Assembly: GCF_007860075.1 (NCBI RefSeq)
Contig: NZ_SJPP01000001.1
Span: forward strand, 62,001-126,000
Origin: Symmachiella macrocystis
GTDB taxonomy: Bacteria > Planctomycetota > Planctomycetia > Planctomycetales > Planctomycetaceae
Direction: 5' to 3'
DNA: 64,000 nt
The notes under the pieces are model-generated. The model made no database searches, had not been told where the DNA came from, and was given only the letters and a program-made list of their open reading frames with translations. Below are positions 1 through 64,000 of the stretch, in pieces. Positions within the stretch are counted from its first letter, which is position 1, and the number at the start of each line of letters is the position of its first letter. Both the position numbers and the translations under genes were made by a program.

Positions 1-623
1 AACACCGGGTTCTTTGCCAATGGTTCCGCATCGGGACAGAAAAACGGGACCGCCACCATATAGGCCGCGTCTTGGACGAGCACCCCGGTGTAGCGATGGT
101 CCGGGTGATAGTCGTTCGTCCGCGGGCCCATCACGATGTCCGCTTTCCAATCGCGAATCAGCCGCGTCACCTTGCGGCGATTTTCCAAGGTGGGCATCAG
201 TTCGCCGTCGTGAATATCGAGCACTTCGGTCGTGATCCCCAACAGATCGGCCGCGTGTTGCACTTCGGCATTGCGTCGCTGTGCTAAGGGGCCTCCTGCC
301 ATTTTCCAGTGGCCAATGTCGCCGTTGGTCAGCGCGACGAATTTGACATGATGCCCCTGTTGCGACCAAAGCGCCGCGACGCCGCCCGCTTTGATTTCAC
401 AATCATCGGGATGCGCGCCAAAGCAGATGATCCGCAACTTGCCATCCTCTGCGGGTACAGGCTTTGCATTCTGTTTGACGTTGTCCTTTACAGATTTTTG
501 CGTCTCCTTTGCCGCTGCTGCATTTTCAGCAAATGCCTTCGGTGCATCGTTCCAGACACGACCACAGAGCAGCCCCAGGAAAAAAATGGTCAAGACAAAT
601 GTCATCGCGGAAGATTGCCGCAT
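1..623 (-). CDS. PIG-L family deacetylase, secreted (3' end outside window)
   Basis: Reading leftwards from the ATG at 623 gives 207 residues that run off the window, so the C-terminus is missing. An N-terminal hydrophobic stretch (about residues 7-20) suggests export. The family hallmark AHPDD is at residues 70-74, followed by a TNGDIGH stretch near residue 100 and a PRTNDYHPDHR segment near 170, which fits the zinc-binding His/Asp set of PIG-L/LmbE N-acetylglucosaminyl deacetylases. A GGAG lies 8 nt before the chosen ATG; an in-frame ATG at 647 is possible but less well placed. The substrate is unknown; in planctomycetes such proteins are usually predicted to deacetylate sugars outside the cytoplasm (inference). 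Confidence 0.88.
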   Translation of the reverse strand, partial: MRQSSAMTFVLTIFFLGLLCGRVWNDAPKAFAENAAAAKETQKSVKDNVKQNAKPVPAEDGKLRIICFGAHPDDCEIKAGGVAALWSQQGHHVKFVALTNGDIGHWKMAGGPLAQRRNAEVQHAADLLGITTEVLDIHDGELMPTLENRRKVTRLIRDWKADIVMGPRTNDYHPDHRYTGVLVQDAAYMVAVPFFCPDAEPLAKNPV

Positions 624-1132
624 GTTGAGGTCTCCGTTGGTACTCATTGATCAAGTGCGCTGTGCTGCACGTAGTTTTTCAGCCACAGATTCGCACGGAC
701 GAAACACGGATAAAATGAATTGCTGCATGATCGGCCGTTTGCGACCGAATGCATTTCATTGTGGGAACCGTCGGCTGTTCGTGCAATGTAGCGGTCGGGG
801 GAAAGGACGAATCCCGGGAATAAACCCCCGGGCATTCGACGGTTTAGAGTGGATCGGAAGTCGATTGCAACACCCGCGGCAGCAGGCCGCCTGAAAGGCA
901 AAGCCCAAGAATTTCCAACCGCCGACTCCCGCGCGCCGGCGGTTTTTTCGCCTGATTGCATCGGGCGGAATCAGGATTTCCGCCGAGACTGACGGTGCGG
1001 AGCCCCACGATAAGCCCATTTCTGCCAAAGAGATGGGCCGTTTTTGCCTTTCGTCTGAACCTGCAACACGCTATAAACGTCAAAACGATACACGTTCGCA
1101 GGGCACCGTCCAAAATCGGCGTCCTGGTCCTC
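624..1132. other. Intergenic stretch without a recognisable gene
   Basis: Open frames here (for example 644-961 on the minus strand) have low-complexity, Arg/Cys-rich translations typical of chance frames, and no ribosome binding site was seen. Around 683-712 there is a CACAGATTCGCACGGACG-like string resembling the short motifs in the intergenic elements listed elsewhere. The region presumably holds promoters for the deacetylase and for the tRNA. Confidence 0.4.
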
Positions 1133-1222
<90 letters not shown>

Positions 1223-1258
1223 CCTATCTCCTTTGGCAACCCCACGATATGCTCCCCC

Positions 1259-1279
1259 ACCCCGTTCCCAACGGGGTTT
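1259..1279 (+). terminator. Rho-independent terminator after tRNA-Ser
   Basis: Perfect 8-bp arms ACCCCGTT/AACGGGGT enclose a CCC loop and are followed by a short T-run, 42 nt past the tRNA end. Confidence 0.7.
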
Positions 1280-1562
1280 GCGATATCTTCAGCACACTGC
1301 ACGAAGAACGGTCGCAAGCGGTCATCTTTGGATGTGGCATACAACTTCTGAACGGCTGATGCCGTGAAACCATGTCTTCCCAGCGGTTGCACGCAGCAAT
1401 GTCGAACGCCCTCCTGGCCTGCCCCGGGGGACAGGTCTAAATCTTTCGAGCGATCGGAAGAGGTATTGTAGGGCGGCATGCATAGGGGGGGCCGACAACC
1501 CTTGGCTCATACAATTCCTCGACGGGGAAGCTTTGATCGCCTTCCATCCAAATTCGGTTATC
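1280..1562. other. Intergenic stretch, no gene seen
   Basis: Lies between the tRNA-Ser terminator and the stop of the Fur-like gene. Frames here have no family features. It would be the first DNA of the putative tRNA-bounded segment. Confidence 0.4.
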
Positions 1563-2036
1563 TCATTGTTTCCTTGTCGGATGACCAAGCTCGATTGACA
1601 AGCAATCGGCACAAATACCTCGAAAGAAGACTTCTTCAATATGCCAATCTGTCAACGGATTTTCTTCCGCACAATGATGTTGCATATCCAGGCATTCGAT
1701 ACGCTCGCAAATCCGGCATAATATGTGGGGGTGAAACCGTTGCAGTGTGTTTGATGAAGGAATTTCATCGCGTAGCTCAAATCGCCAGATCCGATCCCCG
1801 ACATCAAGGCGAGCTACGATCGCTGCATCGACGAGATCGGACAGCCCACGAAACACCGTCGATGCGTCAAACCCCAATGGTGACAATTGTTCGGTCACCT
1901 TTGCGTGAGTGATGGGTATGGTCTGTAGCGCGAGGCATTGCAGGACGTTGATTCGTGTAAAGGTCTTGCGTAAACCGACTCTCTTCAGCAGATCGCTTGC
2001 GTCTTCAACACTGATACGTTTTTTTTCAGCCGTCAT
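1563..2036 (-). CDS. Fur-family transcriptional regulator
   Basis: The 157-residue product has the Fur layout. A winged-helix DNA-binding half (about residues 10-90) contains the ASTVFRGLSDLVDAAIV recognition segment typical of Fur (compare ATVFRNL). A dimerisation half has HPHILCRIC (about 105-113) and a second Cys pair GICADC near residue 141, together a structural zinc site of Cys4 type. Metal specificity (Fur, Zur, PerR) cannot be read from sequence. It heads the metal block leftwards, and a second Fur-family gene lies at 6225-6683. The upstream 200 bp contains no obvious Fur box. The ATG at 2036 is supported by the conserved N-terminal fold, not by a strong ribosome binding site. Confidence 0.87.
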   Translation of the reverse strand: MTAEKKRISVEDASDLLKRVGLRKTFTRINVLQCLALQTIPITHAKVTEQLSPLGFDASTVFRGLSDLVDAAIVARLDVGDRIWRFELRDEIPSSNTLQRFHPHILCRICERIECLDMQHHCAEENPLTDWHIEEVFFRGICADCLSIELGHPTRKQ

Positions 2037-2241
2037 GCCGGATCTCAGTATTAGGAATTCACAACGGGTGCGACCGGTGCTCTGGTGAATTTGTTCATTA
2101 TCGGCAGCAGTTCCGATGAATTTCGAATGCAGCCCCCGCGCATGTCATGGCATGGTTCGCCTTAGAGCGGGAGCAAGGAGTGGCTCAGATTGGGAACCGC
2201 AAAGTTCAAGCAACGCTGATAGGTCCTTCGTCGGCACTTCG

Positions 2242-2604
2242 CTAAGGGCATCGACCATTTCGCGGATGCATTTTTTGAGCCAATGCGATCAATAGCAGAT
2301 GCCGGGCTGAATTCTGAGTCTGTCCGTCGCTGCGGCACGAGAAACGCACCATCTTCTGCTGTGCTATCATGTCCCGGGTCACCGGCAAGTAGAAAGCGCT
2401 TCTCAGGTCTGTCGCTTCTTCCTTGTGATCGGCCGCCTGCTGATACAGTCCACTGACCTGGAGCACCTTGGCAGGAATAAACATAAAGCCGAGGATCAAC
2501 ATCGCACCGAGTTGGAGTGTTAAAACGAACGCAACAAAGGGAAATTCAAGTAAGGCTTGCCCAGCACTTTTGCAACGCGAGTGCTTAGACTTAGCCTTCT
2601 GCAT
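2242..2604 (-). CDS. Small membrane protein with a TadE-like N-terminus
   Basis: A 120-residue protein starts at the ATG at 2604, which has GAGAGGAAGG just upstream; the longer frame (to 2643) lacks such a site. Residues about 14-40 contain GQALLEF followed by a hydrophobic helix. That is the signature with which TadE/TadG-like pseudopilins begin, but the rest (a short polar C-terminal region) matches nothing I recognise. It sits between the Fur-like gene and the His-rich protein. Function unknown; the TadE resemblance may be superficial. Confidence 0.5.
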   Translation of the reverse strand: MQKAKSKHSRCKSAGQALLEFPFVAFVLTLQLGAMLILGFMFIPAKVLQVSGLYQQAADHKEEATDLRSAFYLPVTRDMIAQQKMVRFSCRSDGQTQNSARHLLLIALAQKMHPRNGRCP

Positions 2605-2839
2605 GGTGCCTTCCTCTCTTGTGTTTATGCAATTGATATGCATGTAGTTTACGATGGGCGAGTCGACAACGCAATCCTCGCCACATTAAAGCGATAAAAA
2701 TGCATGTACATACAGTATGCGTTAGCATTTCATTGCGAAAGGAGTGCAAGCGCTTCGGCGGAGACGGCGACTGGAATGAAATGCCTACTGATCGACACAT
2801 TCCAGCAAATCGACCGGACCGAGAACACACGATATCGCC

Positions 2840-2868
2840 AAAGCCGCGCTCACGGTGAGCGCGGCTTT
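2840..2868. terminator. Strong hairpin, probable terminator of the His-rich gene
   Basis: A perfect inverted repeat AAAGCCGCGCTCAC-G-GTGAGCGCGGCTTT lies 35 bp beyond the stop of the minus-strand gene at 2903. The U-tract is short, so the terminator role is inferred from position. Confidence 0.5.
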
Positions 2869-2902
2869 GAATCATTGACCCTGGGTGCGGCCCCGGAAGG
2901 CT

Positions 2903-3250
2903 TTAGCTCGTAATGTTTACCTGTCCATGATCGTCACAATGGTCGCCATGCGGGTGATGCAGGTGGCCATCAACGAGATAATCCACATGGTCGCCATGCG
3001 GAACCGCTTCGTGTCCGCAGCCGGCGCCATGAACGTGACCGCTCTCATGTCCGCTGCACTTGTGGTCTGGTGTGCAGTCCGCGGGATTGGCATCACTTAC
3101 TTCCAGGACGTGTTCAACGACTTTGCCATCCTGTTGCTGGTGATGCAGGTGGCCATCATGCAGGTAGTCTGTGTGGCCGTCATGTTCTACAGCGGTATGC
3201 CCGCATCCGGCACCGTGTTGATGATCGTGGTTCTCATGTGAAGTTGCCAT
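2903..3250 (-). CDS. His-rich metal-binding protein with an internal duplication
   Basis: The 115-residue product carries two copies of a module of the form HGAGCGHxAVxHxxHxDYLxDGHLHH, at about residues 12-37 and 73-98, separated by a less charged linker with CTPDHKCSGH. Nearly a third of the residues are His, Asp or Cys, so it very likely binds zinc, nickel or a similar ion, as storage, buffer or donor. No signal peptide is evident, so it is probably cytoplasmic. The ATG at 3250 has AAGGAG 5 nt upstream; a TTG one codon earlier is less likely. It follows the ArsR gene by 66 bp on the same strand and is probably co-transcribed with it and metal-induced. Confidence 0.8.
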   Translation of the reverse strand: MATSHENHDHQHGAGCGHTAVEHDGHTDYLHDGHLHHQQQDGKVVEHVLEVSDANPADCTPDHKCSGHESGHVHGAGCGHEAVPHGDHVDYLVDGHLHHPHGDHCDDHGQVNITS

Positions 3251-3316
3251 CAATTCTCCTTGATTTCTTTGCCATGAGGCGGTAACGCGACAATATGCTA
3301 CGTGAACTGTCGCTGG

Positions 3317-3658
3317 TTAATCGTCCGGTTCCTGTGCATGGTCAATTGCATTGGAAACCAAGCGTAATACGTGGTTGTCTGTTAAGGAATAAAACAGGTG
3401 TTTGCCGTCACGGCGACTCCTCACCAACCGTTCGCTTTTGAGGAGTTTGAGTCGTTGAGAAATGGTGGTCATTTGCTCGTCCAACGAGATCGCAATTTCC
3501 GTGACGCACATTTCCTGCTTCGACAACATCGTGAGCACTTTCAGCCGTCCAGGATCGCCCAGTGCGCGAAATATCCCCGCCGCACGAGCGCACACAGCTT
3601 CATCGAGTGCAAGTTGAACACTCACCTGATGATCATTATCGTTACAGCTATCATTCAT
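3317..3658 (-). CDS. ArsR/SmtB-family metal-sensing repressor
   Basis: A winged-helix protein of 113 residues. The region RALGDPGRLKVLTMLSKQEMC and the recognition helix MTTISQRLKLLKSERLV are typical of ArsR/SmtB. The C-terminal helix reads D-N-H-(10 residues)-H-A-Q-E, an exact match to the alpha-5 motif DxH-x10-HxxE with which SmtB/CzrA-type members bind zinc or cobalt/nickel. The Cys-based alpha-3N arsenic motif is absent; one Cys lies at the corresponding helix. It should repress its own promoter until the metal binds. Start: the ATG at 3658 is preferred over the in-frame GTG one codon upstream. Confidence 0.9.
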   Translation of the reverse strand: MNDSCNDNDHQVSVQLALDEAVCARAAGIFRALGDPGRLKVLTMLSKQEMCVTEIAISLDEQMTTISQRLKLLKSERLVRSRRDGKHLFYSLTDNHVLRLVSNAIDHAQEPDD

Positions 3659-3663
3659 CACTT

Positions 3664-3691
3664 ACACACTTCATCATTTGAACAAGTGTAT
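3664..3691. promoter_or_regulatory. Putative ArsR operator palindrome
   Basis: ACACACTT and AAGTGTAT form 7-of-8 matched arms around a 12-bp AT-rich centre that contains TTGAAC. The palindrome overlaps the -10 edge and the expected transcription start, where an autoregulatory ArsR/SmtB operator would be expected. Confidence 0.5.
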
Positions 3692-3718
3692 GATAGTCCT
3701 GGATTTCGATTCGGTCAA
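3690..3718 (-). promoter_or_regulatory. Sigma-70-type promoter of the ArsR gene
   Basis: On the minus strand TTGACC (3718-3713) is separated by exactly 17 bp from TATCAT (3695-3690). The initiation site would fall about 25 nt before the ArsR ATG, inside the palindrome at 3664-3691. Confidence 0.6.
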
Positions 3719-3774
3719 GGTGAATTCCGGAAAAGCCGGTAAATCAGCAATGCGTCGCTGGGAAATGGCTGCTG

Positions 3775-4545
3775 TTACGTGCTGGAAACCACGAGGCGGA
3801 CCGTATAAAAGGCCCCCATCCCGAGGATTAAAAACGCCCGCACGTGTGCCCATGGAATCCGAGAAGCTGCCGAGACGCGGTTTCCAAGGCGGTCACCGAA
3901 TAGTTGCAGCAACAGCCCCACGAGCGTCAGAGAAGATGCGATACCAGCGGCGAACAACGCAATGATCATGTAGGCAGCCACCGGCGAGCCTGTAGATAAG
4001 CCGGTAAAATAGGCCGCAAGTGCCGAGGGACAGGGAAGTAAACCAACGGCCATTCCCAGCAGAGCGGTTGTCTTGTAGCTCGTTCGCGGTGCCGACTGCT
4101 CCTGTTTCAATGCTTTAGGGGATTCCGATCCCAACTGGACCAGACTCGATTCGGACGTACAGTCATGTTGATGGTCATCGGAATGATGGTGATGCCCACA
4201 GCATCGAACCTGTTTACCGCGATACGCTTGCCAGACGAGATAACAACCGACAGCGACGACCAGAATCGCGCTGATCCACGGCAGAATTGCTGAAATCTGA
4301 TCCTCGTGATGATGGTCCCCAGTCACCACATGATGAGCAAGATGCACGGCAAATGCGATGGCAAACAGTGACATGGAATGCGAAAACGCTGTGGAAATCC
4401 CCATGACAAATGGATGCCAGGGACTGCGCCGCCCCCCCAGCAAGTACACAAACATCGCGGTTTTTCCGTGGCCCGGTTCCAGTGCGTGAAACGCCCCCAA
4501 CAGGAAGGCCAGCCCAAGAGTCACGTCATGCGCATGATTGTGCAT
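3775..4545 (-). CDS. NicO/RcnA-type nickel-cobalt (heavy metal) exporter
   Basis: The 256-residue membrane protein opens with a His-rich MHNHAHD and has HALEPGHGKT at about residues 20-29, the hallmark of the NicO/RcnA and related transporter group. About six hydrophobic segments are visible. A cytoplasmic His/Cys/Asp-rich loop (CCGHHHHSDDHQHDC, about 120-135) separates two halves; the second half contains GLLPCPSA. Such loops are characteristic of RcnA-like exporters. It lies upstream of the ArsR gene on the same strand. Expected role: efflux of nickel, cobalt or a related divalent ion; zinc cannot be excluded given the neighbours. Confidence 0.85.
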   Translation of the reverse strand: MHNHAHDVTLGLAFLLGAFHALEPGHGKTAMFVYLLGGRRSPWHPFVMGISTAFSHSMSLFAIAFAVHLAHHVVTGDHHHEDQISAILPWISAILVVAVGCYLVWQAYRGKQVRCCGHHHHSDDHQHDCTSESSLVQLGSESPKALKQEQSAPRTSYKTTALLGMAVGLLPCPSALAAYFTGLSTGSPVAAYMIIALFAAGIASSLTLVGLLLQLFGDRLGNRVSAASRIPWAHVRAFLILGMGAFYTVRLVVSST

Positions 4546-5055
4546 TGATGAATAGCCTCAATTACTGCGTCGAGATTAACTTCGAGATTAAGAGGTGGTC
4601 GAGATCGAGGGGGGAACCGAGAGCACGCCTGCAACATCCATTCCACCCTACTGGGGACCCAGACGCAAGCACTTTGCAGGACAATGCCATGCTTAATACG
4701 CGACAAAATCGCCTCGCGCTGAACAAATTCCTGCAATTTGTTTCAATTCGACAGAAATCCGCAGCAATGGCTACTGCACACACCATGCAACCACATAACA
4801 CATGCTTGAAAGCCGGGAGGAGTCGCCATTTGGTTCACGAGGAAGGGCTCAGTTTTAACAGTGAAGAAATTGCCGTTGTATGTGAGGGAATTCGCCAAAG
4901 CCGCAACGTGTTGACGGCCATCGGGGCGCTTCGCGGCGGAATTACGAAGGTGCGTCTTCATTGCATCCAGTGAATGGCGCTATCTACAATTGATCAGCAA
5001 CTGGATAGTCAATGAAAAAGCAACGCATAGAACGCAAGGTCTTTAAGGACCCCCA
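4546..5055. other. Divergent intergenic region between exporter and ZIP genes
   Basis: About 510 bp between two divergently transcribed transporter genes. Short frames on both strands have no family features. It must hold both promoters; no clear -35/-10 pair or metal-box palindrome was found by eye. Confidence 0.4.
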
Positions 5056-6177
5056 ATGAACAGAATGACACTTCGGTCGATCGTTGTTGGCGCAGTCCTC
5101 GTCACCAGCCTCGCGTGCCTTGCTGGCAACATCTGGGCGCAAGCGGAATCCGGGACGCTGGGAAAGACACAACAGCCAGCCGACCATCATGCCCACGACC
5201 ATGGTCACGACCACGACCATCAGCATGAGCATTCCCATGATCATCATTCGGCACTCGATGGAAATGCTGACCAAGAATCGAGTGAACCAGCCGCCATTCA
5301 GTGGGGCATGCTCGGGATTTATTCCATCCTGATTGCAATCGCATCTCTATTCGGCGGATGGTTGCCCAGTCGCATTCATATTTCGCATCTGCAATTTCAA
5401 CTGGTGATGAGCACCGTCGGCGGGCTGATTTTAGGGATCGGCCTACTTCACCTGCTACCTCACGCCATACATGAAATTGGGCCTCAGGGAGTCGATGTTG
5501 CCACAAAGTGGTCCATGGCAGGAATTTTGATGATGTTCTTTTTGCTGCGGGCGTTCCACGTACATCATCATCAGCCAGAGATTGACGGCCAGACAAATAG
5601 CCCGCTTGCAGGTGATTTCGCCGAAGACAAAAACGACGATCACAATCACTCACAGGGGTCACACTGCGACCACGATCATGCCCCTCAAAGTCGATGGAAC
5701 TGGATCGGCATCTTCTTCGGCCTAGCGGTACACACGCTACTGGATGGCGTGGCATTGGGGGCGACCATGCAGGCAGAGTCCCAGCACGGAGTCTCGGCGT
5801 TCGCTGGTGTGGGCGTTTTTCTGGCCATCGCTCTGCACAAACCGCTAGACTCTCTGTCAATCACCACGTTAATGATCAATGCCGGCAAGTCGACGAAAGC
5901 CTGCTGGATCGCGAACCTGGGTTATGCGACACTTTGCCCAATCGGCGCAGCGGCGTTCCTGTTCGGGGTCGGTCAGATGAGCCAAGGGGGACACTTGATC
6001 GTCGGAATCACCTTGGCATTTTCCGCGGGGGTCTTTATCTGCATTGCGCTGTCCGACTTACTTCCGGAGATGGAGTTTCACTCGCACAATCGCATTCGCT
6101 TAAGCACCGCTTTGCTATTAGGAATCGGCTTGGCCTGGGCGATTCAGTTTCTCGAACCGGCACATTTGCACCATTGA
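5056..6177 (+). CDS. ZIP-family metal transporter
   Basis: A 373-residue protein with a signal-like N-terminus (to about residue 28), then a very His/Asp-rich segment (about 42-66). Membrane helices follow, with a second His-rich loop (about 190-215). The ZIP metal-site helices are clear: HTLLDGVALG in helix IV and HKPLDSLSI in helix V (canonical HxxxEG/HKxPE have Asp here). ZIP proteins bring zinc or similar ions into the cytoplasm. AAGGA lies 7 nt before the ATG. Divergent from the exporter, so uptake and efflux functions share one locus. The periplasmic His tract may capture metal (inference). Confidence 0.9.
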   Translation: MNRMTLRSIVVGAVLVTSLACLAGNIWAQAESGTLGKTQQPADHHAHDHGHDHDHQHEHSHDHHSALDGNADQESSEPAAIQWGMLGIYSILIAIASLFGGWLPSRIHISHLQFQLVMSTVGGLILGIGLLHLLPHAIHEIGPQGVDVATKWSMAGILMMFFLLRAFHVHHHQPEIDGQTNSPLAGDFAEDKNDDHNHSQGSHCDHDHAPQSRWNWIGIFFGLAVHTLLDGVALGATMQAESQHGVSAFAGVGVFLAIALHKPLDSLSITTLMINAGKSTKACWIANLGYATLCPIGAAAFLFGVGQMSQGGHLIVGITLAFSAGVFICIALSDLLPEMEFHSHNRIRLSTALLLGIGLAWAIQFLEPAHLHH

Positions 6178-6224
6178 GAATGGCTGAGAATGAGAAACGC
6201 AGAGACATCGCCTCCTTCGCTTCC

Positions 6225-6683
6225 TCAGATCGCTGCGGTGTCGCAGTTTTTGCAGTGTCCCTTGATCAGAATCTCAGTGATCCGACCAATGCCTTTGGCA
6301 CGTCGCTGAGAACTGGCCGTGAATGTCATATCTCCTAGACACCGAACGTCACCGCATTCGACACACACAAAGTGCGGGTGTTTGTCGCTATTGGGATTAT
6401 TGGGATCCAAGACTTCAAATCGCCAAACGTGATCGCCCAATTCCGTTCGCATGATAAGATCTGCGTCGGTCAAATCGGCTAGATTGCGAAACACCGTCGC
6501 TTTGTCAAATCCAAGCGGCACCAGCTTTTCCGCAAGATCAGCATGAGTCAATGGCGATGTCGCACTCCGCAACTCTTGCAGGACCGCGATCCGTGCTGGA
6601 GTGGCGCGGACTGCCCGATCCCGAAGCAATTGGCGGATTTCCTCAACTTCATTCGCGTCAACACGGCGTGTATGTCCGACCAT
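6225..6683 (-). CDS. Fur-family regulator (second copy)
   Basis: The 152-residue product has the Fur fold: HADLAEKLVPLGFDKATVFRNLADL forms the DNA-binding half. HPHFVCVECGDVRC and the C-terminal GHCKNC supply two Cys pairs for a structural zinc, with His/Asp/Glu around for a sensing site. The longer frame to 6782 has an implausible N-terminus; the ATG at 6683 with AAGG 7 nt upstream gives the usual family length. It ends 48 bp past the ZIP stop, converging on it. Placement beside the ZIP gene suggests a Zur-like role (inference). It shares the same domain plan as the regulator at 1563-2036. Confidence 0.87.
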   Translation of the reverse strand: MVGHTRRVDANEVEEIRQLLRDRAVRATPARIAVLQELRSATSPLTHADLAEKLVPLGFDKATVFRNLADLTDADLIMRTELGDHVWRFEVLDPNNPNSDKHPHFVCVECGDVRCLGDMTFTASSQRRAKGIGRITEILIKGHCKNCDTAAI

Positions 6684-6744
6684 TGGAAGCCTTATTGATT
6701 GGAGGTGACCGTTTGAACCTTTTGTGAACCCCAGCGTTGTAGTA

Positions 6745-6773
6745 ATTTTAGCAGAACGACCTACTACCGTCCA
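6745..6773 (-). promoter_or_regulatory. Promoter of the second Fur-like gene
   Basis: On the minus strand TGGACG (6773-6768) and TAAAAT (6750-6745) are separated by 17 bp, 62 bp before the ATG. The -35 box overlaps one arm of the palindrome at 6769-6801. Confidence 0.5.
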
Positions 6774-6801
6774 TATCTGCATGCGAATTGCAGATATGGA
6801 C
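6769..6801. promoter_or_regulatory. 13-bp-arm palindrome, candidate metalloregulator operator
   Basis: GTCCATATCTGCA and its exact complement TGCAGATATGGAC flank a 7-nt centre. It covers the -35 region of the Fur-like gene. It does not look like the classical Fur or Zur consensus, so the binding protein is an inference from position. Confidence 0.55.
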
Positions 6802-7217
6802 CGGTCTCTATGCGGGCTGTGAAACGGGAAACAACCGCCAGACGCAAGGTAAATTCTGACAAGAGTTTAGGCACAACAGACCTGAGATGGGGAACAATAA
6901 AAGGATGTTGCTGCTGGCAAATGCGAAGCACTGTTCGACAGGTGTTTTGCCTATTGGCACATGCGGAGCCTAGTTGCCGCTGGCGGTAACAAATAGCAGT
7001 GCTCGAAGCTGCATCGGTTGGGGCAAGTCGTCAAGCTTAGTGACACTCATGAAACTACCGTATTCAAAACTTGAACGTTCCACGGCGAAGAATCGCTAGA
7101 ACGAACAAGCCTTGTCCCAACCGTAACATTCATGAACTCGCTAAGTGACGGCTGCTTCTTAATGACATCACCCAACGCCCATATTTGAGCCTCCTCCATT
7201 AGCTCGTCTTTCCCTGA
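6802..7217. other. Intergenic stretch before the sigma remnant
   Basis: No gene is recognisable. If the sigma gene was once complete, its 5' part should have been here, but no matching region-2 sequence is visible in any frame. Confidence 0.4.
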
Positions 7218-7514
7218 GCAGCAGAGGAATTTCCTGCAGTAGAATCGGCCGAATTCGATGAACCCAAGATCCCCGGAAAGCTGAGCGGACTTGTAGCGCG
7301 ATGCTTGGATTTGGTCGAAAATGAATTCCAACCGACAACCTGGAAAGCGTTTCAGTTGACGGCCATCGAAGGCTGGACCAGCGAGGCTGCAGCCCAAGAA
7401 TTGGGGATGAAACCCAACTCGGTGCGTAAAGCCAAGTCGCGCGTCATGCATCGACTGCGGACAAAGTTCGAGGGAATACCATGCGATACCTCGTTTGAAT
7501 CCGCAATCGGGTGA
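7218..7514 (+). pseudogene. 3' remnant of a planctomycete-type ECF sigma factor
   Basis: Starting right after an in-frame TGA (7215-7217), 98 codons read as the linker and region 4 of the planctomycete ECF group. KLSGLVARCLDLVENEF is followed by TTWKAF, then EAAAQELGMKPNSVRKAKSRVMHRL, the region-4 helix-turn-helix. Regions 1-2, needed for core binding and -10 recognition, are missing, and no plausible start with a ribosome binding site exists. It looks like a 5'-truncated gene. A small protein from the TTG at 7305 cannot be excluded but would lack core-binding parts. Confidence 0.72.
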
Positions 7515-7846
7515 TTTCGCTCCCTGCTTTATTTTGCCCATCTCCAGGAACCTCGGCTGCACACGACTCGGCCGGTGGATGTGTGGGTAATCGAGTGGCC
7601 TCAATGTCGTTCTGTTTTTATGGTTTTCTGGGCAAATGAAGAGAAAGTCTCTGCTGGCGACTTAATCAATTGCGCAAAGTTTGCCGATAACGTAAAAAGT
7701 AACGACCACATAGCGGAGGTACGCCGTTATGAGACACGGCGCCGGGTGCCGTTCGCGCAGCCGGATTCTCTCACGTCTGTTTTGAGATCTCCTATCAAAA
7801 CCGCGATGCTCATCGCGACTCACCCGTTGTGTGAATTGAATCTCCG
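7515..7846. other. Intergenic stretch upstream of the OMP array
   Basis: A 96-codon frame (7575-7865) overlaps the start of the first OMP gene and has no family features, so it is not called. The region should contain the promoter of the three-gene array. Confidence 0.4.
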
Positions 7847-8974
7847 ATGCGGACTCTGTTCCTAATCTTACTCATCCTTCCGCAGGTGGCTTGGGCTCAG
7901 CCTCCGACGACCGGTCCGCAGCTTCGGCCTAGTGAGGTAGCGTTTTCCGTCTCCACATCCCCACCGAGCGCACAGCCGTATGGGATACCGCCGGGATGCG
8001 GTCCCGCCGTGTGTGCTGCTCCGGACGATGAAGGAACGATCACGTTTTCCTCTGCGGTGTTGTTTTGGAAAGTCACCGAAGGCAGCGCGGAAAACTGGGC
8101 GCAAGAAATCACGCCACTTGGCATTGGGACGACCTTTGGAACCGCCACGCTGGTCGATGCGCCGTTTGAATGGAAAGCCGGAATTCGTATCGGTGCGGCC
8201 TACCAGCCTCCTGACAGCGAATTTGACCTGTCGGTTTCCTACACACACTTTGGGACCAATGCAACCAATCAAGCCACGGGCGAAGTCTACTCTGCTTTTT
8301 TGGGGAACTTCTACGTCGGCAATCCGGATGGAACCTCGTTCGGTCCTTACTACAGTAACGCTTCGGTCGACTGGGACTTTCAGTTTGATTCGATCGACCT
8401 CGAACTGGGGCGAGAATTTGCGATCAGCGACTCACTGTCGTTGCGACCATTCCTCGGTTTGAAGTCGGCCATGATCGATCAGTCGATCCATTCCAACTGG
8501 AGCAATCCGATCAACACGTCTTCGCAGACGTACCTCTTCACCGCTGCTGAAGAAGACTTGAAACAGGACTTCTGGGGAATCGGCCCTTCACTGGGCGTGA
8601 ATGCCGTGATTCCGATTGTACGCGAAACGGACTATTCACTACGCATTTTCGCCAGCCCGTCTGCCGCGCTCATGTATGGACGCTGGACATTCAAAGACCA
8701 ATACCGCAACAACGGGCCGACGTCGACCGCACATCCCACGCCGGCAGTAGTCGACATCAATACGGATCCTATTACGGGAGCCGCGACAATGGCACGAGGG
8801 GTGTTGGGGCTGGAGTGGGTCCAATACGGTTCTGAAATCACCACCAGCCTGCGACTGGGATATGAAGCGCAAATTTGGCTGAATCAAATGCAATTTTATT
8901 CCTACAACATGGGTCGCCTCAACAACTTGATGTCGTTACATGGCGGCGTCTTCGAGTTGTCCCTTAACTTTTAG
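7847..8974 (+). CDS. Lpg1974-like outer-membrane pore protein, copy 1
   Basis: A 375-residue protein with a cleavable signal peptide (about 1-18, ending AWA) and a Pro-rich linker, then alternating polar/aromatic strands typical of a beta-barrel. Features shared with the next two genes: an FSSAVLFWKVTEG-like start of the barrel, FEWKAGIRIG, SYTHFGTN, LRPFLGLKSAMIDQSI and KQDFWGIGPSLGV, with a terminal aromatic residue (NF). These match the Lpg1974 / Legionella-Chlamydia-like major outer-membrane protein family. First of three tandem paralogues, 14 bp ahead of copy 2, so probably one operon. The ligand or substrate is unknown. Confidence 0.78.
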   Translation: MRTLFLILLILPQVAWAQPPTTGPQLRPSEVAFSVSTSPPSAQPYGIPPGCGPAVCAAPDDEGTITFSSAVLFWKVTEGSAENWAQEITPLGIGTTFGTATLVDAPFEWKAGIRIGAAYQPPDSEFDLSVSYTHFGTNATNQATGEVYSAFLGNFYVGNPDGTSFGPYYSNASVDWDFQFDSIDLELGREFAISDSLSLRPFLGLKSAMIDQSIHSNWSNPINTSSQTYLFTAAEEDLKQDFWGIGPSLGVNAVIPIVRETDYSLRIFASPSAALMYGRWTFKDQYRNNGPTSTAHPTPAVVDINTDPITGAATMARGVLGLEWVQYGSEITTSLRLGYEAQIWLNQMQFYSYNMGRLNNLMSLHGGVFELSLNF

Positions 8975-8988
8975 GACAAACGACACTG

Positions 8989-9951
8989 ATGGTCCGTCAC
9001 GCGACATTTCTGATCGTGATCCTCGCCTGTTGCACGGCGCGCGCCGACGGAGTAGCTCCGTTCGCCGACGCTTTGCTGTGGCGCGCCTCGGAAGAGACCT
9101 CTTCCGTGTGGGCCAGTGCCGTCTCGGGGAGTGACAGCCCCACGGCCGGCCCGACGACCACCTTCTCGCCCACCGAAATCGATTTTGATTGGAACGCAGG
9201 CCTCCGCACTGGTTTGGAGTTTCAAACAGACGACTCCGCATGGAGCGCTAAGCTGTATTGGACGCATTTCGTCACCTCCGACCGTGCTGCGTTCACCTCG
9301 GAGGACCAACTCGTCATTCCGGAATTCTTCAGCGGTTTTGCCAGCGGAGACGCGTATCTGTTTACCAATGCCGCCATCGATTGGGAATTAGCGTTCAATA
9401 CGTTCGACTTTGAGGTCGGCCACGAATTGCAGCTCAGTGACTCGCTACGACTTTATCCCACCTTGGGCGTGAGAGGCGCTGTGATTCGGCAAACGATTCG
9501 CAGCCAGTGGTCCGATCCTTTTCTGTTCTTAGCAGCCACTGAAGATGTCGACCACGACTTTCGCGGCATCGGACCCAGTTTTGGCATGGAGGGGCGTTGG
9601 GATGTGCCGCGTTGCCAGAACTTGCGGGTCATCGGGTCGTTTTCCGCCGCCTTTATGTACGGCGTCTGGAACGTCCACGACACCTATCAACGGACCGATC
9701 CCCAACCCGAGCTGAATTCGTACCGAGCATTCACGACCGACTTATCGGATTCCAAATTGGGGACGCTGATGCTGCGTTATTTTCTGGGCTGCGAATGGGC
9801 TTGGCAGGGCAACGTCGATATCACCGCCCGTGCGGGGTATGAGTTGCAATGGTGGGCTAACCAGCAACGACTCACCACGTTTCAACAACTTCCTATGCAC
9901 GGCGATCTGACATTACAAGGTCTCACATGCGGTATTGCTGTCTCATTCTAA
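8989..9951 (+). CDS. Lpg1974-like outer-membrane pore protein, copy 2
   Basis: A 320-residue paralogue of the flanking genes: signal peptide to about residue 18 (ending ARA), then ADALLWRASEET, FDWNAGLRTGLEF, LYWTHFVTS, LRLYPTLGVRGAVIRQTI and DHDFRGIGPSFGM, and a C-terminal SF. It lacks the Pro-rich linker of copy 1. Its last 25 nt overlap the start of copy 3 in another frame, which suggests translational coupling. Divergence among the three is high enough that the duplications are not recent (by eye). Confidence 0.78.
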   Translation: MVRHATFLIVILACCTARADGVAPFADALLWRASEETSSVWASAVSGSDSPTAGPTTTFSPTEIDFDWNAGLRTGLEFQTDDSAWSAKLYWTHFVTSDRAAFTSEDQLVIPEFFSGFASGDAYLFTNAAIDWELAFNTFDFEVGHELQLSDSLRLYPTLGVRGAVIRQTIRSQWSDPFLFLAATEDVDHDFRGIGPSFGMEGRWDVPRCQNLRVIGSFSAAFMYGVWNVHDTYQRTDPQPELNSYRAFTTDLSDSKLGTLMLRYFLGCEWAWQGNVDITARAGYELQWWANQQRLTTFQQLPMHGDLTLQGLTCGIAVSF

Positions 9952-10877
9952 TTCTCGGTTGCCTCATGCCGACAACGGTTGCTCGCGCGGAGGAACACCT
10001 CTTCGCTGAGATGCTGTATTGGCATGCGACCGAACCGGTCGACTGGGTGCTGAATACCAATCGAGATCCCTCGAATCAGTACGTCGACTACGAAACGCTG
10101 ACCTATGACTGGACACCTGGACTACGGGTCGGTGGCGGCATCGAAGGGGAGTGGGACACCAAGGTCTACTATACGCATTTTCATGTCGACACCTCGGATA
10201 GTGCGTCAGGCCATTTAACGGGTGCTTTTTTGGGGGCGAAACAAGCCCAACCCCCCGCTCCACAGCTGTATTTTGAAACGGGACAAATCAAATCGTCAAT
10301 CCGCTACAGCATGTTCGACTGGGATATCGGCAAACGGTTCACGCCTGTCGATTCGCTCACCATCCGGCCCGTTACCGGCCTGCGCGGTGGCTGGATTGAT
10401 CAATCCTTTCAGTCCGCCCTGCAAGCCGAATATGGGGGACCGGGATCGACTACCCAGGAACATCTTGTCGAGAACATCGAAAACAATTTCTGGGGCATCG
10501 GTCCCAAGGTTGGCGTGGAAACAATGCTCACTCTTTGGCAAGAGGACGACATCCAAATCCAGGGCATTGCCAATTTCTACGCCGCCTATTTGTTAGGGCA
10601 TTGGAATATCAGTGACGTGACCTCGATCACGACCACCACAAACGGCGTTGCTGCCCAGTCGACAAAAATCATTGACGTTCCCAGTCGCGACTTCGGCGCC
10701 GTCGCCTTCCAGGCCATCGTCGGCATTACGCTGAACTACCGTCGCTGCTCAGCCACGGTCGGCTATGAGCTCAACGACTGGCTGAATCAATGCCAGATCT
10801 TCGACGACGCCACCGGCCCCCACAACAACGACCTGCTCCTCCAAGGCCTCACCGTCCAAGCAAGCTATCGCTTTTGA
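9927..10877 (+). CDS. Lpg1974-like outer-membrane pore protein, copy 3
   Basis: A 316-residue protein beginning inside the end of copy 2. It has a signal peptide to about residue 21 (ARA), then AEMLYWHATEPVDW, YDWTPGLRVGGGI, YYTHFHVD, IRPVTGLRGGWIDQSF and ENNFWGIGPKVGV, and ends in an aromatic YRF as outer-membrane barrels do. Same strand order and motif order as copies 1 and 2. The loops between strands differ most, as expected for surface-exposed parts. Confidence 0.78.
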   Translation: MRYCCLILILGCLMPTTVARAEEHLFAEMLYWHATEPVDWVLNTNRDPSNQYVDYETLTYDWTPGLRVGGGIEGEWDTKVYYTHFHVDTSDSASGHLTGAFLGAKQAQPPAPQLYFETGQIKSSIRYSMFDWDIGKRFTPVDSLTIRPVTGLRGGWIDQSFQSALQAEYGGPGSTTQEHLVENIENNFWGIGPKVGVETMLTLWQEDDIQIQGIANFYAAYLLGHWNISDVTSITTTTNGVAAQSTKIIDVPSRDFGAVAFQAIVGITLNYRRCSATVGYELNDWLNQCQIFDDATGPHNNDLLLQGLTVQASYRF

Positions 10878-11130
10878 TACGACGACGAATAGGCTCAAGG
10901 AATTTTCCATCCCATGAATCCCATGACAAAGCGGCAAAATGACCGCACGCTCAGGGATTTTCCAGCATGCCCGAGTGCAGATTACTTGGATGGACTCTTT
11001 GGGGGGTAGAAAAAAAATGTCGATGAGTGTTTCCATCGGCATATCCGTAGGCGTATACTGCGTTGTGACCAGCGGGCTGAAAGGCTTGAAATCCCGGTAC
11101 TTTCCGTGTCACCAGGACTGATAGCCTAAG

Positions 11131-11185
11131 TCGCGAAAACCAGTGTGCCGGTAACGGTACCGGGGTTCGTAACCATTTTCCTCCG
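11131..11185 (+). pseudogene. Degenerate tRNA-Ser (3' half)
   Basis: The sequence follows the tRNA-Ser(CGA) at 1133 from the anticodon onward. Shared blocks are CGAAAACC, GTGTGCCG, GGTACC, GGGGTTCG and CTCCGCT, in order and with near-equal spacing. The anticodon loop has G in place of the invariant U33, the anticodon stem no longer pairs, the T-stem is mismatched and no 5' half can be aligned. It is therefore not functional. A terminator follows, as after a true tRNA gene. Confidence 0.72.
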
Positions 11186-11203
11186 CTATGTCATTTGCTC
11201 ACC

Positions 11204-11233
11204 AAGCCCCTGAAATCTATTTTCAAGGGGCTT
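11204..11233 (+). terminator. Terminator after the tRNA-Ser remnant
   Basis: AAGCCCCTGAAA and TTTCAAGGGGCTT form a stem with one bulge and a 5-nt loop. It sits 19 nt past the remnant. Confidence 0.55.
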
Positions 11234-11270
11234 CATGTTTGAACAGATGTCATCATTCACTTTGCATAAT

Positions 11271-11344
11271 CCAGTTTCAAATCCCGGTTACGCTTGTTCC
11301 AGAAACTCACGGTTCAGCGTCAGAGGGTTTGGAAACGACTTGTA
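11271..11344 (+). promoter_or_regulatory. Shared two-part leader (copy A)
   Basis: Two blocks, 11271-11299 and 11317-11344, match 26 of 29 and 25 of 28 positions with the blocks at 54150-54178 and 54209-54236. Both sets end 21-24 nt before the start of a secreted-protein gene. The second block contains the dyad GTTTGGAAAC. Function (promoter, operator or transcribed leader) is unknown. Confidence 0.55.
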
Positions 11345-11365
11345 GTTACAGAAGGTCAATACACC

Positions 11366-13777
11366 ATGCACGAAAACACCACGCTCAACCCGCCAATGCT
11401 GCGTAAAACAGAGTCAAAATCGAGTTCTTGGCTGCTGAGATGGGCCGTTGTCTGTGCTGTGGCGGTCTCGACCGCGACGACGGTGTTGGCAGAGCACAAT
11501 AGCAACAAAGGGTTGGGCGGCATCAAAGTCGGTCAGTTTCTGAATGACGAACGCCGCTTCTACAATACAGAAAATGGTTTGCCATCTGACGCGGTTGACA
11601 GCGTTGCCGTCACAACAGACGGAACAGTGTTAGCCGCTACCGACAAAGGACTAGCGCGATTGTTGGGGAACGATTTCCATCCCCTCTCCGATGCCGCACA
11701 GGCCGTGACACGCGTCGCGCCTTGGGGGGACGGAGCCGTATTTCAAATGGGTGGTTCCATCATGCAATACGATAAAGATGGCCGCATCTCGAAGTTGTTG
11801 TCGCTGCCGGCGGATTGGGATGAGGGGGACGAACTGTTGTGGTTGGGTGGACGCAAAAGCCTGTTACTGGGGACCACACAGGGCCTATTCTACGCCGACG
11901 GACAGACAGTGCGACCGTTTGAAAAATTCGCCAACTTGGCGTCCCCTGACACGGCGGTCTATGCGACTTCAGTCAGCACGGACGGCGACTTGGCGGTCGG
12001 AACATCAACCGGTTTGTACGAGCGCAACCAGCAAGGGGAGTGGAACAAACTTCTACCAGCGGCCGGAAATTATAGTTGGGCGCCAATCGAAGTTCGCGGC
12101 GTTGCTTATGACGAGAAAAACCAATTGTGGTTTGCCTGCCCACAAGGCGCCGGTGTGCGGAGCGATGGAAAATGGCAACTCTTTACCGGAGTTGAAGGAC
12201 TTCCCTACGACGATTTCACAGCGTTAGCGGTAGGCAATTCTGGAGCTTGGTTCGGTACCAAGATTGGTGCGATTCGTTACCTGGACGGCGTATGGTCCTA
12301 CCGCCAAGGAAAGCGTTGGGTGCCTTCCGATGACATTCACGACGTCGCGGTCGCTCCCAATGGAGACGCGTGGTTCGCTACAGCGGGCGGCGTCGGACGC
12401 ATTCGTCGGGTCGAAACCTCGTTGGCGGACAAAGCGAAGTTTTTTGAAGAAGAAATCGATAAATACCACCGCCGCACGCCTTATGAATTCGTGTTGTCGG
12501 TCGGAGTGGACAAACCGGGTGACAAATCCAAAGTCACGCAACGCGACAGCGACAACGACGGTCTGTGGACGTCGATGTACGGGGCGGCTGAGTGCTTTGC
12601 TTACGCGGCAACGAAGGATCCTAAAGCAAAAGAGCGCGCCAACAAAGCCATGTTGGCAATGAAATTCCTGAGCGACATCACCCAAGGGGGCGAGCACCCT
12701 GCCCCGCACGGTTTTCCCGCGCGGACTGTGCTGCCGATCGACGGCCGCAATCCCAACGACCACGACAACCGTGAGAACGACCTCCGCAAACAAAAAGAAG
12801 ATCCACTCTGGAAAGTCCTCGTGCCCCGTTGGCCGGTGAGCGCCGATGGCAAGTGGTACTGGAAAACCGATATTAGCTCCGACGAATTGGATGGCCACTA
12901 CTTCCTGTATGGCCTGTATTATGACCTCGTCGCTGAAACCGATGAAGAAAAGGCAATGGTCCAGGAAGTAACGGCCCGTGTGACTGACCATCTGATCGCT
13001 CACGATTTCCAAATGGTCGACCATGATGGAAAACCGACGCGATGGGGACGCTTCACTCCCGACGAATTGAATCGCGATCTTGATTTTTCCACCGGCCTGC
13101 GAGGCATGAACTCCTTGAGTGTGCTGTCATATCTCAAGGTGGCCGCGCACGTCACGGGCGATGAGAAGTACCAAGCAGCCTATATGAAATTGATTGATGA
13201 CGAGCAGTATGCCGCCAACGCGCTGGTCGCCAAACGCCAAATGGGCATCGGCACCGGCAACCAATCGGACGACGAAATGGCCTTCATGGCGTACTACGGA
13301 CTGATCAATTACGAAGACGATCCCAATTTACGGATGCACTACCTGATTTCGATGATGCCGTATTGGAAGCTGGTCGAAGCAGAACGGAATCCGCTCTTCA
13401 ACTATATCTTCGCATCCTGCTGGGACACCATCGAGACCGGGGATTACCAACGAAAAACGCCGCAATCCTGCCTGGAAGATGCGCTGTTTACCTTAAAACG
13501 CTACCCACTCGACCGCTTCCGCTGGGGATACAAAAACAGCCATCGCAAAGATATTCAATTCATCGAGGGCGGCTGGTTTGAATATTGGTGGAAAAATCCC
13601 AAAGGCTACTTGCGGACCGGCGTAACCTTACCCATTGACGAACATTTTGTCGAACACTGGAACAAGGACGTCTGGAACTTGGATGCGGGCGGCAACGGGA
13701 CAAGCTTGGCCGACGGCACGTCATTTTTGTTGCCGTATCACATGGGACGGTATTACGGGTTTATTGTTGAGGAATAA
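11366..13777 (+). CDS. Secreted propeller plus all-helical domain protein
   Basis: An 803-residue protein from the ATG at 11366 (GAAGG upstream); the earlier in-frame start gives no signal peptide. A hydrophobic signal segment spans about residues 18-43, ending VLA. Residues about 55-330 contain repeated blades of the type FYNTENGLPSDAVDSVAV, WFGTKIGAIRYL and WFATAGGVGRI, as in the sensor propellers attached to two-component proteins. No kinase follows. Instead residues about 350-800 look all-helical and rich in aromatic/Asp residues (DNDGLWTSMYGAAECFAYAAT, GHYFLYGLYYDL, LRGMNSLSVLSYLKVAAHVTG), suggesting an alpha/alpha-toroid of the kind found in carbohydrate-active enzymes. Function unknown. 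Confidence 0.75.
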   Translation: MHENTTLNPPMLRKTESKSSSWLLRWAVVCAVAVSTATTVLAEHNSNKGLGGIKVGQFLNDERRFYNTENGLPSDAVDSVAVTTDGTVLAATDKGLARLLGNDFHPLSDAAQAVTRVAPWGDGAVFQMGGSIMQYDKDGRISKLLSLPADWDEGDELLWLGGRKSLLLGTTQGLFYADGQTVRPFEKFANLASPDTAVYATSVSTDGDLAVGTSTGLYERNQQGEWNKLLPAAGNYSWAPIEVRGVAYDEKNQLWFACPQGAGVRSDGKWQLFTGVEGLPYDDFTALAVGNSGAWFGTKIGAIRYLDGVWSYRQGKRWVPSDDIHDVAVAPNGDAWFATAGGVGRIRRVETSLADKAKFFEEEIDKYHRRTPYEFVLSVGVDKPGDKSKVTQRDSDNDGLWTSMYGAAECFAYAATKDPKAKERANKAMLAMKFLSDITQGGEHPAPHGFPARTVLPIDGRNPNDHDNRENDLRKQKEDPLWKVLVPRWPVSADGKWYWKTDISSDELDGHYFLYGLYYDLVAETDEEKAMVQEVTARVTDHLIAHDFQMVDHDGKPTRWGRFTPDELNRDLDFSTGLRGMNSLSVLSYLKVAAHVTGDEKYQAAYMKLIDDEQYAANALVAKRQMGIGTGNQSDDEMAFMAYYGLINYEDDPNLRMHYLISMMPYWKLVEAERNPLFNYIFASCWDTIETGDYQRKTPQSCLEDALFTLKRYPLDRFRWGYKNSHRKDIQFIEGGWFEYWWKNPKGYLRTGVTLPIDEHFVEHWNKDVWNLDAGGNGTSLADGTSFLLPYHMGRYYGFIVEE

Positions 13778-13834
13778 CGACTGCGATTAAGAATATAAAA
13801 CGATATTCCTCGCTGCGGTAGATGGCGACAAACG

Positions 13835-14134
13835 ATGGCTCGACAAATAGACATCGACAAGAACGGTCAACGACAGGTTTTGGATTTCTCGGAACTCTCG
13901 TTCAAATGGGGAAAAGGAATCCGTATGACCGTGAGTGATGCTAAAGGCGGTTGTTTGGGAAGCTATTGCTTGACGTGTCATCCAGCGATTCAGCATTTCG
14001 AGGAGTACGAAAGCAAGGAGTTCGATGAGTTGGTTTCTATTGCCACGGATCGCTACGTCGAAGGAGAATATGACGATGGTCTTATTACGTGGAATAGCCA
14101 AGCCTTGACCGTATTTGTGACGTTAAATCGTTGA
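13835..14134 (+). CDS. Hypothetical protein, 99 residues
   Basis: A compact acidic protein with one Cys pair region (GSYCLTCHPA) and no signal peptide or membrane segment. Codon use resembles its neighbours, but there is no strong ribosome binding site. It lies 57 bp after the propeller gene and converges on the symporter unit. Not recognised; the call rests on a balanced, soluble-looking composition. Confidence 0.5.
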   Translation: MARQIDIDKNGQRQVLDFSELSFKWGKGIRMTVSDAKGGCLGSYCLTCHPAIQHFEEYESKEFDELVSIATDRYVEGEYDDGLITWNSQALTVFVTLNR

Positions 14135-14171
14135 ATCCCAAAATGGCGGCATGTCAATTCGTCGACCTGCA

Positions 14172-14405
14172 TCACAACACGCTGTAGACCAATACCTGCA
14201 CGGAAATCGCCAGTGCGGCCCAGATTTTGAGGTTTGCTGCCCAGCCACCGCTGCCGTCGGGAGGCCTGGTGGCTTCTCGTGGCAGGGTGAGGATCCAGAT
14301 CAATAAGGCCACTTGCAAGGCAACAAACAGCACGCGCACTGCTGGGAGAGGAATCTGTAGTAGCGCTTCGCGAAGAAAATCGCCGATGTGGTGTAGCGGT
14401 GTCAT
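14172..14405 (-). CDS. Small membrane protein coupled to the SSS symporter
   Basis: A 77-residue protein with two hydrophobic helices (about 20-38 and 55-75) joined by a short positively charged loop. Its ATG lies 4 bp past the symporter stop, so the two are surely co-transcribed. Small membrane partners directly after sodium/solute symporters are seen in other bacteria; a role as accessory subunit is an inference. Confidence 0.7.
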   Translation of the reverse strand: MTPLHHIGDFLREALLQIPLPAVRVLFVALQVALLIWILTLPREATRPPDGSGGWAANLKIWAALAISVQVLVYSVL

Positions 14406-14409
14406 CGGT

Positions 14410-16071
14410 TTAATCCTTCTTCTCGGCGGCGCGGAGATGTCGTTGATAGACTAGGCCGGCGATTTTCTCGTCCGGTTCTGGCTTGGTGCACAGGCTGACG
14501 ATGATGATCACCGTTAGCGAGACCAAAAACGCCCACACCGAAAAGTACAAAAACGGATCTGCGATTTGAAATAGCGGTTCGATTCCCAGCGCGGTGTAGA
14601 CGGCTTCCTGGTTTAAGGTGAACAACGTAACGGAAAAGACGACACCGGACACAAAACCAACGAATGCACCAATGCCGGTGGCCCGGCGCCATAACACACC
14701 ACACAACAAAATTGCCAATGCCGGTCCTTGGAAAAACGCCATCAGCGTTTGGAAGATCGTATAAATTCCAGACCCCTCCATGAAGCTAACCGCCGTGGCA
14801 AATCCAATCGCCCAGAGGAGCAGCACGATGGTTGCTACGCGCCCCACGCTCAACACGTGTTCATCGCTGATGTCGGGCTTGTAAAACCGCATATAAAAAT
14901 CGTTGGTGATGATTGTGGCAGCAGAGTTGAGGTAGGAATCGACGCTCGACATCAGTGCCGCTAAAAACGCAGCCAGGAACAATCCCCGCAGCCCGCTAGG
15001 CAGTAAATGGGCCACCAGCGTCGGGAACGCTGTATCGGCGTCTTTGAGTTCGGGAAACTTGGCAAAGGCGATCACGCCCGGCACAGCAATGATGATCGGA
15101 ATCAGGTTTTTCAGCAGCGCGCCGGAGACATAAGACGCCTTGGCTTGGAATTCGCTTTTTGCGCCCAACGACCGCTGCACGATGGCTTGATTGCCGAACC
15201 AGTATGCGGGCGAAAGCACCATCGCCAGACCGATCAAAATGCCCGGCCAGGGGAAGGGGCTGCGGGTATCGACCGGAAGAATCAATTCCGTATGTTCGAT
15301 ATGATCGGGATCGGCATTCTTTAAGTGCTGCAACTCCCGCTCGTCGATTGGGTCCGCCGCTTCGAGCTCGGCAATCTGGTCCTGTCGCACTTGAGCTTCG
15401 TTCTCGCGAACGGCATCCCGCAGCGGACCTAAGCCGCCGAATTCGTTGATGCCCATCACCACCACCAACAGGCAGCCGCCGATCATCACCACGCATTGAA
15501 TGGTGTCGGTATAGACCACCGCCGCCAATCCGCCGGCATAGGTATAAACGCCGACTAGGGCAGCGGTGAGAAGGATGTAGGCCAAGGTCTGATAGTCAGC
15601 GGGCAAAAACTCCAGCCCCAACATACCGTTCATCATCTTAGCTGAGGCGAACAACATGATTCCCAAGTTGCAGGCCATGAAGCCCAGCCAACAAAATGCC
15701 AATGCCGCGCGGACAGCGGCGTTGTAGCGGCGCTCCATGAATTCCGGAATCGTGTAGACACCCGATCGCCAAAAGAAGGGAATGAATACGAAGGCCCCAA
15801 TCAGCATCGCGGGAATGCAGCCGATCCATTCGAAATTGCCGACCGCCATGCCGTAGGAATAAGCGGCGCCGCCGACACCGATTATATCCGTACCCCCAAT
15901 ATCCGAAGCGACCAGCGACATACCGATCACCCACCAGGGAAGGTTTCGCCCGGCAAGAAAATAGTCCTTGCCGGTATGAATCCCCCGCCCCAAGTACAAA
16001 CCGAGCAACAACGTTCCGCCCAGGTAGGCGGCGAGTACAACAAAATCGAGTCCCGCAAGTTGTCCCGGCAT
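14410..16071 (-). CDS. Sodium/solute symporter (SSS family)
   Basis: A 553-residue integral membrane protein with about 13-14 hydrophobic helices. The N-terminal YFLAGRNLPWWVIGMSLVASDIGGTDIIG is typical of the SSS/SGLT family: GR motif, then the sodium-binding first helices. NDFYMRFYKP with the preceding SSVDSYLNSAATI segment is the family region in helix 8. A polar, strongly charged loop (about residues 225-275) is longer than in most members. The substrate is unknown; the upstream sialate O-acetylesterase on the same strand suggests a sugar such as sialic acid, but an intergenic element separates the two, so the link is weak. Confidence 0.92.
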   Translation of the reverse strand: MPGQLAGLDFVVLAAYLGGTLLLGLYLGRGIHTGKDYFLAGRNLPWWVIGMSLVASDIGGTDIIGVGGAAYSYGMAVGNFEWIGCIPAMLIGAFVFIPFFWRSGVYTIPEFMERRYNAAVRAALAFCWLGFMACNLGIMLFASAKMMNGMLGLEFLPADYQTLAYILLTAALVGVYTYAGGLAAVVYTDTIQCVVMIGGCLLVVVMGINEFGGLGPLRDAVRENEAQVRQDQIAELEAADPIDERELQHLKNADPDHIEHTELILPVDTRSPFPWPGILIGLAMVLSPAYWFGNQAIVQRSLGAKSEFQAKASYVSGALLKNLIPIIIAVPGVIAFAKFPELKDADTAFPTLVAHLLPSGLRGLFLAAFLAALMSSVDSYLNSAATIITNDFYMRFYKPDISDEHVLSVGRVATIVLLLWAIGFATAVSFMEGSGIYTIFQTLMAFFQGPALAILLCGVLWRRATGIGAFVGFVSGVVFSVTLFTLNQEAVYTALGIEPLFQIADPFLYFSVWAFLVSLTVIIIVSLCTKPEPDEKIAGLVYQRHLRAAEKKD

Positions 16072-16111
16072 GTGATTAGTTTCGTTGTTTGTGGTTCACT
16101 AAGAAAGAATT

Positions 16112-16258
16112 GCGCGCAGAGACGCAGAGAAAGAGAGAAGAAAGGGCAGGCCCCTCGTTTTCTGGTATAGCCACTGTACGAAATATTACCACGGCGCTTC
16201 GTTACGCATTCAATACAACTCTTCTTTTTCTTCGCGGCGTTGCGTCTTTGCGCGAGGC
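16112..16258. repeat. MITE-like inverted-repeat element, copy 1
   Basis: 147 bp with imperfect inverted ends built from GCGCAGAGACGCAGAG-like units on the left and TTGCGTCTTTGCGCGAGGC on the right. No coding capacity. Same size and plan as the elements at 20558 and 43205, although the end sequences differ. Confidence 0.5.
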
Positions 16259-16297
16259 ATTTTTTTCACGGTAGTCGCTCCAACACAGATGGCAACG

Positions 16298-17710
16298 CTA
16301 GTCGTCCGTGCGAAACGGTGATGCCGGCAGGCCGTCTTTATTAAATAGGTTTGGTTCTGCGACGTCGCTGAATCCGAAACGGACGGCTTGTGGCGTGGGT
16401 ACCTCCGCACTTTTGACCACGACGGTATCTCCCTCGATCACCGCATCCGCATCGACGAATTCCCCGTCTTTCCCGGCGATTTGAAAATGCGTCAGTTTGT
16501 CTCCCTTGGCCATCAGTCCGCCGCCCAGGTGATCGAATGAAAGAATTGCTTTGTTCCCGTCAAACTTGACCGACTTAAACATCGGGCCGGAATAGACAAT
16601 CTTCTCACCATACTCAATCACCCGCGCCGCTAATCCGAGGCGACGGCCGACCTCTTGTTTGTTCTTGGGGTGAATGTCCTCGACGTTACCGATGTCGGTC
16701 GTCACAACCATGCCTGTCTTCGGAACGGCCAAGGTGTTTCGCTGTGCTTCGCGCACGACCGGTGCTCCGCCTGCCGGCCAGGCTGCGATTTTCCGATAGT
16801 CCCAAGGAGCAATCTGCACGAACAGAAACGGGAATTCCCCCTGGCCAAATTCTTGGCGCCAACCTTTGATCATGCCGGAAAACAGTTTCGTATAATGTTC
16901 GGCCATCGGGACGTTTGATTCGCCCTGATACCAAATCGCCCCGCGAATCGGCAGCCCCGCAAGAGGTGCGATCATTCCGTTGTAGAGCACGCTGGGAGTG
17001 CTCATCACGTTTTTGGCGTGTTCATTGTCGCTGGTCAACTTCAGCTCGGAATCATGTTCAAAGGCCGAAGTCGGCGTCCAATACTCCGCCGGCGTCCCGC
17101 CCCAAGAACTGTTGATCAAGCCGATAGGCACGTCGACATGCTCCTGCAGATGCCGACCGAAAAAGTATCCGACGGCGGAGAAACCGGGGACCGTTTCCGG
17201 CGAACAGACGCCCCACGATCCCGACACGTCGCGCTGCGGGGTCTCCTGCTTGGACCGTTTGACAGTGAATAATCGCATGGTGGGATGATCGGCAGCGGCA
17301 ATTTCTTTTTCCGCATCATTCGTGCGGGTGACCGGCCATTCCATATTTGATTGTCCGGAACAGATCCAAACATCGCCGAACAACACGTCATCGAATGCGA
17401 GGCTGTAGTCTTTGCCCTGAATCGTAATTGCCACCGGCTCCCGGCTCGCAGGCCGCGCGGGAAACTGAACACTCCACCGGCCATCGTCATCGGCCGTGGT
17501 TTCCTGCTGCGCCTCGCCCAAAGCGACGGTGACATGTTCTCCTTTGTCCGCCCACCCCCACAGCTTCACCGGTTTATCCCGCTGCAACACCATATGGTTG
17601 CCGAAAAACTGCGGCACGGTGACGTCCGCGTTTACGGCAGCTGGTGCGGTGAAAACGATCGCTAACAACAACAGACACAAACAGCGGCAACGATGAGTGG
17701 AGTGAGTCAC
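16298..17710 (-). CDS. Sialate O-acetylesterase (SASA-type), secreted
   Basis: A 470-residue protein with a signal peptide (to about residue 28, ending VNA). Motifs of the SGNH/SASA esterases: GQSNMEWPV with the nucleophile Ser at about residue 119, the GGTPAEYW block, AIWYQGESN, and a C-terminal DIHPKNKQEVGRR supplying the His of the triad. The family removes O-acetyl groups from sialic acids or related sugars. Start is a GTG at 17710 with AAGGA 8 nt before it. Upstream of the symporter gene on the same strand. Confidence 0.9.
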   Translation of the reverse strand: MTHSTHRCRCLCLLLLAIVFTAPAAVNADVTVPQFFGNHMVLQRDKPVKLWGWADKGEHVTVALGEAQQETTADDDGRWSVQFPARPASREPVAITIQGKDYSLAFDDVLFGDVWICSGQSNMEWPVTRTNDAEKEIAAADHPTMRLFTVKRSKQETPQRDVSGSWGVCSPETVPGFSAVGYFFGRHLQEHVDVPIGLINSSWGGTPAEYWTPTSAFEHDSELKLTSDNEHAKNVMSTPSVLYNGMIAPLAGLPIRGAIWYQGESNVPMAEHYTKLFSGMIKGWRQEFGQGEFPFLFVQIAPWDYRKIAAWPAGGAPVVREAQRNTLAVPKTGMVVTTDIGNVEDIHPKNKQEVGRRLGLAARVIEYGEKIVYSGPMFKSVKFDGNKAILSFDHLGGGLMAKGDKLTHFQIAGKDGEFVDADAVIEGDTVVVKSAEVPTPQAVRFGFSDVAEPNLFNKDGLPASPFRTDD

Positions 17711-17848
17711 AGGGGTTTCCTTTTTATGATGTCGTATGGCTGGACGAAATGGGGACGGGTGGATTGGATCAATTGTTCCACACCGTATTCTAACGCGACG
17801 GATTTGAGGTTGCGAAGGTAAACGGAAAATCCAGGTCCGTGGTCGCCC

Positions 17849-18817
17849 TCAGGGCAACCATGGCTCACTGGCGTAGTAAAATGGAAACACACGATTCACA
17901 CTGTGAAAAAAGAATATCGATGTGGCCGACATCCACGCAACGGTGAAGCCGTGCGCCGCCAATTTATTCGCAATTCCACCGCGTGTCCCCCAGCGGTGCA
18001 GCGGCCGCGAAATTAACACTGCCGGTACTTGCAGCATAAAAAACAGGAATTGATATCCGTCGAACCGTGATGTGGCGATACCGAAACCCAATTCGTGGAA
18101 AACCCCACTGGCGAAGAAACAAAGCGTGATCCCCCATGCTGGTGAACCGTGGCGAACAACCGGACCAAACAGGTTATGCTCGAACCATGCGTGAACGCGG
18201 TTGTTGTACCGGCACCAAAATTCGGCAACGGTTTGCGCAACATAGGCTCGGTCAATCACCGGTCGGATGTCAAAGCCAGCCAGCCGTTCCAATCCATTGA
18301 CCAGACGTGAGATGCCTTCGATCGTCAGCACGAAGATGGCCAACTTCAGGAGGTGATCCACCAGAAAGTAGGTTCGCACGATCGAAAACTGTGCAAAAAA
18401 GTCAACGAGCGCAAACCCCAATAAGATTACCACGGCGGCGCTCAAAACCTTGAGCCCCATCAGCCTCCACGATCCGCGGAAGGGGGTGCGATTCTCTCGG
18501 CGGCCGAAGATGACAAACAACACGGGAAACGGAATCAGGAATCGCGCGTATGCGGGGAAGCCAACAGCGCCTCGGCCGCGACGGCGAAACTGCCGCGCAA
18601 CATCGAGCATTTTTAACATCAGCTCCGCGCAGAGAAACGTGACCGCAGCACGCAGGATCACGTGCTCCGCCGGAATCAACAGCGGACAAACAAACACCGC
18701 AAGCCCGGTGATCGTCGAAACCACCACCCTGCCCCGCAAACGCAAGACCGGCCACGCAGCCAGCGCGTAACCATACGCCGTGGTCACTGAGAATAAAAAT
18801 GCGAAGAGTTCGTGCAT
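17849..18817 (-). CDS. MBOAT/wax-synthase-like membrane acyltransferase
   Basis: A 322-residue protein with about eight hydrophobic helices. The segment TVAEFWCRYNNRVHAWFEHNLF followed by FFASGVFHELGFGI contains the Asn/His pair expected for the MBOAT catalytic site (His in SGVFHEL). Length and layout are nearer to the wax-synthase-like group than to DltB/AlgI. It presumably transfers an acyl chain to a lipid or sugar acceptor in the membrane; acceptor and donor are not predictable. Separated from the PhoD gene by 52 bp on the same strand. Confidence 0.75.
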   Translation of the reverse strand: MHELFAFLFSVTTAYGYALAAWPVLRLRGRVVVSTITGLAVFVCPLLIPAEHVILRAAVTFLCAELMLKMLDVARQFRRRGRGAVGFPAYARFLIPFPVLFVIFGRRENRTPFRGSWRLMGLKVLSAAVVILLGFALVDFFAQFSIVRTYFLVDHLLKLAIFVLTIEGISRLVNGLERLAGFDIRPVIDRAYVAQTVAEFWCRYNNRVHAWFEHNLFGPVVRHGSPAWGITLCFFASGVFHELGFGIATSRFDGYQFLFFMLQVPAVLISRPLHRWGTRGGIANKLAAHGFTVAWMSATSIFFFHSVNRVFPFYYASEPWLP

Positions 18818-18869
18818 GACGTGGTATTGGGCCTCGTTGGTTGTTCAATCCCATCTACACCTTCACACA

Positions 18870-20519
18870 TCACCGCAACTCACTCAACTTCACCGTCAAC
18901 CCATCAATTCGCTCGCCATCGATATTAATCACCTCATACATAACCGTCGGGTCTTCGAGCGTGGTGTCGAAGGTCACCAGGCCGAAGGATTGTTTGGCGT
19001 TGTAGGAAAAAATCGCGCCCGCTTTTTTCATCGTGGGGTGCACGTGTTGATTGGTCAGGCGGGAGGAGTTGAATTCGTAGAAGGGATACCCCCCTGCCCG
19101 TTCGATCTTCCAGGCATCGGAACGGTGGCGGTCCGCTGACATGAGGACCACGCCGGGGATGTTGTTGTCTTCAATCATGCGGAAGATCTTCTCGCGTTCC
19201 TCCTTGTAGCCGTTCCAGGTATCGAGGCTGTCACCCTTGGTGCGGAAGTCCCAGGGGACGGAGGAGCAGATCACCTTGAACTTGCCGTGGCATTTGAGCA
19301 GTTCCTCTTCGAACCATTTCAATTGCACCGGGCCGAGCATTGAGGGGTTGTCGATCTTGGCAGTGGTGCGGTAATAGCGACAGTCGAGCATGATGAAATC
19401 GATGTCGCCGATCGAGAATGCGTAGTAGCAGCCGGGCTGTTCTGGGCCGCCGCCGAAACCGGGATTGGGCCAGTTTTGCTTGTAAACCTTCCAGGCTTTG
19501 TCCCGTTTCCAAGCGGGCTTGTCGACTAACGGACCACCCCAGCAGTCGTTGGTGCCGAAATCGTGATCGTCCCAAATCGTAAACACCGCTGTACGGCCTG
19601 TCAGGCGACGATACTCCGGCCGCGATTGCCGCCGCTGATAGGTGTACTGCTGCATCTCGACCGATTCAGGGTCGTCGATGTAGGTATTGTCGCCCAACAG
19701 TAATAGCGCTAGTGGGTGGTAACTGGCGATCGTATCCCACATCCGTTCGTGCGGCGGGACGAAACCGGCGCCGCCACCGAAGGCCAACTTGAACTTGCTG
19801 GCCTCTCCCGGAGCGGGAAAGGTTTGGAATTGCGGCGAATCGTCGGTGAGTTCCGCTGGGTGGTTGCCGACTGTCACTTCATAAGAATAGACAGTATTCG
19901 CTTTGAGGCCATCGACGTTAACGACAGCCGTAAAATCATCGTCCGCTTTTGAGAGACTCCCGGCACTGTGCAACGGCGCCGCTTTATCCGCCTGTTCCCG
20001 CAACGTAACAATCACCTTGTCAGCCTCCGCGGTGCGAACCCAAAAGGCGGCTGAATGGTCGGTGACGTTTCCTACCAGCGGACCGTGCAACGGCACGCCG
20101 GCGAGGCTTTTTCGCAATACGTCAAAGAACGCATTCTCCTGCAACTCACTGATCAACGCGCGCGGCCCAGCCAACACGCGTCCCGGCGGCAGTCCCAAGA
20201 CAACCGCTCTGCGTATTTCCGTGATCGCCTGTTCGGTCTTCTCTTGCTGGGCATAGAGCAGTCCCAACATGTAGTGCGATTCCGGATCGCCGGGATCGGC
20301 AATCAATAATTGCTGCAGCAACTCCTCCGCTTCATCAAGACGGTCCAACACAATCAGCCGCAGCGCAAACTGGTGGTTACGTTTGTACTGCCGCCCGCCA
20401 CGTTTCAAAACCATCTGAGGATTCGGCCGCGACGCCCCACCCAACGGGTCATCCTCTTGGGCAAGGAGCGGAGTTGCGAGCATGGTGAGCAATAGCACAA
20501 AAGCAATACGCTGGATCAT
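18870..20519 (-). CDS. TPR-PhoD-type metallophosphatase, secreted
   Basis: A 549-residue protein with a signal peptide (to residue 20, LLAQ). A TPR-like segment (about 45-115, e.g. DRLDEAEELLQQLLIADPGDPESHYMLGLLYAQ) precedes an immunoglobulin-like PhoD N-domain. The catalytic domain follows, with LLLGDNTYIDDP (about 270), TIWDDHDFGTND (about 318) and MSADRHRSDAW (near 460), the metal-binding residues of PhoD alkaline phosphatases/phosphodiesterases. Expected to hydrolyse phosphate esters outside the cytoplasm. The TPR extension is not part of classical PhoD. Confidence 0.87.
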   Translation of the reverse strand: MIQRIAFVLLLTMLATPLLAQEDDPLGGASRPNPQMVLKRGGRQYKRNHQFALRLIVLDRLDEAEELLQQLLIADPGDPESHYMLGLLYAQQEKTEQAITEIRRAVVLGLPPGRVLAGPRALISELQENAFFDVLRKSLAGVPLHGPLVGNVTDHSAAFWVRTAEADKVIVTLREQADKAAPLHSAGSLSKADDDFTAVVNVDGLKANTVYSYEVTVGNHPAELTDDSPQFQTFPAPGEASKFKLAFGGGAGFVPPHERMWDTIASYHPLALLLLGDNTYIDDPESVEMQQYTYQRRQSRPEYRRLTGRTAVFTIWDDHDFGTNDCWGGPLVDKPAWKRDKAWKVYKQNWPNPGFGGGPEQPGCYYAFSIGDIDFIMLDCRYYRTTAKIDNPSMLGPVQLKWFEEELLKCHGKFKVICSSVPWDFRTKGDSLDTWNGYKEEREKIFRMIEDNNIPGVVLMSADRHRSDAWKIERAGGYPFYEFNSSRLTNQHVHPTMKKAGAIFSYNAKQSFGLVTFDTTLEDPTVMYEVINIDGERIDGLTVKLSELR

Positions 20520-20557
20520 GAGTTGAATATCCTGAGTGTTTGTCGCGAAATAATTTA

Positions 20558-20704
20558 TTCACAACGGAGGACACGGAGAAAGAAAAGAGGCTGAAGGCTT
20601 TAGACCGTAGTCTGTAGAAATAGCATTGGCAGTCCATCCCTAAAGCCTACGGACTATAGCCTAAGGTCTCTTTAACTCTGTGTCCTCCGTGCCTCCGTGG
20701 TGAA
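20558..20704. repeat. MITE-like inverted-repeat element, copy 2
   Basis: 147 bp whose ends TTCACAACGGAGGACACGGA and its near complement (TGTCCTCCGTGCCTCCGTGGTGAA region) are inverted. An inner pair (GGCTTTAGACCGTAG / CTACGGACTATAGCC) is also inverted, so the whole unit can fold as a long hairpin. No coding capacity. A half copy of the left end lies at 32837. Confidence 0.6.
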
Positions 20705-20914
20705 TCCCTGTATCAATGCAAATGAGATACCGCCGATTATAACGGATCGTGATCGTGTGTGCTGTTTTTTCCTCTTGACTTGATCTCTATCTTTTAGAGA
20801 ATCCCCGACTCTCTCAACTCTCATTTGTTTACACCACCATTCTCATCAGTGCGGAGACCGCTTCGGTATCCTGGGTGGCGGTGCGCTAACATCTCTCAAA
20901 ACACGGAGCGGAAC

Positions 20915-21391
20915 ATGCTACGACTGAATTGGTTGGTCGGCGTTGTGACTATCTGCGTCATGGCCACAGGCTGCCAAAATATGAACAACACGGAAAAAGG
21001 CGCCGTCGTCGGAGGAGCCAGCGGCGCTGGTATTGGAGCAATCGTCGGCAAACAACTCGGCAGCACTGGCGCCGGCGCAGCCATTGGTGGCGTAGCCGGA
21101 ACGCTCTTCGGTGGCGCGGTCGGTAAGGCGCAGGACAATGCCGAAGAAACGGAAATGTATCGAGAGCATGCCGCTCAACAAGAAGCGACACGCAAATTCG
21201 AAAAGAATGCGATGAACAATCACGACGTGATCAAATTTGCTCAAAGCAATGTGAGCGACGAATTCATCATCGGCGAAATCAAACGCCGCGGTGGACGGTT
21301 CGACATGTCCACCGAAGGCATGCTGTTTCTCCATGAAAACGGCGTCAGCGAACACGTGCTCACAGTCATGCAAGAACGGGCACGATATTAA
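20915..21391 (+). CDS. Glycine-zipper lipoprotein
   Basis: A 158-residue protein from the ATG at 20915 (GGAG 7 nt upstream). The lipobox region VMATGCQN places the lipidated Cys at about residue 19. Residues about 28-72 are a glycine-zipper repeat (GAVVGGASGAGIGAIVG, GAGAAIGGVAGTLFGG), as in the YMGG/OmpA-like Gly-zipper group, followed by a polar helical C-terminus. Probably an outer-membrane-associated structural or stress protein; role unknown. Confidence 0.85.
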   Translation: MLRLNWLVGVVTICVMATGCQNMNNTEKGAVVGGASGAGIGAIVGKQLGSTGAGAAIGGVAGTLFGGAVGKAQDNAEETEMYREHAAQQEATRKFEKNAMNNHDVIKFAQSNVSDEFIIGEIKRRGGRFDMSTEGMLFLHENGVSEHVLTVMQERARY

Positions 21392-21428
21392 GCAGCGCTA
21401 AGAAGGACGGTTGCTACAGGACTGGTAG

Positions 21429-21442
21429 GGCAGGCTCCTGCC
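21429..21442. repeat. Short REP-like palindrome
   Basis: GGCAGG-CT-CCTGCC lies between the lipoprotein and aminotransferase stops. It may act as a weak terminator for the converging genes. Confidence 0.35.
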
Positions 21443-21477
21443 TGCCGTCAATCATGTTGTCCGCCCCAAAATTAACG

Positions 21478-22446
21478 TCACGTGACATCATGCGCGGCAA
21501 TTTCTCGCTTTTCCCAAGCGGGGAGTCGCCGCGCATATTCTTGCGCCTGGGCAATGAAGTCGACGCCGACGAATTCCTTCCAAGCCTGTTGTAGCTTCGA
21601 TACGATCGGCCCCAACTGACCATCGCCGACCGGTTGCCCCTCGAAGGACCGTGCATGGACTACGCTGAATGTGGTCGCCGTGCAGAACATTTCATCCGCC
21701 TGCAGTGCTTCGTAACGGCCGAGATTTGTCGATTCAAACGGCACGCCGATCTTGGCCGCCAACTCGGCGACCGTGCCGCGGCTGACGCCCAATAGAATAT
21801 TCCGCGGCTCGGGTGAATAGATTGTGCCGTTGGAGACCAAAAACAGATTCCACCCCGGCCCTTCGGCCAGATACCCGTCGGAATCGACCAACAGCGGCCA
21901 GACGCCCGGTCCAATGCGCTCGCCTTGCAAGCGGGCCAATTGATAATGCGCACGGCTGCGCGTTTTGGCTTTGGGATCCAACATTGTCGCAGGAATAGCG
22001 GGCTGCGCCACGATGGCAACATCGACGCCCGCGGTATAGTTTTCCGCAAACCGCCCCATGTGCTTGATCAGCGGCCAACAATTGATCGAGACCGTCGGGC
22101 GGCCGCCGTCGGGAAACACCGTGCTATACAAGGACAATGGACCGCGCGAAACATCGTGCATGATTTGCCAATCGACGTCCTCCGCTTCGGTACCAAGATT
22201 GCGACGCAGTGTTTCCAGCGTCAGCTCTTCCATCTCGTCGATCGTCAGCCCACATTCGATTTCCAACAACCTCAGCGAAGCGAACAGCCGTTCCAAATGC
22301 GACCGCAACCGAAAGGGTTGTTGTCCAAAGGTGCGTGTCATTTCAAACGCCATGTCGCCGAACATCAGCGCTGAGTCGAAAATGGAAACGCGTGCATCGG
22401 CTTCGGCAACGTATTCGCCATTAAAATAGACGGTTCGGTTGGGCAT
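21478..22446 (-). CDS. PLP class IV aminotransferase (branched-chain type)
   Basis: A 322-residue protein. Class IV features are NRTVYFNGEYVAEADARVSIFDSALMFGDMAFEMTRTF at the start and a Lys in AKTRSRAHYQLA (about 157) as the likely PLP Schiff-base residue. The later GYLAEGPGWNLFLV and NILLGVSRGTV blocks bind the cofactor phosphate. This is the BCAT / D-amino-acid transaminase / ADC lyase fold; the segment order favours a BCAT-like enzyme, but substrate is open. The ATG at 22446 is used rather than the TTG three codons upstream. The stop is 36 bp from the converging lipoprotein region repeat. Confidence 0.85.
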   Translation of the reverse strand: MPNRTVYFNGEYVAEADARVSIFDSALMFGDMAFEMTRTFGQQPFRLRSHLERLFASLRLLEIECGLTIDEMEELTLETLRRNLGTEAEDVDWQIMHDVSRGPLSLYSTVFPDGGRPTVSINCWPLIKHMGRFAENYTAGVDVAIVAQPAIPATMLDPKAKTRSRAHYQLARLQGERIGPGVWPLLVDSDGYLAEGPGWNLFLVSNGTIYSPEPRNILLGVSRGTVAELAAKIGVPFESTNLGRYEALQADEMFCTATTFSVVHARSFEGQPVGDGQLGPIVSKLQQAWKEFVGVDFIAQAQEYARRLPAWEKREIAAHDVT

Positions 22447-22494
22447 GTGACGCAATCAGCCGAGCAATTCGGCATCGGTGATTCAAATCGGTGG

Positions 22495-22806
22495 CTAGAA
22501 CAAATTGGGCGGCGAGCTTTCGGAATTTTCGGCGTGCAGCGGCGAGCGTGCATCGACGATCGATTCGACCGCGTGCAGCGAACGAATTCGAAAGTCGTCC
22601 CACATCAACGTGTAGACAAAGCAAGGTTGACGATCCAGTGAATATGCCGCTGGTTGGCTTTCCCAAAAACTGCGACGGTTTCCGCTGGGTGGCGCCGCAT
22701 ACAGACGATGTTTGCACTCGACGCACACCAAACCCAGCATGCTGGTCTGGTCTTCGGGCCGTTGATGCGTCAAACAATGGGTCACGTGGGGGAATTCCTG
22801 TTTCAT
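22495..22806 (-). CDS. Small hypothetical protein with a CxxC
   Basis: 103 residues from the ATG at 22806. A VCVECKHRLYAAPP segment with one CxxC, then aromatic-rich SFWESQPAAYSL and CFVYTLMWDDFRIRSLHAVES. The longer frame to 23046 adds an unlikely low-complexity N-terminus. It lies upstream of the aminotransferase on the same strand, 48 bp apart. Not recognised; no strong ribosome binding site, so the call is moderate. Confidence 0.45.
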   Translation of the reverse strand: MKQEFPHVTHCLTHQRPEDQTSMLGLVCVECKHRLYAAPPSGNRRSFWESQPAAYSLDRQPCFVYTLMWDDFRIRSLHAVESIVDARSPLHAENSESSPPNLF

Positions 22807-23208
22807 AGATTCGATGGTAAACCAGCAGGGGGATTTTTTTCCACTGTACCATTTGAAATTCGTAAGAATTTGTCCCGATCCCCGTGCTGCTGAGCATGCT
22901 GGTGCGGCCGCGCATGCTGGTGAAATTCCCCCAGTCGCGTCGACCGAGCGACTGTTAGCAATCAGCGCGGATTTGCCAGCTCGTTCGGTTCTGTCAAACA
23001 GTTCACAAACTGGCCGAAAAGTCAACGCGGAATTCGCAGTCGTCAAAATCGAGTTTTTTCAACTTCAAGCTTGGAATCGGTTCTGAAACTTGATAACTGT
23101 AATGAGGTAAAGCGATTGGGCGCACATGGTCAAATAAAACCGTCGCCGCCTAAGCGAAGTGCAATTGTCCGGTGTTTTCTCACCTCGACTCTTGGGAGAG
23201 ACCTGCTG
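22807..23208. other. Divergent region before the molybdenum hydroxylase operon
   Basis: About 400 bp. A direct repeat GCATGCTGGTG occurs twice about 18 bp apart near 22895-22925. No gene is supported. It must carry the operon promoter; no convincing -35/-10 pair was picked by eye. Confidence 0.35.
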
Positions 23209-23835
23209 ATGCAAGATCGACAACAGACCGGCGGAGGTGGCTCAACGGTTAGCCGTCGCGCCTTTTTACAAGGCTCCAGTGTGGCTGTGGCCGCAACAGC
23301 CGTGGCCACCGGAGCGACTGAAGTCGTCGCCGAAGCCAATAAGCCGGCGCGGCTGAAGTCCGCGAAAGCACAAAAGGTGGTGCTGACTGTCAACGGCAAA
23401 GATCACACATTAATGATCGAGCCGCGGGTCACCCTGCTCGAAGCATTGCGTAACGACTTGAACCTGACCGGCGCCAAAGAAGTGAGCAACGTCAGTAACG
23501 ACGGCGCCGATACGGTGATCATCGACGGCAAAGCGGTTTACGCAAGCACCCGGCTGGCCATCGAAGTCGAAGGTAAGAACATCACCACCGTCGAAGGCCT
23601 GTCCGAAGGCAAGAACGTCGACGAAGTGATCACAGCCTTCGTCAAACACGATGCCACGCAGTGCGGTTATTGCACGCCGGGGTTCGTCGTCGCCGTCCGG
23701 GCATTTCTCGACAAGAATCCCGGTGCCAACTTGGAACAAATCCACAAAGGACTGGGGGGCAACCTCTGCCGTTGTGGGACCTATGCCGGTGTGACGGCCG
23801 CTGCGGTTGAATTGTGCAAAAAAGGAGGTGCCTGA
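23209..23835 (+). CDS. Tat-exported FeS subunit of a xanthine-dehydrogenase-family enzyme, one cluster site lost
   Basis: A 208-residue protein from the ATG at 23209 (GGGAGAG about 8 nt before it). Residues 1-42 are a twin-arginine signal (SRRAFLQG). A ferredoxin-like domain (about 55-120) follows, then the helical domain with CGYC (152-155) and LCRC (187-189), which hold the cluster next to the molybdenum site. In the ferredoxin domain the four Cys that normally bind the second cluster are replaced, without gaps, by Ser93, Asp98, Asp101 and Ser113; the flanking LTGAK, GAxTV and DGKAV are kept. Electron transfer to the FAD subunit would need another path. The chain ends two bases before the ATG of the next gene. 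Confidence 0.9.
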   Translation: MQDRQQTGGGGSTVSRRAFLQGSSVAVAATAVATGATEVVAEANKPARLKSAKAQKVVLTVNGKDHTLMIEPRVTLLEALRNDLNLTGAKEVSNVSNDGADTVIIDGKAVYASTRLAIEVEGKNITTVEGLSEGKNVDEVITAFVKHDATQCGYCTPGFVVAVRAFLDKNPGANLEQIHKGLGGNLCRCGTYAGVTAAAVELCKKGGA

Positions 23836-23837
23836 TT

Positions 23838-26042
23838 ATGGCGGACGAAACAAAACGCGAGTTCGCTTGGGGACCTCGCGAAGAAAACGTACTGATCGGT
23901 AAAGACATTCAGCGCATCGACGGCATTGCCAAGGCCACGGGGAAGGCGAAATATACCGCCGACATCAACACCCCCGGCACGCTGTTTGCCAGACTGTTAA
24001 CCTCGAATCAAGCCCACGCCAAAATCAAAAAGCTGAACATCGAACCAGCCAAGGCCGTTCCCGGTGTGCGGGCGGTGTATGTCTTCCCGACTGCGTTTGA
24101 TGTCGAAACGGGTGAATCTAAGGAGATCCGTTGGGACGGTGCTCCGATTGTCGCCGTGGCTGCAGACCGGCCGGAAATCGCCGCCGATGGCGTACGGGCC
24201 ATCGAAATCGAATACGAGCCGTTGCCCTTCTTCGTCGACGAAGAAAACCTCGAAGGAGCACAAAAAGCCCAAGAGGAGACGGACGAAAAACGGATCAAGA
24301 AACTTCCGAAAAGCTCAAAAGGTGATGTCGAAGCCGCTCAGTCAGAGGCGGCTGTCGTCCACACTGGCTACTATGGTATTCATACCATCAGCCACTGCTG
24401 CCTGGAACCACACGGTTCACATTGCGAATGGGATGGCGACGAAAAACTCAACGTCCATCTCTCCACGCAAAATGTTTCCGGAACGCCCGGCCAGTTCGCC
24501 GGCCCGCTGGGACTGGAGCAGTCCGCGGTGGAGGTCATCGGAAATTACGAAGGGGGCGGCTTCGGTTCGAAATTTGCCGCTGATGAATGGGGCCTTGCCT
24601 GTGCGGTGCTGGCCAAGGAAGCCGGAAAGCCTGTCCGTCTGATGCTCGACAGAGCCACCGACCTAAAAGTCGCCGGCACTCGCCCCTCTGGTTTCATCGA
24701 AATCACCATTGCCGCCGATGCGGAAGGAAATATCGTCTCTTGGGACAGCAACCTTTGGGGATCCAGTGGAATGGCGGGCGGAACGGTCTCCCCCAACCAG
24801 ATTCCCTATGTGTTTGACTTCCCGAATGTGAATCGCAATGCGACCGGATTGATTTGCAATACGGGACCCAACCGGGCTTGGCGGGCGCCCCCTCATCCAC
24901 AGCTCTGCGCTTTGACCCAGACCGCCATGGACGACGTGGCGGCCAAGCTGCAAATGGACAGTTATGACCTGTTCATGAACAATTTGCAGCACGTCAGCAA
25001 AGCGTTTGAAGAGCGTGCGGAGGTCTACGCCGAAGAGATGAAAATCGCGGCGGAAATGATCGACTGGAAAGGCAAATGGCATCCCCACGGAAAAGGCGGC
25101 GGCAACGGCGCAGTCAAACGTGGCTTAGGGATGGCACTCCATACTTGGGGCGGCGGTGCCGGTCCTTGTACATGCCTGCTCAAGGTCCATCCTGACGGTT
25201 CGGTGGAAACATTCCTCGGCAGTCAGGATCTGGGAACCGGAACGCGGACCGTGATCGCGATCGTCATGGCCGAAACATTCGGCCTAAATCTCGATGACGT
25301 GAAAGTGAACCTCGGTTCGAGCAAGTACCCCAAATCGGGAGCTTCGGGCGGTAGCATCACCGTGGGTGGCGTTTCCAGCGCACACCGCATGGCTGCCCAA
25401 TCGGCACTGTGGAAGATCTTTGATCTTGTCGCGGCGAAGTACAACGTTGGGGCCGATACGCTTTCCGCAAAGGGAGGCCAAATCCTCTCCAGCGGCAAGC
25501 CGGTCTGTTCCTGGAAACAGGCGGCCGCACTGGTCGGTCCGATGCCTTTGGAAATCCAAGGCGCCACGGAAAAAGAAGGCCTAACCTCCTCCCGTGTGGG
25601 CGGCGTGCAAATGGTCGATGTCTCGGTCGATACCGAAACCGGTAAGGTGAGCATCAACGACTTTGTCTGCGTGCAGGATTGTGGGCTCATCATCGATGAG
25701 TTGACCGCCCGCAGCCAGGTTTATGGCGGCATGATCATGGGAATTTCCTATGCTCTTACTGAAGAGCGGATCATGGACAACAAGACCGGTCGCTATATGA
25801 ACGCCGACTTGGAGAATTATAAGCTGCCGCGCATCGGCGACATCGGCAACCTGCAGGTGAAGATGTACCAACCCGCCAGCGAATACAATCGCGGTGTGGT
25901 TGGCTTGGGTGAGCCGCCGGTGATTTCGCCGGGAGCCGCCATTTCCAATGCCGTGGCCAATGCCACCGGTGTCCGCGTTCCCGTGCTCCCCTTGACCCCG
26001 CAACGGGTCCTGGACGCGTTGCAGAAAGGAGGTGCCGCATGA
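23838..26042 (+). CDS. Molybdenum-binding subunit, xanthine dehydrogenase/aldehyde oxidase family
   Basis: A 734-residue protein; the ATG at 23838 has AAGGAGGTG upstream. Motifs: VLIGKDIQRIDGIAKATGKAKY at the start, GGGFGSK (about 240) for cofactor binding, GTGTRTVIA, and GLGEPP near the C-terminus with the catalytic Glu. It has no signal peptide of its own, so it probably rides out of the cell with the Tat-bearing FeS subunit. Substrate unknown: the pocket motif normally RAFRGFG reads RAWRAPPHPQ here, so it is not a standard xanthine dehydrogenase. It overlaps the next gene by ATGA. No XdhC-like maturation gene is adjacent. Confidence 0.92.
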   Translation: MADETKREFAWGPREENVLIGKDIQRIDGIAKATGKAKYTADINTPGTLFARLLTSNQAHAKIKKLNIEPAKAVPGVRAVYVFPTAFDVETGESKEIRWDGAPIVAVAADRPEIAADGVRAIEIEYEPLPFFVDEENLEGAQKAQEETDEKRIKKLPKSSKGDVEAAQSEAAVVHTGYYGIHTISHCCLEPHGSHCEWDGDEKLNVHLSTQNVSGTPGQFAGPLGLEQSAVEVIGNYEGGGFGSKFAADEWGLACAVLAKEAGKPVRLMLDRATDLKVAGTRPSGFIEITIAADAEGNIVSWDSNLWGSSGMAGGTVSPNQIPYVFDFPNVNRNATGLICNTGPNRAWRAPPHPQLCALTQTAMDDVAAKLQMDSYDLFMNNLQHVSKAFEERAEVYAEEMKIAAEMIDWKGKWHPHGKGGGNGAVKRGLGMALHTWGGGAGPCTCLLKVHPDGSVETFLGSQDLGTGTRTVIAIVMAETFGLNLDDVKVNLGSSKYPKSGASGGSITVGGVSSAHRMAAQSALWKIFDLVAAKYNVGADTLSAKGGQILSSGKPVCSWKQAAALVGPMPLEIQGATEKEGLTSSRVGGVQMVDVSVDTETGKVSINDFVCVQDCGLIIDELTARSQVYGGMIMGISYALTEERIMDNKTGRYMNADLENYKLPRIGDIGNLQVKMYQPASEYNRGVVGLGEPPVISPGAAISNAVANATGVRVPVLPLTPQRVLDALQKGGAA

Positions 26043-27034
26043 AGTCTTTTGAATTTGCCAATCCCCAAAGCGAAACGGAAGCTTTGGAATTGATGAACGA
26101 TCACCCCGAACAAACCGCCGTCTTGGCGGGGGGAACGGATTTAATTTCGCTAATGCAAGCGGACATCATTCGCCCCGAGCGCGTGGTGGACATCAAAAAC
26201 ATCACTTCGATGCACGATGTCGCTGAAGTCGATAACGGCTTGATGGTCGGCGCCTTGACCACATTGGAAGAGGTGTTGGACAACAGCAAAATCGCCGAAT
26301 ATGCTTCTGTCGCCCAAGCGGCCGATGCGGTCCACGCGATTCAGATCCAATCTTCGGGAACTATCGCCGGCGATTTGTGCCATCTGCCCAACTGTTGGTA
26401 TTACCGCAACGGTTACGGCATGTTGGGCCTTGAGAACGGCACTTCACTGCCCGAAACGGGAGACAACCGTTATCACGCCATCTTCGGGAACTCCGGCCCG
26501 GCGAAATTTGTCACCGCCAGCCGCTTTGCTCCCGCATTGATTGCATGGGGCGCCAAAGTACGGATTATCGGCCCCGGACCGGACGAAGCGGAAATGCTCC
26601 CCTTGGAGTATTTCTACACCACCCCTCGTACTGAACGGCAGGGGACGACAGTGCTCAAGCCGGGACAATTGGTGTCGCACATTTGGTTGCCCAAAACCGC
26701 CGGTACGGTGAGCGGCAATTACGATGTGCTGCAAACCGAAGGTCTCGATTGGCCCTTGGCTTCGGCCTCGGCCACATTAACAATTTCCGGCGGGCGCGTG
26801 AGCGATGCCCGTATCGTGTTGGGGCACGTTGCTCCTACACCGTGGGTCTCGCACGACGCGGCGACGTCACTGCTCGGCAAGACGATCTCCGAAGCGACGG
26901 CCCAAGCGGCCGGCGATGCGGCGGTCAGTCGCGCCACTCCACTTTCGGATAACGGTTACAAGGTTCAACTTGCCCGTACGGCGGTCAAGCGGGCGATTTT
27001 GCGTTCCGCCGGACTGCTGGAAGGAGGTCTGTAG
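26039..27034 (+). CDS. FAD-binding subunit of the same molybdenum hydroxylase
   Basis: A 331-residue protein with the FAD pyrophosphate-binding AGGTDLI (30-36) and the second FAD block IQSSGTIAGDLCH (103-115), then the CO-dehydrogenase flavoprotein C-domain. Relatives with a 4-hydroxybenzoyl-CoA-reductase-type loop carry four Cys after this block for a [4Fe-4S] cluster. Here only Cys114 and Cys119 (LCHLPNCWYY) remain. The start overlaps the previous stop by 4 bp, so translation is coupled. Confidence 0.9.
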   Translation: MKSFEFANPQSETEALELMNDHPEQTAVLAGGTDLISLMQADIIRPERVVDIKNITSMHDVAEVDNGLMVGALTTLEEVLDNSKIAEYASVAQAADAVHAIQIQSSGTIAGDLCHLPNCWYYRNGYGMLGLENGTSLPETGDNRYHAIFGNSGPAKFVTASRFAPALIAWGAKVRIIGPGPDEAEMLPLEYFYTTPRTERQGTTVLKPGQLVSHIWLPKTAGTVSGNYDVLQTEGLDWPLASASATLTISGGRVSDARIVLGHVAPTPWVSHDAATSLLGKTISEATAQAAGDAAVSRATPLSDNGYKVQLARTAVKRAILRSAGLLEGGL

Positions 27035-27037
27035 CAC

Positions 27038-27283
27038 ATGACTGAAAAACTCAACATCCTGACCGACGAGGAACAACAGCAACAAGGCAAGCAGAAGCCA
27101 AACGAACGCTGTCGTAATCTGCTCTGCAAGGGCTTGTACCTGAACTATGGCCTCACCGAACGCGTGACGGGCGACGGCAATTTCTGGTGCGGCAAAACAC
27201 AAGCGACATACGGCCCCGACGACCAATTGGTCGGCGACGGCGAATGCCGCCACACCGGCCGCGGCTGTTACGAATCGCTGTAA
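27038..27283 (+). CDS. Small Cys-rich protein at the end of the molybdenum hydroxylase operon
   Basis: 81 residues with five Cys arranged ERCRNLLCKG, FWCGKTQ, GECRHTGRGC, the pattern of a small zinc or FeS fold. AAGGAGG precedes the ATG at 27038, only 3 bp after the FAD-subunit stop, so it is part of the operon. No signal peptide. Not recognised; could be a chaperone or an extra redox subunit. Confidence 0.7.
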   Translation: MTEKLNILTDEEQQQQGKQKPNERCRNLLCKGLYLNYGLTERVTGDGNFWCGKTQATYGPDDQLVGDGECRHTGRGCYESL

Positions 27284-27313
27284 CATTCCGCTGTTGGTGG
27301 ACAAAAACGAATC

Positions 27314-27352
27314 ACGGGACCGAGCGTCAGTACGCTCCGGTCCCGTTTTTTA
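27314..27352 (+). terminator. Rho-independent terminator of the molybdenum hydroxylase operon
   Basis: ACGGGACCGAGCG pairs with CGCTCCGGTCCCGT and is followed by a run of T. It lies between the operon and the converging ATPase gene. Confidence 0.85.
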
Positions 27353-27379
27353 TAATTTCATGGAAGCCGTCAACGCCGC

Positions 27380-30300
27380 TTAACCGTCTTCTCTACGTTC
27401 GATCCGCCGCAGCATTTGCTTGTAGTCCTTCAAGCATTGATGCAGTTGGCTGCGTAATGTTTTGATGTCGGCTGACTGCGAATTGGAAGCGTCGAGCAGC
27501 GGTTTCATCCAACTGTTCATCAGCTCGAACTGCTGTTGTAGCACATTGTAGATGCTGCGCGGCATTTTGTTGACGACCGTAATCTTGTGACGGTTATCGC
27601 TTGTTGATTCGGGTTCTTCGTCATCCTGCTGCTGGTCGAACGGCGCATCAACCACTTCGGGAGCGGGCATTTTTGCGACCTGCGGCTCCGGATCGGGTTG
27701 CGGTGGTGCGACTTCAGCAATTGGCGTTGGCATCACGCGTTCGGCGGCTTGCGCAGCTGTAACGAGTGCGGGAATACCGTCCGCTAAACTTCCGTGGATT
27801 GCATCTAAGCCTTCCCGCAGGCCGCTGATTTGTGCGACGAGTTGTGTCACATGTCCTTCCAGCACAGCGGAATCATCGTCCTCTTCGGCCATCGCCGCCA
27901 TACCGTCGGTCATCGCGCGGCGAATGGATTCCAGCCCGTCGGTGAACGAACCCATCTGCACGATCACCTGCCCAATCTTATCGTCGGGCGCGACTCCTTT
28001 GAGTTTGACGTTCTGCTGGAACGACCGTTTGATCGACTCCCAACGGCGGGCCTCATCTTCATTGAGGATGCCCATCAGTTCTTTGAACTTGAGCATGTTG
28101 GCTTCGGCGTCGGAGGTCAGCGTCTGTGAATCGTTTTCGTAGTTCGAAACAATCAAAGCCTGCAATTCGTCATCGTTCATAACCGGCACCACTTTTTCAG
28201 CAATGCGATTCATATTCCGATACGACCCTTGCAGCTTGAAGGCCGGTTCTGTGCGGTAATCGTCTGATTGAGCAGCGGAGCGGATGTATTCGCGGTTAAC
28301 CGCCAGAATGACATCGCGAACCCGCATCAGTTTTTTCATCGTCGCCACCATCTCACCCAGTTCCGCGGAGGAGTAATTGCCTTCCAACTCCACTCCTTCA
28401 GCACTGTCCCGCTCAGCCATGCGAATCACGGCGTAGACGTCTTTTTGGCTGCGTGTGGCGAGATGATTCAACACAGAATTCGACGTCAAGCAGTTTTCCA
28501 GATAGCTCATCTCAAACGAAGCCGCATGCTCGCCGATAATTTCGCCCAGGTTATAAATATCGGCTCGGTTGGATAGCATGTCGGGAATCTGGAATTTCTC
28601 GCCGCTTTCGGTATAGGGGTTACCCGCCATCACCACGGCGACTTTGCGGCCCCGCAGGTCATAGGTCCGCGTGCGGCCTTTGTACACGCCTTCGATCTTG
28701 CGCGTCGCATCGCACAACGAAATGAACTTTTGTAAAAACTCCGGATTGCAGTGTTGAATATCGTCGAGATAAATCATCACGTTGTCGCCCATTTCCAGAG
28801 CGAGGTTGAGCTTCTCGACTTCTTCGCGGGCACCGGCATTGGGTGCTTCATCCGGATCCAGCGATGTCACTTGATGCCCAATGGCCGGGCCGTTGATCTT
28901 CATAAAGATCACCCCCAAGCGATTGGCGACATATTCCATCAACGTGGTCTTCCCATAACCGGGAGGCGAGACCAGCAGCAACAGCCCCATCCGGTCGGTC
29001 CGTTTTCCTTCCCCTGCAGCGCCAATTTGTTTGGCGAAGTTGTCGCCGATGACCGGCAGGTAAACCTCATCCAACAAACGGTTCCGCACGAACGACGTCA
29101 ACACCCGTGGACGAAACTCTTCGAGCTTCATCTCATCACGCGCCGTTTCTACAATGTCCCGTTTCAACTGCACATAGCTATTAAACCGCGGGACGACTTG
29201 CCGGTCGTACTCCGCAAGTTTTTGCGTGAAGTCGCCGTAGCTGAGGTGATAGCCGCCCTCTTGGATCGCCGCGTGTGTCCCCAGCAACCCCGCCACGTCG
29301 CGGGTTACCGAGGCATTGACGATTTGTCGGTCGTTGAGTTTGCCTTCCAGCAGCAATCCGGCCACTTCGTCCACATAGTCTTCGGCAGCGGCATCGTCTT
29401 GTTGTTCGATGAAGGCGCCCACCCAATCTCTAGCCAGAGAAAACGCGCTCGCGGGTTCGCGATGCACGCCTTTGAGTGATGCGGTAAATTTGTCCGAAAA
29501 CCCGTTGTGATGCAGATGTTCTTCAAACCGGCGAAACAAATCCGCCGCTTGCGGGCTGATAGCAAAGCCATCGCCAACCAGCACATGAAACAGGTATTCC
29601 GCAGCGGGCGGCAAAAACGTCTCGGAAAACAAATCCGACTCTGCGGTCGCTGCTCGTAAAACGTTCTGCAAATCCGCCACGTATTGTGCCTGCGCGACGG
29701 TAGCCGGGAAGAGTTGCGTGATCGTGCCAAACCCTTTGAGCTTGGCCGTCAATAATGTCTTATGTTTCTTGTCCACAAAATGCTGCCAGACCACCAACGC
29801 CAACGCACGTGCGCGGGTATGATACCGCAGCAAGCCGATCGTGGACTCCATTTCCAACAGGTCTGCAACCAGTTTGACCGCATCGTGATCATGGACCCCT
29901 TTGACGTACGCTTCACCATACCGCGGACCCATAAACCGCTGTACAAAAGCGGTGAGTTGATCCGCATCGTATTGGCGGACGTCCTCCATAGAAGGTTCCG
30001 CACCCGACTGCGAGAGGGACCGTAGGATTTTATAGGTGAGATATTCACCGCGATAGACGGACTGATTTTCGGAGACCACTTCTTGATCCCAAACGTCGCG
30101 TGTAGCAATCAATTCCGCATTTTCAATCGGCTCGAAGAAATTCGTTCCGGTCAGATGCAGGTTCATATCGCCGTCGCGGAGTACGGTGGTCAGATCGAGC
30201 GCCTGGACGTTGACCGTAAACTGGTGTCCGCCCAGTTTGATGATATTCGCGCCGTCGACAAAGAGCTCTTGCCGGTCCTTGAGTTGCCGGACCGCATCTT

Positions 30301-32806
30301 CCTTGACCGTTTTCAAGCGGCTTTGGATGTCGTCGACCTTGACCGAATCATCAAGCTCCTGCAATTGCTTGACGATATCGCGGACTTTCTCGATCATCAA
30401 ATCCGACGCAAAATAGCCGTTGATGTCGTTGATCGACTCCAGGCTCTCCACGCGGGTCTTGATCCCTTTGAGAATCCGATCCGCCGCATTGGCCAGCGCA
30501 CCCGCACGTTTATTACGGGCCTCAACCAGCGACAGTTTTCGCGTTTCAAACGCGTTGTAGATCTCTTCCCGTTTTTCCGTCAGCTGTAACACAAACTCGT
30601 CGAATTCCGCGAACCGGCCTTCCAACTCCTCAATTTGGATCATGACCTTGGTGAGGAATTCTTCGCACTTATCCGGTGAGTCGCAGATATCCAGATAATT
30701 GACGACTCCCTGATTGAGCAACTTCATCTGCGAGCCGAACTCGGCGATGCCTTCGACCGACAACAACTCGTGCGACTTGTTCTTCAGAGCGGCGCGAGCA
30801 GCATTGACGGTGGAGAAGATTGCCGAAATGTTATCGATGATCGCGGTCCGCTGCGTCGCATCGTCGATCTTGAGATTGCTGACGATCTCGATCAGCATTT
30901 CCAACTCGGCGGCACTATTGGCAATTTCCTCTTCCACGACCTTGGCGTCGGCGACCTTCGTCAATTCGCCGATTTTGGCCTGTTCGTCAGCCACCTTCTG
31001 CTCGTAGGGAGTCAGGGCTGCCGGGTCGAGCAAAAAGGTCACGCACCGCTGCGCCAATTTGTCCGCTTCTTCAGAAACTTCCGTCTCCAACGATTCAATC
31101 AGCGGCTCGTCTACATACCGCAGATCGCGCAAGGAGATAATATCTCCCCGCACCGAACGCAGGTCCCGTAGCGAGCCGACAAAATCGTTGATGTGGTCGA
31201 ATCGCTTGCGTCCCACCGCAGAGACAATCTCACGGGTTTTTTCCCGCACCCGTTTGGTCTGTTGGGCCGTGTCTTGCTTGACGCGGAGCACCTTGTCGAA
31301 TTCGTCGATCGCCGCACCGGCTGCGTCGCGAATTTTTGTGAGCGGTTCTTTGAGCTCGAATGTCTCGGGCTTATCGATCCAGAAATACGAATCGATCACG
31401 CCGGTCGACTCTTTGACGATGTCGACATACAGATTCGCGTAGGTGTCCTCTTTTTCGATCAGCTCCAACAACTCATGGCACTCCGACATGCCCCGCACGA
31501 CATCCTTGTTGCCGATCTTGAACAAGTAGGAGTCGGTCTGCGCCGGCGGTGCAAAGTCTTCGTCGACATAAGGCGTTTGCCAAATCTGCACCGCATGGTG
31601 TTTTTGTGGTTCTTCCTGCGCTTTGAAACAGACCATTTCACCGCTGGGAAAGAACGTGAAGCCGCTACAAATCACCGGCGTTTCCACGCGTTGTTCGATG
31701 AGATTGTATTGCAACAGCACATACACGCCGGCTAGGCGATTGTAGAAGACGTACAGATAATCTTCGCCGTTCGCCGCTGCAATACGCCGCTCGAAGATCA
31801 TATCAGACAAATTGCTGCCGAACGTCTTACACAGCCCCGTCTGCAAATAATAACCGTCGGCAAAAATCAGACCGTGGTCATCGGGCAACAGCACGCAGGC
31901 GTATTCCAGTGAATCAAGCCGCTGCGCCTGTTTCAATTTGTCGTTGTACACGAAGTAACGGAATGCCGTTTCTTGATAAGGACGGACCTTGAGCAAGATC
32001 ACGTTCCCCACCAGCGCATAATGGATTTCCGCATCGTCCAGTGTTTGATCCGGGTCGTCCACCGGCTCGGCGTAGATCCCCTCGCCCGAATCGGTGTTAT
32101 CCTCGACTTTGATCGTCAGGTCGCCGCCAATCGTTTCGACGAAAATCCGATCATCGATGGAAATGTGCGGATGCCGTCCCGTTTGATGCAAGTCGCGATG
32201 CGTGCGGGTCCACTCAAATTCGTGTTGCGGCGGGTAACGGACTTCGTGGTCACTGCGGTTATCGACGTAGACCAGTTCCTCGCCCTGGATGACCCACTTG
32301 AAGGTCTTGATATCCCCCACACCCTTGCCCACACGAAAGATCATGTACAGGTGCGGACCACGGACGAAGAACTTGGCGAAGACCGCATTCTTGTAGTAAC
32401 GATAGACGTCCTGAAAATCTTTTTCGAATTGCGCATCGCCAATCAAGTCCAACGAGATCTCGTGGAACGTCCCCTCCTTGAACTCGTAGGCGGCAAAGAC
32501 ATCGGAAAGGTTCCGCTCAGTCTTTAATCCGAAATGGACGTTGTAGCCGAACAGAAACCGCTGGCCAGCCGCGACCATATCCCGGGGAACGCAATTGTGG
32601 GCTGTTGTGATCCGCTCGGTTGAGGTTAGCACCGTATCAATCGAGCCGAAGACCGTTTTGCGGGCCTCGTTCAATTGATTCAACCGTGCCCGCAAGTCCT
32701 GCCCGTGCAAATCCAGACGGTTGCGAATGATCTCATACGTGCCCCCCTGCAGCTCAACCGCCGGTTCTGCCTCGTCAGCGGTATTTTCGAGTTCTGCTTG
32801 AGCCAT
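27380..32806 (-). CDS. Giant AAA-type ATPase with coiled coils (so-called DNA repair ATPase family)
   Basis: 1808 residues. The first 440 or so look beta-rich; about 480-900 are long charged coiled coils; an AAA module follows with Walker A SPPGYGKT (Lys1286), Walker B MIYLDD (Asp1348/1349) and a sensor-like VVMAGNPYTESG near 1400. The C-terminal 250 residues are helical and acidic/Pro-rich. Proteins of this plan are annotated as DNA repair ATPase in databases, but I know no firm function. It is the last gene of a same-strand unit with a flotillin and a YqiJ-like protein, which suggests an action at the membrane rather than in DNA repair (inference). No membrane helix or signal peptide. Confidence 0.83.
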   Translation of the reverse strand: MAQAELENTADEAEPAVELQGGTYEIIRNRLDLHGQDLRARLNQLNEARKTVFGSIDTVLTSTERITTAHNCVPRDMVAAGQRFLFGYNVHFGLKTERNLSDVFAAYEFKEGTFHEISLDLIGDAQFEKDFQDVYRYYKNAVFAKFFVRGPHLYMIFRVGKGVGDIKTFKWVIQGEELVYVDNRSDHEVRYPPQHEFEWTRTHRDLHQTGRHPHISIDDRIFVETIGGDLTIKVEDNTDSGEGIYAEPVDDPDQTLDDAEIHYALVGNVILLKVRPYQETAFRYFVYNDKLKQAQRLDSLEYACVLLPDDHGLIFADGYYLQTGLCKTFGSNLSDMIFERRIAAANGEDYLYVFYNRLAGVYVLLQYNLIEQRVETPVICSGFTFFPSGEMVCFKAQEEPQKHHAVQIWQTPYVDEDFAPPAQTDSYLFKIGNKDVVRGMSECHELLELIEKEDTYANLYVDIVKESTGVIDSYFWIDKPETFELKEPLTKIRDAAGAAIDEFDKVLRVKQDTAQQTKRVREKTREIVSAVGRKRFDHINDFVGSLRDLRSVRGDIISLRDLRYVDEPLIESLETEVSEEADKLAQRCVTFLLDPAALTPYEQKVADEQAKIGELTKVADAKVVEEEIANSAAELEMLIEIVSNLKIDDATQRTAIIDNISAIFSTVNAARAALKNKSHELLSVEGIAEFGSQMKLLNQGVVNYLDICDSPDKCEEFLTKVMIQIEELEGRFAEFDEFVLQLTEKREEIYNAFETRKLSLVEARNKRAGALANAADRILKGIKTRVESLESINDINGYFASDLMIEKVRDIVKQLQELDDSVKVDDIQSRLKTVKEDAVRQLKDRQELFVDGANIIKLGGHQFTVNVQALDLTTVLRDGDMNLHLTGTNFFEPIENAELIATRDVWDQEVVSENQSVYRGEYLTYKILRSLSQSGAEPSMEDVRQYDADQLTAFVQRFMGPRYGEAYVKGVHDHDAVKLVADLLEMESTIGLLRYHTRARALALVVWQHFVDKKHKTLLTAKLKGFGTITQLFPATVAQAQYVADLQNVLRAATAESDLFSETFLPPAAEYLFHVLVGDGFAISPQAADLFRRFEEHLHHNGFSDKFTASLKGVHREPASAFSLARDWVGAFIEQQDDAAAEDYVDEVAGLLLEGKLNDRQIVNASVTRDVAGLLGTHAAIQEGGYHLSYGDFTQKLAEYDRQVVPRFNSYVQLKRDIVETARDEMKLEEFRPRVLTSFVRNRLLDEVYLPVIGDNFAKQIGAAGEGKRTDRMGLLLLVSPPGYGKTTLMEYVANRLGVIFMKINGPAIGHQVTSLDPDEAPNAGAREEVEKLNLALEMGDNVMIYLDDIQHCNPEFLQKFISLCDATRKIEGVYKGRTRTYDLRGRKVAVVMAGNPYTESGEKFQIPDMLSNRADIYNLGEIIGEHAASFEMSYLENCLTSNSVLNHLATRSQKDVYAVIRMAERDSAEGVELEGNYSSAELGEMVATMKKLMRVRDVILAVNREYIRSAAQSDDYRTEPAFKLQGSYRNMNRIAEKVVPVMNDDELQALIVSNYENDSQTLTSDAEANMLKFKELMGILNEDEARRWESIKRSFQQNVKLKGVAPDDKIGQVIVQMGSFTDGLESIRRAMTDGMAAMAEEDDDSAVLEGHVTQLVAQISGLREGLDAIHGSLADGIPALVTAAQAAERVMPTPIAEVAPPQPDPEPQVAKMPAPEVVDAPFDQQQDDEEPESTSDNRHKITVVNKMPRSIYNVLQQQFELMNSWMKPLLDASNSQSADIKTLRSQLHQCLKDYKQMLRRIERREDG

Positions 32807-32836
32807 TGTGAGTATTTCCGACTTTCACGATTATAG

Positions 32837-32900
32837 TTCACCACGGAGACACGGAGACGATTAGACTTTAGGCTTTCGACTGTAGGCGATAGGAGCCTAC
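32837..32900. repeat. Half copy of the MITE-like element
   Basis: TTCACCACGGAGACACGGAG resembles the left end of the element at 20558 (TTCACAACGGAGGACACGGA). It is followed by an inner TAGGCTTTCGAC...GCCTA inverted pair. No right end was found nearby. Confidence 0.45.
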
Positions 32901-32933
32901 GCTCGCATTTCTCTCCTCAGGACTCTTCCAACT

Positions 32934-32958
32934 CGTTCCCAAGCTCTGCTTGGGAACG
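32934..32958. repeat. Palindrome CGTTCCCAAGC...GCTTGGGAACG
   Basis: A perfect 11-bp-arm palindrome with a TCT loop. It resembles the second palindrome at 33049 in its GTTCCCAA/TTGGGAAC core. Confidence 0.6.
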
Positions 32959-33048
32959 AACCTTCGCGAAGCTCCGCTTCGCCGGCTGCTTATGACCATC
33001 CATACTCGTCAGCCTAAAAACAAGAGTCGAAGTCGAGCCACTGTCAGT

Positions 33049-33077
33049 CCGGTTCCCAAATGATATTTGGGAACCGG
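33049..33077. repeat. Palindrome CCGGTTCCCAAAT...ATTTGGGAACCGG
   Basis: A perfect 13-bp-arm palindrome with a GAT loop, 14 bp past the flotillin stop. It may also terminate or protect the flotillin transcript before the ATPase gene. Confidence 0.6.
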
Positions 33078-33090
33078 GCGGCGGACAGGA

Positions 33091-35184
33091 TTAACTCTTC
33101 TTGCCGCTGACCGTCAGCGATTGCCCGCCGATGTCCAGCGTATTGACTTTCTTATCCGCGATTCCCATCCCCTTCACGGCGCTGAGCATGCGATTCAATT
33201 CTGACTTCGATTCATCGCTGTCGGTGAGCGTCAGCATTTTTCCGATCAAGGCCGCCACGGATAGGTCTTTGACGTCGTCGAAGCTCATATTGAACTGGTC
33301 GACGAACTCCTGCAATTTGTCGCGGAAGTATTCCGGATTGCCGTTGAAGAACGAATTCTTCACATCGGTCAGCACTTCGCTGTTGTGCACGAAACGGTCA
33401 ACCGATTTTCCGGCTTTGATCGAATCGACGATCTTGTCGAAGAAGGTCGTTTCGCCACCCACAATGTCGATACGGGCCGATTTGAGGGCTTCGCCCACGA
33501 TCCCTGCTTGGGATTCGGCGATCTCTTGTTGTGCACTGATTGCGGCGATTTCGATGTCCTTCTCTTTGTTAAGCCGCAGCTTGAATTCTTCGTGCTCGCG
33601 TCCGACTCCGTCGAACAATTTCATGGCGTTGGCTTTTTCCTCGATTCCCTTGGCTTCACTGGTGAACTTGAGGTGCATCACGCTGGCTTCGGCCGTGCCT
33701 TCTTTTTCGACAGCAGCGGCGCGAGCTTCGATGCCTTTCGCTTCAGCAACAGCTTTACGCTGCAAGACGTTCGCTTCGGCACTTCCTTCTTTTTCGATGG
33801 CAACGGCCTTGGCTTCAAGCACTTGAGCATCGGCCAACCCGATGGCGGCCGCATTCGCGGTCTTGGCTTCAGCCAACATTTTTTGCGCCAATGTTTCCTT
33901 CTCGGCAGCAGCCCGTTCCGCTTCGGCTTCGATGATGCGTTGTTCGGCCAGGAAATCAGCTGCAGTCTTCGATGCTTCAGCCGCTTTAACCTCCTTGACC
34001 AGTGCTTCCTGTGCATCCATTTCGGCTTTAGTCACAGTGACCTGTTTGAGCCGGTCGGCGGTGGCGAATTCCTCGGTGTCTTTGATCTTTTCTTGTTGCT
34101 CCACGACCGCCCGTTCGACGACGACTCGTTCACGGATTACGTCTTGAATGTTCCGTTTCTCAACTTCGACCGCCTTTTCTTTGTCGATCTGGGCCAATGT
34201 CACGATCCGCTCGCGCTCGGTCGCTTCGAGCATGCGATCTTTTTCCACCCGTTCGGTTTCGACCGCATCGGTCCGCTCTTTGCTCTTGCGGGCGACAATA
34301 ATCTGCCGCTCCTTGTTTTCCTCGGAAATGCTAATTTCCTCTTCGGTGGTAATCCGCGCTCGTTCCCCTTTAAGACGTTCCTCTTCCTGGACCCGCTTGG
34401 CTTCGGCGTGCTCCCGGGCAGTGAGTTCGGCGATTTCACGTTTCTGCTTTTCGACCGCCTCAACCCGTTGACGTTCCAATTCCAGAATCGCCTCCTGCGC
34501 TTCCACATCCTGCTTCTTAATGGTTTTTTCTTTTTCGCGGGTGAAGTTGTTCGCTTGCACGAATTCATTCGCCGTCAGCTCGGTGATCTTCTTGATGCCT
34601 TCGGCATCGAGGATATTATTCGGACTGAGCAATTCAATCGGAGTTTGTTCCAAAAAGTCGATCGCACAGTCGTCAAGGACATAACCGTTCAGATCGGTGC
34701 CGATAGCATTGAGAATTTCGGCTTTGAACTTATCCCGCTCGTTGTAGAGTTCGACAAAGTCGAATTGCTTGCCGACGGTTTTCAACGCTTCGGAAAACTT
34801 GGCATCGAACAATTCGACAAGAGCCCGTTGATCCGACGCGCGGCGGCAGCCTAAGGATTGAGCAACGTTCTTGATGTCGACCCCGGTGTTATTGACGCGT
34901 ACGAAGAAGGCGACTTCGATGTCGGCGCGAATGTTGTCCTGACAAATTAAGCCCGCCTCACCGCGACGTGCAATTTCAATCCGTTTGACAGATAGGTCCA
35001 TCTGTTCGATGCGATGAAAAACGGGCAAGACCAACATGCCTTTCCCCGTGGCAACTTGCAATCCCCCTGCACCAGATTTGACCAAGGCTTCTTCGGGTCC
35101 GACTTTGCGATAGCATCGGATTGCCATAACAATCAGTCCCAGAACAGGAAGGCCCACAAGGGCACCAATAACATACCAATTCAT
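33091..35184 (-). CDS. Flotillin-like SPFH protein (YqiK type)
   Basis: A 697-residue protein: one N-terminal membrane helix (about 5-23), an SPFH/band-7 domain (about 25-220, with GKGMLVLPVFHRIEQMDLSVKRIEI), then a long Ala/Glu-rich coiled coil with repeated VEKEGTAEA and AKGIEA units (about 220-520), and a helical C-terminal domain. This is the plan of YqiK/flotillin membrane-scaffold proteins. The ATG at 35184 has GGAGG 9 nt upstream, inside the end of the YqiJ-like gene (3-bp gap), so translation is coupled. Expected to form membrane microdomains; partner of the ATPase downstream by context. Confidence 0.92.
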   Translation of the reverse strand: MNWYVIGALVGLPVLGLIVMAIRCYRKVGPEEALVKSGAGGLQVATGKGMLVLPVFHRIEQMDLSVKRIEIARRGEAGLICQDNIRADIEVAFFVRVNNTGVDIKNVAQSLGCRRASDQRALVELFDAKFSEALKTVGKQFDFVELYNERDKFKAEILNAIGTDLNGYVLDDCAIDFLEQTPIELLSPNNILDAEGIKKITELTANEFVQANNFTREKEKTIKKQDVEAQEAILELERQRVEAVEKQKREIAELTAREHAEAKRVQEEERLKGERARITTEEEISISEENKERQIIVARKSKERTDAVETERVEKDRMLEATERERIVTLAQIDKEKAVEVEKRNIQDVIRERVVVERAVVEQQEKIKDTEEFATADRLKQVTVTKAEMDAQEALVKEVKAAEASKTAADFLAEQRIIEAEAERAAAEKETLAQKMLAEAKTANAAAIGLADAQVLEAKAVAIEKEGSAEANVLQRKAVAEAKGIEARAAAVEKEGTAEASVMHLKFTSEAKGIEEKANAMKLFDGVGREHEEFKLRLNKEKDIEIAAISAQQEIAESQAGIVGEALKSARIDIVGGETTFFDKIVDSIKAGKSVDRFVHNSEVLTDVKNSFFNGNPEYFRDKLQEFVDQFNMSFDDVKDLSVAALIGKMLTLTDSDESKSELNRMLSAVKGMGIADKKVNTLDIGGQSLTVSGKKS

Positions 35185-35187
35185 CTT

Positions 35188-35796
35188 CTATTCCTCCCGG
35201 TCAGAGTTGCTGACGTAATAAAGGTGCGTTTCCTGATCAAAATCAACAATCCTGACCGTAGTTCCTTTGGTCAGTGTGCCTTCGTGAGTCCGGACATTTA
35301 GTAGTAGCGGCGCCCCGTCGGACGGGACGATCGCTTGTCCGTATTTTTCAGTTGAATCCACAGTAATCGTGCATTCCCGCCCCAGCAGTTCCTTGAGCGT
35401 ATTCGGTTCCTTAATGTCGAATTTGCCCCGCAGCGGGTTGGTTACAATTTTCGTCACCAACACAGCTAGGAAACCACAACCCGTCACAATCATCCAAGGG
35501 TGGAGATTTCCGCCGACATCGGGCCTCTCGACAACGAGCGCCGTCAAAATCCAAAACGCAAAACTGAAAACGCTGCTCCAAATCATCAACGGCACATCGC
35601 CCAGGTTGATGAATTTCAACGAGACTAGCCCCAAATCGAATACGGATCCGTCTCCCGCGCCGATATCGATGTCAAAATCAAACAATTCGATATCAAACGC
35701 ACCCAGGATGACAAACAACCAATATAGACAGACCAGCCCCAGCAATACGCTGGGTACGAGCATCGGCCCGCTGAAATAAGTCTGTAAGGTTTCCAT
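35188..35796 (-). CDS. YqiJ/NfeD-like membrane protein with OB fold
   Basis: A 202-residue protein with three hydrophobic segments (about 10-33, 70-90, 100-120) and a C-terminal small beta domain of OB type (ELLGRECTITVDSTEKYGQAIV to VRIVDFD). The acidic loop FDIELFDFDIDIGAGDGSVFD is typical of the YqiJ group. In E. coli yqiJ stands next to the flotillin gene yqiK, and NfeD-type proteins accompany SPFH proteins widely. The ATG at 35796 or the GTG one codon before it are both possible. First gene of the unit with the flotillin and ATPase. Confidence 0.88.
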   Translation of the reverse strand: METLQTYFSGPMLVPSVLLGLVCLYWLFVILGAFDIELFDFDIDIGAGDGSVFDLGLVSLKFINLGDVPLMIWSSVFSFAFWILTALVVERPDVGGNLHPWMIVTGCGFLAVLVTKIVTNPLRGKFDIKEPNTLKELLGRECTITVDSTEKYGQAIVPSDGAPLLLNVRTHEGTLTKGTTVRIVDFDQETHLYYVSNSDREE

Positions 35797-36018
35797 CACC
35801 GGGTGCTCCCCTATCGCAACATGCTGCTATTATGCAACGCATCTGAGCAGCTCATCTGGTATAACGAAGATTTCCACGAAACGGATCACGAAAACCAAGT
35901 GGCAATCCCGGAATTGCCGATTTGTGACGGTCCCATCCGTTTGTCCGGATGTCCGGTTTCTGTCGTTTGGTCATCCGTACACACCTCCCAACTATTCCCT
36001 GATCGAGGACCACGGACC

Positions 36019-36798
36019 ATGCCCCTACGTCTGCTGATCGTCCTGTTCGTCTTCGCTGGAACCGCACCGCTTATGGCCGCTGAAACCCCCAAACCGAAAC
36101 GGATCATCGTCATCGCCCATCGCGGTGCCCATAAAAAATCGCCCGAGAATACGCTCGCGTCATTCCAGCACGCAATTGACCTCGGTTGTGATTACGTCGA
36201 AGTCGATGTCCGCTACACCAGCGACGGCGTGCTGGTGTTGATGCACGACAGCGACGTGGCTCGCACGACCGATGGGCAGGGAAAAGTCAACGAGCTGACC
36301 TATGCCGACATCCAAAAACTGACCGTGGGACAATCCGATAAAGTGCCAACATTCGACGAGGCCCTGAAACTCTGCCGCGGCAAAATCAAGATTTACATCG
36401 ATCACAAAGATGCGCCACCCGCTGAGATCGTCGATGCGGTCACGCGGCACAAAATGGTGAACGACGTCATCGTCTATAGTTCATTGGACGGACTGCGCGC
36501 GTTCAAGAAACTCAATCCCAAGATCTGGATCATGCCGCCGAATCCCGGATCGATCGAAAAAATCAACGCCATTCGCCGCGAACTAAAGGCCGAAACCTTC
36601 GACGGCAACGTCCGCGACTGGAATACTGAACTTGCCGAAGCAGCCCACGCCGCCGGCGCCCAAATTTGGGTCGATAACTTAGGCGAAAACGACAACGAAG
36701 CTGGCTTTCAAAAATCACTCGACTTGGGCGTTGACGCGATTCAAACCGATTATCCCGAAAAGCTGATCCCGTTCCTCAAACGCCTCGGCCGCCATTGA
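36019..36798 (+). CDS. Glycerophosphodiester phosphodiesterase, secreted
   Basis: A 259-residue protein from the ATG at 36019; the longer frame upstream lacks a signal. Signal peptide to about residue 22 (MAAE). The GDPD catalytic set is clear: IAHRGAHKKSPENT (His-Arg and Glu), YVEVDVRYTSDGVLVLMHDSDVARTTDG (Glu/Asp and the second His). The C-terminal AAGAQIWVDNLGENDNEAG...GVDAIQTDYPEKL closes the TIM barrel. It hydrolyses glycerophosphodiesters to glycerol-3-phosphate and an alcohol, using calcium or magnesium, outside the cytoplasm. Confidence 0.93.
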   Translation: MPLRLLIVLFVFAGTAPLMAAETPKPKRIIVIAHRGAHKKSPENTLASFQHAIDLGCDYVEVDVRYTSDGVLVLMHDSDVARTTDGQGKVNELTYADIQKLTVGQSDKVPTFDEALKLCRGKIKIYIDHKDAPPAEIVDAVTRHKMVNDVIVYSSLDGLRAFKKLNPKIWIMPPNPGSIEKINAIRRELKAETFDGNVRDWNTELAEAAHAAGAQIWVDNLGENDNEAGFQKSLDLGVDAIQTDYPEKLIPFLKRLGRH

Positions 36799-36912
36799 GA
36801 GACTTGTAGTTCACCTTTTCAAATCCTGCCCCGCCTCTACAATACATGCTTGTATCAGCACCGCCACGTCGGTGTCCTGTTTTGTTTTAGTATTCACTCG
36901 CGAAGACATACG

Positions 36913-37980
36913 ATGCAGTATCACATCCGCAAACCTTGGCAACTCGCGCAAAAACTTCACACGCCTGAAGACGTATACGTCAACCGCCGCTGGCATCGCC
37001 GCGAGTTTCTCCGCACGTTGGGACTGAGCGCCGCAGGACTGGGCATCGGCGCGCATCTCATCGGCTGCGAAACGGCCACCGACGAAGAAGTTCTCCAATC
37101 GGGAAAAGTCGAAGTCCCCACAGCCTTGGCGGAACGCGCGCCGGAAGTCTCTGAAAAAGAGTGGGAGCCCGCCAAGGACAATTCCTTCGGCGCGCTGCAC
37201 AATCCCAACTTTGAATACGGCCGTCCGGAAACTAAAGAGGAAGACGCGAGCCGGTATACGAACTTCTATGAATTCTCCGGCAGTAAAAACAACTATAGCC
37301 GCGTCGGCGATTTTGAACCGCATCCCTGGAAATTCGAAATCTCCGGTCTATGCGGCAAGCCGCGCGTGTTTGACATCGACGACATCTACAAAATGATGCA
37401 ATTTGAAGAACGGGACTATCGGCATCGCTGTGTCGAAACCTGGGCCATGTGCGTCCCCTGGACCGGGTTTCCTTTGAGCGAACTACTCAAGAAGGTCGAA
37501 CCGACCGCCCAAGCTAAATTTGTCGGCTTCCAAACGTTCGATGTCCCCAACAAAAAGGATGAGCAGGCCGGCTTGCCCACATTTGCCGGGCCGAACATGT
37601 CCTCCGGTTACCCCTGGCCGTATACCGAAGGCTTGACGATCGACGAAGCGATGAACGAATTGGCATTCATCGCCACCGGCATCTATGGCAAACCGCTCGC
37701 CAAACAACACGGCGCGCCGATTCGTTTGGTCGTCCCCTGGAAGTATGGCTTTAAGAGTTGCAAATCGATCGTGCGAATCACGCTGACCGACAAACAGCCG
37801 GCAACTTTTTGGAATACGCTCGGACCGCAAGAATACGGTTTCACCGCCAATGTGAATCCGGAAGTCCCCCATCCACGCTGGTCACAAGCCACCGAATGGA
37901 TGCTACCGTCGCAAGCCACGCGCTACGACACGGTCATCTATAACGGCTATGGGGACTATGTGGCGAAACTGTATGCTTGA
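36913..37980 (+). CDS. msrP: Protein-methionine-sulfoxide reductase catalytic subunit, MsrP-type
   Basis: A 355-residue protein. The twin-arginine signal (HRREFLRTLGLSAAGLGIG) lies unusually deep, from residue about 28. The molybdopterin core has YRHRCVETWAMCVPWTGFPL with the Cys ligand of molybdenum, then HGAPIRLVVPWKYGFKSCKSI. This is the MsrP (YedY) sulfite-oxidase-family layout. It repairs oxidised Met in periplasmic proteins. The membrane partner MsrQ is not adjacent. Start at 36913 chosen by homology of the MQYHIRKPWQL N-terminus. Confidence 0.9.
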   Translation: MQYHIRKPWQLAQKLHTPEDVYVNRRWHRREFLRTLGLSAAGLGIGAHLIGCETATDEEVLQSGKVEVPTALAERAPEVSEKEWEPAKDNSFGALHNPNFEYGRPETKEEDASRYTNFYEFSGSKNNYSRVGDFEPHPWKFEISGLCGKPRVFDIDDIYKMMQFEERDYRHRCVETWAMCVPWTGFPLSELLKKVEPTAQAKFVGFQTFDVPNKKDEQAGLPTFAGPNMSSGYPWPYTEGLTIDEAMNELAFIATGIYGKPLAKQHGAPIRLVVPWKYGFKSCKSIVRITLTDKQPATFWNTLGPQEYGFTANVNPEVPHPRWSQATEWMLPSQATRYDTVIYNGYGDYVAKLYA

Positions 37981-38119
37981 TTGGAAAAGTGGCCGGTGGC
38001 GAGTGGCCGGTGGCCAGAAAATTGTAGACAGTGGGCAGTAGACAGTACGCGCCAAGCCTGTCCCTCATGCCTGTCTCCTCATGCCTGTCCTCTCTTTTTA
38101 CCATCATAGAAGCTCAACT
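37981..38119. repeat. Short tandem repeats between msrP and the hydantoinase gene
   Basis: GTGGCCGGTGGC occurs twice, TAGACAGT twice, and CATGCCTGTC twice, giving a patchwork of short direct repeats. No gene. Confidence 0.4.
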
Positions 38120-41100
38120 ATGCCTTCCTGGGAATTTTGGATCGATGTCGGCGGGACCTTCACGGATTGTATTGCGCGGGATCCGGATGGGAAGCTGTTG
38201 CAGCTGAAATTGCTCAGCAGCGGTGTCACCAAGGGGCGTGTTGATGCGGCCGACGGCGCGTCGAGTTTTGTTGATCCCGGTCGTAGCGATGACCCGCCAG
38301 GGTTTTGGAATGGTTACGAGATTCGTTTTCTCGACGACAGCGGCGCTGCCATGCACGTCGGCGTCATCCATGAATTCGAGAACTCGACAGGACGGCTCAC
38401 TTTGCGGCAAGCTCTCCCTGCGGATATCGTTCCAGGCACGAACTATGAATTGACCGGCGGCGAAGAATCGCCGATCGTGGCGATTCGCTACTTATTAGGA
38501 GTCGGCCTCGGCGATCCCATTCCCGAAGTCTCTGTCCGATTGGGCACCACACGCGGAACCAATGCGCTACTGACACGACAAGGAGCACGCACCGGTTTTG
38601 TGACGACTGCCGGCTTTGGCGACATTCTATTGATCGCCAACCAGGACCGGCCACGGTTGTTTGATTTGGCGATTCAAAAGCCAAGTCCGCTGTTTGAGGA
38701 AGTGGTGGAAATCAATGAGCGGCTCGACGTCGACGGCAACGTGCTTGTCCCGGTCGATGAAACCCAGGTGCGGGAACAACTGACCGCCCTTAAGGCGACC
38801 GGCGTGGAATCGATCGCCATCTGTTTCATGCATGCCTTTGCCCAATCGAAGCACGAAGAAATCGTAGCGAGGATTGCCAGCGAAATTGGCTTCGAGGAGA
38901 TCAGCGTCTCTAGCCGTCTTTCACCGCTCATCAAAATCGTCTCCCGGGGCGACACAACAGTTGTCGATGCTTATTTGAATCCGATTTTGCGGCAATACAT
39001 TCGCGAATTGCGACGTTGCTTGGGGAGTGCCCCATTAAAAAACATGACCTCCGCCGGCGGACTGGTCGACGCGGATCGCTTTGTGGGCAAGGACAGCATT
39101 CTTTCAGGACCGGCGGGGGGCGTGATCGGATTTTCGCGCGTTGCCCAGCGCGCCGGTTTTGAAAAATCGATCGGCTTCGATATGGGGGGCACCAGCACGG
39201 ACGTGTCGCGGTTTGACGGACGTCATGAATTGGAGTTCGAAACACAAAAAGCGGGCGTGCGGGTTGTCGCTCCCATGCTGGCCATCGAAACCGTCGCTGC
39301 CGGCGGCGGGAGCATCTGTGATTTCGACGGAGTCAAACTAACCGTCGGTCCCGCAAGCGCCGGAGCATCGCCCGGTCCTGCTTGTTACGGACGCGGCGGG
39401 CCGTTGACGGTTACCGATGTGAATTTATTTCTCGGTAAAATCCTGCCCGCTAAATTCCCCTTCCCGCTGGATCAAGACGTGGTCCAACGCAAACTCAGAG
39501 CCCTCTGCGAAAGAATCGCCCAATCCGCCACCGGGACGCGTTATACACCCATCGAATTGGCCGACGGTTTTTTGCGGGTCGCCAATGCCAACATGGTCCG
39601 CCCGATTCGCAATATCTCCGTCGCTAAAGGTTACGATCCCCGTGACTACGTGTTGGTCTCCTTCGGCGGGGCCGGCGCACAGCATGCCTGTGCCATCGCC
39701 CGCTCACTCGGCATGCGGAACGTGCTCATTCACCCGCTGGCCGGAATTCTAAGCGCCTATGGAATCGGCTTGGCCGACGTCCGCCGCTTCGCCGAGCGCT
39801 CGGTGCTCAAAGCGTATTCGCAAGAACAACTCCAACAACTCGAACCATTGTTCGCTGAACTGGAAGGCCAAGCACGCGACGAAGTGCTGGCCGAAGGAAT
39901 TGCCACTGCACAAATCCAAGCACCACTCCGCTCGCTCGACCTCCGCTATCAAGGCGTCGAATCAACAATCAACGTCCTTTGCCCCCCCGACGGTGACTAT
40001 GCCCGCGCCTACGAGGAATTGCACCGCCGACTTTATGGTTACGTCCATACCGGCCGGGCGATTGAAATCACCGCAGCGCGCGTCGAAGTCATTGGCACGA
40101 CTCCCGACCCGCCTGAGGAATTGGCCGACGTTGTCGAACGGCATCCCACGCCGAGCGAAACCACCAAAACATGGTTCGACGGACAACCACTGGAAACCGC
40201 AGTATTTGAGCGCGGCGAATTACGAGCCGGCGACCAACTGACCGGCCCGGCGATTGTGTGCGAACCGACCTCAACGGTCGTCATCGACCCCGGTTTCACA
40301 GCACAGATCACCGCGCGCGGCGAGATTGTGATCAACGACAGTCAGGGACAAACCGAGGAACACATCAGTGCCAATGCCGACCCAGTGATGCTAGAGATCT
40401 TCAATAATCTCTTCGCCTCGATCGCCGAACAGATGGGCATCACGTTGCAGCGAACCTCATTCTCGACAAACGTCAAGGAACGTCTCGATTTTAGCTGCGC
40501 GGTCTTTTCCCCCACGGGTGACCTCGTCGTCAATGCTCCGCACATCCCCGTCCACCTCGGCGCAATGAGCGAAACCGTTCGCCGCATTATCGCCGACAAT
40601 CCGCAAATCTCACCCGGCGACGTTTTTGTTACAAACGATCCCTATCGCGGCGGCTCGCATCTACCCGATGTGACCGTTGTGACACCGGTGCACAACACCG
40701 ATTCGGGAGAACTGCTCTTCTTTACCGCCAGCCGCGCGCATCACGCGGAAATCGGTGGCATCATCCCCGGCAGCCTCCCCCCGTTTTCTAAACGCTTGAG
40801 CGAAGAGGGAGTGTTGATCCGCAATTTTAAACTCGTCGATGCCGGCGAGTTTCGGGAAGCAGAATTGCGAGAACTCCTCACGAGCGCCCCCTACCCCACT
40901 CGCGCGGTTACAGAGAATCTATCCGATGTTGCTGCGCAAGTCGCCGCAAATAACAATGGCGTGAACCTGCTGCAAGAACTTGTCGCACGATATTCGCTGC
41001 CGGTCGTTCAGGCCTATATGCAACACATTCAAGATGCAGCCGATCATAAAATGCGAATGGCCTTGGCGGTGATTCCCGACGACGATTATGCGCACACGGA

Positions 41101-41923
41101 TCATCTCGACGATGGCTCGCCGATCGCAGTGAACATCACCATCACCGGTGAGACCGCCACTGTTGATTTCACCGGCACCGGACCGGTCCTGGACGGCAAC
41201 CTGAATGCCAATCGCGGCATCGTGACCGCAGCCGTGTTGTATGTGTTTCGCTGCTTGATTGCCGAAGATATTCCTCTCAACAGCGGCGTGCTCAATCCGG
41301 TTGAAATCATCTTGCCCGAATGTCTGCTCAATCCGCCCGAGCACGACGACCCCGCTCAATGCGCCGCCATGGTGGGCGGCAACGTCGAAACATCGTCACG
41401 CGTCGTCGATACACTGCTCGGCGCTCTGAAAGTCGCCGCAGCCAGCCAAGGGACGATGAACAACCTGACCTTCGGCGACGAACAGTTCGGCTATTACGAA
41501 ACCATCTGCGGCGGTAGCGGCGCGACTACCGACGCTGACGGCGCAGACGCTGTGCACACCCACATGACCAACACCCGCATGACCGATCCGGAAGTCATCG
41601 AACGTCGCTATCCGGTGCGTCTGCATGAGTTCAGCGTCCGCCGCGGTTCAGGCGGCGCGGGGCGGCATCGTGGGGGAGACGGTATCGTTCGCCGCATCGA
41701 GTTCTTACGTCCACTACAAGTCTCACTGCTCACCGAACGCCGCGGCCCCTATCCGCCGTTTGGATTACAAGGAGGCGAATCCGGCGCATTGGGTGAAAAT
41801 ACATTGCAACATCAAAGTACCGGCTTGTCGGAAGACCTGGGCGGCAAAGTCCAACTCAATATTGCGGCCGGCGACATCCTGACAATCCAAACCCCCGGCG
41901 GTGGCGGGTTTGGTGAATCGTAG
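38120..41923 (+). CDS. Hydantoinase/5-oxoprolinase, fused HyuA-HyuB type
   Basis: 1267 residues. The N-terminal half is HyuA-like: [18 protein letters not shown] at the start, the [19 protein letters not shown]-binding block (about 355), and the [19 protein letters not shown] region. The C-terminal half is HyuB-like ([56 protein letters not shown]-terminal GGGGFGES). Fusion of both parts with this length is typical of 5-oxoprolinases. Expected reaction: ATP-dependent opening of 5-oxoproline to glutamate, or a related hydantoin. Ends before the sialidase-like gene by about 60 bp. Confidence 0.92.
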
Positions 41924-41984
41924 TAGATTAGTAAGTCCTGCTATCTCGGACGCTTGCGGAAACGACTTCAAGGAAACCACGACC

Positions 41985-43172
41985 ATGCTCCAGTATTATT
42001 TCATAATCACCGCACTGTCAGTTTCGCTATTACCCGTGACAGCCCAGGCCGTCGAACCAGTCCCGCTGAAATTCGAAAACTTAACCTCGATTGACGGCAC
42101 GAATCAATGGGATTGGTGGCAGGCCCGCACGGCATACATCCCCGTGCAAAAACCATTCTGGGTCACGACGATGTCCGAGACGGGTAAAACCGGGACACAC
42201 AATTTTCACGACATCTATCAAACCTTCAGCGAAGACGGCGGGCAGAGTTGGTCGCAACCGGAGATCATTCCCACCCTCCGCCGCCACGAACAATCCGACG
42301 GATACGAAGTCGCCCCGGGCGATTTGTGGCCGAAATGGCACGCCGAAAGCAAGACGGTCTTGATCACGGGTAAAACCTTCAATTTCAAAGGCGGCACCAA
42401 AGAAAACTTCACCCGTGAACGCGTCTCCTATGCGGTCATGGATCCGCAAACCCGCAAGTGGGGTCCGCTCAAGTTTCTAAAAACCCCAGAAAAAGATCAC
42501 GCCGGTTTTCCCATCATCGCCCCCAATGCCGGTTGCAATCAGCGCGTCGACCTGCCCGACGGCGACGTCCTCCTGCCGGTCCGCTATCAGCGGGATGCAA
42601 AAAAACGCAACTACACCAGCGTCGTCATGCGCTGCGGATTCGACGGGAAAACGTTGACGTACAAAGAACACGGTTCGGAATTGAACCTCCCCAAGCGCCG
42701 CGGATTTTACGAACCTTCACTGGAGGAGTTCCAGGGGAAGTTTTACCTCACACTCCGCACTGACCGCTCCGCATTTGTCACCAGCGGCAGCGATGGGATC
42801 CATTTTGATCCCCCGCAGGAATGGAAGTTTGACGACGGCAAGTTGCTGGGAAGTCACAACACGCAGCAGCATTGGGTGACGGTCGGCGACGGGCTATTTC
42901 TGATCTACACCCGCCGCGGCGCCAACAACGACCACATCATCCGGAACCGTGCCCCGTTGTTCATTGGACAAGTCGACCCCGAATCTTTACGGGTCATCCG
43001 CAAGACCGAGCGCATTTTGCTCCCGGAAAACCACGCCACCTTAGGCAACTCCGGTACCTGCCGCATCAGCGACAACCAGGCCTGGGTCACCTGCGGCGAA
43101 GGCATGCTGGCCCACGGCAAACGCAAGAGGGACAACAACAAAGTGTTGATCGTGAAAATCACGCCAGAGTGA
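41985..43172 (+). CDS. Sialidase-like (BNR/Asp-box) secreted protein
   Basis: A 395-residue protein from the ATG at 41985 (AAGGA 10 nt before). Signal peptide to about residue 22 (AQA). One clear Asp box SEDGGQSW near residue 74 and a six-bladed-propeller-like spread of tryptophans; a conserved FYEPSLEEFQGKFYLTLRTDRSAF block. These mark the exo-sialidase superfamily as used in planctomycete secretomes. The full catalytic Arg triad and Asp could not be assigned by eye, so activity is uncertain. Confidence 0.82.
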   Translation: MLQYYFIITALSVSLLPVTAQAVEPVPLKFENLTSIDGTNQWDWWQARTAYIPVQKPFWVTTMSETGKTGTHNFHDIYQTFSEDGGQSWSQPEIIPTLRRHEQSDGYEVAPGDLWPKWHAESKTVLITGKTFNFKGGTKENFTRERVSYAVMDPQTRKWGPLKFLKTPEKDHAGFPIIAPNAGCNQRVDLPDGDVLLPVRYQRDAKKRNYTSVVMRCGFDGKTLTYKEHGSELNLPKRRGFYEPSLEEFQGKFYLTLRTDRSAFVTSGSDGIHFDPPQEWKFDDGKLLGSHNTQQHWVTVGDGLFLIYTRRGANNDHIIRNRAPLFIGQVDPESLRVIRKTERILLPENHATLGNSGTCRISDNQAWVTCGEGMLAHGKRKRDNNKVLIVKITPE

Positions 43173-43204
43173 GCGACCTATGCCCAATCACGACGACGGG
43201 ATAA

Positions 43205-43346
43205 AACCACGAAAGGCACGAAACACACGAAAATAAATAATAAAGAAAGACAAACGATGGAAAGCTTTATCCCTTGGATTAGATTCCTAGATACCCGAGC
43301 ATGATAAGCAGAAGCTTTTTTCGTGTCTTTCGTTTTTTTCGTGGTT
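43205..43346. repeat. MITE-like inverted-repeat element, copy 3
   Basis: 142 bp with inverted ends AACCACGAAAGGCACGAAAC and TTTTTTCGTGTCTTTCG...TTCGTGGTT. No coding capacity. Same size class as the elements at 16112 and 20558. Confidence 0.6.
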
Positions 43347-43391
43347 CTTTTACTCGTAGGGCCGGACGAGTGGAACGACACTAGCACCACC

Positions 43392-44333
43392 TCACAACCG
43401 CTCCGTCACCCATCGCACCGCGTGCGGCACGTAATCGAGTGAGAGTTTGTGCCCCGCGTCGATAAAAATCAGCTCGGACGTTTTCGCCGGCAGCATGGCC
43501 CGTAATTGTTGGGCATGATCGACCGGACACATCGTGTCGCTGCGGCCCATGATCATCAAGAGCGGACGCTCGCCGATACCGTACGTCTGATTCTGCGGCG
43601 CGACCAGCGAGTATTTGTCCCGCTCCGCCGGGACGACGCAAGCGACGGCGACTTTGATCCGCGGTTCTACTCCGGTCAGTAGAAACGTCTGCGTGCCCCC
43701 CATGCTGTAGCCAACCATGCCGATCCGCTCGACGTCGATATCTCCTCGCGACGCCAAATAATCAATCCCGCGGCGATAGTCCTTGACCGTCTGCGCATAA
43801 ATCTCCGGCAACATCAAATATCCTTTGCGCGGCTGCGGGCCTTCCGCCTGGTAATGATTGACCGGCGCGTAGTCATTCACCGCAATCCGATCTCCATGGC
43901 ATTGCGCATCAAGGGCGAAAATGGCATACCCGGCCGCCAGCAGCGCCTTGCGGACTTGGCCGCCGCTCATATATCCGCCGTCGACAAACCAACGGTCCTT
44001 GGCTCCCGACCAACCATGCAACAACAACACACAAGGATGCTGCTCCGCTTCGTACTGGGGAAGTTGCAGATACCCCGGTACTAGCTCCCCCGCCGCTCCG
44101 CGAAAGACGATTTTCTCGCGCACATAACCATCGTCGTCCGTTTTCTTCTCGACGATCCGTGACTCCAACGGAATCTTGGCGTCGTAATCAAACACACGCG
44201 AAGTCGCCCGGCACGCCTCCTCGCTCAACCGTTCGATCGGCGGCACCGGTTTGGGTTCGTCGGCCTGTATCACCGAAGTAGTGAGACAGATATATATCCA
44301 ACTGACGGCGATGATCACACGTTGTTGTTTCAT
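43392..44333 (-). CDS. Secreted alpha/beta hydrolase (dienelactone hydrolase-like)
   Basis: A 313-residue protein from the ATG at 44333 (GGAG 8 nt upstream). Signal peptide to about residue 24 (IQADE). An oxyanion-type VLLLHGWSGAKD (about 104-115), the nucleophile elbow GYSMGG (about 205) and an acid/His pair toward the end (MGRSDTMCPVDH and DAGHKLSLDY). This is the dienelactone-hydrolase/acetyl-xylan-esterase-like group. Its natural ester is unknown. The longer frame to 44456 has a Gly-rich, unlikely N-terminus. Confidence 0.87.
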   Translation of the reverse strand: MKQQRVIIAVSWIYICLTTSVIQADEPKPVPPIERLSEEACRATSRVFDYDAKIPLESRIVEKKTDDDGYVREKIVFRGAAGELVPGYLQLPQYEAEQHPCVLLLHGWSGAKDRWFVDGGYMSGGQVRKALLAAGYAIFALDAQCHGDRIAVNDYAPVNHYQAEGPQPRKGYLMLPEIYAQTVKDYRRGIDYLASRGDIDVERIGMVGYSMGGTQTFLLTGVEPRIKVAVACVVPAERDKYSLVAPQNQTYGIGERPLLMIMGRSDTMCPVDHAQQLRAMLPAKTSELIFIDAGHKLSLDYVPHAVRWVTERL

Positions 44334-44380
44334 TTCACAAACTCCGTAACTTCGTTTTCTCAATCGATGGCATGGGGTAT

Positions 44381-45256
44381 TCAACGTCCCGCTTCCAACG
44401 ACGAAATCACCACGCCAGCGACATCCACCCCCGTGACCCGTGCCAGCGCCCGCCAACCGGGGACGGCATTCACTTCGATGACGTACACGCGGCCGTCGCT
44501 ATCATACAACAGATCGATCCCGGCAAACCGACACCCGGTCGCCGCTGCGGCCCGCAATGCCAACTCGGCTTCGTCGGCGGACAATTCCACCGCTGTCGCT
44601 GTACCGCTACGGGAGACGTTCGTGCGGTAATCTCCATTGCCGTGCCGCCGCATGGAACCGATCACGCGACCATCCAACACAACCGCTCGTAGATCCGAGC
44701 CATCGTGATCGACGTACCGTTGCAGATACAACACCGCCTGCGTGCGTTCCAATGTGCGAAACGTACGAAACGCCAAATCGGGATCGCTGACCCGCGATAT
44801 CCCTCGCCCCTCAGCCCCGAAGATCGGCTTGACGATCACATCGCCTCCCAATTGATCATACGCCGCCATCGCGGATTCGGAATTCTCACACACCACCGTC
44901 GCAGGAACAGGCAAACCGGCCGCTTGCAGCCGGGCCGTGGTCAAATATTTATCGACCGCGCATTCAATGGCTTTTGGCGAATTGAGTACCGTGACCCCGG
45001 CCGATTCCAATTGCGCCAACAGATCCATGCGGAACACGACCTGCTCCAACGACCCCGGCGGCATCGTCCGCACAATCACAGCATCGCAGTCGGACAAGAC
45101 AATGTCATCGCCGTGCATGGTCGAGTCATTCGCGACAACGGTCGCCGTGAGCCGCCGAAAATCGACGCGGGAGAATCGATGCCCCCGCACGTGCGCCGCC
45201 CGTTCTAAATCGCGGCGGTACCAACTGTCGGCATTTGCTAAGACGACGATATGCAT
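44381..45256 (-). CDS. RimK-like ATP-grasp ligase, probably for tetrahydromethanopterin
   Basis: A 291-residue protein with the ATP-grasp layout: VDKYLTTARLQAAGLPVPATVV, the GGDVIVKPIFGAEGRGI nucleotide-binding loop (about 137-153), LQRYVDHDGSDLRAVVL and a C-terminal DLLYDSDGRVYVIEVNAVPGW carrying metal-binding Glu/Asn. The RimK group adds Glu to proteins or cofactors. It lies 32 bp behind the mch gene on the same strand, the arrangement in which the ligase adds glutamate to tetrahydromethanopterin in methylotrophic C1 pathways (inference from family and context). Confidence 0.87.
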   Translation of the reverse strand: MHIVVLANADSWYRRDLERAAHVRGHRFSRVDFRRLTATVVANDSTMHGDDIVLSDCDAVIVRTMPPGSLEQVVFRMDLLAQLESAGVTVLNSPKAIECAVDKYLTTARLQAAGLPVPATVVCENSESAMAAYDQLGGDVIVKPIFGAEGRGISRVSDPDLAFRTFRTLERTQAVLYLQRYVDHDGSDLRAVVLDGRVIGSMRRHGNGDYRTNVSRSGTATAVELSADEAELALRAAAATGCRFAGIDLLYDSDGRVYVIEVNAVPGWRALARVTGVDVAGVVISSLEAGR

Positions 45257-45288
45257 GAAATTAAAACGTCAGCTACCCGCGAGAGATT

Positions 45289-46239
45289 TTAAAAGCCAAA
45301 CGACCGGGAGAGAATATCGGGAGCCACGTTGCCGAACCGCTGCACGTTGCCGGTCTCGACGTTTTGAAACATAATTTCCGCCGGGCTAAACAGATGAGGA
45401 TCGATCTGATAGAAGTCGCGCCCCGCTGCCTCAAAGATTTCCAGAAAGGGCTGACCATAAGCCTGCGAAGAAACCGAGGGGACTTGCGGCCCGATTGTGG
45501 ATAACGAATCATCGTCTCCCGTCACCCATAAGGTCACGCGTCCGCCATAGAGGATCGCGTCATTCGTGCGGCCGATTCCATTGAGAAAATCCCCGGCCAC
45601 CGGCGACAATGGAGCCGTGCCATATCCGCTGACAATCCGGCTCATATCAAAGCCAAGCTCCAAGAGCTTGTGCAAAGCGGTCTCGACAACGCGGGCGACG
45701 ACTTGAAAATTGCCGGCAATACTCGCCGTCGGCGCCGCCAATATGGTGATCTGCTCCGCAGCCAGTTTGGTGCGTTCGGCGATGAAGGCGAACACCTTTT
45801 CATCGGGTAGTTGATCGGTCTCCAACACGCCGACACATTGCGACGGTTTTTCGCGGTAGTCGAGTTTCTCATACAGATCCTCGCGTGCTGCCACGGCGCG
45901 CATCGGTCCCGAGCCCATACCGAAGAACTTTTCGACGGCGATCTGCCAGCCTGCATATTGGCTCAACAGGCACGCAGCTACGGGATTGTCAGTCGCCACC
46001 TGCACGTAAGGACAACCGATCCCGCCGATATCACCCGGGATCATCGAAACCTCAGCTAACCCCGCCGTACAAACCTGCGCCAGCGCCAAACCGGCGCCCA
46101 GTCCGCCGCCGACGTTCACACCACAATCGATCACTCGCCCCCCACCAGGAACTGAGTGCGATTGAATCCGTAATTGCTCGGCAACGGGAAGCAGACCCTC
46201 TACCGCCGCCAGCGCTCGTTCGTTGAGATTCCAATCCAT
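45289..46239 (-). CDS. mch: Methenyltetrahydromethanopterin cyclohydrolase
   Basis: A 316-residue protein of the Mch family: GGRVIDCGVNVGGGLGAGL near residue 31, MIPGDIGGIGCPYVQV near 66, the GMGSGPMRAVAARE block (about 106-120), SQCVGVLET, and AGDFLNGIGRTNDAILYGG toward the C-terminus. It interconverts methenyl- and formyl-H4MPT in the tetrahydromethanopterin C1 pathway, which is known to occur in Planctomycetes. AAGAAG precedes the ATG. Upstream of the RimK-like gene. Confidence 0.94.
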   Translation of the reverse strand: MDWNLNERALAAVEGLLPVAEQLRIQSHSVPGGGRVIDCGVNVGGGLGAGLALAQVCTAGLAEVSMIPGDIGGIGCPYVQVATDNPVAACLLSQYAGWQIAVEKFFGMGSGPMRAVAAREDLYEKLDYREKPSQCVGVLETDQLPDEKVFAFIAERTKLAAEQITILAAPTASIAGNFQVVARVVETALHKLLELGFDMSRIVSGYGTAPLSPVAGDFLNGIGRTNDAILYGGRVTLWVTGDDDSLSTIGPQVPSVSSQAYGQPFLEIFEAAGRDFYQIDPHLFSPAEIMFQNVETGNVQRFGNVAPDILSRSFGF

Positions 46240-46274
46240 AACGCTTCTTAACCAGCGGAAGTCAAAAAATGTAG

Positions 46275-46292
46275 GGTGCGTCGCGACGCACC
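46275..46292. repeat. Palindrome GGTGCGTCGCGACGCACC
   Basis: A perfect 18-bp self-palindrome, flanked by GTAG on the left and CTAC on the right (the flank itself is inverted). REP-like, between mch and the next gene. Confidence 0.6.
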
Positions 46293-46308
46293 TTTCTACG
46301 CAGTAGGT

Positions 46309-46926
46309 TTACTTGCCATCATCGTCATCGGCTTCGACGTCGGGAGTGGCGGAGTCAGTCTCCGGATTGGACTGCCGCTGCGTAGAGCGGTTGATCTCTT
46401 TCCGCAGATACGACGGAAGCGGACGATCTTCAAAGCGCAGTCGAATCGGTCCCTGACAACACTCGCATTCTTTGATCTCGTACATGGGGATCGAACAAAT
46501 ATCACACCAGTAGTCGGTGTATTTCCGCTCCCCCTTCTCATCAAAGGTATAGACGATCAACACTTGGGCATAAGGATTGTCAGACCGGCGCCGCACGACG
46601 AGTTGCACCTTGCGATCCCGCAGCCGCTCATCCTGATAAAACGCGCGGCCTCGCCAATCGGCCACCAGTGGAACCAAGTCTCCGTTCTCGGCAATCAGCA
46701 CGACCTGCTTGTCCATCTCGTCGTAGGCTTTGACGCCCCGAGCACGCAGAGCCGGGCCCAGAAACTTGACTTGGCCGGTCAGCAATTCCTTGCGGGCCTT
46801 GTCCTGTTTTTCCGTCTGCTCTTCAGCCACTGCCTCTGGCGCGGGTGCAGTTTTTTCTTCACCGCGCGCCTCGACTACGCAAACAGCCGCTGCGATCCAC
46901 AGCAAACCCAAAATAACGCGACTCAT
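46309..46926 (-). CDS. Secreted hypothetical protein with a Cys-cluster domain
   Basis: A 205-residue protein. Signal peptide to about residue 22 (VEARGEE), an Ala/Glu/Lys linker, then a beta-rich domain (VVLIAENGDLVPLVADWRGRAFYQDERLRDRKVQLVVRRR) and a Cys cluster WCDICS...CECCQGP (about 140-158) that could bind zinc or a haem/FeS centre. The C-terminal 30 residues are Asp-rich. It starts directly at the stop of the gene upstream and is part of one unit with it. Not recognised beyond this. Confidence 0.72.
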   Translation of the reverse strand: MSRVILGLLWIAAAVCVVEARGEEKTAPAPEAVAEEQTEKQDKARKELLTGQVKFLGPALRARGVKAYDEMDKQVVLIAENGDLVPLVADWRGRAFYQDERLRDRKVQLVVRRRSDNPYAQVLIVYTFDEKGERKYTDYWCDICSIPMYEIKECECCQGPIRLRFEDRPLPSYLRKEINRSTQRQSNPETDSATPDVEADDDDGK

Positions 46927-47604
46927 CTATTCCCCCGCTCCCACAACCACAATCCGCACCAACAACGGAACCGGCTTGTCGGCCGCTTTGCCGGTCGTGG
47001 TCAACTGCAGAATCTGAAAGTCGTGGTCTTCATCGTGGATGATTTTCGATTCCTTCTCCGGTTTTTCAGGAGGGGCGCTCATCAGAAAAATCGCCGGATG
47101 TGTTGATCCAGCCGCCTCAGCTGACTGCTCATTCAGTTGCATGGGATTGAAGATCGGTTTGGGATCTTTATCGCGCTCTGCCGGGAGCGCCATGCAGAAA
47201 TCGCGAATCTCGCTCGTCCCCAAATGGTTGCCATCCTCAGGTTGTTGACCATATCGCAACGTATATACGCCTGCCGGAATTTCCTGGGAGCGAAAATCGA
47301 ATCCGCTCGAGCCTTCGGGAAACTGAATCGCCCCCAGTAGTTGGCCATTCGTAAACGGATACGCCACGCTCTGACTCGGCTTAAATTTTGGCTTCACCGC
47401 CAAGTCCTTCGCCAACCAAACCACACAGAGCACGCCGTCAGGCCCTGTGACTTGTTGTCCGGACTCGTGCAATACCGCAGCAATTTTGGGCGACAACCCC
47501 TCGGGCAGGCCCTTCACTTCCTTGAGTTTGTGCGAAGACTCGGCCGCAACTAAGGGTCCGGCGAACAGACAGAACCCGACAGCAAGTGTGCTAAAAAACT
47601 TCAT
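46927..47604 (-). CDS. Secreted hypothetical protein
   Basis: A 225-residue protein from the ATG at 47604 (GGGGA 6 nt upstream). Signal peptide to about residue 21 (VAAE). Mid-region FDFRSQEIPAGVYTLRYGQQPEDGNHLGTSEIRDFCMAL resembles the stem of a cupin- or DUF2911-like beta protein. No catalytic residues could be assigned. The stop is immediately adjacent to the start of the Cys-cluster gene, so both belong to one transcript. Function unknown. Confidence 0.7.
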   Translation of the reverse strand: MKFFSTLAVGFCLFAGPLVAAESSHKLKEVKGLPEGLSPKIAAVLHESGQQVTGPDGVLCVVWLAKDLAVKPKFKPSQSVAYPFTNGQLLGAIQFPEGSSGFDFRSQEIPAGVYTLRYGQQPEDGNHLGTSEIRDFCMALPAERDKDPKPIFNPMQLNEQSAEAAGSTHPAIFLMSAPPEKPEKESKIIHDEDHDFQILQLTTTGKAADKPVPLLVRIVVVGAGE

Positions 47605-47754
47605 ATGCAATCCCCAAAACCTCAATGGTCGCAAATAGCTCTATGGTAAGACCGCATCGACAACCCCAGGACAGACGCCGCCAATGCCCGACACGTCGTA
47701 TTCATTGTACGCAGACTCGCGGCTCGGTTACAGGTTGAGCGGGTGCGTTGCGGA

Positions 47755-47794
47755 TAATAAAAGAGCGGGAGCCGGCAATACCGGACATCCCGCT
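47755..47794 (-). terminator. Terminator of the DUF1326 gene
   Basis: On the minus strand GAGCGGGA pairs with TCCCGCTC across an inner CCGG stem and is followed by TTTTATT, 38 bp past the stop at 47833. Confidence 0.7.
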
Positions 47795-47832
47795 CGAAAA
47801 ATCATGCGTTAGCAAAGTGGTGTACGTCCCCG

Positions 47833-48504
47833 TTATTTCTCAAACGTGGCCAAAAATGCACTCCGTTGACCCGGGAGTTCCCACGTTTGGTTTAATCCCT
47901 TGCCCGTGTATTTGAGTTGCTTAGTGAAGGCCGGGTGGTAATTGTCGACATCGGTCAACGGCGGATAAAAAATATCCTCGTTCGTGCAAATACAATCACC
48001 ATGCCTCAGTTCGCGCGTTTCAATTTCCGCCAAATCGCCCGCCTTCAAGACTCCCACCCCTTCGACGTGGTCGTTTTTGAATTGAATATCGGTCGATTCG
48101 ACCCGTTTAACGTGTTGGGTTAATTTTTTGGCTGAGTACTTCACAAAGGCGATCAGCGCGTCGCGTTGTTGCTGATTCGCTTTGTTATCAACCAAAATGA
48201 CCGACTCGATTGGATCGGGACTGATACGGAATGATCCGCCAAAACCGAGCGTATCCTCGCCTTTGATCACCAAGACAGCAGACAGGTTTTTCAACTCGAC
48301 ACCTTGCCAAGAACCTTTGTCGACTTTCCAAGCCAAGACCGCTTCTTTGCCCGACAAGCCGATTTCGCCATTTGCGAAACAGGGTCCCGTCCAAACATCG
48401 CACGAACGGGCTTCAAGATATTCACCAGAAATCTCAGCCCCGAAACCAGGCGTCGCAGCCAAAATCGTGAGGCAGCCGGCCAGTAACAACGGTTTACAGG
48501 TCAT
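47833..48504 (-). CDS. DUF1326-type secreted protein
   Basis: A 223-residue protein with a signal peptide (to about residue 22, GFGAE). The GEYLEARSCDVWTGPCFANGEIG start is the hallmark of DUF1326 (YLEARSC...GPCF). ISGEYLEARS and the later GDCICTNEDIFYPPL Cys pair suggest disulfides or a metal site. No function is known for the family. A same-strand hairpin terminator follows. Confidence 0.82.
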   Translation of the reverse strand: MTCKPLLLAGCLTILAATPGFGAEISGEYLEARSCDVWTGPCFANGEIGLSGKEAVLAWKVDKGSWQGVELKNLSAVLVIKGEDTLGFGGSFRISPDPIESVILVDNKANQQQRDALIAFVKYSAKKLTQHVKRVESTDIQFKNDHVEGVGVLKAGDLAEIETRELRHGDCICTNEDIFYPPLTDVDNYHPAFTKQLKYTGKGLNQTWELPGQRSAFLATFEK

Positions 48505-48816
48505 GACTTGATATCTCCCATTTCAATCGACTCGTCAGAAAGACCTTAGCGGCACGTTTAAAAAGGGGTGCCACTGGCGGCTTGTCCGCCAGTGCAGAAC
48601 CTATGACTGAATACAGTGCAAAGCACGCCAGTAGTGGCATCCAACTCCTGGATGTTTACCGATTTTCAACGCGCAGATCGCGGAACAGCCGCGTCTCTGA
48701 ATTGTCGCAACCGCCGCTCCCGCCGTCAAGAACGAACCTTCCCCCGCCGACTCTGCCACTCAACACAGCCTGATGGAAATTCGACAACCCATAGGGATTC
48801 GATAGCTTAACAACTA
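48505..48816. other. Intergenic region with a REP-like palindrome
   Basis: About 310 bp between the DUF1326 start and the HtpG stop, both on the minus strand. CACTGGCGG-CTTGT-CCGCCAGTG (48572-48594) is a perfect 9-bp-arm palindrome; a further inverted TGCCACTGGCG/CGCCAGTAGTGGCA relation follows. No gene is supported. Confidence 0.45.
48572..48594. repeat. Palindrome CACTGGCGG...CCGCCAGTG
   Basis: Perfect 9-bp arms with a CTTGT loop; see the surrounding region. REP-like. Confidence 0.6.
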
Positions 48817-50721
48817 TTACGTAATAATCGGTGAACGCTTCTCCGCCAATTCCGACATAAACTGCTGTGTGCGGGAGACGGCATCCTCAACGCTGGGGGG
48901 CAGTCCTTCCAGCAGCATGGCGTTGTCGAACAACTGCCGGGCGCATTGGCGGATGAATTCGCTGTGGTCGCTATTGCCCGAAAGATCGCTCAACCGTTTG
49001 ATCAGTGGAGCGGACGGGTTGATTTCCAGGATTCGTTTGGCCATTTGGAAATCCTTGTTGCTCATTCGCAGCACTTTTTGCATCTGCGTGCTCATGGACC
49101 CCTCGGGATTGACCAAGCAGACCGGGCTGTCGGTCAGTCGTTTGGAAGCCCGCACGTCCTCGGCCAGATCCCCCAGCGCTTCTTTGAACAGCGACACGAC
49201 CTTTTCAAATCCGGGTGTGCTGCTTTCGTCTGTTTCCTCTGCGGGGGTCTCGTCGTCGGACTTGTCCGTCTCTTCGTCTTCCGGAAACGCCAAGTCGGCT
49301 GCGTCAATCGACGTCAACTGTTTGCCATCGTAGGTCAATAGGTTGGAAAGCATAATTTCGTCGACCGGATCGGCCAGATACAACACTTCCAGTTTCTTCT
49401 TGCGGAAAATCTCCAAGTTCGGGTTCTTCTCAATCGCCGAGAGATCCGCGCCGCCCAGATAATAGATCTGCTTTTGATCCTCACCGGCCCGTTCGATGTA
49501 TTCACCCAACGACGTCAATTCGCCTGCCGTATCTGAGTGCGACGATTCAAACCGCATCAGGCCGGCAATTTTTTCGCGGTTTTCAAAATCAGTGCTGACC
49601 CCTTCTCGCAAAGTCGTACCGAACATGCGATAGAAGGTTAAATACTCTTCCGGTTGCTGTTCGGCCATTTTGGTCAAATGGTCCAACACCCGTTTGACGA
49701 GCACCTTGCGAATCTTGCGAAAGATTGTGTCGTCCTGCAGCGCCTGTCGCGACACGTTCAACGGCAAATCGGCTGAGTCGACGATGCCGTACAAAAACCG
49801 CATGTATTCCGGCACCAATTCGCGGCAGTCATCTTGCACCAAAATCCGCTTAGCGCAAAGGTGCATGCCATGCTCCACGCGACCGAAGCCCATTGACTCC
49901 AAATTCGTGGCTGGGCAATAGACCAATGTGTGGAATTGAATCGGCGAATCGGCCGAGAGATGCAACCGCCACAGCGGCGATTCATCTCCGCGGTGCGTCA
50001 GGTATTGATAAAACTTGTCATACGCCTCATCGTCGAGTTGGCTTTTCGGCTCCGCCCAAACCGCGCGTTGTTCGTTGAGTTGTTCGTCGCCCAGTCGAAC
50101 CGGATGTGGGACGAAGGTGGAATGCTTGCGGATGATGTACTTCAGACGTTCCTCTTGCGAGAATTCATCATACCCTTCCTTGAGGTGCAATTTGACGGTC
50201 GTCCCCCGCGGCAAATCTTCCGCCGGCTCAATCGTGAAACTCCCACTTCCATCCGACTCCCACCGCCAACCGGTCGATTCTTGATAACTCCGCGTAATAA
50301 CCTCAACGGAATCCGCCAACATGAAAGCACTGTAAAACCCGACGCCGAATTGCCCGATCAGCGACAAATCCGCAGCGGCGTCTCCCGAGAGTTTATTCAG
50401 GAATTCCAACGACCCGCTGTGCGCGATTGTCCCCAGATTCGAAATCAATTCATCATGCGTCAGTCCAATGCCGTTGTCGACGATCGACAGCGTCCGCCCC
50501 TCGCTATCGGGCTCCAGACGAATGACTAGGTCTTCATCGTCACGATACTGTTCCTCGTTGACCTGAATGAATCGCATTTTGTCCAATGCGTCCGACGCGT
50601 TGGAAACGAGCTCACGGATCGTGATTTCGCGATTCTGATACAACGAATGCGACAACAAATGCAGCAGTTGTTTGATTTCAGTTTGAAACGTAAATTGTTC
50701 TTTGTCCGCTGCCTGAGCCAT
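48817..50721 (-). CDS. htpG: Chaperone HtpG (Hsp90)
   Basis: A 634-residue protein. The GHKL ATPase domain has SNASDALDKMRF near residue 40, IVDNGIGLTHDELI, and IGQFGVGFYSAFMLAD, with the middle domain ERFFGTTLREG-type (MFGTTLREGVSTD) and a C-terminal dimerisation domain. It is the ATP-dependent cytosolic Hsp90. The start at 50721 (GAGGTG 8 nt upstream) is chosen over a longer frame with a low-complexity N-terminus. Divergent from the FHA protein; 340 bp between them hold both promoters. No CIRCE element was seen. Confidence 0.95.
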   Translation of the reverse strand: MAQAADKEQFTFQTEIKQLLHLLSHSLYQNREITIRELVSNASDALDKMRFIQVNEEQYRDDEDLVIRLEPDSEGRTLSIVDNGIGLTHDELISNLGTIAHSGSLEFLNKLSGDAAADLSLIGQFGVGFYSAFMLADSVEVITRSYQESTGWRWESDGSGSFTIEPAEDLPRGTTVKLHLKEGYDEFSQEERLKYIIRKHSTFVPHPVRLGDEQLNEQRAVWAEPKSQLDDEAYDKFYQYLTHRGDESPLWRLHLSADSPIQFHTLVYCPATNLESMGFGRVEHGMHLCAKRILVQDDCRELVPEYMRFLYGIVDSADLPLNVSRQALQDDTIFRKIRKVLVKRVLDHLTKMAEQQPEEYLTFYRMFGTTLREGVSTDFENREKIAGLMRFESSHSDTAGELTSLGEYIERAGEDQKQIYYLGGADLSAIEKNPNLEIFRKKKLEVLYLADPVDEIMLSNLLTYDGKQLTSIDAADLAFPEDEETDKSDDETPAEETDESSTPGFEKVVSLFKEALGDLAEDVRASKRLTDSPVCLVNPEGSMSTQMQKVLRMSNKDFQMAKRILEINPSAPLIKRLSDLSGNSDHSEFIRQCARQLFDNAMLLEGLPPSVEDAVSRTQQFMSELAEKRSPIIT

Positions 50722-51060
50722 CTGCATCACCTCACTTCGCAAAAATGCCGTCACTAGTTGAACGTTGCTCGCAACCCGCCTCTGCGGCGACTTTGCGGCC
50801 TTAGCCAAAATGGCCAGTTTATACCGGCAGGCGGATAAGTCAATTCGGCGATCACGACTGGTCCTCAATCGACGCACGGCCCCCCCCAGAACCCGATTCA
50901 CAACTTGATGTAACCGGCCCCAAGCGACAGTCATTTCCCGGCATTTCTTGGTTGGGACGATCGGTGCTTGACTTATACAACCTTAACTATACAGAATGCG
51001 TGAAGGGCAGAAACAGCAGCGGTGCCAGGGCAGTGCAACGTGGAGAGAGGAGCGAATATC
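50722..51060. other. Divergent promoter region htpG / FHA protein
   Basis: About 340 bp. TTGACT at 50968 is followed after 14 bp by TATACA, a possible but short-spaced promoter for the FHA gene. No heat-shock operator was recognised. Confidence 0.35.
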
Positions 51061-54000
51061 GTGGATGACCAGCTCGTTGAATTATTGCGCAGCGCGGTGG
51101 GTGCTGAGGGGCCAATACGGCTGGCAATCACCAATTCGAGCGACGACGAGACCTGGGTTCAGACCATTGAGACCCCGTACGCCATCATCGGTCGCACTCC
51201 AAGTTGCGATGTACAACTCGACTGCGCCAAGGTCAGCTCCCGGCACGCGTATTTGCAGGTCATCAATGGCAATGTATTTTGCATCGATTTGGGTAGCCGC
51301 AACGGCACGCATTGGGCTGGTGGCCAGCGCCGCGCCGATTGGCTGATCCCGGGCCGCCGCGTCCGTATGGGCTCGTACTATATCGAAATCGATCCCGAGG
51401 ACCCTTTCGCCGGTCAGGACACCACACTGACGCTGGGCAATCTCAATCCGTTGAATCGCTATGAGGACGAAATCGGGCCGCTGCCAGACGCGGAATTCGA
51501 GTTCGTTCGCAATGACGGCAATAACACATTTTGGCCTGTGAGCCGTATGCTCACTTTGGCCGGCAAGGTCTCCGGTTGCAAGATCCGCATCGCCGGCGGC
51601 AACCCCCGCGTGCATTGTTCGCTGCTGCGAACCCGTCAAGGCATGTGGATTATCGACCTGCTCAATCGCCAAACCGTACTCGTCAACGATAAAGTCGTTC
51701 AATGCCATTTGCTGGAGCATGGCGATAACTTCGAAGTACAAAGCTACCAAATGCGGATCAAGTACACCGGCCCGCAATTTGAAGACGCCCCTCCAGCCAC
51801 TGCCGAGTCCGCCAAAGAAGATATTCTTTCACTCTCCGCCAGCGATGCCCTTCCGCCGTTCCCCGACATGGACGACGCACACGCTCCTCCTGTTCAAGTT
51901 GAAGATCCGCCGGATGTTGTACTCTCCGGAGAAGTCGACGACTTGTCAGCCTCCGCCTATTCGCAGGTCGATCTCTCTGGCAGCTCTCGAGGCTCGTCCG
52001 CCATGTCGAGTTCAACTGGCCGCGTCTATCGCGAGCTGGATGAACAATGGGCTGAACTGGAACGCCAACAACAGGAATTCCAAGTCGAGTCGCAAAACGA
52101 ACGCGACAAACTTCAAGAAGCGCATCTTCTGCTCAGAACCGATAAACAAGAGCTGGCCGAAGAACGCGAAACGCTCCTCGCCGAACATGCCCAGCGGTGC
52201 CAAGAAATCGAGGACCTGCGCGACAGTCTCGAAGCCGAAAAGGCAAAGCTGCAAGAAGAACGGAAAACGATCCTCTCCGAACAACTGAACATGGGCAATC
52301 AACTCGCCGAGTTGGAAGAGAAGTTAGCGCAAACCGAGGCCGGTGTCGCCGATACTGCCGCCGCCCAGCAAGAAATCGCTACTACCCGCACTACGCTTGA
52401 AGCCGAGCAAAAAGAATTCGAATCCCAACGGCAAGATCTCGAAGCCGCTGTCGCGGAGTCGACTCAAACCAAACAGCAACTCGAGACCGAACGGCAACAA
52501 CTCGACGAACAACGCAGTGCGCTGGAAGAACAAATCGCAGCCCACTCCGCTGAACAACAAACCGCGCAAGCCCAACTCGCCACCATCGCCACCGACCAGG
52601 AAGGCCACAATTCGCGAGCCGCGGAACTTGAGCAACTCGAGCAGCAATTGAGCCAAGAACGCGCCGCACTCGACGTCAAAGCGGCCGATCTAGAAGCGGA
52701 ACAAGCCGAACTGCAGACTCAAATTGCCGAATTCGACGAACAATCCGCGACAATTTCGCAACAACAAGAAACACTCCAAGCCGACCGCGAATCACTCGAC
52801 CAGCAGCGAGATCAGTTCCAACAGGAAAAACTGGCCTTCCAACAAGACCGCGAACAATGGCAAAGTCAAAGCGATGAGTTGCAACAAAAACGCAACGAAC
52901 TCGAAGAGCAAATCGCAGCCTTGGCCGCCAATCAACAACAACATTCCACCCAAACGGAACAACTCGACGAACAACAAGCGCAGCTAAACAATGAGCAGGA
53001 GACCTTAAAGTCGCAAAAGGAAGACTTGCAACAACAACAAGCGAAACTGGAAGAGCAACGTGCGGAGTTGGACGAACAGCAGCAGGAGTTGAAATCGCAA
53101 ACCGCGAACTACTCCGAACAAGAACAAGCACTCCGGTCCCAACAAGAAGCCGTTGCACAGCAAAGCCAACAACTGCAAGCTGAACGCGACGCCTTGAGTG
53201 CGGAACAAAACGAATTCAACCAACGCGTCACCGATTTTGAATTAAACGCCCTCCCCGCTGCCGCGGCGCAGCGGGAATCTCACGAATCGGACTTGGCGGC
53301 GTTGAAGGAATCGCAACAGCAACTTGAAACCCAGCGCGAGGAATTCACCCGTCTGCAAACCGAAGCGGAAGAACGCTCCCAACAACTTGCACAAGAGCGG
53401 AAAGAAATCGAAACGCTCAAGCAACAGTTGAATCAGGAGCAGGATTCCCTCAATGCTCAGCGTGAACAATCACAAACGGACTCGCAAGCAGAATTGCAAA
53501 AACGGAACGAACAACTGCTGGCCGGGCAAGAAAAACTCCTCAACGACCGCGAAGCGTTGAACGCCAATTTGGCGCAGTACAAAGCCGAAAAAGAGCGACT
53601 GCGGATCGACCAGCAACAATTCACCGCCGCCGTCGCGAAATTTGAATTGGCCAGCAAACAGGAAATCGCGCAAGTCTCAGCTGATGAAGCTCGACTGCAA
53701 GCTGAGCTAGAACAACTCCGCGCCGATAAAACCGCACTCGAACAACAAGTCGCCAAATTAAAAGCCGCCCCCGCCCCTGCCGCTTCTGCCGGCGCAAGCG
53801 GCGAATCGTCTCCGGAATCCCACGCTGAACAACAACGTTTTCGCGAAGCTGTTAAAGCCTTCCAAGCTGAAAAAGCACGCCATGAACAGGAACAGCATGC
53901 GGCGGCCACCGAACTCGTCTTCGAACGCGAACACATGGAGACCGAAAAGGGCAAACTCCAAGAAGCCCATCGTCGCTTCCAAGCCGACGTGCAGCAATTC

Positions 54001-54126
54001 CAAAACGAACAACATCGCTTTCGCGACGCCATCGCCTCGTTTCGCGCCGACCGCGAGCGATTCGAACGTGAAAAACAGGGACTCACCGACCCAACCAACC
54101 CCACTACCGACACCCCGCCCGCGTAA
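51061..54126 (+). CDS. FHA-domain protein with a very long coiled coil
   Basis: A 1021-residue protein; the GTG at 51061 has AGAGGAG 8 nt upstream. The first FHA domain (about 35-105) has GRTPSCDVQL, SSRHAYL and GSRNGTHW, the phosphothreonine-binding pattern. A second, degenerate FHA-like unit (about 155-240, PRVHCSLLRTRQGMWIIDLLNRQTVLVND) follows. Residues about 300-1000 are a Gln/Glu-rich coiled coil with many short repeats (LEEQ, QQQ, AEQ). No membrane segment. It could be a cytoplasmic scaffold recruited by a Ser/Thr kinase; no kinase is adjacent. Confidence 0.85.
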   Translation: MDDQLVELLRSAVGAEGPIRLAITNSSDDETWVQTIETPYAIIGRTPSCDVQLDCAKVSSRHAYLQVINGNVFCIDLGSRNGTHWAGGQRRADWLIPGRRVRMGSYYIEIDPEDPFAGQDTTLTLGNLNPLNRYEDEIGPLPDAEFEFVRNDGNNTFWPVSRMLTLAGKVSGCKIRIAGGNPRVHCSLLRTRQGMWIIDLLNRQTVLVNDKVVQCHLLEHGDNFEVQSYQMRIKYTGPQFEDAPPATAESAKEDILSLSASDALPPFPDMDDAHAPPVQVEDPPDVVLSGEVDDLSASAYSQVDLSGSSRGSSAMSSSTGRVYRELDEQWAELERQQQEFQVESQNERDKLQEAHLLLRTDKQELAEERETLLAEHAQRCQEIEDLRDSLEAEKAKLQEERKTILSEQLNMGNQLAELEEKLAQTEAGVADTAAAQQEIATTRTTLEAEQKEFESQRQDLEAAVAESTQTKQQLETERQQLDEQRSALEEQIAAHSAEQQTAQAQLATIATDQEGHNSRAAELEQLEQQLSQERAALDVKAADLEAEQAELQTQIAEFDEQSATISQQQETLQADRESLDQQRDQFQQEKLAFQQDREQWQSQSDELQQKRNELEEQIAALAANQQQHSTQTEQLDEQQAQLNNEQETLKSQKEDLQQQQAKLEEQRAELDEQQQELKSQTANYSEQEQALRSQQEAVAQQSQQLQAERDALSAEQNEFNQRVTDFELNALPAAAAQRESHESDLAALKESQQQLETQREEFTRLQTEAEERSQQLAQERKEIETLKQQLNQEQDSLNAQREQSQTDSQAELQKRNEQLLAGQEKLLNDREALNANLAQYKAEKERLRIDQQQFTAAVAKFELASKQEIAQVSADEARLQAELEQLRADKTALEQQVAKLKAAPAPAASAGASGESSPESHAEQQRFREAVKAFQAEKARHEQEQHAAATELVFEREHMETEKGKLQEAHRRFQADVQQFQNEQHRFRDAIASFRADRERFEREKQGLTDPTNPTTDTPPA

Positions 54127-54149
54127 AACCGAATGGACGGTTCCTAGAA

Positions 54150-54236
54150 CCAGTTTAAAAACCCGGTTGCGCTTGTTCAGGATTCTATAATGCAAGTGTT
54201 TGTGTGACGCGCCAGAGGGTTTTGAAACTACTTGTA
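54150..54236 (+). promoter_or_regulatory. Shared two-part leader (copy B)
   Basis: Blocks 54150-54178 and 54209-54236 match the blocks at 11271-11344. The spacer is 30 bp here and 17 bp there, and the extra part contains TATAAT at 54186. The second block has the dyad GTTTTGAAAC. It ends 24 nt before the ceramidase ATG. Confidence 0.55.
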
Positions 54237-54260
54237 CGGATTGCCAGCACGAGGAACATC

Positions 54261-55673
54261 ATGCCCCTACGTCACTTTTTCTTGTTCGCCACTCTGCTCG
54301 TCACTCTGCTGCCTGCCGCTGCTTCTGCCGAGCCACTCACCGCGGGCATTGCCGTAGTCGACGTCACGCCGCCGGTCCCGTACCGCATGAGCGGATATTT
54401 CCGCGAGCGGCTCAGTACCGGCATTCTCGATCCGCTTTATGCCAAAGTTGTCGTTTTCCGACAGGGTGACACGTCAGCGGCACTCGTCTTTGTCGACATG
54501 GTCGGCATCTCACACGACGTTTCCTCGCGCACCCGGGAACTGGCTGCGCAGCAAACCGGTATCCCCGTCGCTCACATTGCCATTGCCGCCACGCACTCTC
54601 ACACCGGCCCGCTCTACTTCGGCGCGCTCCGCGCGCACTTTCATAAAAAGACAATTGAAGACCAGGGCCGAGACATCTACGAGACCGTCGACTATCCCAC
54701 GCAGCTCGTCGAGAAACTCGCCGCCGCCATCAAACAGGCACAAGCGGCGCTGCAGCCTGTCGACTTGGCTGCCGGCTATGCCCAGGAAAAACGACTCTCC
54801 TTCAACCGACGCTTTCACATGAAAAACGGCTCCGTCCGTTTTAACCCCGGTTACAAAAACCCCAACATCATCCGCGCCGCAGGCCCTATCGACCCCGAAG
54901 TCGGATTGATCAGCTTCGCCAAGCCGGGCGAGAAAAAACCGTTCGCCGCAGTCGTATCGTTCGCGCTGCATCTGGACACGGTGGGCGGCACGAAATATTC
55001 CGGCGACTACCCCAAACATCTGCAGGACAAACTGCAAGCAGAATACGGCGAAGACTTTCTCTCCCTGTTCGGCGCCGGCACCTGTGGTGACATCAATCAC
55101 GTCGACGTCACCGCCCCCAAACGCCGCACCGCTCCCGAAATTGGCGGACTGCTCTCTGAATCAGTCAGCCAAGGCCTCAAATCACTGACCCCCATCAAAG
55201 CCCCCGAACTTGCCGTACGCCAAACCGTCTACCACGCTCCGCTACAAAAATACACCGCCGATCAAACCCAAGCTTCCGCAAAAGCGATGGACAGCGTCGC
55301 CGACGGCAAAGTCCCTTTTCTCAAGCGGGTTGAAACCTACAAAATTGCTGCCCTGGCCCTCCGCGGCGGCGACACGATTCCGTTAGAAATTCAAGCCTTC
55401 CGCTTGAGCAAAGACGTCGCCATCGTCACACTTCCGGGCGAAGTTTTCGTCGAATTCGGCATGGCGATCAAACACGCCTCGCCCTTCAAAACGACGTTGG
55501 TCATCGAACTCACCAACGACGCCCCCGGCTACATCCCCACCCAAAAAGCCTTCGCCGAAGGCAGCTACGAAACAGTGAACTCCCGCGTACAAACCGGCAG
55601 TGGCGAGAAGATGGTCGATGCCGCGATCGGGTTATTGCGGGAGTTGGGTGGGGAACGGGCAAATGAGCGATAG
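54261..55673 (+). CDS. Neutral/alkaline ceramidase-like secreted enzyme
   Basis: A 470-residue protein from the ATG at 54261 (GAGGA 6 nt before). Signal peptide to about residue 21 (ASAE). The N-terminal domain of neutral/alkaline non-lysosomal ceramidases is present: AGIAVVDVTPPVPYRMSGYF near residue 26 and AATHSHTGPLYFG near 110 with zinc-binding His residues, then FGAGTCGDINHVD. Only this N-domain is present (the C-terminal Ig-like part of longer ceramidases is lacking), as in many planctomycete members. Probably hydrolyses ceramide-like lipids or other amides outside the cell. Confidence 0.87.
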   Translation: MPLRHFFLFATLLVTLLPAAASAEPLTAGIAVVDVTPPVPYRMSGYFRERLSTGILDPLYAKVVVFRQGDTSAALVFVDMVGISHDVSSRTRELAAQQTGIPVAHIAIAATHSHTGPLYFGALRAHFHKKTIEDQGRDIYETVDYPTQLVEKLAAAIKQAQAALQPVDLAAGYAQEKRLSFNRRFHMKNGSVRFNPGYKNPNIIRAAGPIDPEVGLISFAKPGEKKPFAAVVSFALHLDTVGGTKYSGDYPKHLQDKLQAEYGEDFLSLFGAGTCGDINHVDVTAPKRRTAPEIGGLLSESVSQGLKSLTPIKAPELAVRQTVYHAPLQKYTADQTQASAKAMDSVADGKVPFLKRVETYKIAALALRGGDTIPLEIQAFRLSKDVAIVTLPGEVFVEFGMAIKHASPFKTTLVIELTNDAPGYIPTQKAFAEGSYETVNSRVQTGSGEKMVDAAIGLLRELGGERANER

Positions 55674-56130
55674 AGAATGGCCATACAATCTACCCATCTG
55701 GAGGCGGGCGCACCGTTCAACTTCACCGGACGGCCGTATGGTCGCCGAGATTGATCCTGCCTACGAAGTTTCGATGAGCAATCCCACCTATGGATTACTG
55801 CGTTTATCAGGTGGCCTGGAACTCAAAGCATGCAATCCGAGTTTTATTTGGTCGGACGATTCACGCTATTTAGCAGTTCCTCAATTTTGCGCATATTGCA
55901 TCATCCTACGAAGACAACGCATGTTGATCATCGATACGCAAGACCGGCGGGTATTTGAGTCAGCCGATCAAGCATATTATTTTCAACCTGAGTCATTTGC
56001 CGATGGCCAACTGGTTGCCACCAAAGAGCCGTCCAAAACTGCGAAGCAGATTCATTGGAGGATTCCCAACGACCTGGAAAAGTTCAAGGTCATCAAAACC
56101 CGCTGGGTGCAGGTAGCGCGGAAGAATTAG
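55663..56130 (+). CDS. Hypothetical protein, coupled to the ceramidase gene
   Basis: 155 residues from the ATG at 55663, which overlaps the ceramidase stop by 11 bp, so they are co-translated. No signal or membrane segment. The fold looks beta-rich (SPDGRMVAEIDPAYEVSMSNPTYGLLRL and SFIWSDDSRYLAVPQF), and these strand pairs resemble WD/PQQ-type propeller blades. Not recognised. Confidence 0.65.
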   Translation: MSDREWPYNLPIWRRAHRSTSPDGRMVAEIDPAYEVSMSNPTYGLLRLSGGLELKACNPSFIWSDDSRYLAVPQFCAYCIILRRQRMLIIDTQDRRVFESADQAYYFQPESFADGQLVATKEPSKTAKQIHWRIPNDLEKFKVIKTRWVQVARKN

Positions 56131-56330
56131 TAGAGAAAACGATTAGCAGTACTAACTGCCTCAATGCCGTTGCGCGAGTTCTTCAACCCCCCAAAGAAAA
56201 CATGACGTCTCCACCACTACCCATCCCTCTTGGCCTACGCGCTCAGATTGTGTATAGAACACCCAACCCTTCGGCACGCCGATTGAGATTTTTGAGACTC
56301 GCCAATCATTCATTGACAGGAGCTAGCAGC

Positions 56331-56984
56331 ATGGCCGACCGGACCCCACACGCATCCACGACGAACGCGATTACTGATTCCAGCGTCTCGCGATTCTCAC
56401 GCTTGACCCGCACTGCACGCTTGCCGGTTCTTGTCGCCTGCCTTACAGCCGGTGCATTTGTGGTTGGAACGAACTGGCGATCCAGCGATGCGGCAGATCC
56501 TCCTGCTGGGAAAAAATCGTCCGCTGCGAGTTACGCGCAGGTCTACCTGCAGTTGGCCGAAGCTCAGTTGGCCTATGCCGAGCACATGAACAGCGAATCG
56601 GCGCGTACGTTTTCAGACGAACAGCTTGCCCAATACCGCGGGTCTGTACAAATCTGGCAAAAGCTTCTGAAACAAGAAAAACTCAGCGGACGTTTCGACC
56701 GCACCGCAGCGATCTTGTCCTTAGCAGAACAACGATTGCAGGCTGCTCAAACCGAACTGGCCAATGCCCAGACACTCAATAAAGACAACCCCGGAACGGT
56801 CCCCTCACAACGGCTCAAAGAACTTCAAGCCTATGTCACCTTGGCCCAACTCGACACCGCTGCCGGCAAAGCAGCACAGTCCGGTGACCCCACCACCCAA
56901 CTTCGCTGGCGCGTCGCCACCCTGGAGAACGAGCTGATGAAAATGCGAAAAGAAGTCGACCTCATCCGCCGCACACAACAATAA
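56331..56984 (+). CDS. Secreted or membrane-anchored hypothetical protein
   Basis: 217 residues from the ATG at 56331 (AGGAG 8 nt upstream). A hydrophobic segment at about residues 30-48 may be a signal or anchor. The rest is Ala/Gln/Leu-rich and helical with coiled-coil character (TQLRWRVATLENELMKMRKEVDLIRRTQQ at the end). Separated by about 200 bp from the previous gene. Function unknown. Confidence 0.65.
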   Translation: MADRTPHASTTNAITDSSVSRFSRLTRTARLPVLVACLTAGAFVVGTNWRSSDAADPPAGKKSSAASYAQVYLQLAEAQLAYAEHMNSESARTFSDEQLAQYRGSVQIWQKLLKQEKLSGRFDRTAAILSLAEQRLQAAQTELANAQTLNKDNPGTVPSQRLKELQAYVTLAQLDTAAGKAAQSGDPTTQLRWRVATLENELMKMRKEVDLIRRTQQ

Positions 56985-57281
56985 CCATCGACTCCGCACT
57001 CATTCACACAACTCGTAGGGGCCGAGACGGTGCTTAGACAGTGGGCGTTGTATTACACGGCCGCCGGGCCGCACAGCACCCCTTTGTGGCTAGAACCGGT
57101 CCCCTTCGAGTACCAAGTCCTCGCCGACGCTGTGTTAGTTCGATGAATTTCCGAAAATACAGGAATCCTGCGCACGCATAGGTAATAAATCACCGCAGTC
57201 GTTCGACTAGGTCACTGAGGTCTCCGCTTTGAGACTTCTTCAATACATCAGTGAAGGGCCTAGTAAGGGACGCCCACGTAC
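56985..57281. other. Intergenic stretch before the ECF sigma gene
   Basis: About 300 bp without a gene. It should hold the promoter of the sigma/anti-sigma-like pair; no clear box was picked. Confidence 0.35.
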
Positions 57282-57812
57282 ATGACCGACTGGCGTGCGA
57301 TCGTTGAACAATTCGGCCCCATCGTCTGGAAAACGGCGTACCGAATTCTCGGAAATGAAAGCGATGCGGCTGACTGTTTCCAGGAAACATTTTTGTCGGC
57401 TCTGGGTGTTGCAGAAAAGGGTCAAGTCAACCACTGGCCCGCTCTGTTGCGTAAACTTGCCGCAGCGCGGGCAATTGACCGACTGCGACAACGTGGAGTC
57501 GACCGAGCGGGCTCGGTGCAGCGCTTTGATTGCAGCTCAATTCCGGATGACGCGATTGATCCTCAGCAATCCGCCGAGACCGCGGAGTTAGCCGAGAAGC
57601 TGCGAGATTTGCTTCGTCATCTCCCGCCGCGAGAGGCAGCTGTGTTCTGTCTGCGGTTGATTGACGAACTGAGCTATGACGAAATCGCCGACGAGCTAGG
57701 GCTGACCACCAATTCCGTCGGAGTATTGCTCCACAAAGCCCGCAAGCGATTGCGAAACCTATGGGAACGATCCGAAACGGATTGCGCTAGTTCGAAAGGT
57801 GGCCAACCATGA
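57282..57812 (+). CDS. ECF-type RNA polymerase sigma factor
   Basis: A 176-residue protein with region 2 (FGPIVWKTAYRILGNESDAADCFQETFL, about 11-38, with the NESDAxDCFQETF core-binding stretch). A short linker is followed by region 4 (HLPPREAAVFCLRLIDELSYDEIADELGLTTNSVGVLLHKARKRL, about 112-157). It directs transcription of a small regulon. The next gene overlaps its stop (ATGA) and encodes a membrane protein likely to regulate it. Confidence 0.93.
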   Translation: MTDWRAIVEQFGPIVWKTAYRILGNESDAADCFQETFLSALGVAEKGQVNHWPALLRKLAAARAIDRLRQRGVDRAGSVQRFDCSSIPDDAIDPQQSAETAELAEKLRDLLRHLPPREAAVFCLRLIDELSYDEIADELGLTTNSVGVLLHKARKRLRNLWERSETDCASSKGGQP

Positions 57813-58654
57813 ACACTGAGCTAACCCCCAATGCGGAACAGGATGACTTGTTAAACAAGGCCACAACTGCCCTGCGTAAAACTTCTGTGCCCGACGGACC
57901 TCCACGTGATTTGGTAGATGCTGTCGTAAGCATGCTAGAAAACCGACCAGTCACCGATGCCCCTATTCTTCCAGCCTCAAGGAATTGGACCATGATTAAG
58001 AGAACTAGTTTCGCAGCCACGGCCGTATTGATCATTGCCTTTGTACTTGCCTTTGTCTCTGGAAACGGCAAAGCGATCGCATTGGCGGACGTAATTGAAA
58101 ACGTGAAAAAAACGCAGACGCTCAGCTTTCGGGCCGAGACCTCCCAGCCTAATCCCAAGGACAAGGGAAAACCGTTGGTGAGGGTCATCGAGCGGTCAAT
58201 CAAAGGGAGTCGGATGAGAACAACAGACTCGACCGGGGATATTCGCATTAACCACATGAACAAAGGCATCGCCATAACGCTGCAGCCTGCTAAGAATAGG
58301 GCGACGATTATCCTGGACAATCCTCAGCAGAAGAAACAGCCAATCGACGAGGTTGTAGAATTGCTCAAAAAACTCCGCCAAGAAAATGTGAACATGCTGG
58401 GCAAGAAAGAAATAGACAAGCAGAAAGCCGAAGGCTTTCTTGCACATGAGATAGGGCCCGCCGGTAGAAAATGGGAAATTGAAGTCTGGGTCGACGTGAA
58501 AACCGGCTTACCGATCACAATCGAACAACGGATGGGCAAACGACGAGCAATGCTCGATGGATTTGTGTGGAATGAGGAATTGGATGACTCCCTTTTTTCC
58601 CTCACCGCACCAGAGGGCTACAAAGTAACGACCATCAACAAGGCCGCTCAATAG
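57809..58654 (+). CDS. Putative anti-sigma/membrane partner of the ECF factor
   Basis: A 281-residue protein that overlaps the sigma gene by 4 bp. About 70 N-terminal cytoplasmic residues (LVDAVVSMLENRP) precede a membrane helix (about 69-86). The outer domain (about 90-281) looks like a lipoprotein-sorting (LolA/LolB-like) beta fold, ending SLFSLTAPEGYKVTTI. This layout resembles sigma-linked membrane proteins of planctomycetes. No zinc-binding anti-sigma HxxxCxxC motif is present, so the mode of inhibition is unknown. Confidence 0.75.
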   Translation: MNTELTPNAEQDDLLNKATTALRKTSVPDGPPRDLVDAVVSMLENRPVTDAPILPASRNWTMIKRTSFAATAVLIIAFVLAFVSGNGKAIALADVIENVKKTQTLSFRAETSQPNPKDKGKPLVRVIERSIKGSRMRTTDSTGDIRINHMNKGIAITLQPAKNRATIILDNPQQKKQPIDEVVELLKKLRQENVNMLGKKEIDKQKAEGFLAHEIGPAGRKWEIEVWVDVKTGLPITIEQRMGKRRAMLDGFVWNEELDDSLFSLTAPEGYKVTTINKAAQ

Positions 58655-58718
58655 GTAAAAACACTTGCCATTCGTTACAGTGGCCAGCAAGACGGGCTCT
58701 GAAGGACTGGAACAACAG

Positions 58719-59246
58719 CTAATGCAGTCGCAGCATTCTCGAAAAAGTCTCATTGGGCGATGACGACGTAAAGCGCTTGGGTTGGACGGCTTTCAGATAC
58801 CCGATGTTCAAGACGCTACGCTCATACGTCCAGATGCCTGTGTAAACGTGAACGTAGCGAGCATTATAAATCAGTTGCCCCCAAGTACCGGGGACAAGCG
58901 TGAATGCACGGAATGTCTGCACGTCTCCCGAGGCTGCGTTCCTGGCGTCGGTTACCAATCGCACCTGGAGCCCCTCAGTTACCACAGTGATTTCTAAATC
59001 ACTGCACGCCATGTCCGTCCACGAGTCACCAATGGCTATCGAATCACGCTCCGGGCGTCGGAATTCTTCCCGTTCCAGAAAACGAACGGTCTGGTGCGCG
59101 AAACGATCCGTAAAGCAGCTCTCTGGCAACGGCAAAGCCTGTGGTACAGCGTTGCGTCGCCGTGCTCCTTCACCTCCGCGCGATTCCTTAGTCCACTCAG
59201 AGCGGATGCGCTGAATGATGACAAACGGTGGCGCTGACATCTTCAT
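58719..59246 (-). CDS. Hypothetical protein, about 175 residues
   Basis: Starts with MKMSAPPFVIIQRIRSEWTKESRGG. The middle (DSWTDMACSDLEITVVTEGLQVRLVTDARNAASGDVQTFRAF) and the end (YARYVHVYTGIWTYERSVLNIGYLKAV-like) suggest a small soluble beta/alpha protein. GGAG is found 4 nt before the ATG used. It lies between the sigma partner and the tRNA-Glu. Not recognised. Confidence 0.55.
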   Translation of the reverse strand: MKMSAPPFVIIQRIRSEWTKESRGGEGARRRNAVPQALPLPESCFTDRFAHQTVRFLEREEFRRPERDSIAIGDSWTDMACSDLEITVVTEGLQVRLVTDARNAASGDVQTFRAFTLVPGTWGQLIYNARYVHVYTGIWTYERSVLNIGYLKAVQPKRFTSSSPNETFSRMLRLH

Positions 59247-59310
59247 CAATCTCCGCAACTTTGAGAATGTTTCTCTTTCGCCTCAATAAATCACAGCCAC
59301 CTAAAAAAAC

Positions 59311-59342
59311 AACGGCACCAGCCAATGCTCGCTGGTGCCGTT
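59311..59342 (-). terminator. Bidirectional terminator near tRNA-Glu
   Basis: AACGGCACCAGC / GCTGGTGCCGTT is a perfect 12-bp stem with an 8-nt loop. An A-run lies on the left and a T-run on the right, so it works for the minus-strand tRNA and possibly on the plus strand too. Confidence 0.85.
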
Positions 59343-59378
59343 GTTTTTTGTGGATTGCTCAGACAACCCCCAACAAAA

Positions 59379-59451
59379 TACCCCGTACGGGATTTGAACC
59401 CGTGTCACCGGACTGAGAACCCGGTATCCTAGGCCTCTAGACGAACGGGGC
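59379..59451 (-). tRNA. tRNA-Glu (anticodon CTC)
   Basis: 73 nt on the minus strand. Acceptor stem GCCCCGT/ACGGGGT, D-arm with TAGAGGCCTAGGA, anticodon arm CCGGG-TTCTCAG-TCCGG giving CTC (Glu, GAG codons), and T-arm ACGGG-TTCAAAT-CCCGT. CCA is not encoded. Transcribed away from truD, with the 12-bp terminator 36 bp downstream. Confidence 0.95.
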
Positions 59452-59545
59452 GAAACGCCCATTATTAGCGGATCAATACGGACATGTCAAACCGCTCGAC
59501 CGCTGCCCGTCGCTGCGGCCGACTCAGGGTATATAAGGGGATATT

Positions 59546-60589
59546 TTGTCGAATTTGCCGTTTTTAACCGCTGATTGCCCGGGAATAGGGGGCAGCCTCA
59601 AACAGCAGCCCGAGGACTTTGACGTCGAGGAAATCCCCGCTTACCTCCCGAGCGGGACGGGGGAACATCTGTTTTTGTGGATCGAAAAACGGGGCATTGC
59701 CGCTCCAGAACTGTCGCGACACATCGCCCGCACACTCGGTATCTCCAACGGCGACATCGGCGTTGCCGGCATGAAAGACAAACAAGCCGTCACGCGACAA
59801 TACGTCTCCGTCCCCGCCCGCGCCGCCGACAAAATTGCCGATATCGAGACCGACGACATTCACGTTCTCCAGTCGACTTTGCACGGCAACAAACTCCGCA
59901 CCGGACAACTCCGCGGCAACCGCTTTGCGGTCCTGGTCCGTGACGTCGACGAGGCTGCAACCGAGCAGGCACAGTCGATCGCTAAGCAAATCGGCCGTTG
60001 GGGGTTCCCTAATTATTTCGGGGAGCAACGTTTCGGCCGCGCGGGCGAAACCTCGCAACTCGGCTTTGAATTGCTCAGCGGCGAAAAACGGGCCGGTGAC
60101 ATTCCGTATAAAAAACGCAAGTTCCTACTCAAACTGGCCCTCTCGGCCGCTCAAGCTGAACTGTTCAACGCGGCGCTCATACAACGAATGCACGACGATT
60201 TGCTACACCGCGTGCTGCCGGGCGATGTGATGCAAGTGGTCGAGTCGCGCGGGCCGTTCGTCGTGGAAGATGTCGCTGCCGAACAACCCCGACTCGACGC
60301 CGGAGAAATCGCCCTCACCGGCCCCATGTTCGGCCCCAAAATGCGACAGCCCACCGGCGCTGCCCGTGATCGCGAATTGCAAGTACTCAACCAATTCGGA
60401 CTCGACGAATCCGCCTTCACCCGATTCCCCAAGCTAACCACCGGCACGCGAAGACCGTACCTGATCCGCCCGGAAGACCTGCGCGTCGACCCCAGCACGA
60501 ACGGCCTCCGCTTCCAATTCACACTCCCCGCAGGCGTCTACGCCACCACACTGCTGCGCGAGTTCATGAAAACCGAACCTCAACCCTAA
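59546..60589 (+). CDS. truD: tRNA pseudouridine(13) synthase TruD
   Basis: A 347-residue protein with the TruD fold: FDVEEIPAYLPSGTGEHLFLWIEKRG near residue 25 and the catalytic GVAGMKDKQAVTRQ (Asp78-region), then NYFGEQRFGR (about 155), the family signature. The TRUD insertion and C-terminal LPAGVYATTLLREF complete it. It isomerises U13 in tRNA-Glu among others. A TTG start at 59546 with AAGGGG 5 nt before it fits; no ATG lies nearby in frame. Confidence 0.93.
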   Translation: MSNLPFLTADCPGIGGSLKQQPEDFDVEEIPAYLPSGTGEHLFLWIEKRGIAAPELSRHIARTLGISNGDIGVAGMKDKQAVTRQYVSVPARAADKIADIETDDIHVLQSTLHGNKLRTGQLRGNRFAVLVRDVDEAATEQAQSIAKQIGRWGFPNYFGEQRFGRAGETSQLGFELLSGEKRAGDIPYKKRKFLLKLALSAAQAELFNAALIQRMHDDLLHRVLPGDVMQVVESRGPFVVEDVAAEQPRLDAGEIALTGPMFGPKMRQPTGAARDRELQVLNQFGLDESAFTRFPKLTTGTRRPYLIRPEDLRVDPSTNGLRFQFTLPAGVYATTLLREFMKTEPQP

Positions 60590-60600
60590 AGACGAAAAAA

Positions 60601-60623
60601 GCCTCACGCAAAGACGCGGAGCG
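60601..60623. repeat. Single GCCTCACGCAAAGACGCGG motif
   Basis: Matches the end sequence of the element at 16112 in inverted form; no partner end was found, so it may be a fragment. Confidence 0.35.
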
Positions 60624-60646
60624 ACTGTGCGCGCAACCTCTTTTTT

Positions 60647-61417
60647 TCACTGTGCCGAATACCCCCCATCGACCATCAAATGCGCCCCCGTACAATACGA
60701 CGCATCATCCGAAGCAAAAAACAAAATCGCCGCCGCCACTTCGCTCGGATCGGCAATCCGTTTCAGAAAACAGGAGCCACCCCAGTCCGGATCAGCGTCC
60801 GCAGCAGCGCGGTCCATACCCGCTTCAGAGGTCAGCCGCTCCACGATCTGCGTCCAAATCGTCCCCGGACAAACGGCATTCACACGAATCCCATCGTCAG
60901 CCAGATCGAGCGCCATGCAGCGGGTCATTGTGGCGATCGCCGCCTTGGTTGCGTTATACGTCACAAAATTCGGCTGGCCCAGAAAACTGGAAATCGAGCC
61001 GAGATTGATGATCGACCCACCGCCGGATTTTCGCATCTCCTCAACGGCATATTTCGAGACCAACGCCGTACCGATCACGTTGGTATCCAAGGATTGATGC
61101 CACTGTTCGACAGTGGCTTCGATACCATGCAACACAAACACGGCGGCGTTGTTCACGACGATGTCGATCTGCCCGAATGTTGTGATCGTTTGGGCGACCA
61201 TGTTTTTGATCGACTCTTCTTGCGTCACGTCAGTCGGCACGAAACGGCAATGTCCGCCATTGGCCGTGATTGCTTCGGCCGTTTCCGCACCGTTGGTTTC
61301 GTTGATTTCCGCAATGATCACGTTCGCCCCTTCGGCAGCGAATCGTTCAGACGTCGCCCGCCCGATCCCCGCTCCCCCGCCAGTGACAATAGCCGTTTTC
61401 CCGTCCAGTCGTCCCAT
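60647..61417 (-). CDS. SDR-family oxidoreductase
   Basis: A 256-residue classical short-chain dehydrogenase: cofactor motif TGGGAGIGRA (about 13-20), VVNNAAVF near 88 and the active-site Ser with YNATK (Tyr/Lys pair, about 155-159). ASSFLGQP places the Ser next to it. C-terminal LMVDGGYSAQ is typical. It binds NAD(P) and oxidises or reduces an alcohol/ketone; the substrate is not predictable. Confidence 0.93.
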   Translation of the reverse strand: MGRLDGKTAIVTGGGAGIGRATSERFAAEGANVIIAEINETNGAETAEAITANGGHCRFVPTDVTQEESIKNMVAQTITTFGQIDIVVNNAAVFVLHGIEATVEQWHQSLDTNVIGTALVSKYAVEEMRKSGGGSIINLGSISSFLGQPNFVTYNATKAAIATMTRCMALDLADDGIRVNAVCPGTIWTQIVERLTSEAGMDRAAADADPDWGGSCFLKRIADPSEVAAAILFFASDDASYCTGAHLMVDGGYSAQ

Positions 61418-61485
61418 GCTGTTGATCCTTAGTTTTTGTGATTATGAATACTGTGTGCGAGGGCAAAGCCGTCGGTTTGGGAGTT

Positions 61486-61788
61486 TTAGATTTCAGCCAA
61501 TAGGGAGGCAATCCGTTCTCGCAATGCGTCGGCAGTGACGCCGGTGATGCGGAATTTTTTTTGGGACGAGGTCGGCCCCACCACCAATTCAACCTGCGAT
61601 TTCTTCAGTCCCAGCGCCTTTGCCAACACCTTTTGAATGGCCCCATTCGCCTTCCCTTTTTCCGGCGCCAGCGTGACTGCCACCTTCAACCGCCCATCAT
61701 GCACCCCCACCACGCCATTCTTCCGCGCGCCGGCTTGCGCACGCACAGGAAGCAGCACGCCGTCGGTGGTTGGTTCGATGTCGATCAT
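61486..61788 (-). CDS. DUF167 (YggU) protein
   Basis: A 100-residue protein with the YggU pattern: VRAQAGARKNGVVGVHDGRLKVAVTLAPEKGKANGAIQKVLA, then KKFRITGVTADALRERI. Small, cytosolic, and of unknown function. It lies 68 bp upstream of the SDR gene on the same strand and may be co-transcribed with it. Confidence 0.9.
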   Translation of the reverse strand: MIDIEPTTDGVLLPVRAQAGARKNGVVGVHDGRLKVAVTLAPEKGKANGAIQKVLAKALGLKKSQVELVVGPTSSQKKFRITGVTADALRERIASLLAEI

Positions 61789-61913
61789 GTGGAATATCGT
61801 ACCAAAGCAGCGGTGGCGATGCGCGGATGAGCCGCGCTCTTATTTGTAAAAAAATGTGACAGACTGCGGAACGCATTGTTAGAATTTAAGTGTAAATAAC
61901 TGGTCCCGCAAAC

Positions 61914-62495
61914 ATGAATGATCCACCATTTGACACCGGAGCGTCGGACTCCAAACCACGCGAGCTGCGCTGGTGCTTCCTTACGATCACCGAATGGGCC
62001 ATCGTGCTGGTGATTTTAACGGCGATGCTCCTGAGCACATCGGCATGGCAGCGTCACCGGCATACGTGCGCCATCTGCCGGCTTGAGCGGACGGACGTCA
62101 CCTCACCGCTGGGACAATTAACCAGCACATTCCGCGAAACCTCCTGTTCCCGATGGTACGCTAAGCACGTGGCGGCGACGCATGAACATCTTTGGGCAGC
62201 AAATCCAACATCACAAAACGTCGATGCTTTGGGCGTGGCACGAGGAGCCGGCGACAACGAAAATCGCCCCGGTCGCGTGGTCTGGCGTCTGACGCCCGAT
62301 GAGCAAATAGAAATCTATCAGCACTTCCCGCAACCACTGGAGGCCAAACGACTTTTCGTTTCACTCACAACACCTAAGGTCATGCGGGAACGTAACGACT
62401 TCCTAATTCTTGAGAAATTGCGTGCATGGAGCAACAACGGTTTTGCTGGACGCTGGGAAGATCAACAGGCAGAGAAAACAAATGACAAAAAATGA
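61914..62495 (+). CDS. Membrane-anchored hypothetical protein with CxxC and HxxxH motifs
   Basis: A 193-residue protein with one membrane helix (about 25-45), followed by HTCAICRLER (CxxC, about 50) and a later SCSRWYAKHVAATHEHLW with a Cys and His set that could hold a metal. The rest is soluble and ends Lys/Asp-rich. No family recognised. Confidence 0.65.
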   Translation: MNDPPFDTGASDSKPRELRWCFLTITEWAIVLVILTAMLLSTSAWQRHRHTCAICRLERTDVTSPLGQLTSTFRETSCSRWYAKHVAATHEHLWAANPTSQNVDALGVARGAGDNENRPGRVVWRLTPDEQIEIYQHFPQPLEAKRLFVSLTTPKVMRERNDFLILEKLRAWSNNGFAGRWEDQQAEKTNDKK

Positions 62496-62574
62496 GGTCT
62501 CTCTGATGCGCACGTTCAATAGAATCCTACGCACGGAATTTAAACTACTACGCATTTGTTGAACAAAGAACCTC

Positions 62575-62985
62575 ATGCGAAGCCAACATCCACTGCTCAT
62601 CTGGATAATGTTGATCGCCCTCGGTCAGATGGCTGTCATTGGTGGATTAGTCGCTTACCGAGAACTTCCTAATGACGCGTCCACCATGGAAGCGGTGACA
62701 AGAGTTGCACTTCACGTAGTACTGTGGCCGTTATTTTTTTGGTCGGCACTCGCATTGTTGGCGGGGATCATGCTTGGCATCGAGTATTATCTGACTTTGC
62801 TACGACCTGGAAACTCGGTCCGCATAATCGATGGCGAATTTGAAAATCGGACTGGGATCGTCCTGAAAAGACACAATCGAAAATATTCCGGACCAGTCGA
62901 CATTGTCTTGGAAGGCAACCAAGAGCCGGTTACGGTTCAGGCCTATCAATGTGAAAAGCAAGGTTGGTGCTCGAAGCTCATATGA
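62575..62985 (+). CDS. Small membrane protein
   Basis: A 136-residue protein with two membrane helices (about 9-28 and 50-72) and a soluble C-terminus (SVRIIDGEFENRTGIVLKRHNRKYSGPVDIVLEG) that looks like an SH3-like beta barrel. It follows the previous gene by 80 bp on the same strand. Function unknown. Confidence 0.65.
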   Translation: MRSQHPLLIWIMLIALGQMAVIGGLVAYRELPNDASTMEAVTRVALHVVLWPLFFWSALALLAGIMLGIEYYLTLLRPGNSVRIIDGEFENRTGIVLKRHNRKYSGPVDIVLEGNQEPVTVQAYQCEKQGWCSKLI

Positions 62986-63190
62986 CTAGCTATGGGGCAA
63001 TTACCCCCTGATATTTCCCGCTCGCAGTTCACATCTCCCCAGCCGCCGTTTATAATAAATACCACGGTCGATCGACTGCGCAGGCGGAATGACTAGCCGC
63101 AGTCACCCGCCCAAAATGCCCTCCGTTGCCTGATCGGCTGGCCGATATCGCGTAGTACTCCATCTGCTGAGCATTTTTTTGGATACGACC

Positions 63191-64000
63191 ATGCACACAA
63201 TCCCTCGCCCCGGAATTTGGTTTGTTCTCGCCGCCTGTACTGGCTTGCTAGCAGCCACCGATCTCTCGGCTGCCGAACCCGAGGTCGATTTCAATCGCGA
63301 CGTGCGGTCGGTCTTTTCCAATATCTGCTTTGAATGCCACGGACCCGATGGCAATCAGCGGCAGACCGATTGGCGGCTGGACACCCAAGAGGGGGCATTC
63401 GGTGAACTTAGTGACGGTGAATTCGCGATCGTTCCCGGCAAGAGCAGCGAAAGTCAACTCTTCCAACGCATCTCCTCGAAAGACCCCGCCCTGCAGATGC
63501 CGCCGGAGGACTTTGCCAAACAACTCAAGCCGGAACAAATTGAATCCATCAAAAAATGGATCGACCAAGGCGCCGAGTGGCGGGGCCATTGGTCGTTCGA
63601 TGCGCCCCAACAACCGGCCGTTCCCGCTGTCGAACACCAAGCAGCAGTCAAAAACCCAATCGACAACTTCGTCGTCGCCCGACTGGAAACCGAAGGACTC
63701 ACCCCCGCTCCCGAAGCCGCCAAGGAGACGCTGATCCGTCGCGTCACCTTTGACCTGACGGGTCTACCACCCACAATTGCCGAACTCGATGCGTTTCTCG
63801 CTGATGATTCGCCGAACGCCTATGAGAAAGTCGTCGACCGGTTATTAGCGTCGCCCCGCTACGGTGAACACTTAGGCCGGTTTTGGCTCGATGCGGCGCG
63901 GTATGGCGATACCCACGGTTTGCATCTCGACAACGAACGATCGCTGTGGCCCTATCGCGATTGGGTCATCAACGCCTTCAATGACAACATGCCGTTTGAC
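63191..64000 (+). CDS. Cytochrome-c/DUF1549-type secreted protein (5' part)
   Basis: From the ATG at 63191 (GGA 7 nt before). Signal peptide to about residue 27 (LSAAE), then a cytochrome-c-type CxxCH (ICFECHGP, about residue 48) and MPPEDFAKQLKPEQIESIKKWIDQGAEW. The DUF1549 start PIDNFVVARLETEGLTPAP and TGLPPTIAELDAFLAD follow, with RFWLDAARYGDTHG. This is the common planctomycete fusion (PSC1/DUF1549/DUF1553); the C-terminal DUF1553 part lies past the window. Probably a haem-binding enzyme acting on polysaccharides or sugars, exact role unknown. Confidence 0.9.
   Translation, partial: MHTIPRPGIWFVLAACTGLLAATDLSAAEPEVDFNRDVRSVFSNICFECHGPDGNQRQTDWRLDTQEGAFGELSDGEFAIVPGKSSESQLFQRISSKDPALQMPPEDFAKQLKPEQIESIKKWIDQGAEWRGHWSFDAPQQPAVPAVEHQAAVKNPIDNFVVARLETEGLTPAPEAAKETLIRRVTFDLTGLPPTIAELDAFLADDSPNAYEKVVDRLLASPRYGEHLGRFWLDAARYGDTHGLHLDNERSLWPYRDWVINAFNDNMPFD

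Follow-up and report, generated by a model that had tools for sequence, protein, structure and literature searches.

The window analysed here, a 64,000-nucleotide stretch of the Symmachiella macrocystis genome, contains a three-gene operon in the order FeS–Mo–FAD, whose product, judged by its sequence, is a member of the xanthine oxidase family by descent, albeit a non-standard one with one defining cofactor missing. The first gene (23209..23835, + strand) has been assigned by translation, alignment, Pfam and NCBIfam to a PaoA/XdhC-like FeS subunit of 208 aa with a Tat signal; the signal passes the NCBIfam model TAT_signal_seq (19.5 bits, cut-off 16.7) and scores below the cut-off of Pfam TAT_signal (17.4 against 22.7 bits), and the enzyme appears to be exported. 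The domain of the molybdenum-proximal cluster, FeSI, is recognised as Fer2_2 (PF01799; 85.9 bits) with all of its Cys present (C152, C155, C187 and C189, in the arrangement CxxC...CxC). For the plant-type [2Fe-2S] cluster, FeSII, no Pfam match to the Fer2 domain was obtained at E 0.01, and the Cx4CxxC...C site of the xanthine oxidase family is absent; in phmmer alignments with the FeS chains of 5Y6Q, 1FFU (CutS) and 5G5G (PaoA), S93, D98, D101 and S113 (codons AGC, GAC, GAT and AGC) fall without gaps on the four plant-type Cys. The original prediction, that all four plant-type ligands had been replaced in an undamaged frame while the flanks and the molybdenum-proximal cluster were kept, is borne out by these observations, and an ordinary FeSII cluster is very probably no longer built in enzymes of the window type.

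The two partner subunits retain the features expected of the family. A PaoC/XdhA-like molybdenum subunit (23838..26042, +) has been identified by its match to 5G5H_C (E 1.4e-60), by Pfam (MoCoBD_1, MoCoBD_2 and Ald_Xan_dh_C) and by the conserved motifs GGFGSK, QDLGTG and GLGE, which we take to be cofactor and catalytic motifs of the xanthine oxidase family. Its Glu 692 (counted from the ATG at 23838) aligns with the catalytic Glu, and the Glu aligned there is kept in 55 of 56 FeSII-less rows. The PaoB/CoxM-like FAD subunit (26039..27034, +), assigned by homology and FAD_binding_5 (102.5 bits), keeps both glycine loops, AGGTD and GTIAGD; together, the two subunits are homologous to PaoC/PaoB and CutL/CutM. 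Of the Cys of the PaoB/4-HBCR-type [4Fe-4S] insertion, the FAD subunit retains only some, in the window and likewise in FeSII-bearing sisters of the family, so the idea that this insertion was lost in step with FeSII was rejected.

Elsewhere in the window, ∼10 kb from the operon, a second type of molybdopterin enzyme resembling MsrP (Oxidored_molyb; 36850-37980, +) is encoded, and an 1808-aa protein with DUF3686, DUF7902 and AAA domains lies at 27380-32806 (−). Also encoded in the same genome are another FeS subunit of this enzyme family, in which every Cys is present, and one XdhC_C protein.

Several characterised enzymes share parts of this architecture. The periplasmic aldehyde oxidoreductase PaoABC of E. 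coli (5G5G) is alike in its three homologous subunits and in the Tat signal on its FeS subunit, but PaoA has both [2Fe-2S] clusters whereas the window enzyme lacks the FeSII ligands, and the window operon differs further in its FeS–Mo–FAD order and in the incomplete [4Fe-4S]-insertion Cys of its FAD subunit. The window subunits score 144 for PaoA (cut-off 322) and 317 for PaoC (cut-off 1180), such that by the equivalog criterion the window enzyme is not a PaoABC orthologue; the terminal electron acceptor of PaoABC is itself given as not identified in the accessible text of one account (PMC3958847). Desulfovibrio gigas aldehyde oxidoreductase has a shortened chain passing electrons to an external protein, according to the available portions of two reports (PMC10223205, PMC12316806), but there the FAD domain is missing and FeSII is present as the more exposed of the two clusters, whereas the window enzyme has retained its FAD subunit and lost FeSII. 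Other solved members, including glyceraldehyde oxidoreductase (4ZOH), CO dehydrogenase (1FFU) and 4-HBCR (1RM6), are alike in FeS fold and subunit sequences and unlike in running their chain through both [2Fe-2S] clusters, as described in the text available for PMC4726530. Among titles and abstract openings in the open-licence literature, no report was found of an FeSII-less member of the xanthine oxidase family.

The replacement is shared with relatives of the window enzyme. Two other genomes of the genus also lack the FeSII Cys, with SDDS and GDDG at the four positions. Within the window's family, 90 of 170 genomes were matched at E 1e-40, of which 12 matches from one genus (g56), starting near residue 50 with no Tat part and represented by one fetched locus with all four Cys (CCCC; L275), were excluded; all 78 remaining loci were read, giving 42 CCCC operons and 36 FeSII-less ones, the window among the latter. 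Cys-bearing homologues at the same locus, which the original prediction had named as evidence against itself, therefore do exist, but what they indicate is that the lineage itself lost the Cys (or lost and regained them), not an error. Recurrence of the Cys loss across many separate genomes rules out sequencing or assembly error in practice, in agreement with the earlier judgement that errors at four independent codons were unlikely.

FeSII loss is also wider than the window gene: it recurs within the family, and eight further families of the class show it too. A profile built from FeSII-less members matches 151 of 397 genomes of the class at E 1e-55, and 99 of these belong to other families than the window's; there, each of the 23 best-scoring loci lacks FeSII, and one fragment (L274) brings the number of FeSII-less loci to 24, in families f5, f107, f108, f109, f111, f114, f117 and f118, although no frequency for the class can be derived from loci chosen by their similarity to FeSII-less enzymes. 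A broad bacterial and archaeal scan, with search patterns lying in FeSI and with records near the window's genome possibly missing (though Planctomycetia stands in the title of one or more of the 80), found CCCC in 80 of 80 relatives among the matches listed. In a phylum sample of 392 genomes, the best 30 loci comprise 25 CCCC and five FeSII-less enzymes, four of the latter from the window's family (window included) and one from another family of the class.

An alignment of 130 FeS subunits (the 78 family rows and, from outside the family, the 24 FeSII-less loci plus 28 comparators with FeSII, among them three rows of a different, non-Tat paralogue) reveals a sharply divided pattern, with four FeSII Cys in 70 rows, none in 50, one in 10, and two or three in no row. 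This distribution is far from chance, and the FeSI Cys are complete in all 127 scorable rows, the other three being truncated there. A stepwise course may be envisaged in which loss of the first ligand costs the cluster and any leftover free Cys are subsequently eliminated; the absence of rows with two or three Cys would follow from this.

The residues that replace the Cys fall into two broad types, distinguished at position 101, which is Asp in 30, Ser in 26 and Ala in 4 of the 60 FeSII-less rows. D-type rows, with Asp at 101, all lie within the window's family and vary at position 93 (S, D, E, Q, K, G, F or Y) and 113 (S, G or N); the other FeSII-less rows, designated S-type, typically read LTGAKPVS.DGSSGASTV, with six inside the family and 24 outside. 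A single D-type lineage (L074, L079, L084 and L086) retains one FeSII Cys (FCDS/YCDS) and has a one-residue loop insertion. The prevalence of Asp and Ser at position 101, together with four candidate ligands in 24 of the 60 quartets, including the window's type, would be compatible with a cluster or metal still held by oxygen ligands (Asp, Ser or Glu), either as a non-cysteinyl [2Fe-2S] cluster or as a mononuclear metal; this is considered improbable, as candidate ligands number at most three in the other 36 quartets, whose remaining positions include Gly, Ala, Val, Lys, Phe, Gln or Asn, and 19 of the 60 have at most two residues able to bind Fe. Asp101, present in 30 FeSII-less rows, may take over hydrogen bonds once made to the negatively charged cluster.

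FeSII was apparently lost several times over, although the loss counts rest on trees and are the weak point of the analysis. A quick-search tree built from 113 rows of Mo and FAD subunits joins the 29 S-type rows, from nine families, in one clade with SH-aLRT 100; D-type rows are interspersed with CCCC rows. Unordered parsimony on this tree requires seven state changes, five of them forced by starred branches; an FeS-subunit tree with the FeSII columns removed (89 rows) requires ten, with 9–11 over bootstraps and six forced. If regain is disallowed, the Mo–FAD tree implies ten losses, falling to eight or seven when branches under 80 or 95 support are collapsed. The deepest branches of the window's family are FeSII-less, so early loss followed by later regain also fits the topology; the variety of replacement residues, however, favours repeated loss. 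Near S-type operons of two genera (L119, L125, L126 and L127), XdhC-like and, in some, MobA-like proteins were also noted, named by eye.

Selection estimates bear on whether these operons are decaying. By NG86, with synonymous sites near saturation in some pairs and not every gene available in every pair, dN/dS between FeSII-less enzymes is 0.015–0.138 for the emptied domain (14 pairs), 0.027–0.132 for the Mo subunit (13 pairs) and 0.046–0.168 for the FAD subunit (12 pairs). CCCC pairs give 0.015–0.125 for the same domain in eleven pairs and 0.31 in a twelfth from outside the family, 0.04–0.123 for the Mo subunit with 0.225 in one pair outside the family, and 0.054–0.133 for the FAD subunit in nine family pairs with 0.285 in one pair outside. 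Purifying selection thus acts on the emptied domain as well as on the FAD subunit, which speaks against decay. A decaying pseudo-enzyme operon would account for the missing cofactor, for the weakening of the first FAD loop that eight of the 26 D-type rows show and for two FeSII-less FAD values (0.153 and 0.168) above those of the family CCCC pairs, but with all three subunits at 0.015–0.17 and the FeSII-less S-type maintained across nine families, this explanation is very improbable. Relaxed selection on the FAD subunit, considered separately, was not borne out by the ranges (0.046–0.168 against 0.054–0.133), even though the two highest FeSII-less values exceed the maximum of the nine scorable family CCCC pairs.

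Retention of the FAD gene is similarly consistent. It is found at the locus in 52 of 60 FeSII-less cases, and in six others the available sequence ends first; in the remaining two, both of genus g368 (L261 and L263), it is not beside the FeS and Mo genes, one of these loci having just ∼1 kb of sequence remaining beside the Mo gene, and a strong match lies on another contig of both genomes, so that loss of the FAD gene was rejected. All 36 CCCC rows of the family have an intact first FAD loop, as do 25 of the 26 S-type and 18 of the 26 D-type rows, with seven of the eight D-type breaks falling in one clade. A kept gene with a mostly intact loop rather suggests that FAD is still used, which counts against electrons leaving the enzyme from FeSI.

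In the textbook view, Mo, FeSI, FeSII and FAD form a linear electron wire inside one enzyme. The published chain passes through both [2Fe-2S] clusters (PMC4726530), by which electrons get to FAD (PMC8615798), and mutating Fe/S Cys of the mammalian enzyme leads to loss of activity and of the Mo cofactor (PMC8615798), as far as the available text of these sources goes; this last result counts against an enzyme that would still work without FeSII. Cofactor hops in line are given there as 13.4, 11.5 (FeSI–FeSII) and 7.0 Å (FeSII–FAD) (PMC4726530), and in the accessible part of a second source as 13.5, 13.8 (FeSI–FeSII) and 10.8 Å (FeSII–FAD), with a usual hop below 14 Å (PMC8305194). Summing the published hops, FeSI and FAD would stand ∼18–25 Å apart without FeSII, above the usual 14 Å (PMC4726530, PMC8305194). 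The changed electron path of the original prediction is less directly grounded than the replacement itself: it is suggested by the position of FeSII as the link to FAD in the portions of the literature available (PMC8615798, PMC4726530).

Structure prediction suggests that the emptied domain is otherwise conventional. Modelled as a single chain with AlphaFold2, the window FeS subunit takes the usual fold at a mean pLDDT of 82.6, its best match in Foldseek being 5Y6Q_A (E 7e-17), and the emptied domain retains its length. Confidence falls to 83 at residues 81-90 and 75 at 91-100, against 95 and 91 in a CCCC relative modelled with the same 39 sequences, a dip that fits a cluster-less loop but is also expected from the Cys in the other 38 sequences.

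Two routes for the electrons may be weighed against this geometry. That they still pass from FeSI to FAD, with a rearrangement of the domains bringing FAD into tunnelling range of FeSI and FeSII being bypassed, gains from the steady retention of FAD, whose gene is found in 54 of the 60 cases (the other six being cut by the end of the sequence), whose loops are mostly intact and whose subunit remains under purifying selection in the 12 FeSII-less pairs; yet a domain that keeps its length and its modelled fold should leave the distance at ∼18–25 Å, and no convincing change of Mo or FAD residues tracking the FeSII state beyond the site itself was detected in 527 columns (about five independent contrasts). 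One such change, at FAD-subunit Tyr191, looked promising by raw counts and was rejected, its contrast being 1.43 against an SD of 0.95 over the 527 columns, and the window enzyme keeping the Tyr. This route is therefore regarded as rather doubtful, ranking next after the alternative in which electrons exit from FeSI to another acceptor, the highest-ranked of the readings. Since FeSI–FeSII–FAD hops would be impossible at normal distances, electrons would leave from FeSI to an outside partner: hydroxylation of the substrate would continue at Mo, electrons would still get to FeSI, the acceptor would be a periplasmic carrier that docks close to the emptied ferredoxin domain, and this domain would itself be retained as a scaffold between the Mo and FAD subunits. 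It is most likely that Mo and FeSI still work and that electrons leave without FeSII; the fuller proposal, of a Tat-exported PaoABC-like molybdenum hydroxylase with Mo, FeSI and probably FAD in which FeSI hands its electrons to a partner that is not part of the classical chain, is advanced tentatively, with somewhat less than even confidence.

A further possibility dispenses with electron export altogether. Were the Mo reaction non-redox or internally balanced, with FeSI serving as a structural element or an electron buffer, loss of the exit cluster beside conserved Mo-site motifs would be readily understood. The one hydratase claim known for this kind of enzyme reportedly concerns MhyADH, a molybdenum enzyme. 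That claim was later doubted, according to the accessible part of one report (PMC4052635), and Cys-bearing and Cys-less sisters alternate in one family and share the same accompanying genes, which speaks against the type of reaction having switched with every loss; the absence of net electron output is accordingly judged quite improbable.

An exported partner is what exit from FeSI would require, and a candidate is provided by an unnamed three-gene module, which in the window lies at 46309-48504 (−) and which is found beside many of the enzyme operons. It comprises c2 (46309..46926, −), an unnamed family with the conserved motif DYWCxxCxIxM..CxCCQ and an invariant C..C...C.CC pattern; c0 (46927..47604, −), a second unnamed family, put forward, like c2, as a candidate partner on the basis of co-occurrence; and c1 (47833..48504, −), a DUF1326 protein (PF07040; 42.1 bits, cut-off 25). 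Both c0 and c2 have signal-peptide-like N-termini by eye, and neither has a Pfam match at E 0.001 or a significant PDB relative. Within the window's family, c0 occurs in 68 of 78 genomes with the enzyme against 3 of 92 without it, and c2 in 67 of 78 against 5 of 92; outside the family, c0 is present in 97 of 99 enzyme genomes, including 24 of 24 with the S-type, and, at the cut-offs used, also in 55 enzyme-less genomes. All three genes lie near the operon in 16 of 41 FeSII-less loci with full flanks against 1 of 33 CCCC loci; the module was nevertheless rejected as a marker of the FeSII-less state, because genome-wide it accompanies the enzyme whatever the state of FeSII, and it cannot alone explain loss of the cluster. 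The DUF1326/c0/c2 module is a candidate partner of the enzyme and the best genomic candidate for the FeSI acceptor. The more specific proposal, that FeSII has been dispensed with many times, with FeSI feeding a dedicated exported DUF1326/c0/c2 partner and Mo chemistry decoupled from a flavin that is still carried, is possible but distinctly doubtful.

Directly behind the module (44381-46239, −) lie mch (PF02289), a gene of the tetrahydromethanopterin pathway, and a gene for a RimK-like ATP-grasp ligase. That pathway is known from planctomycetes, as noted in the available text of PMC5020050. In 30 of 72 family genomes with c2, c2 lies within 1.5 kb of mch; for the other 42, the two were compared and not adjacent in 13, while in 29 mch lies on another contig (23), is absent (4) or has no row (2). 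A link between mch and the module was rejected as non-specific, mch being present in 158 of 170 family genomes.

The occurrence of close relatives with and without FeSII, separated by 7–10 losses if regain is excluded, provides a natural series for examining the role of this cluster as wire, electron store or structural element, and for following how a protein swaps a cluster for ordinary residues. An unnamed three-gene module has, in addition, been found to accompany the enzyme through a bacterial class. If electrons do leave from FeSI to an exported partner, this would represent a new wiring of the xanthine oxidase family.
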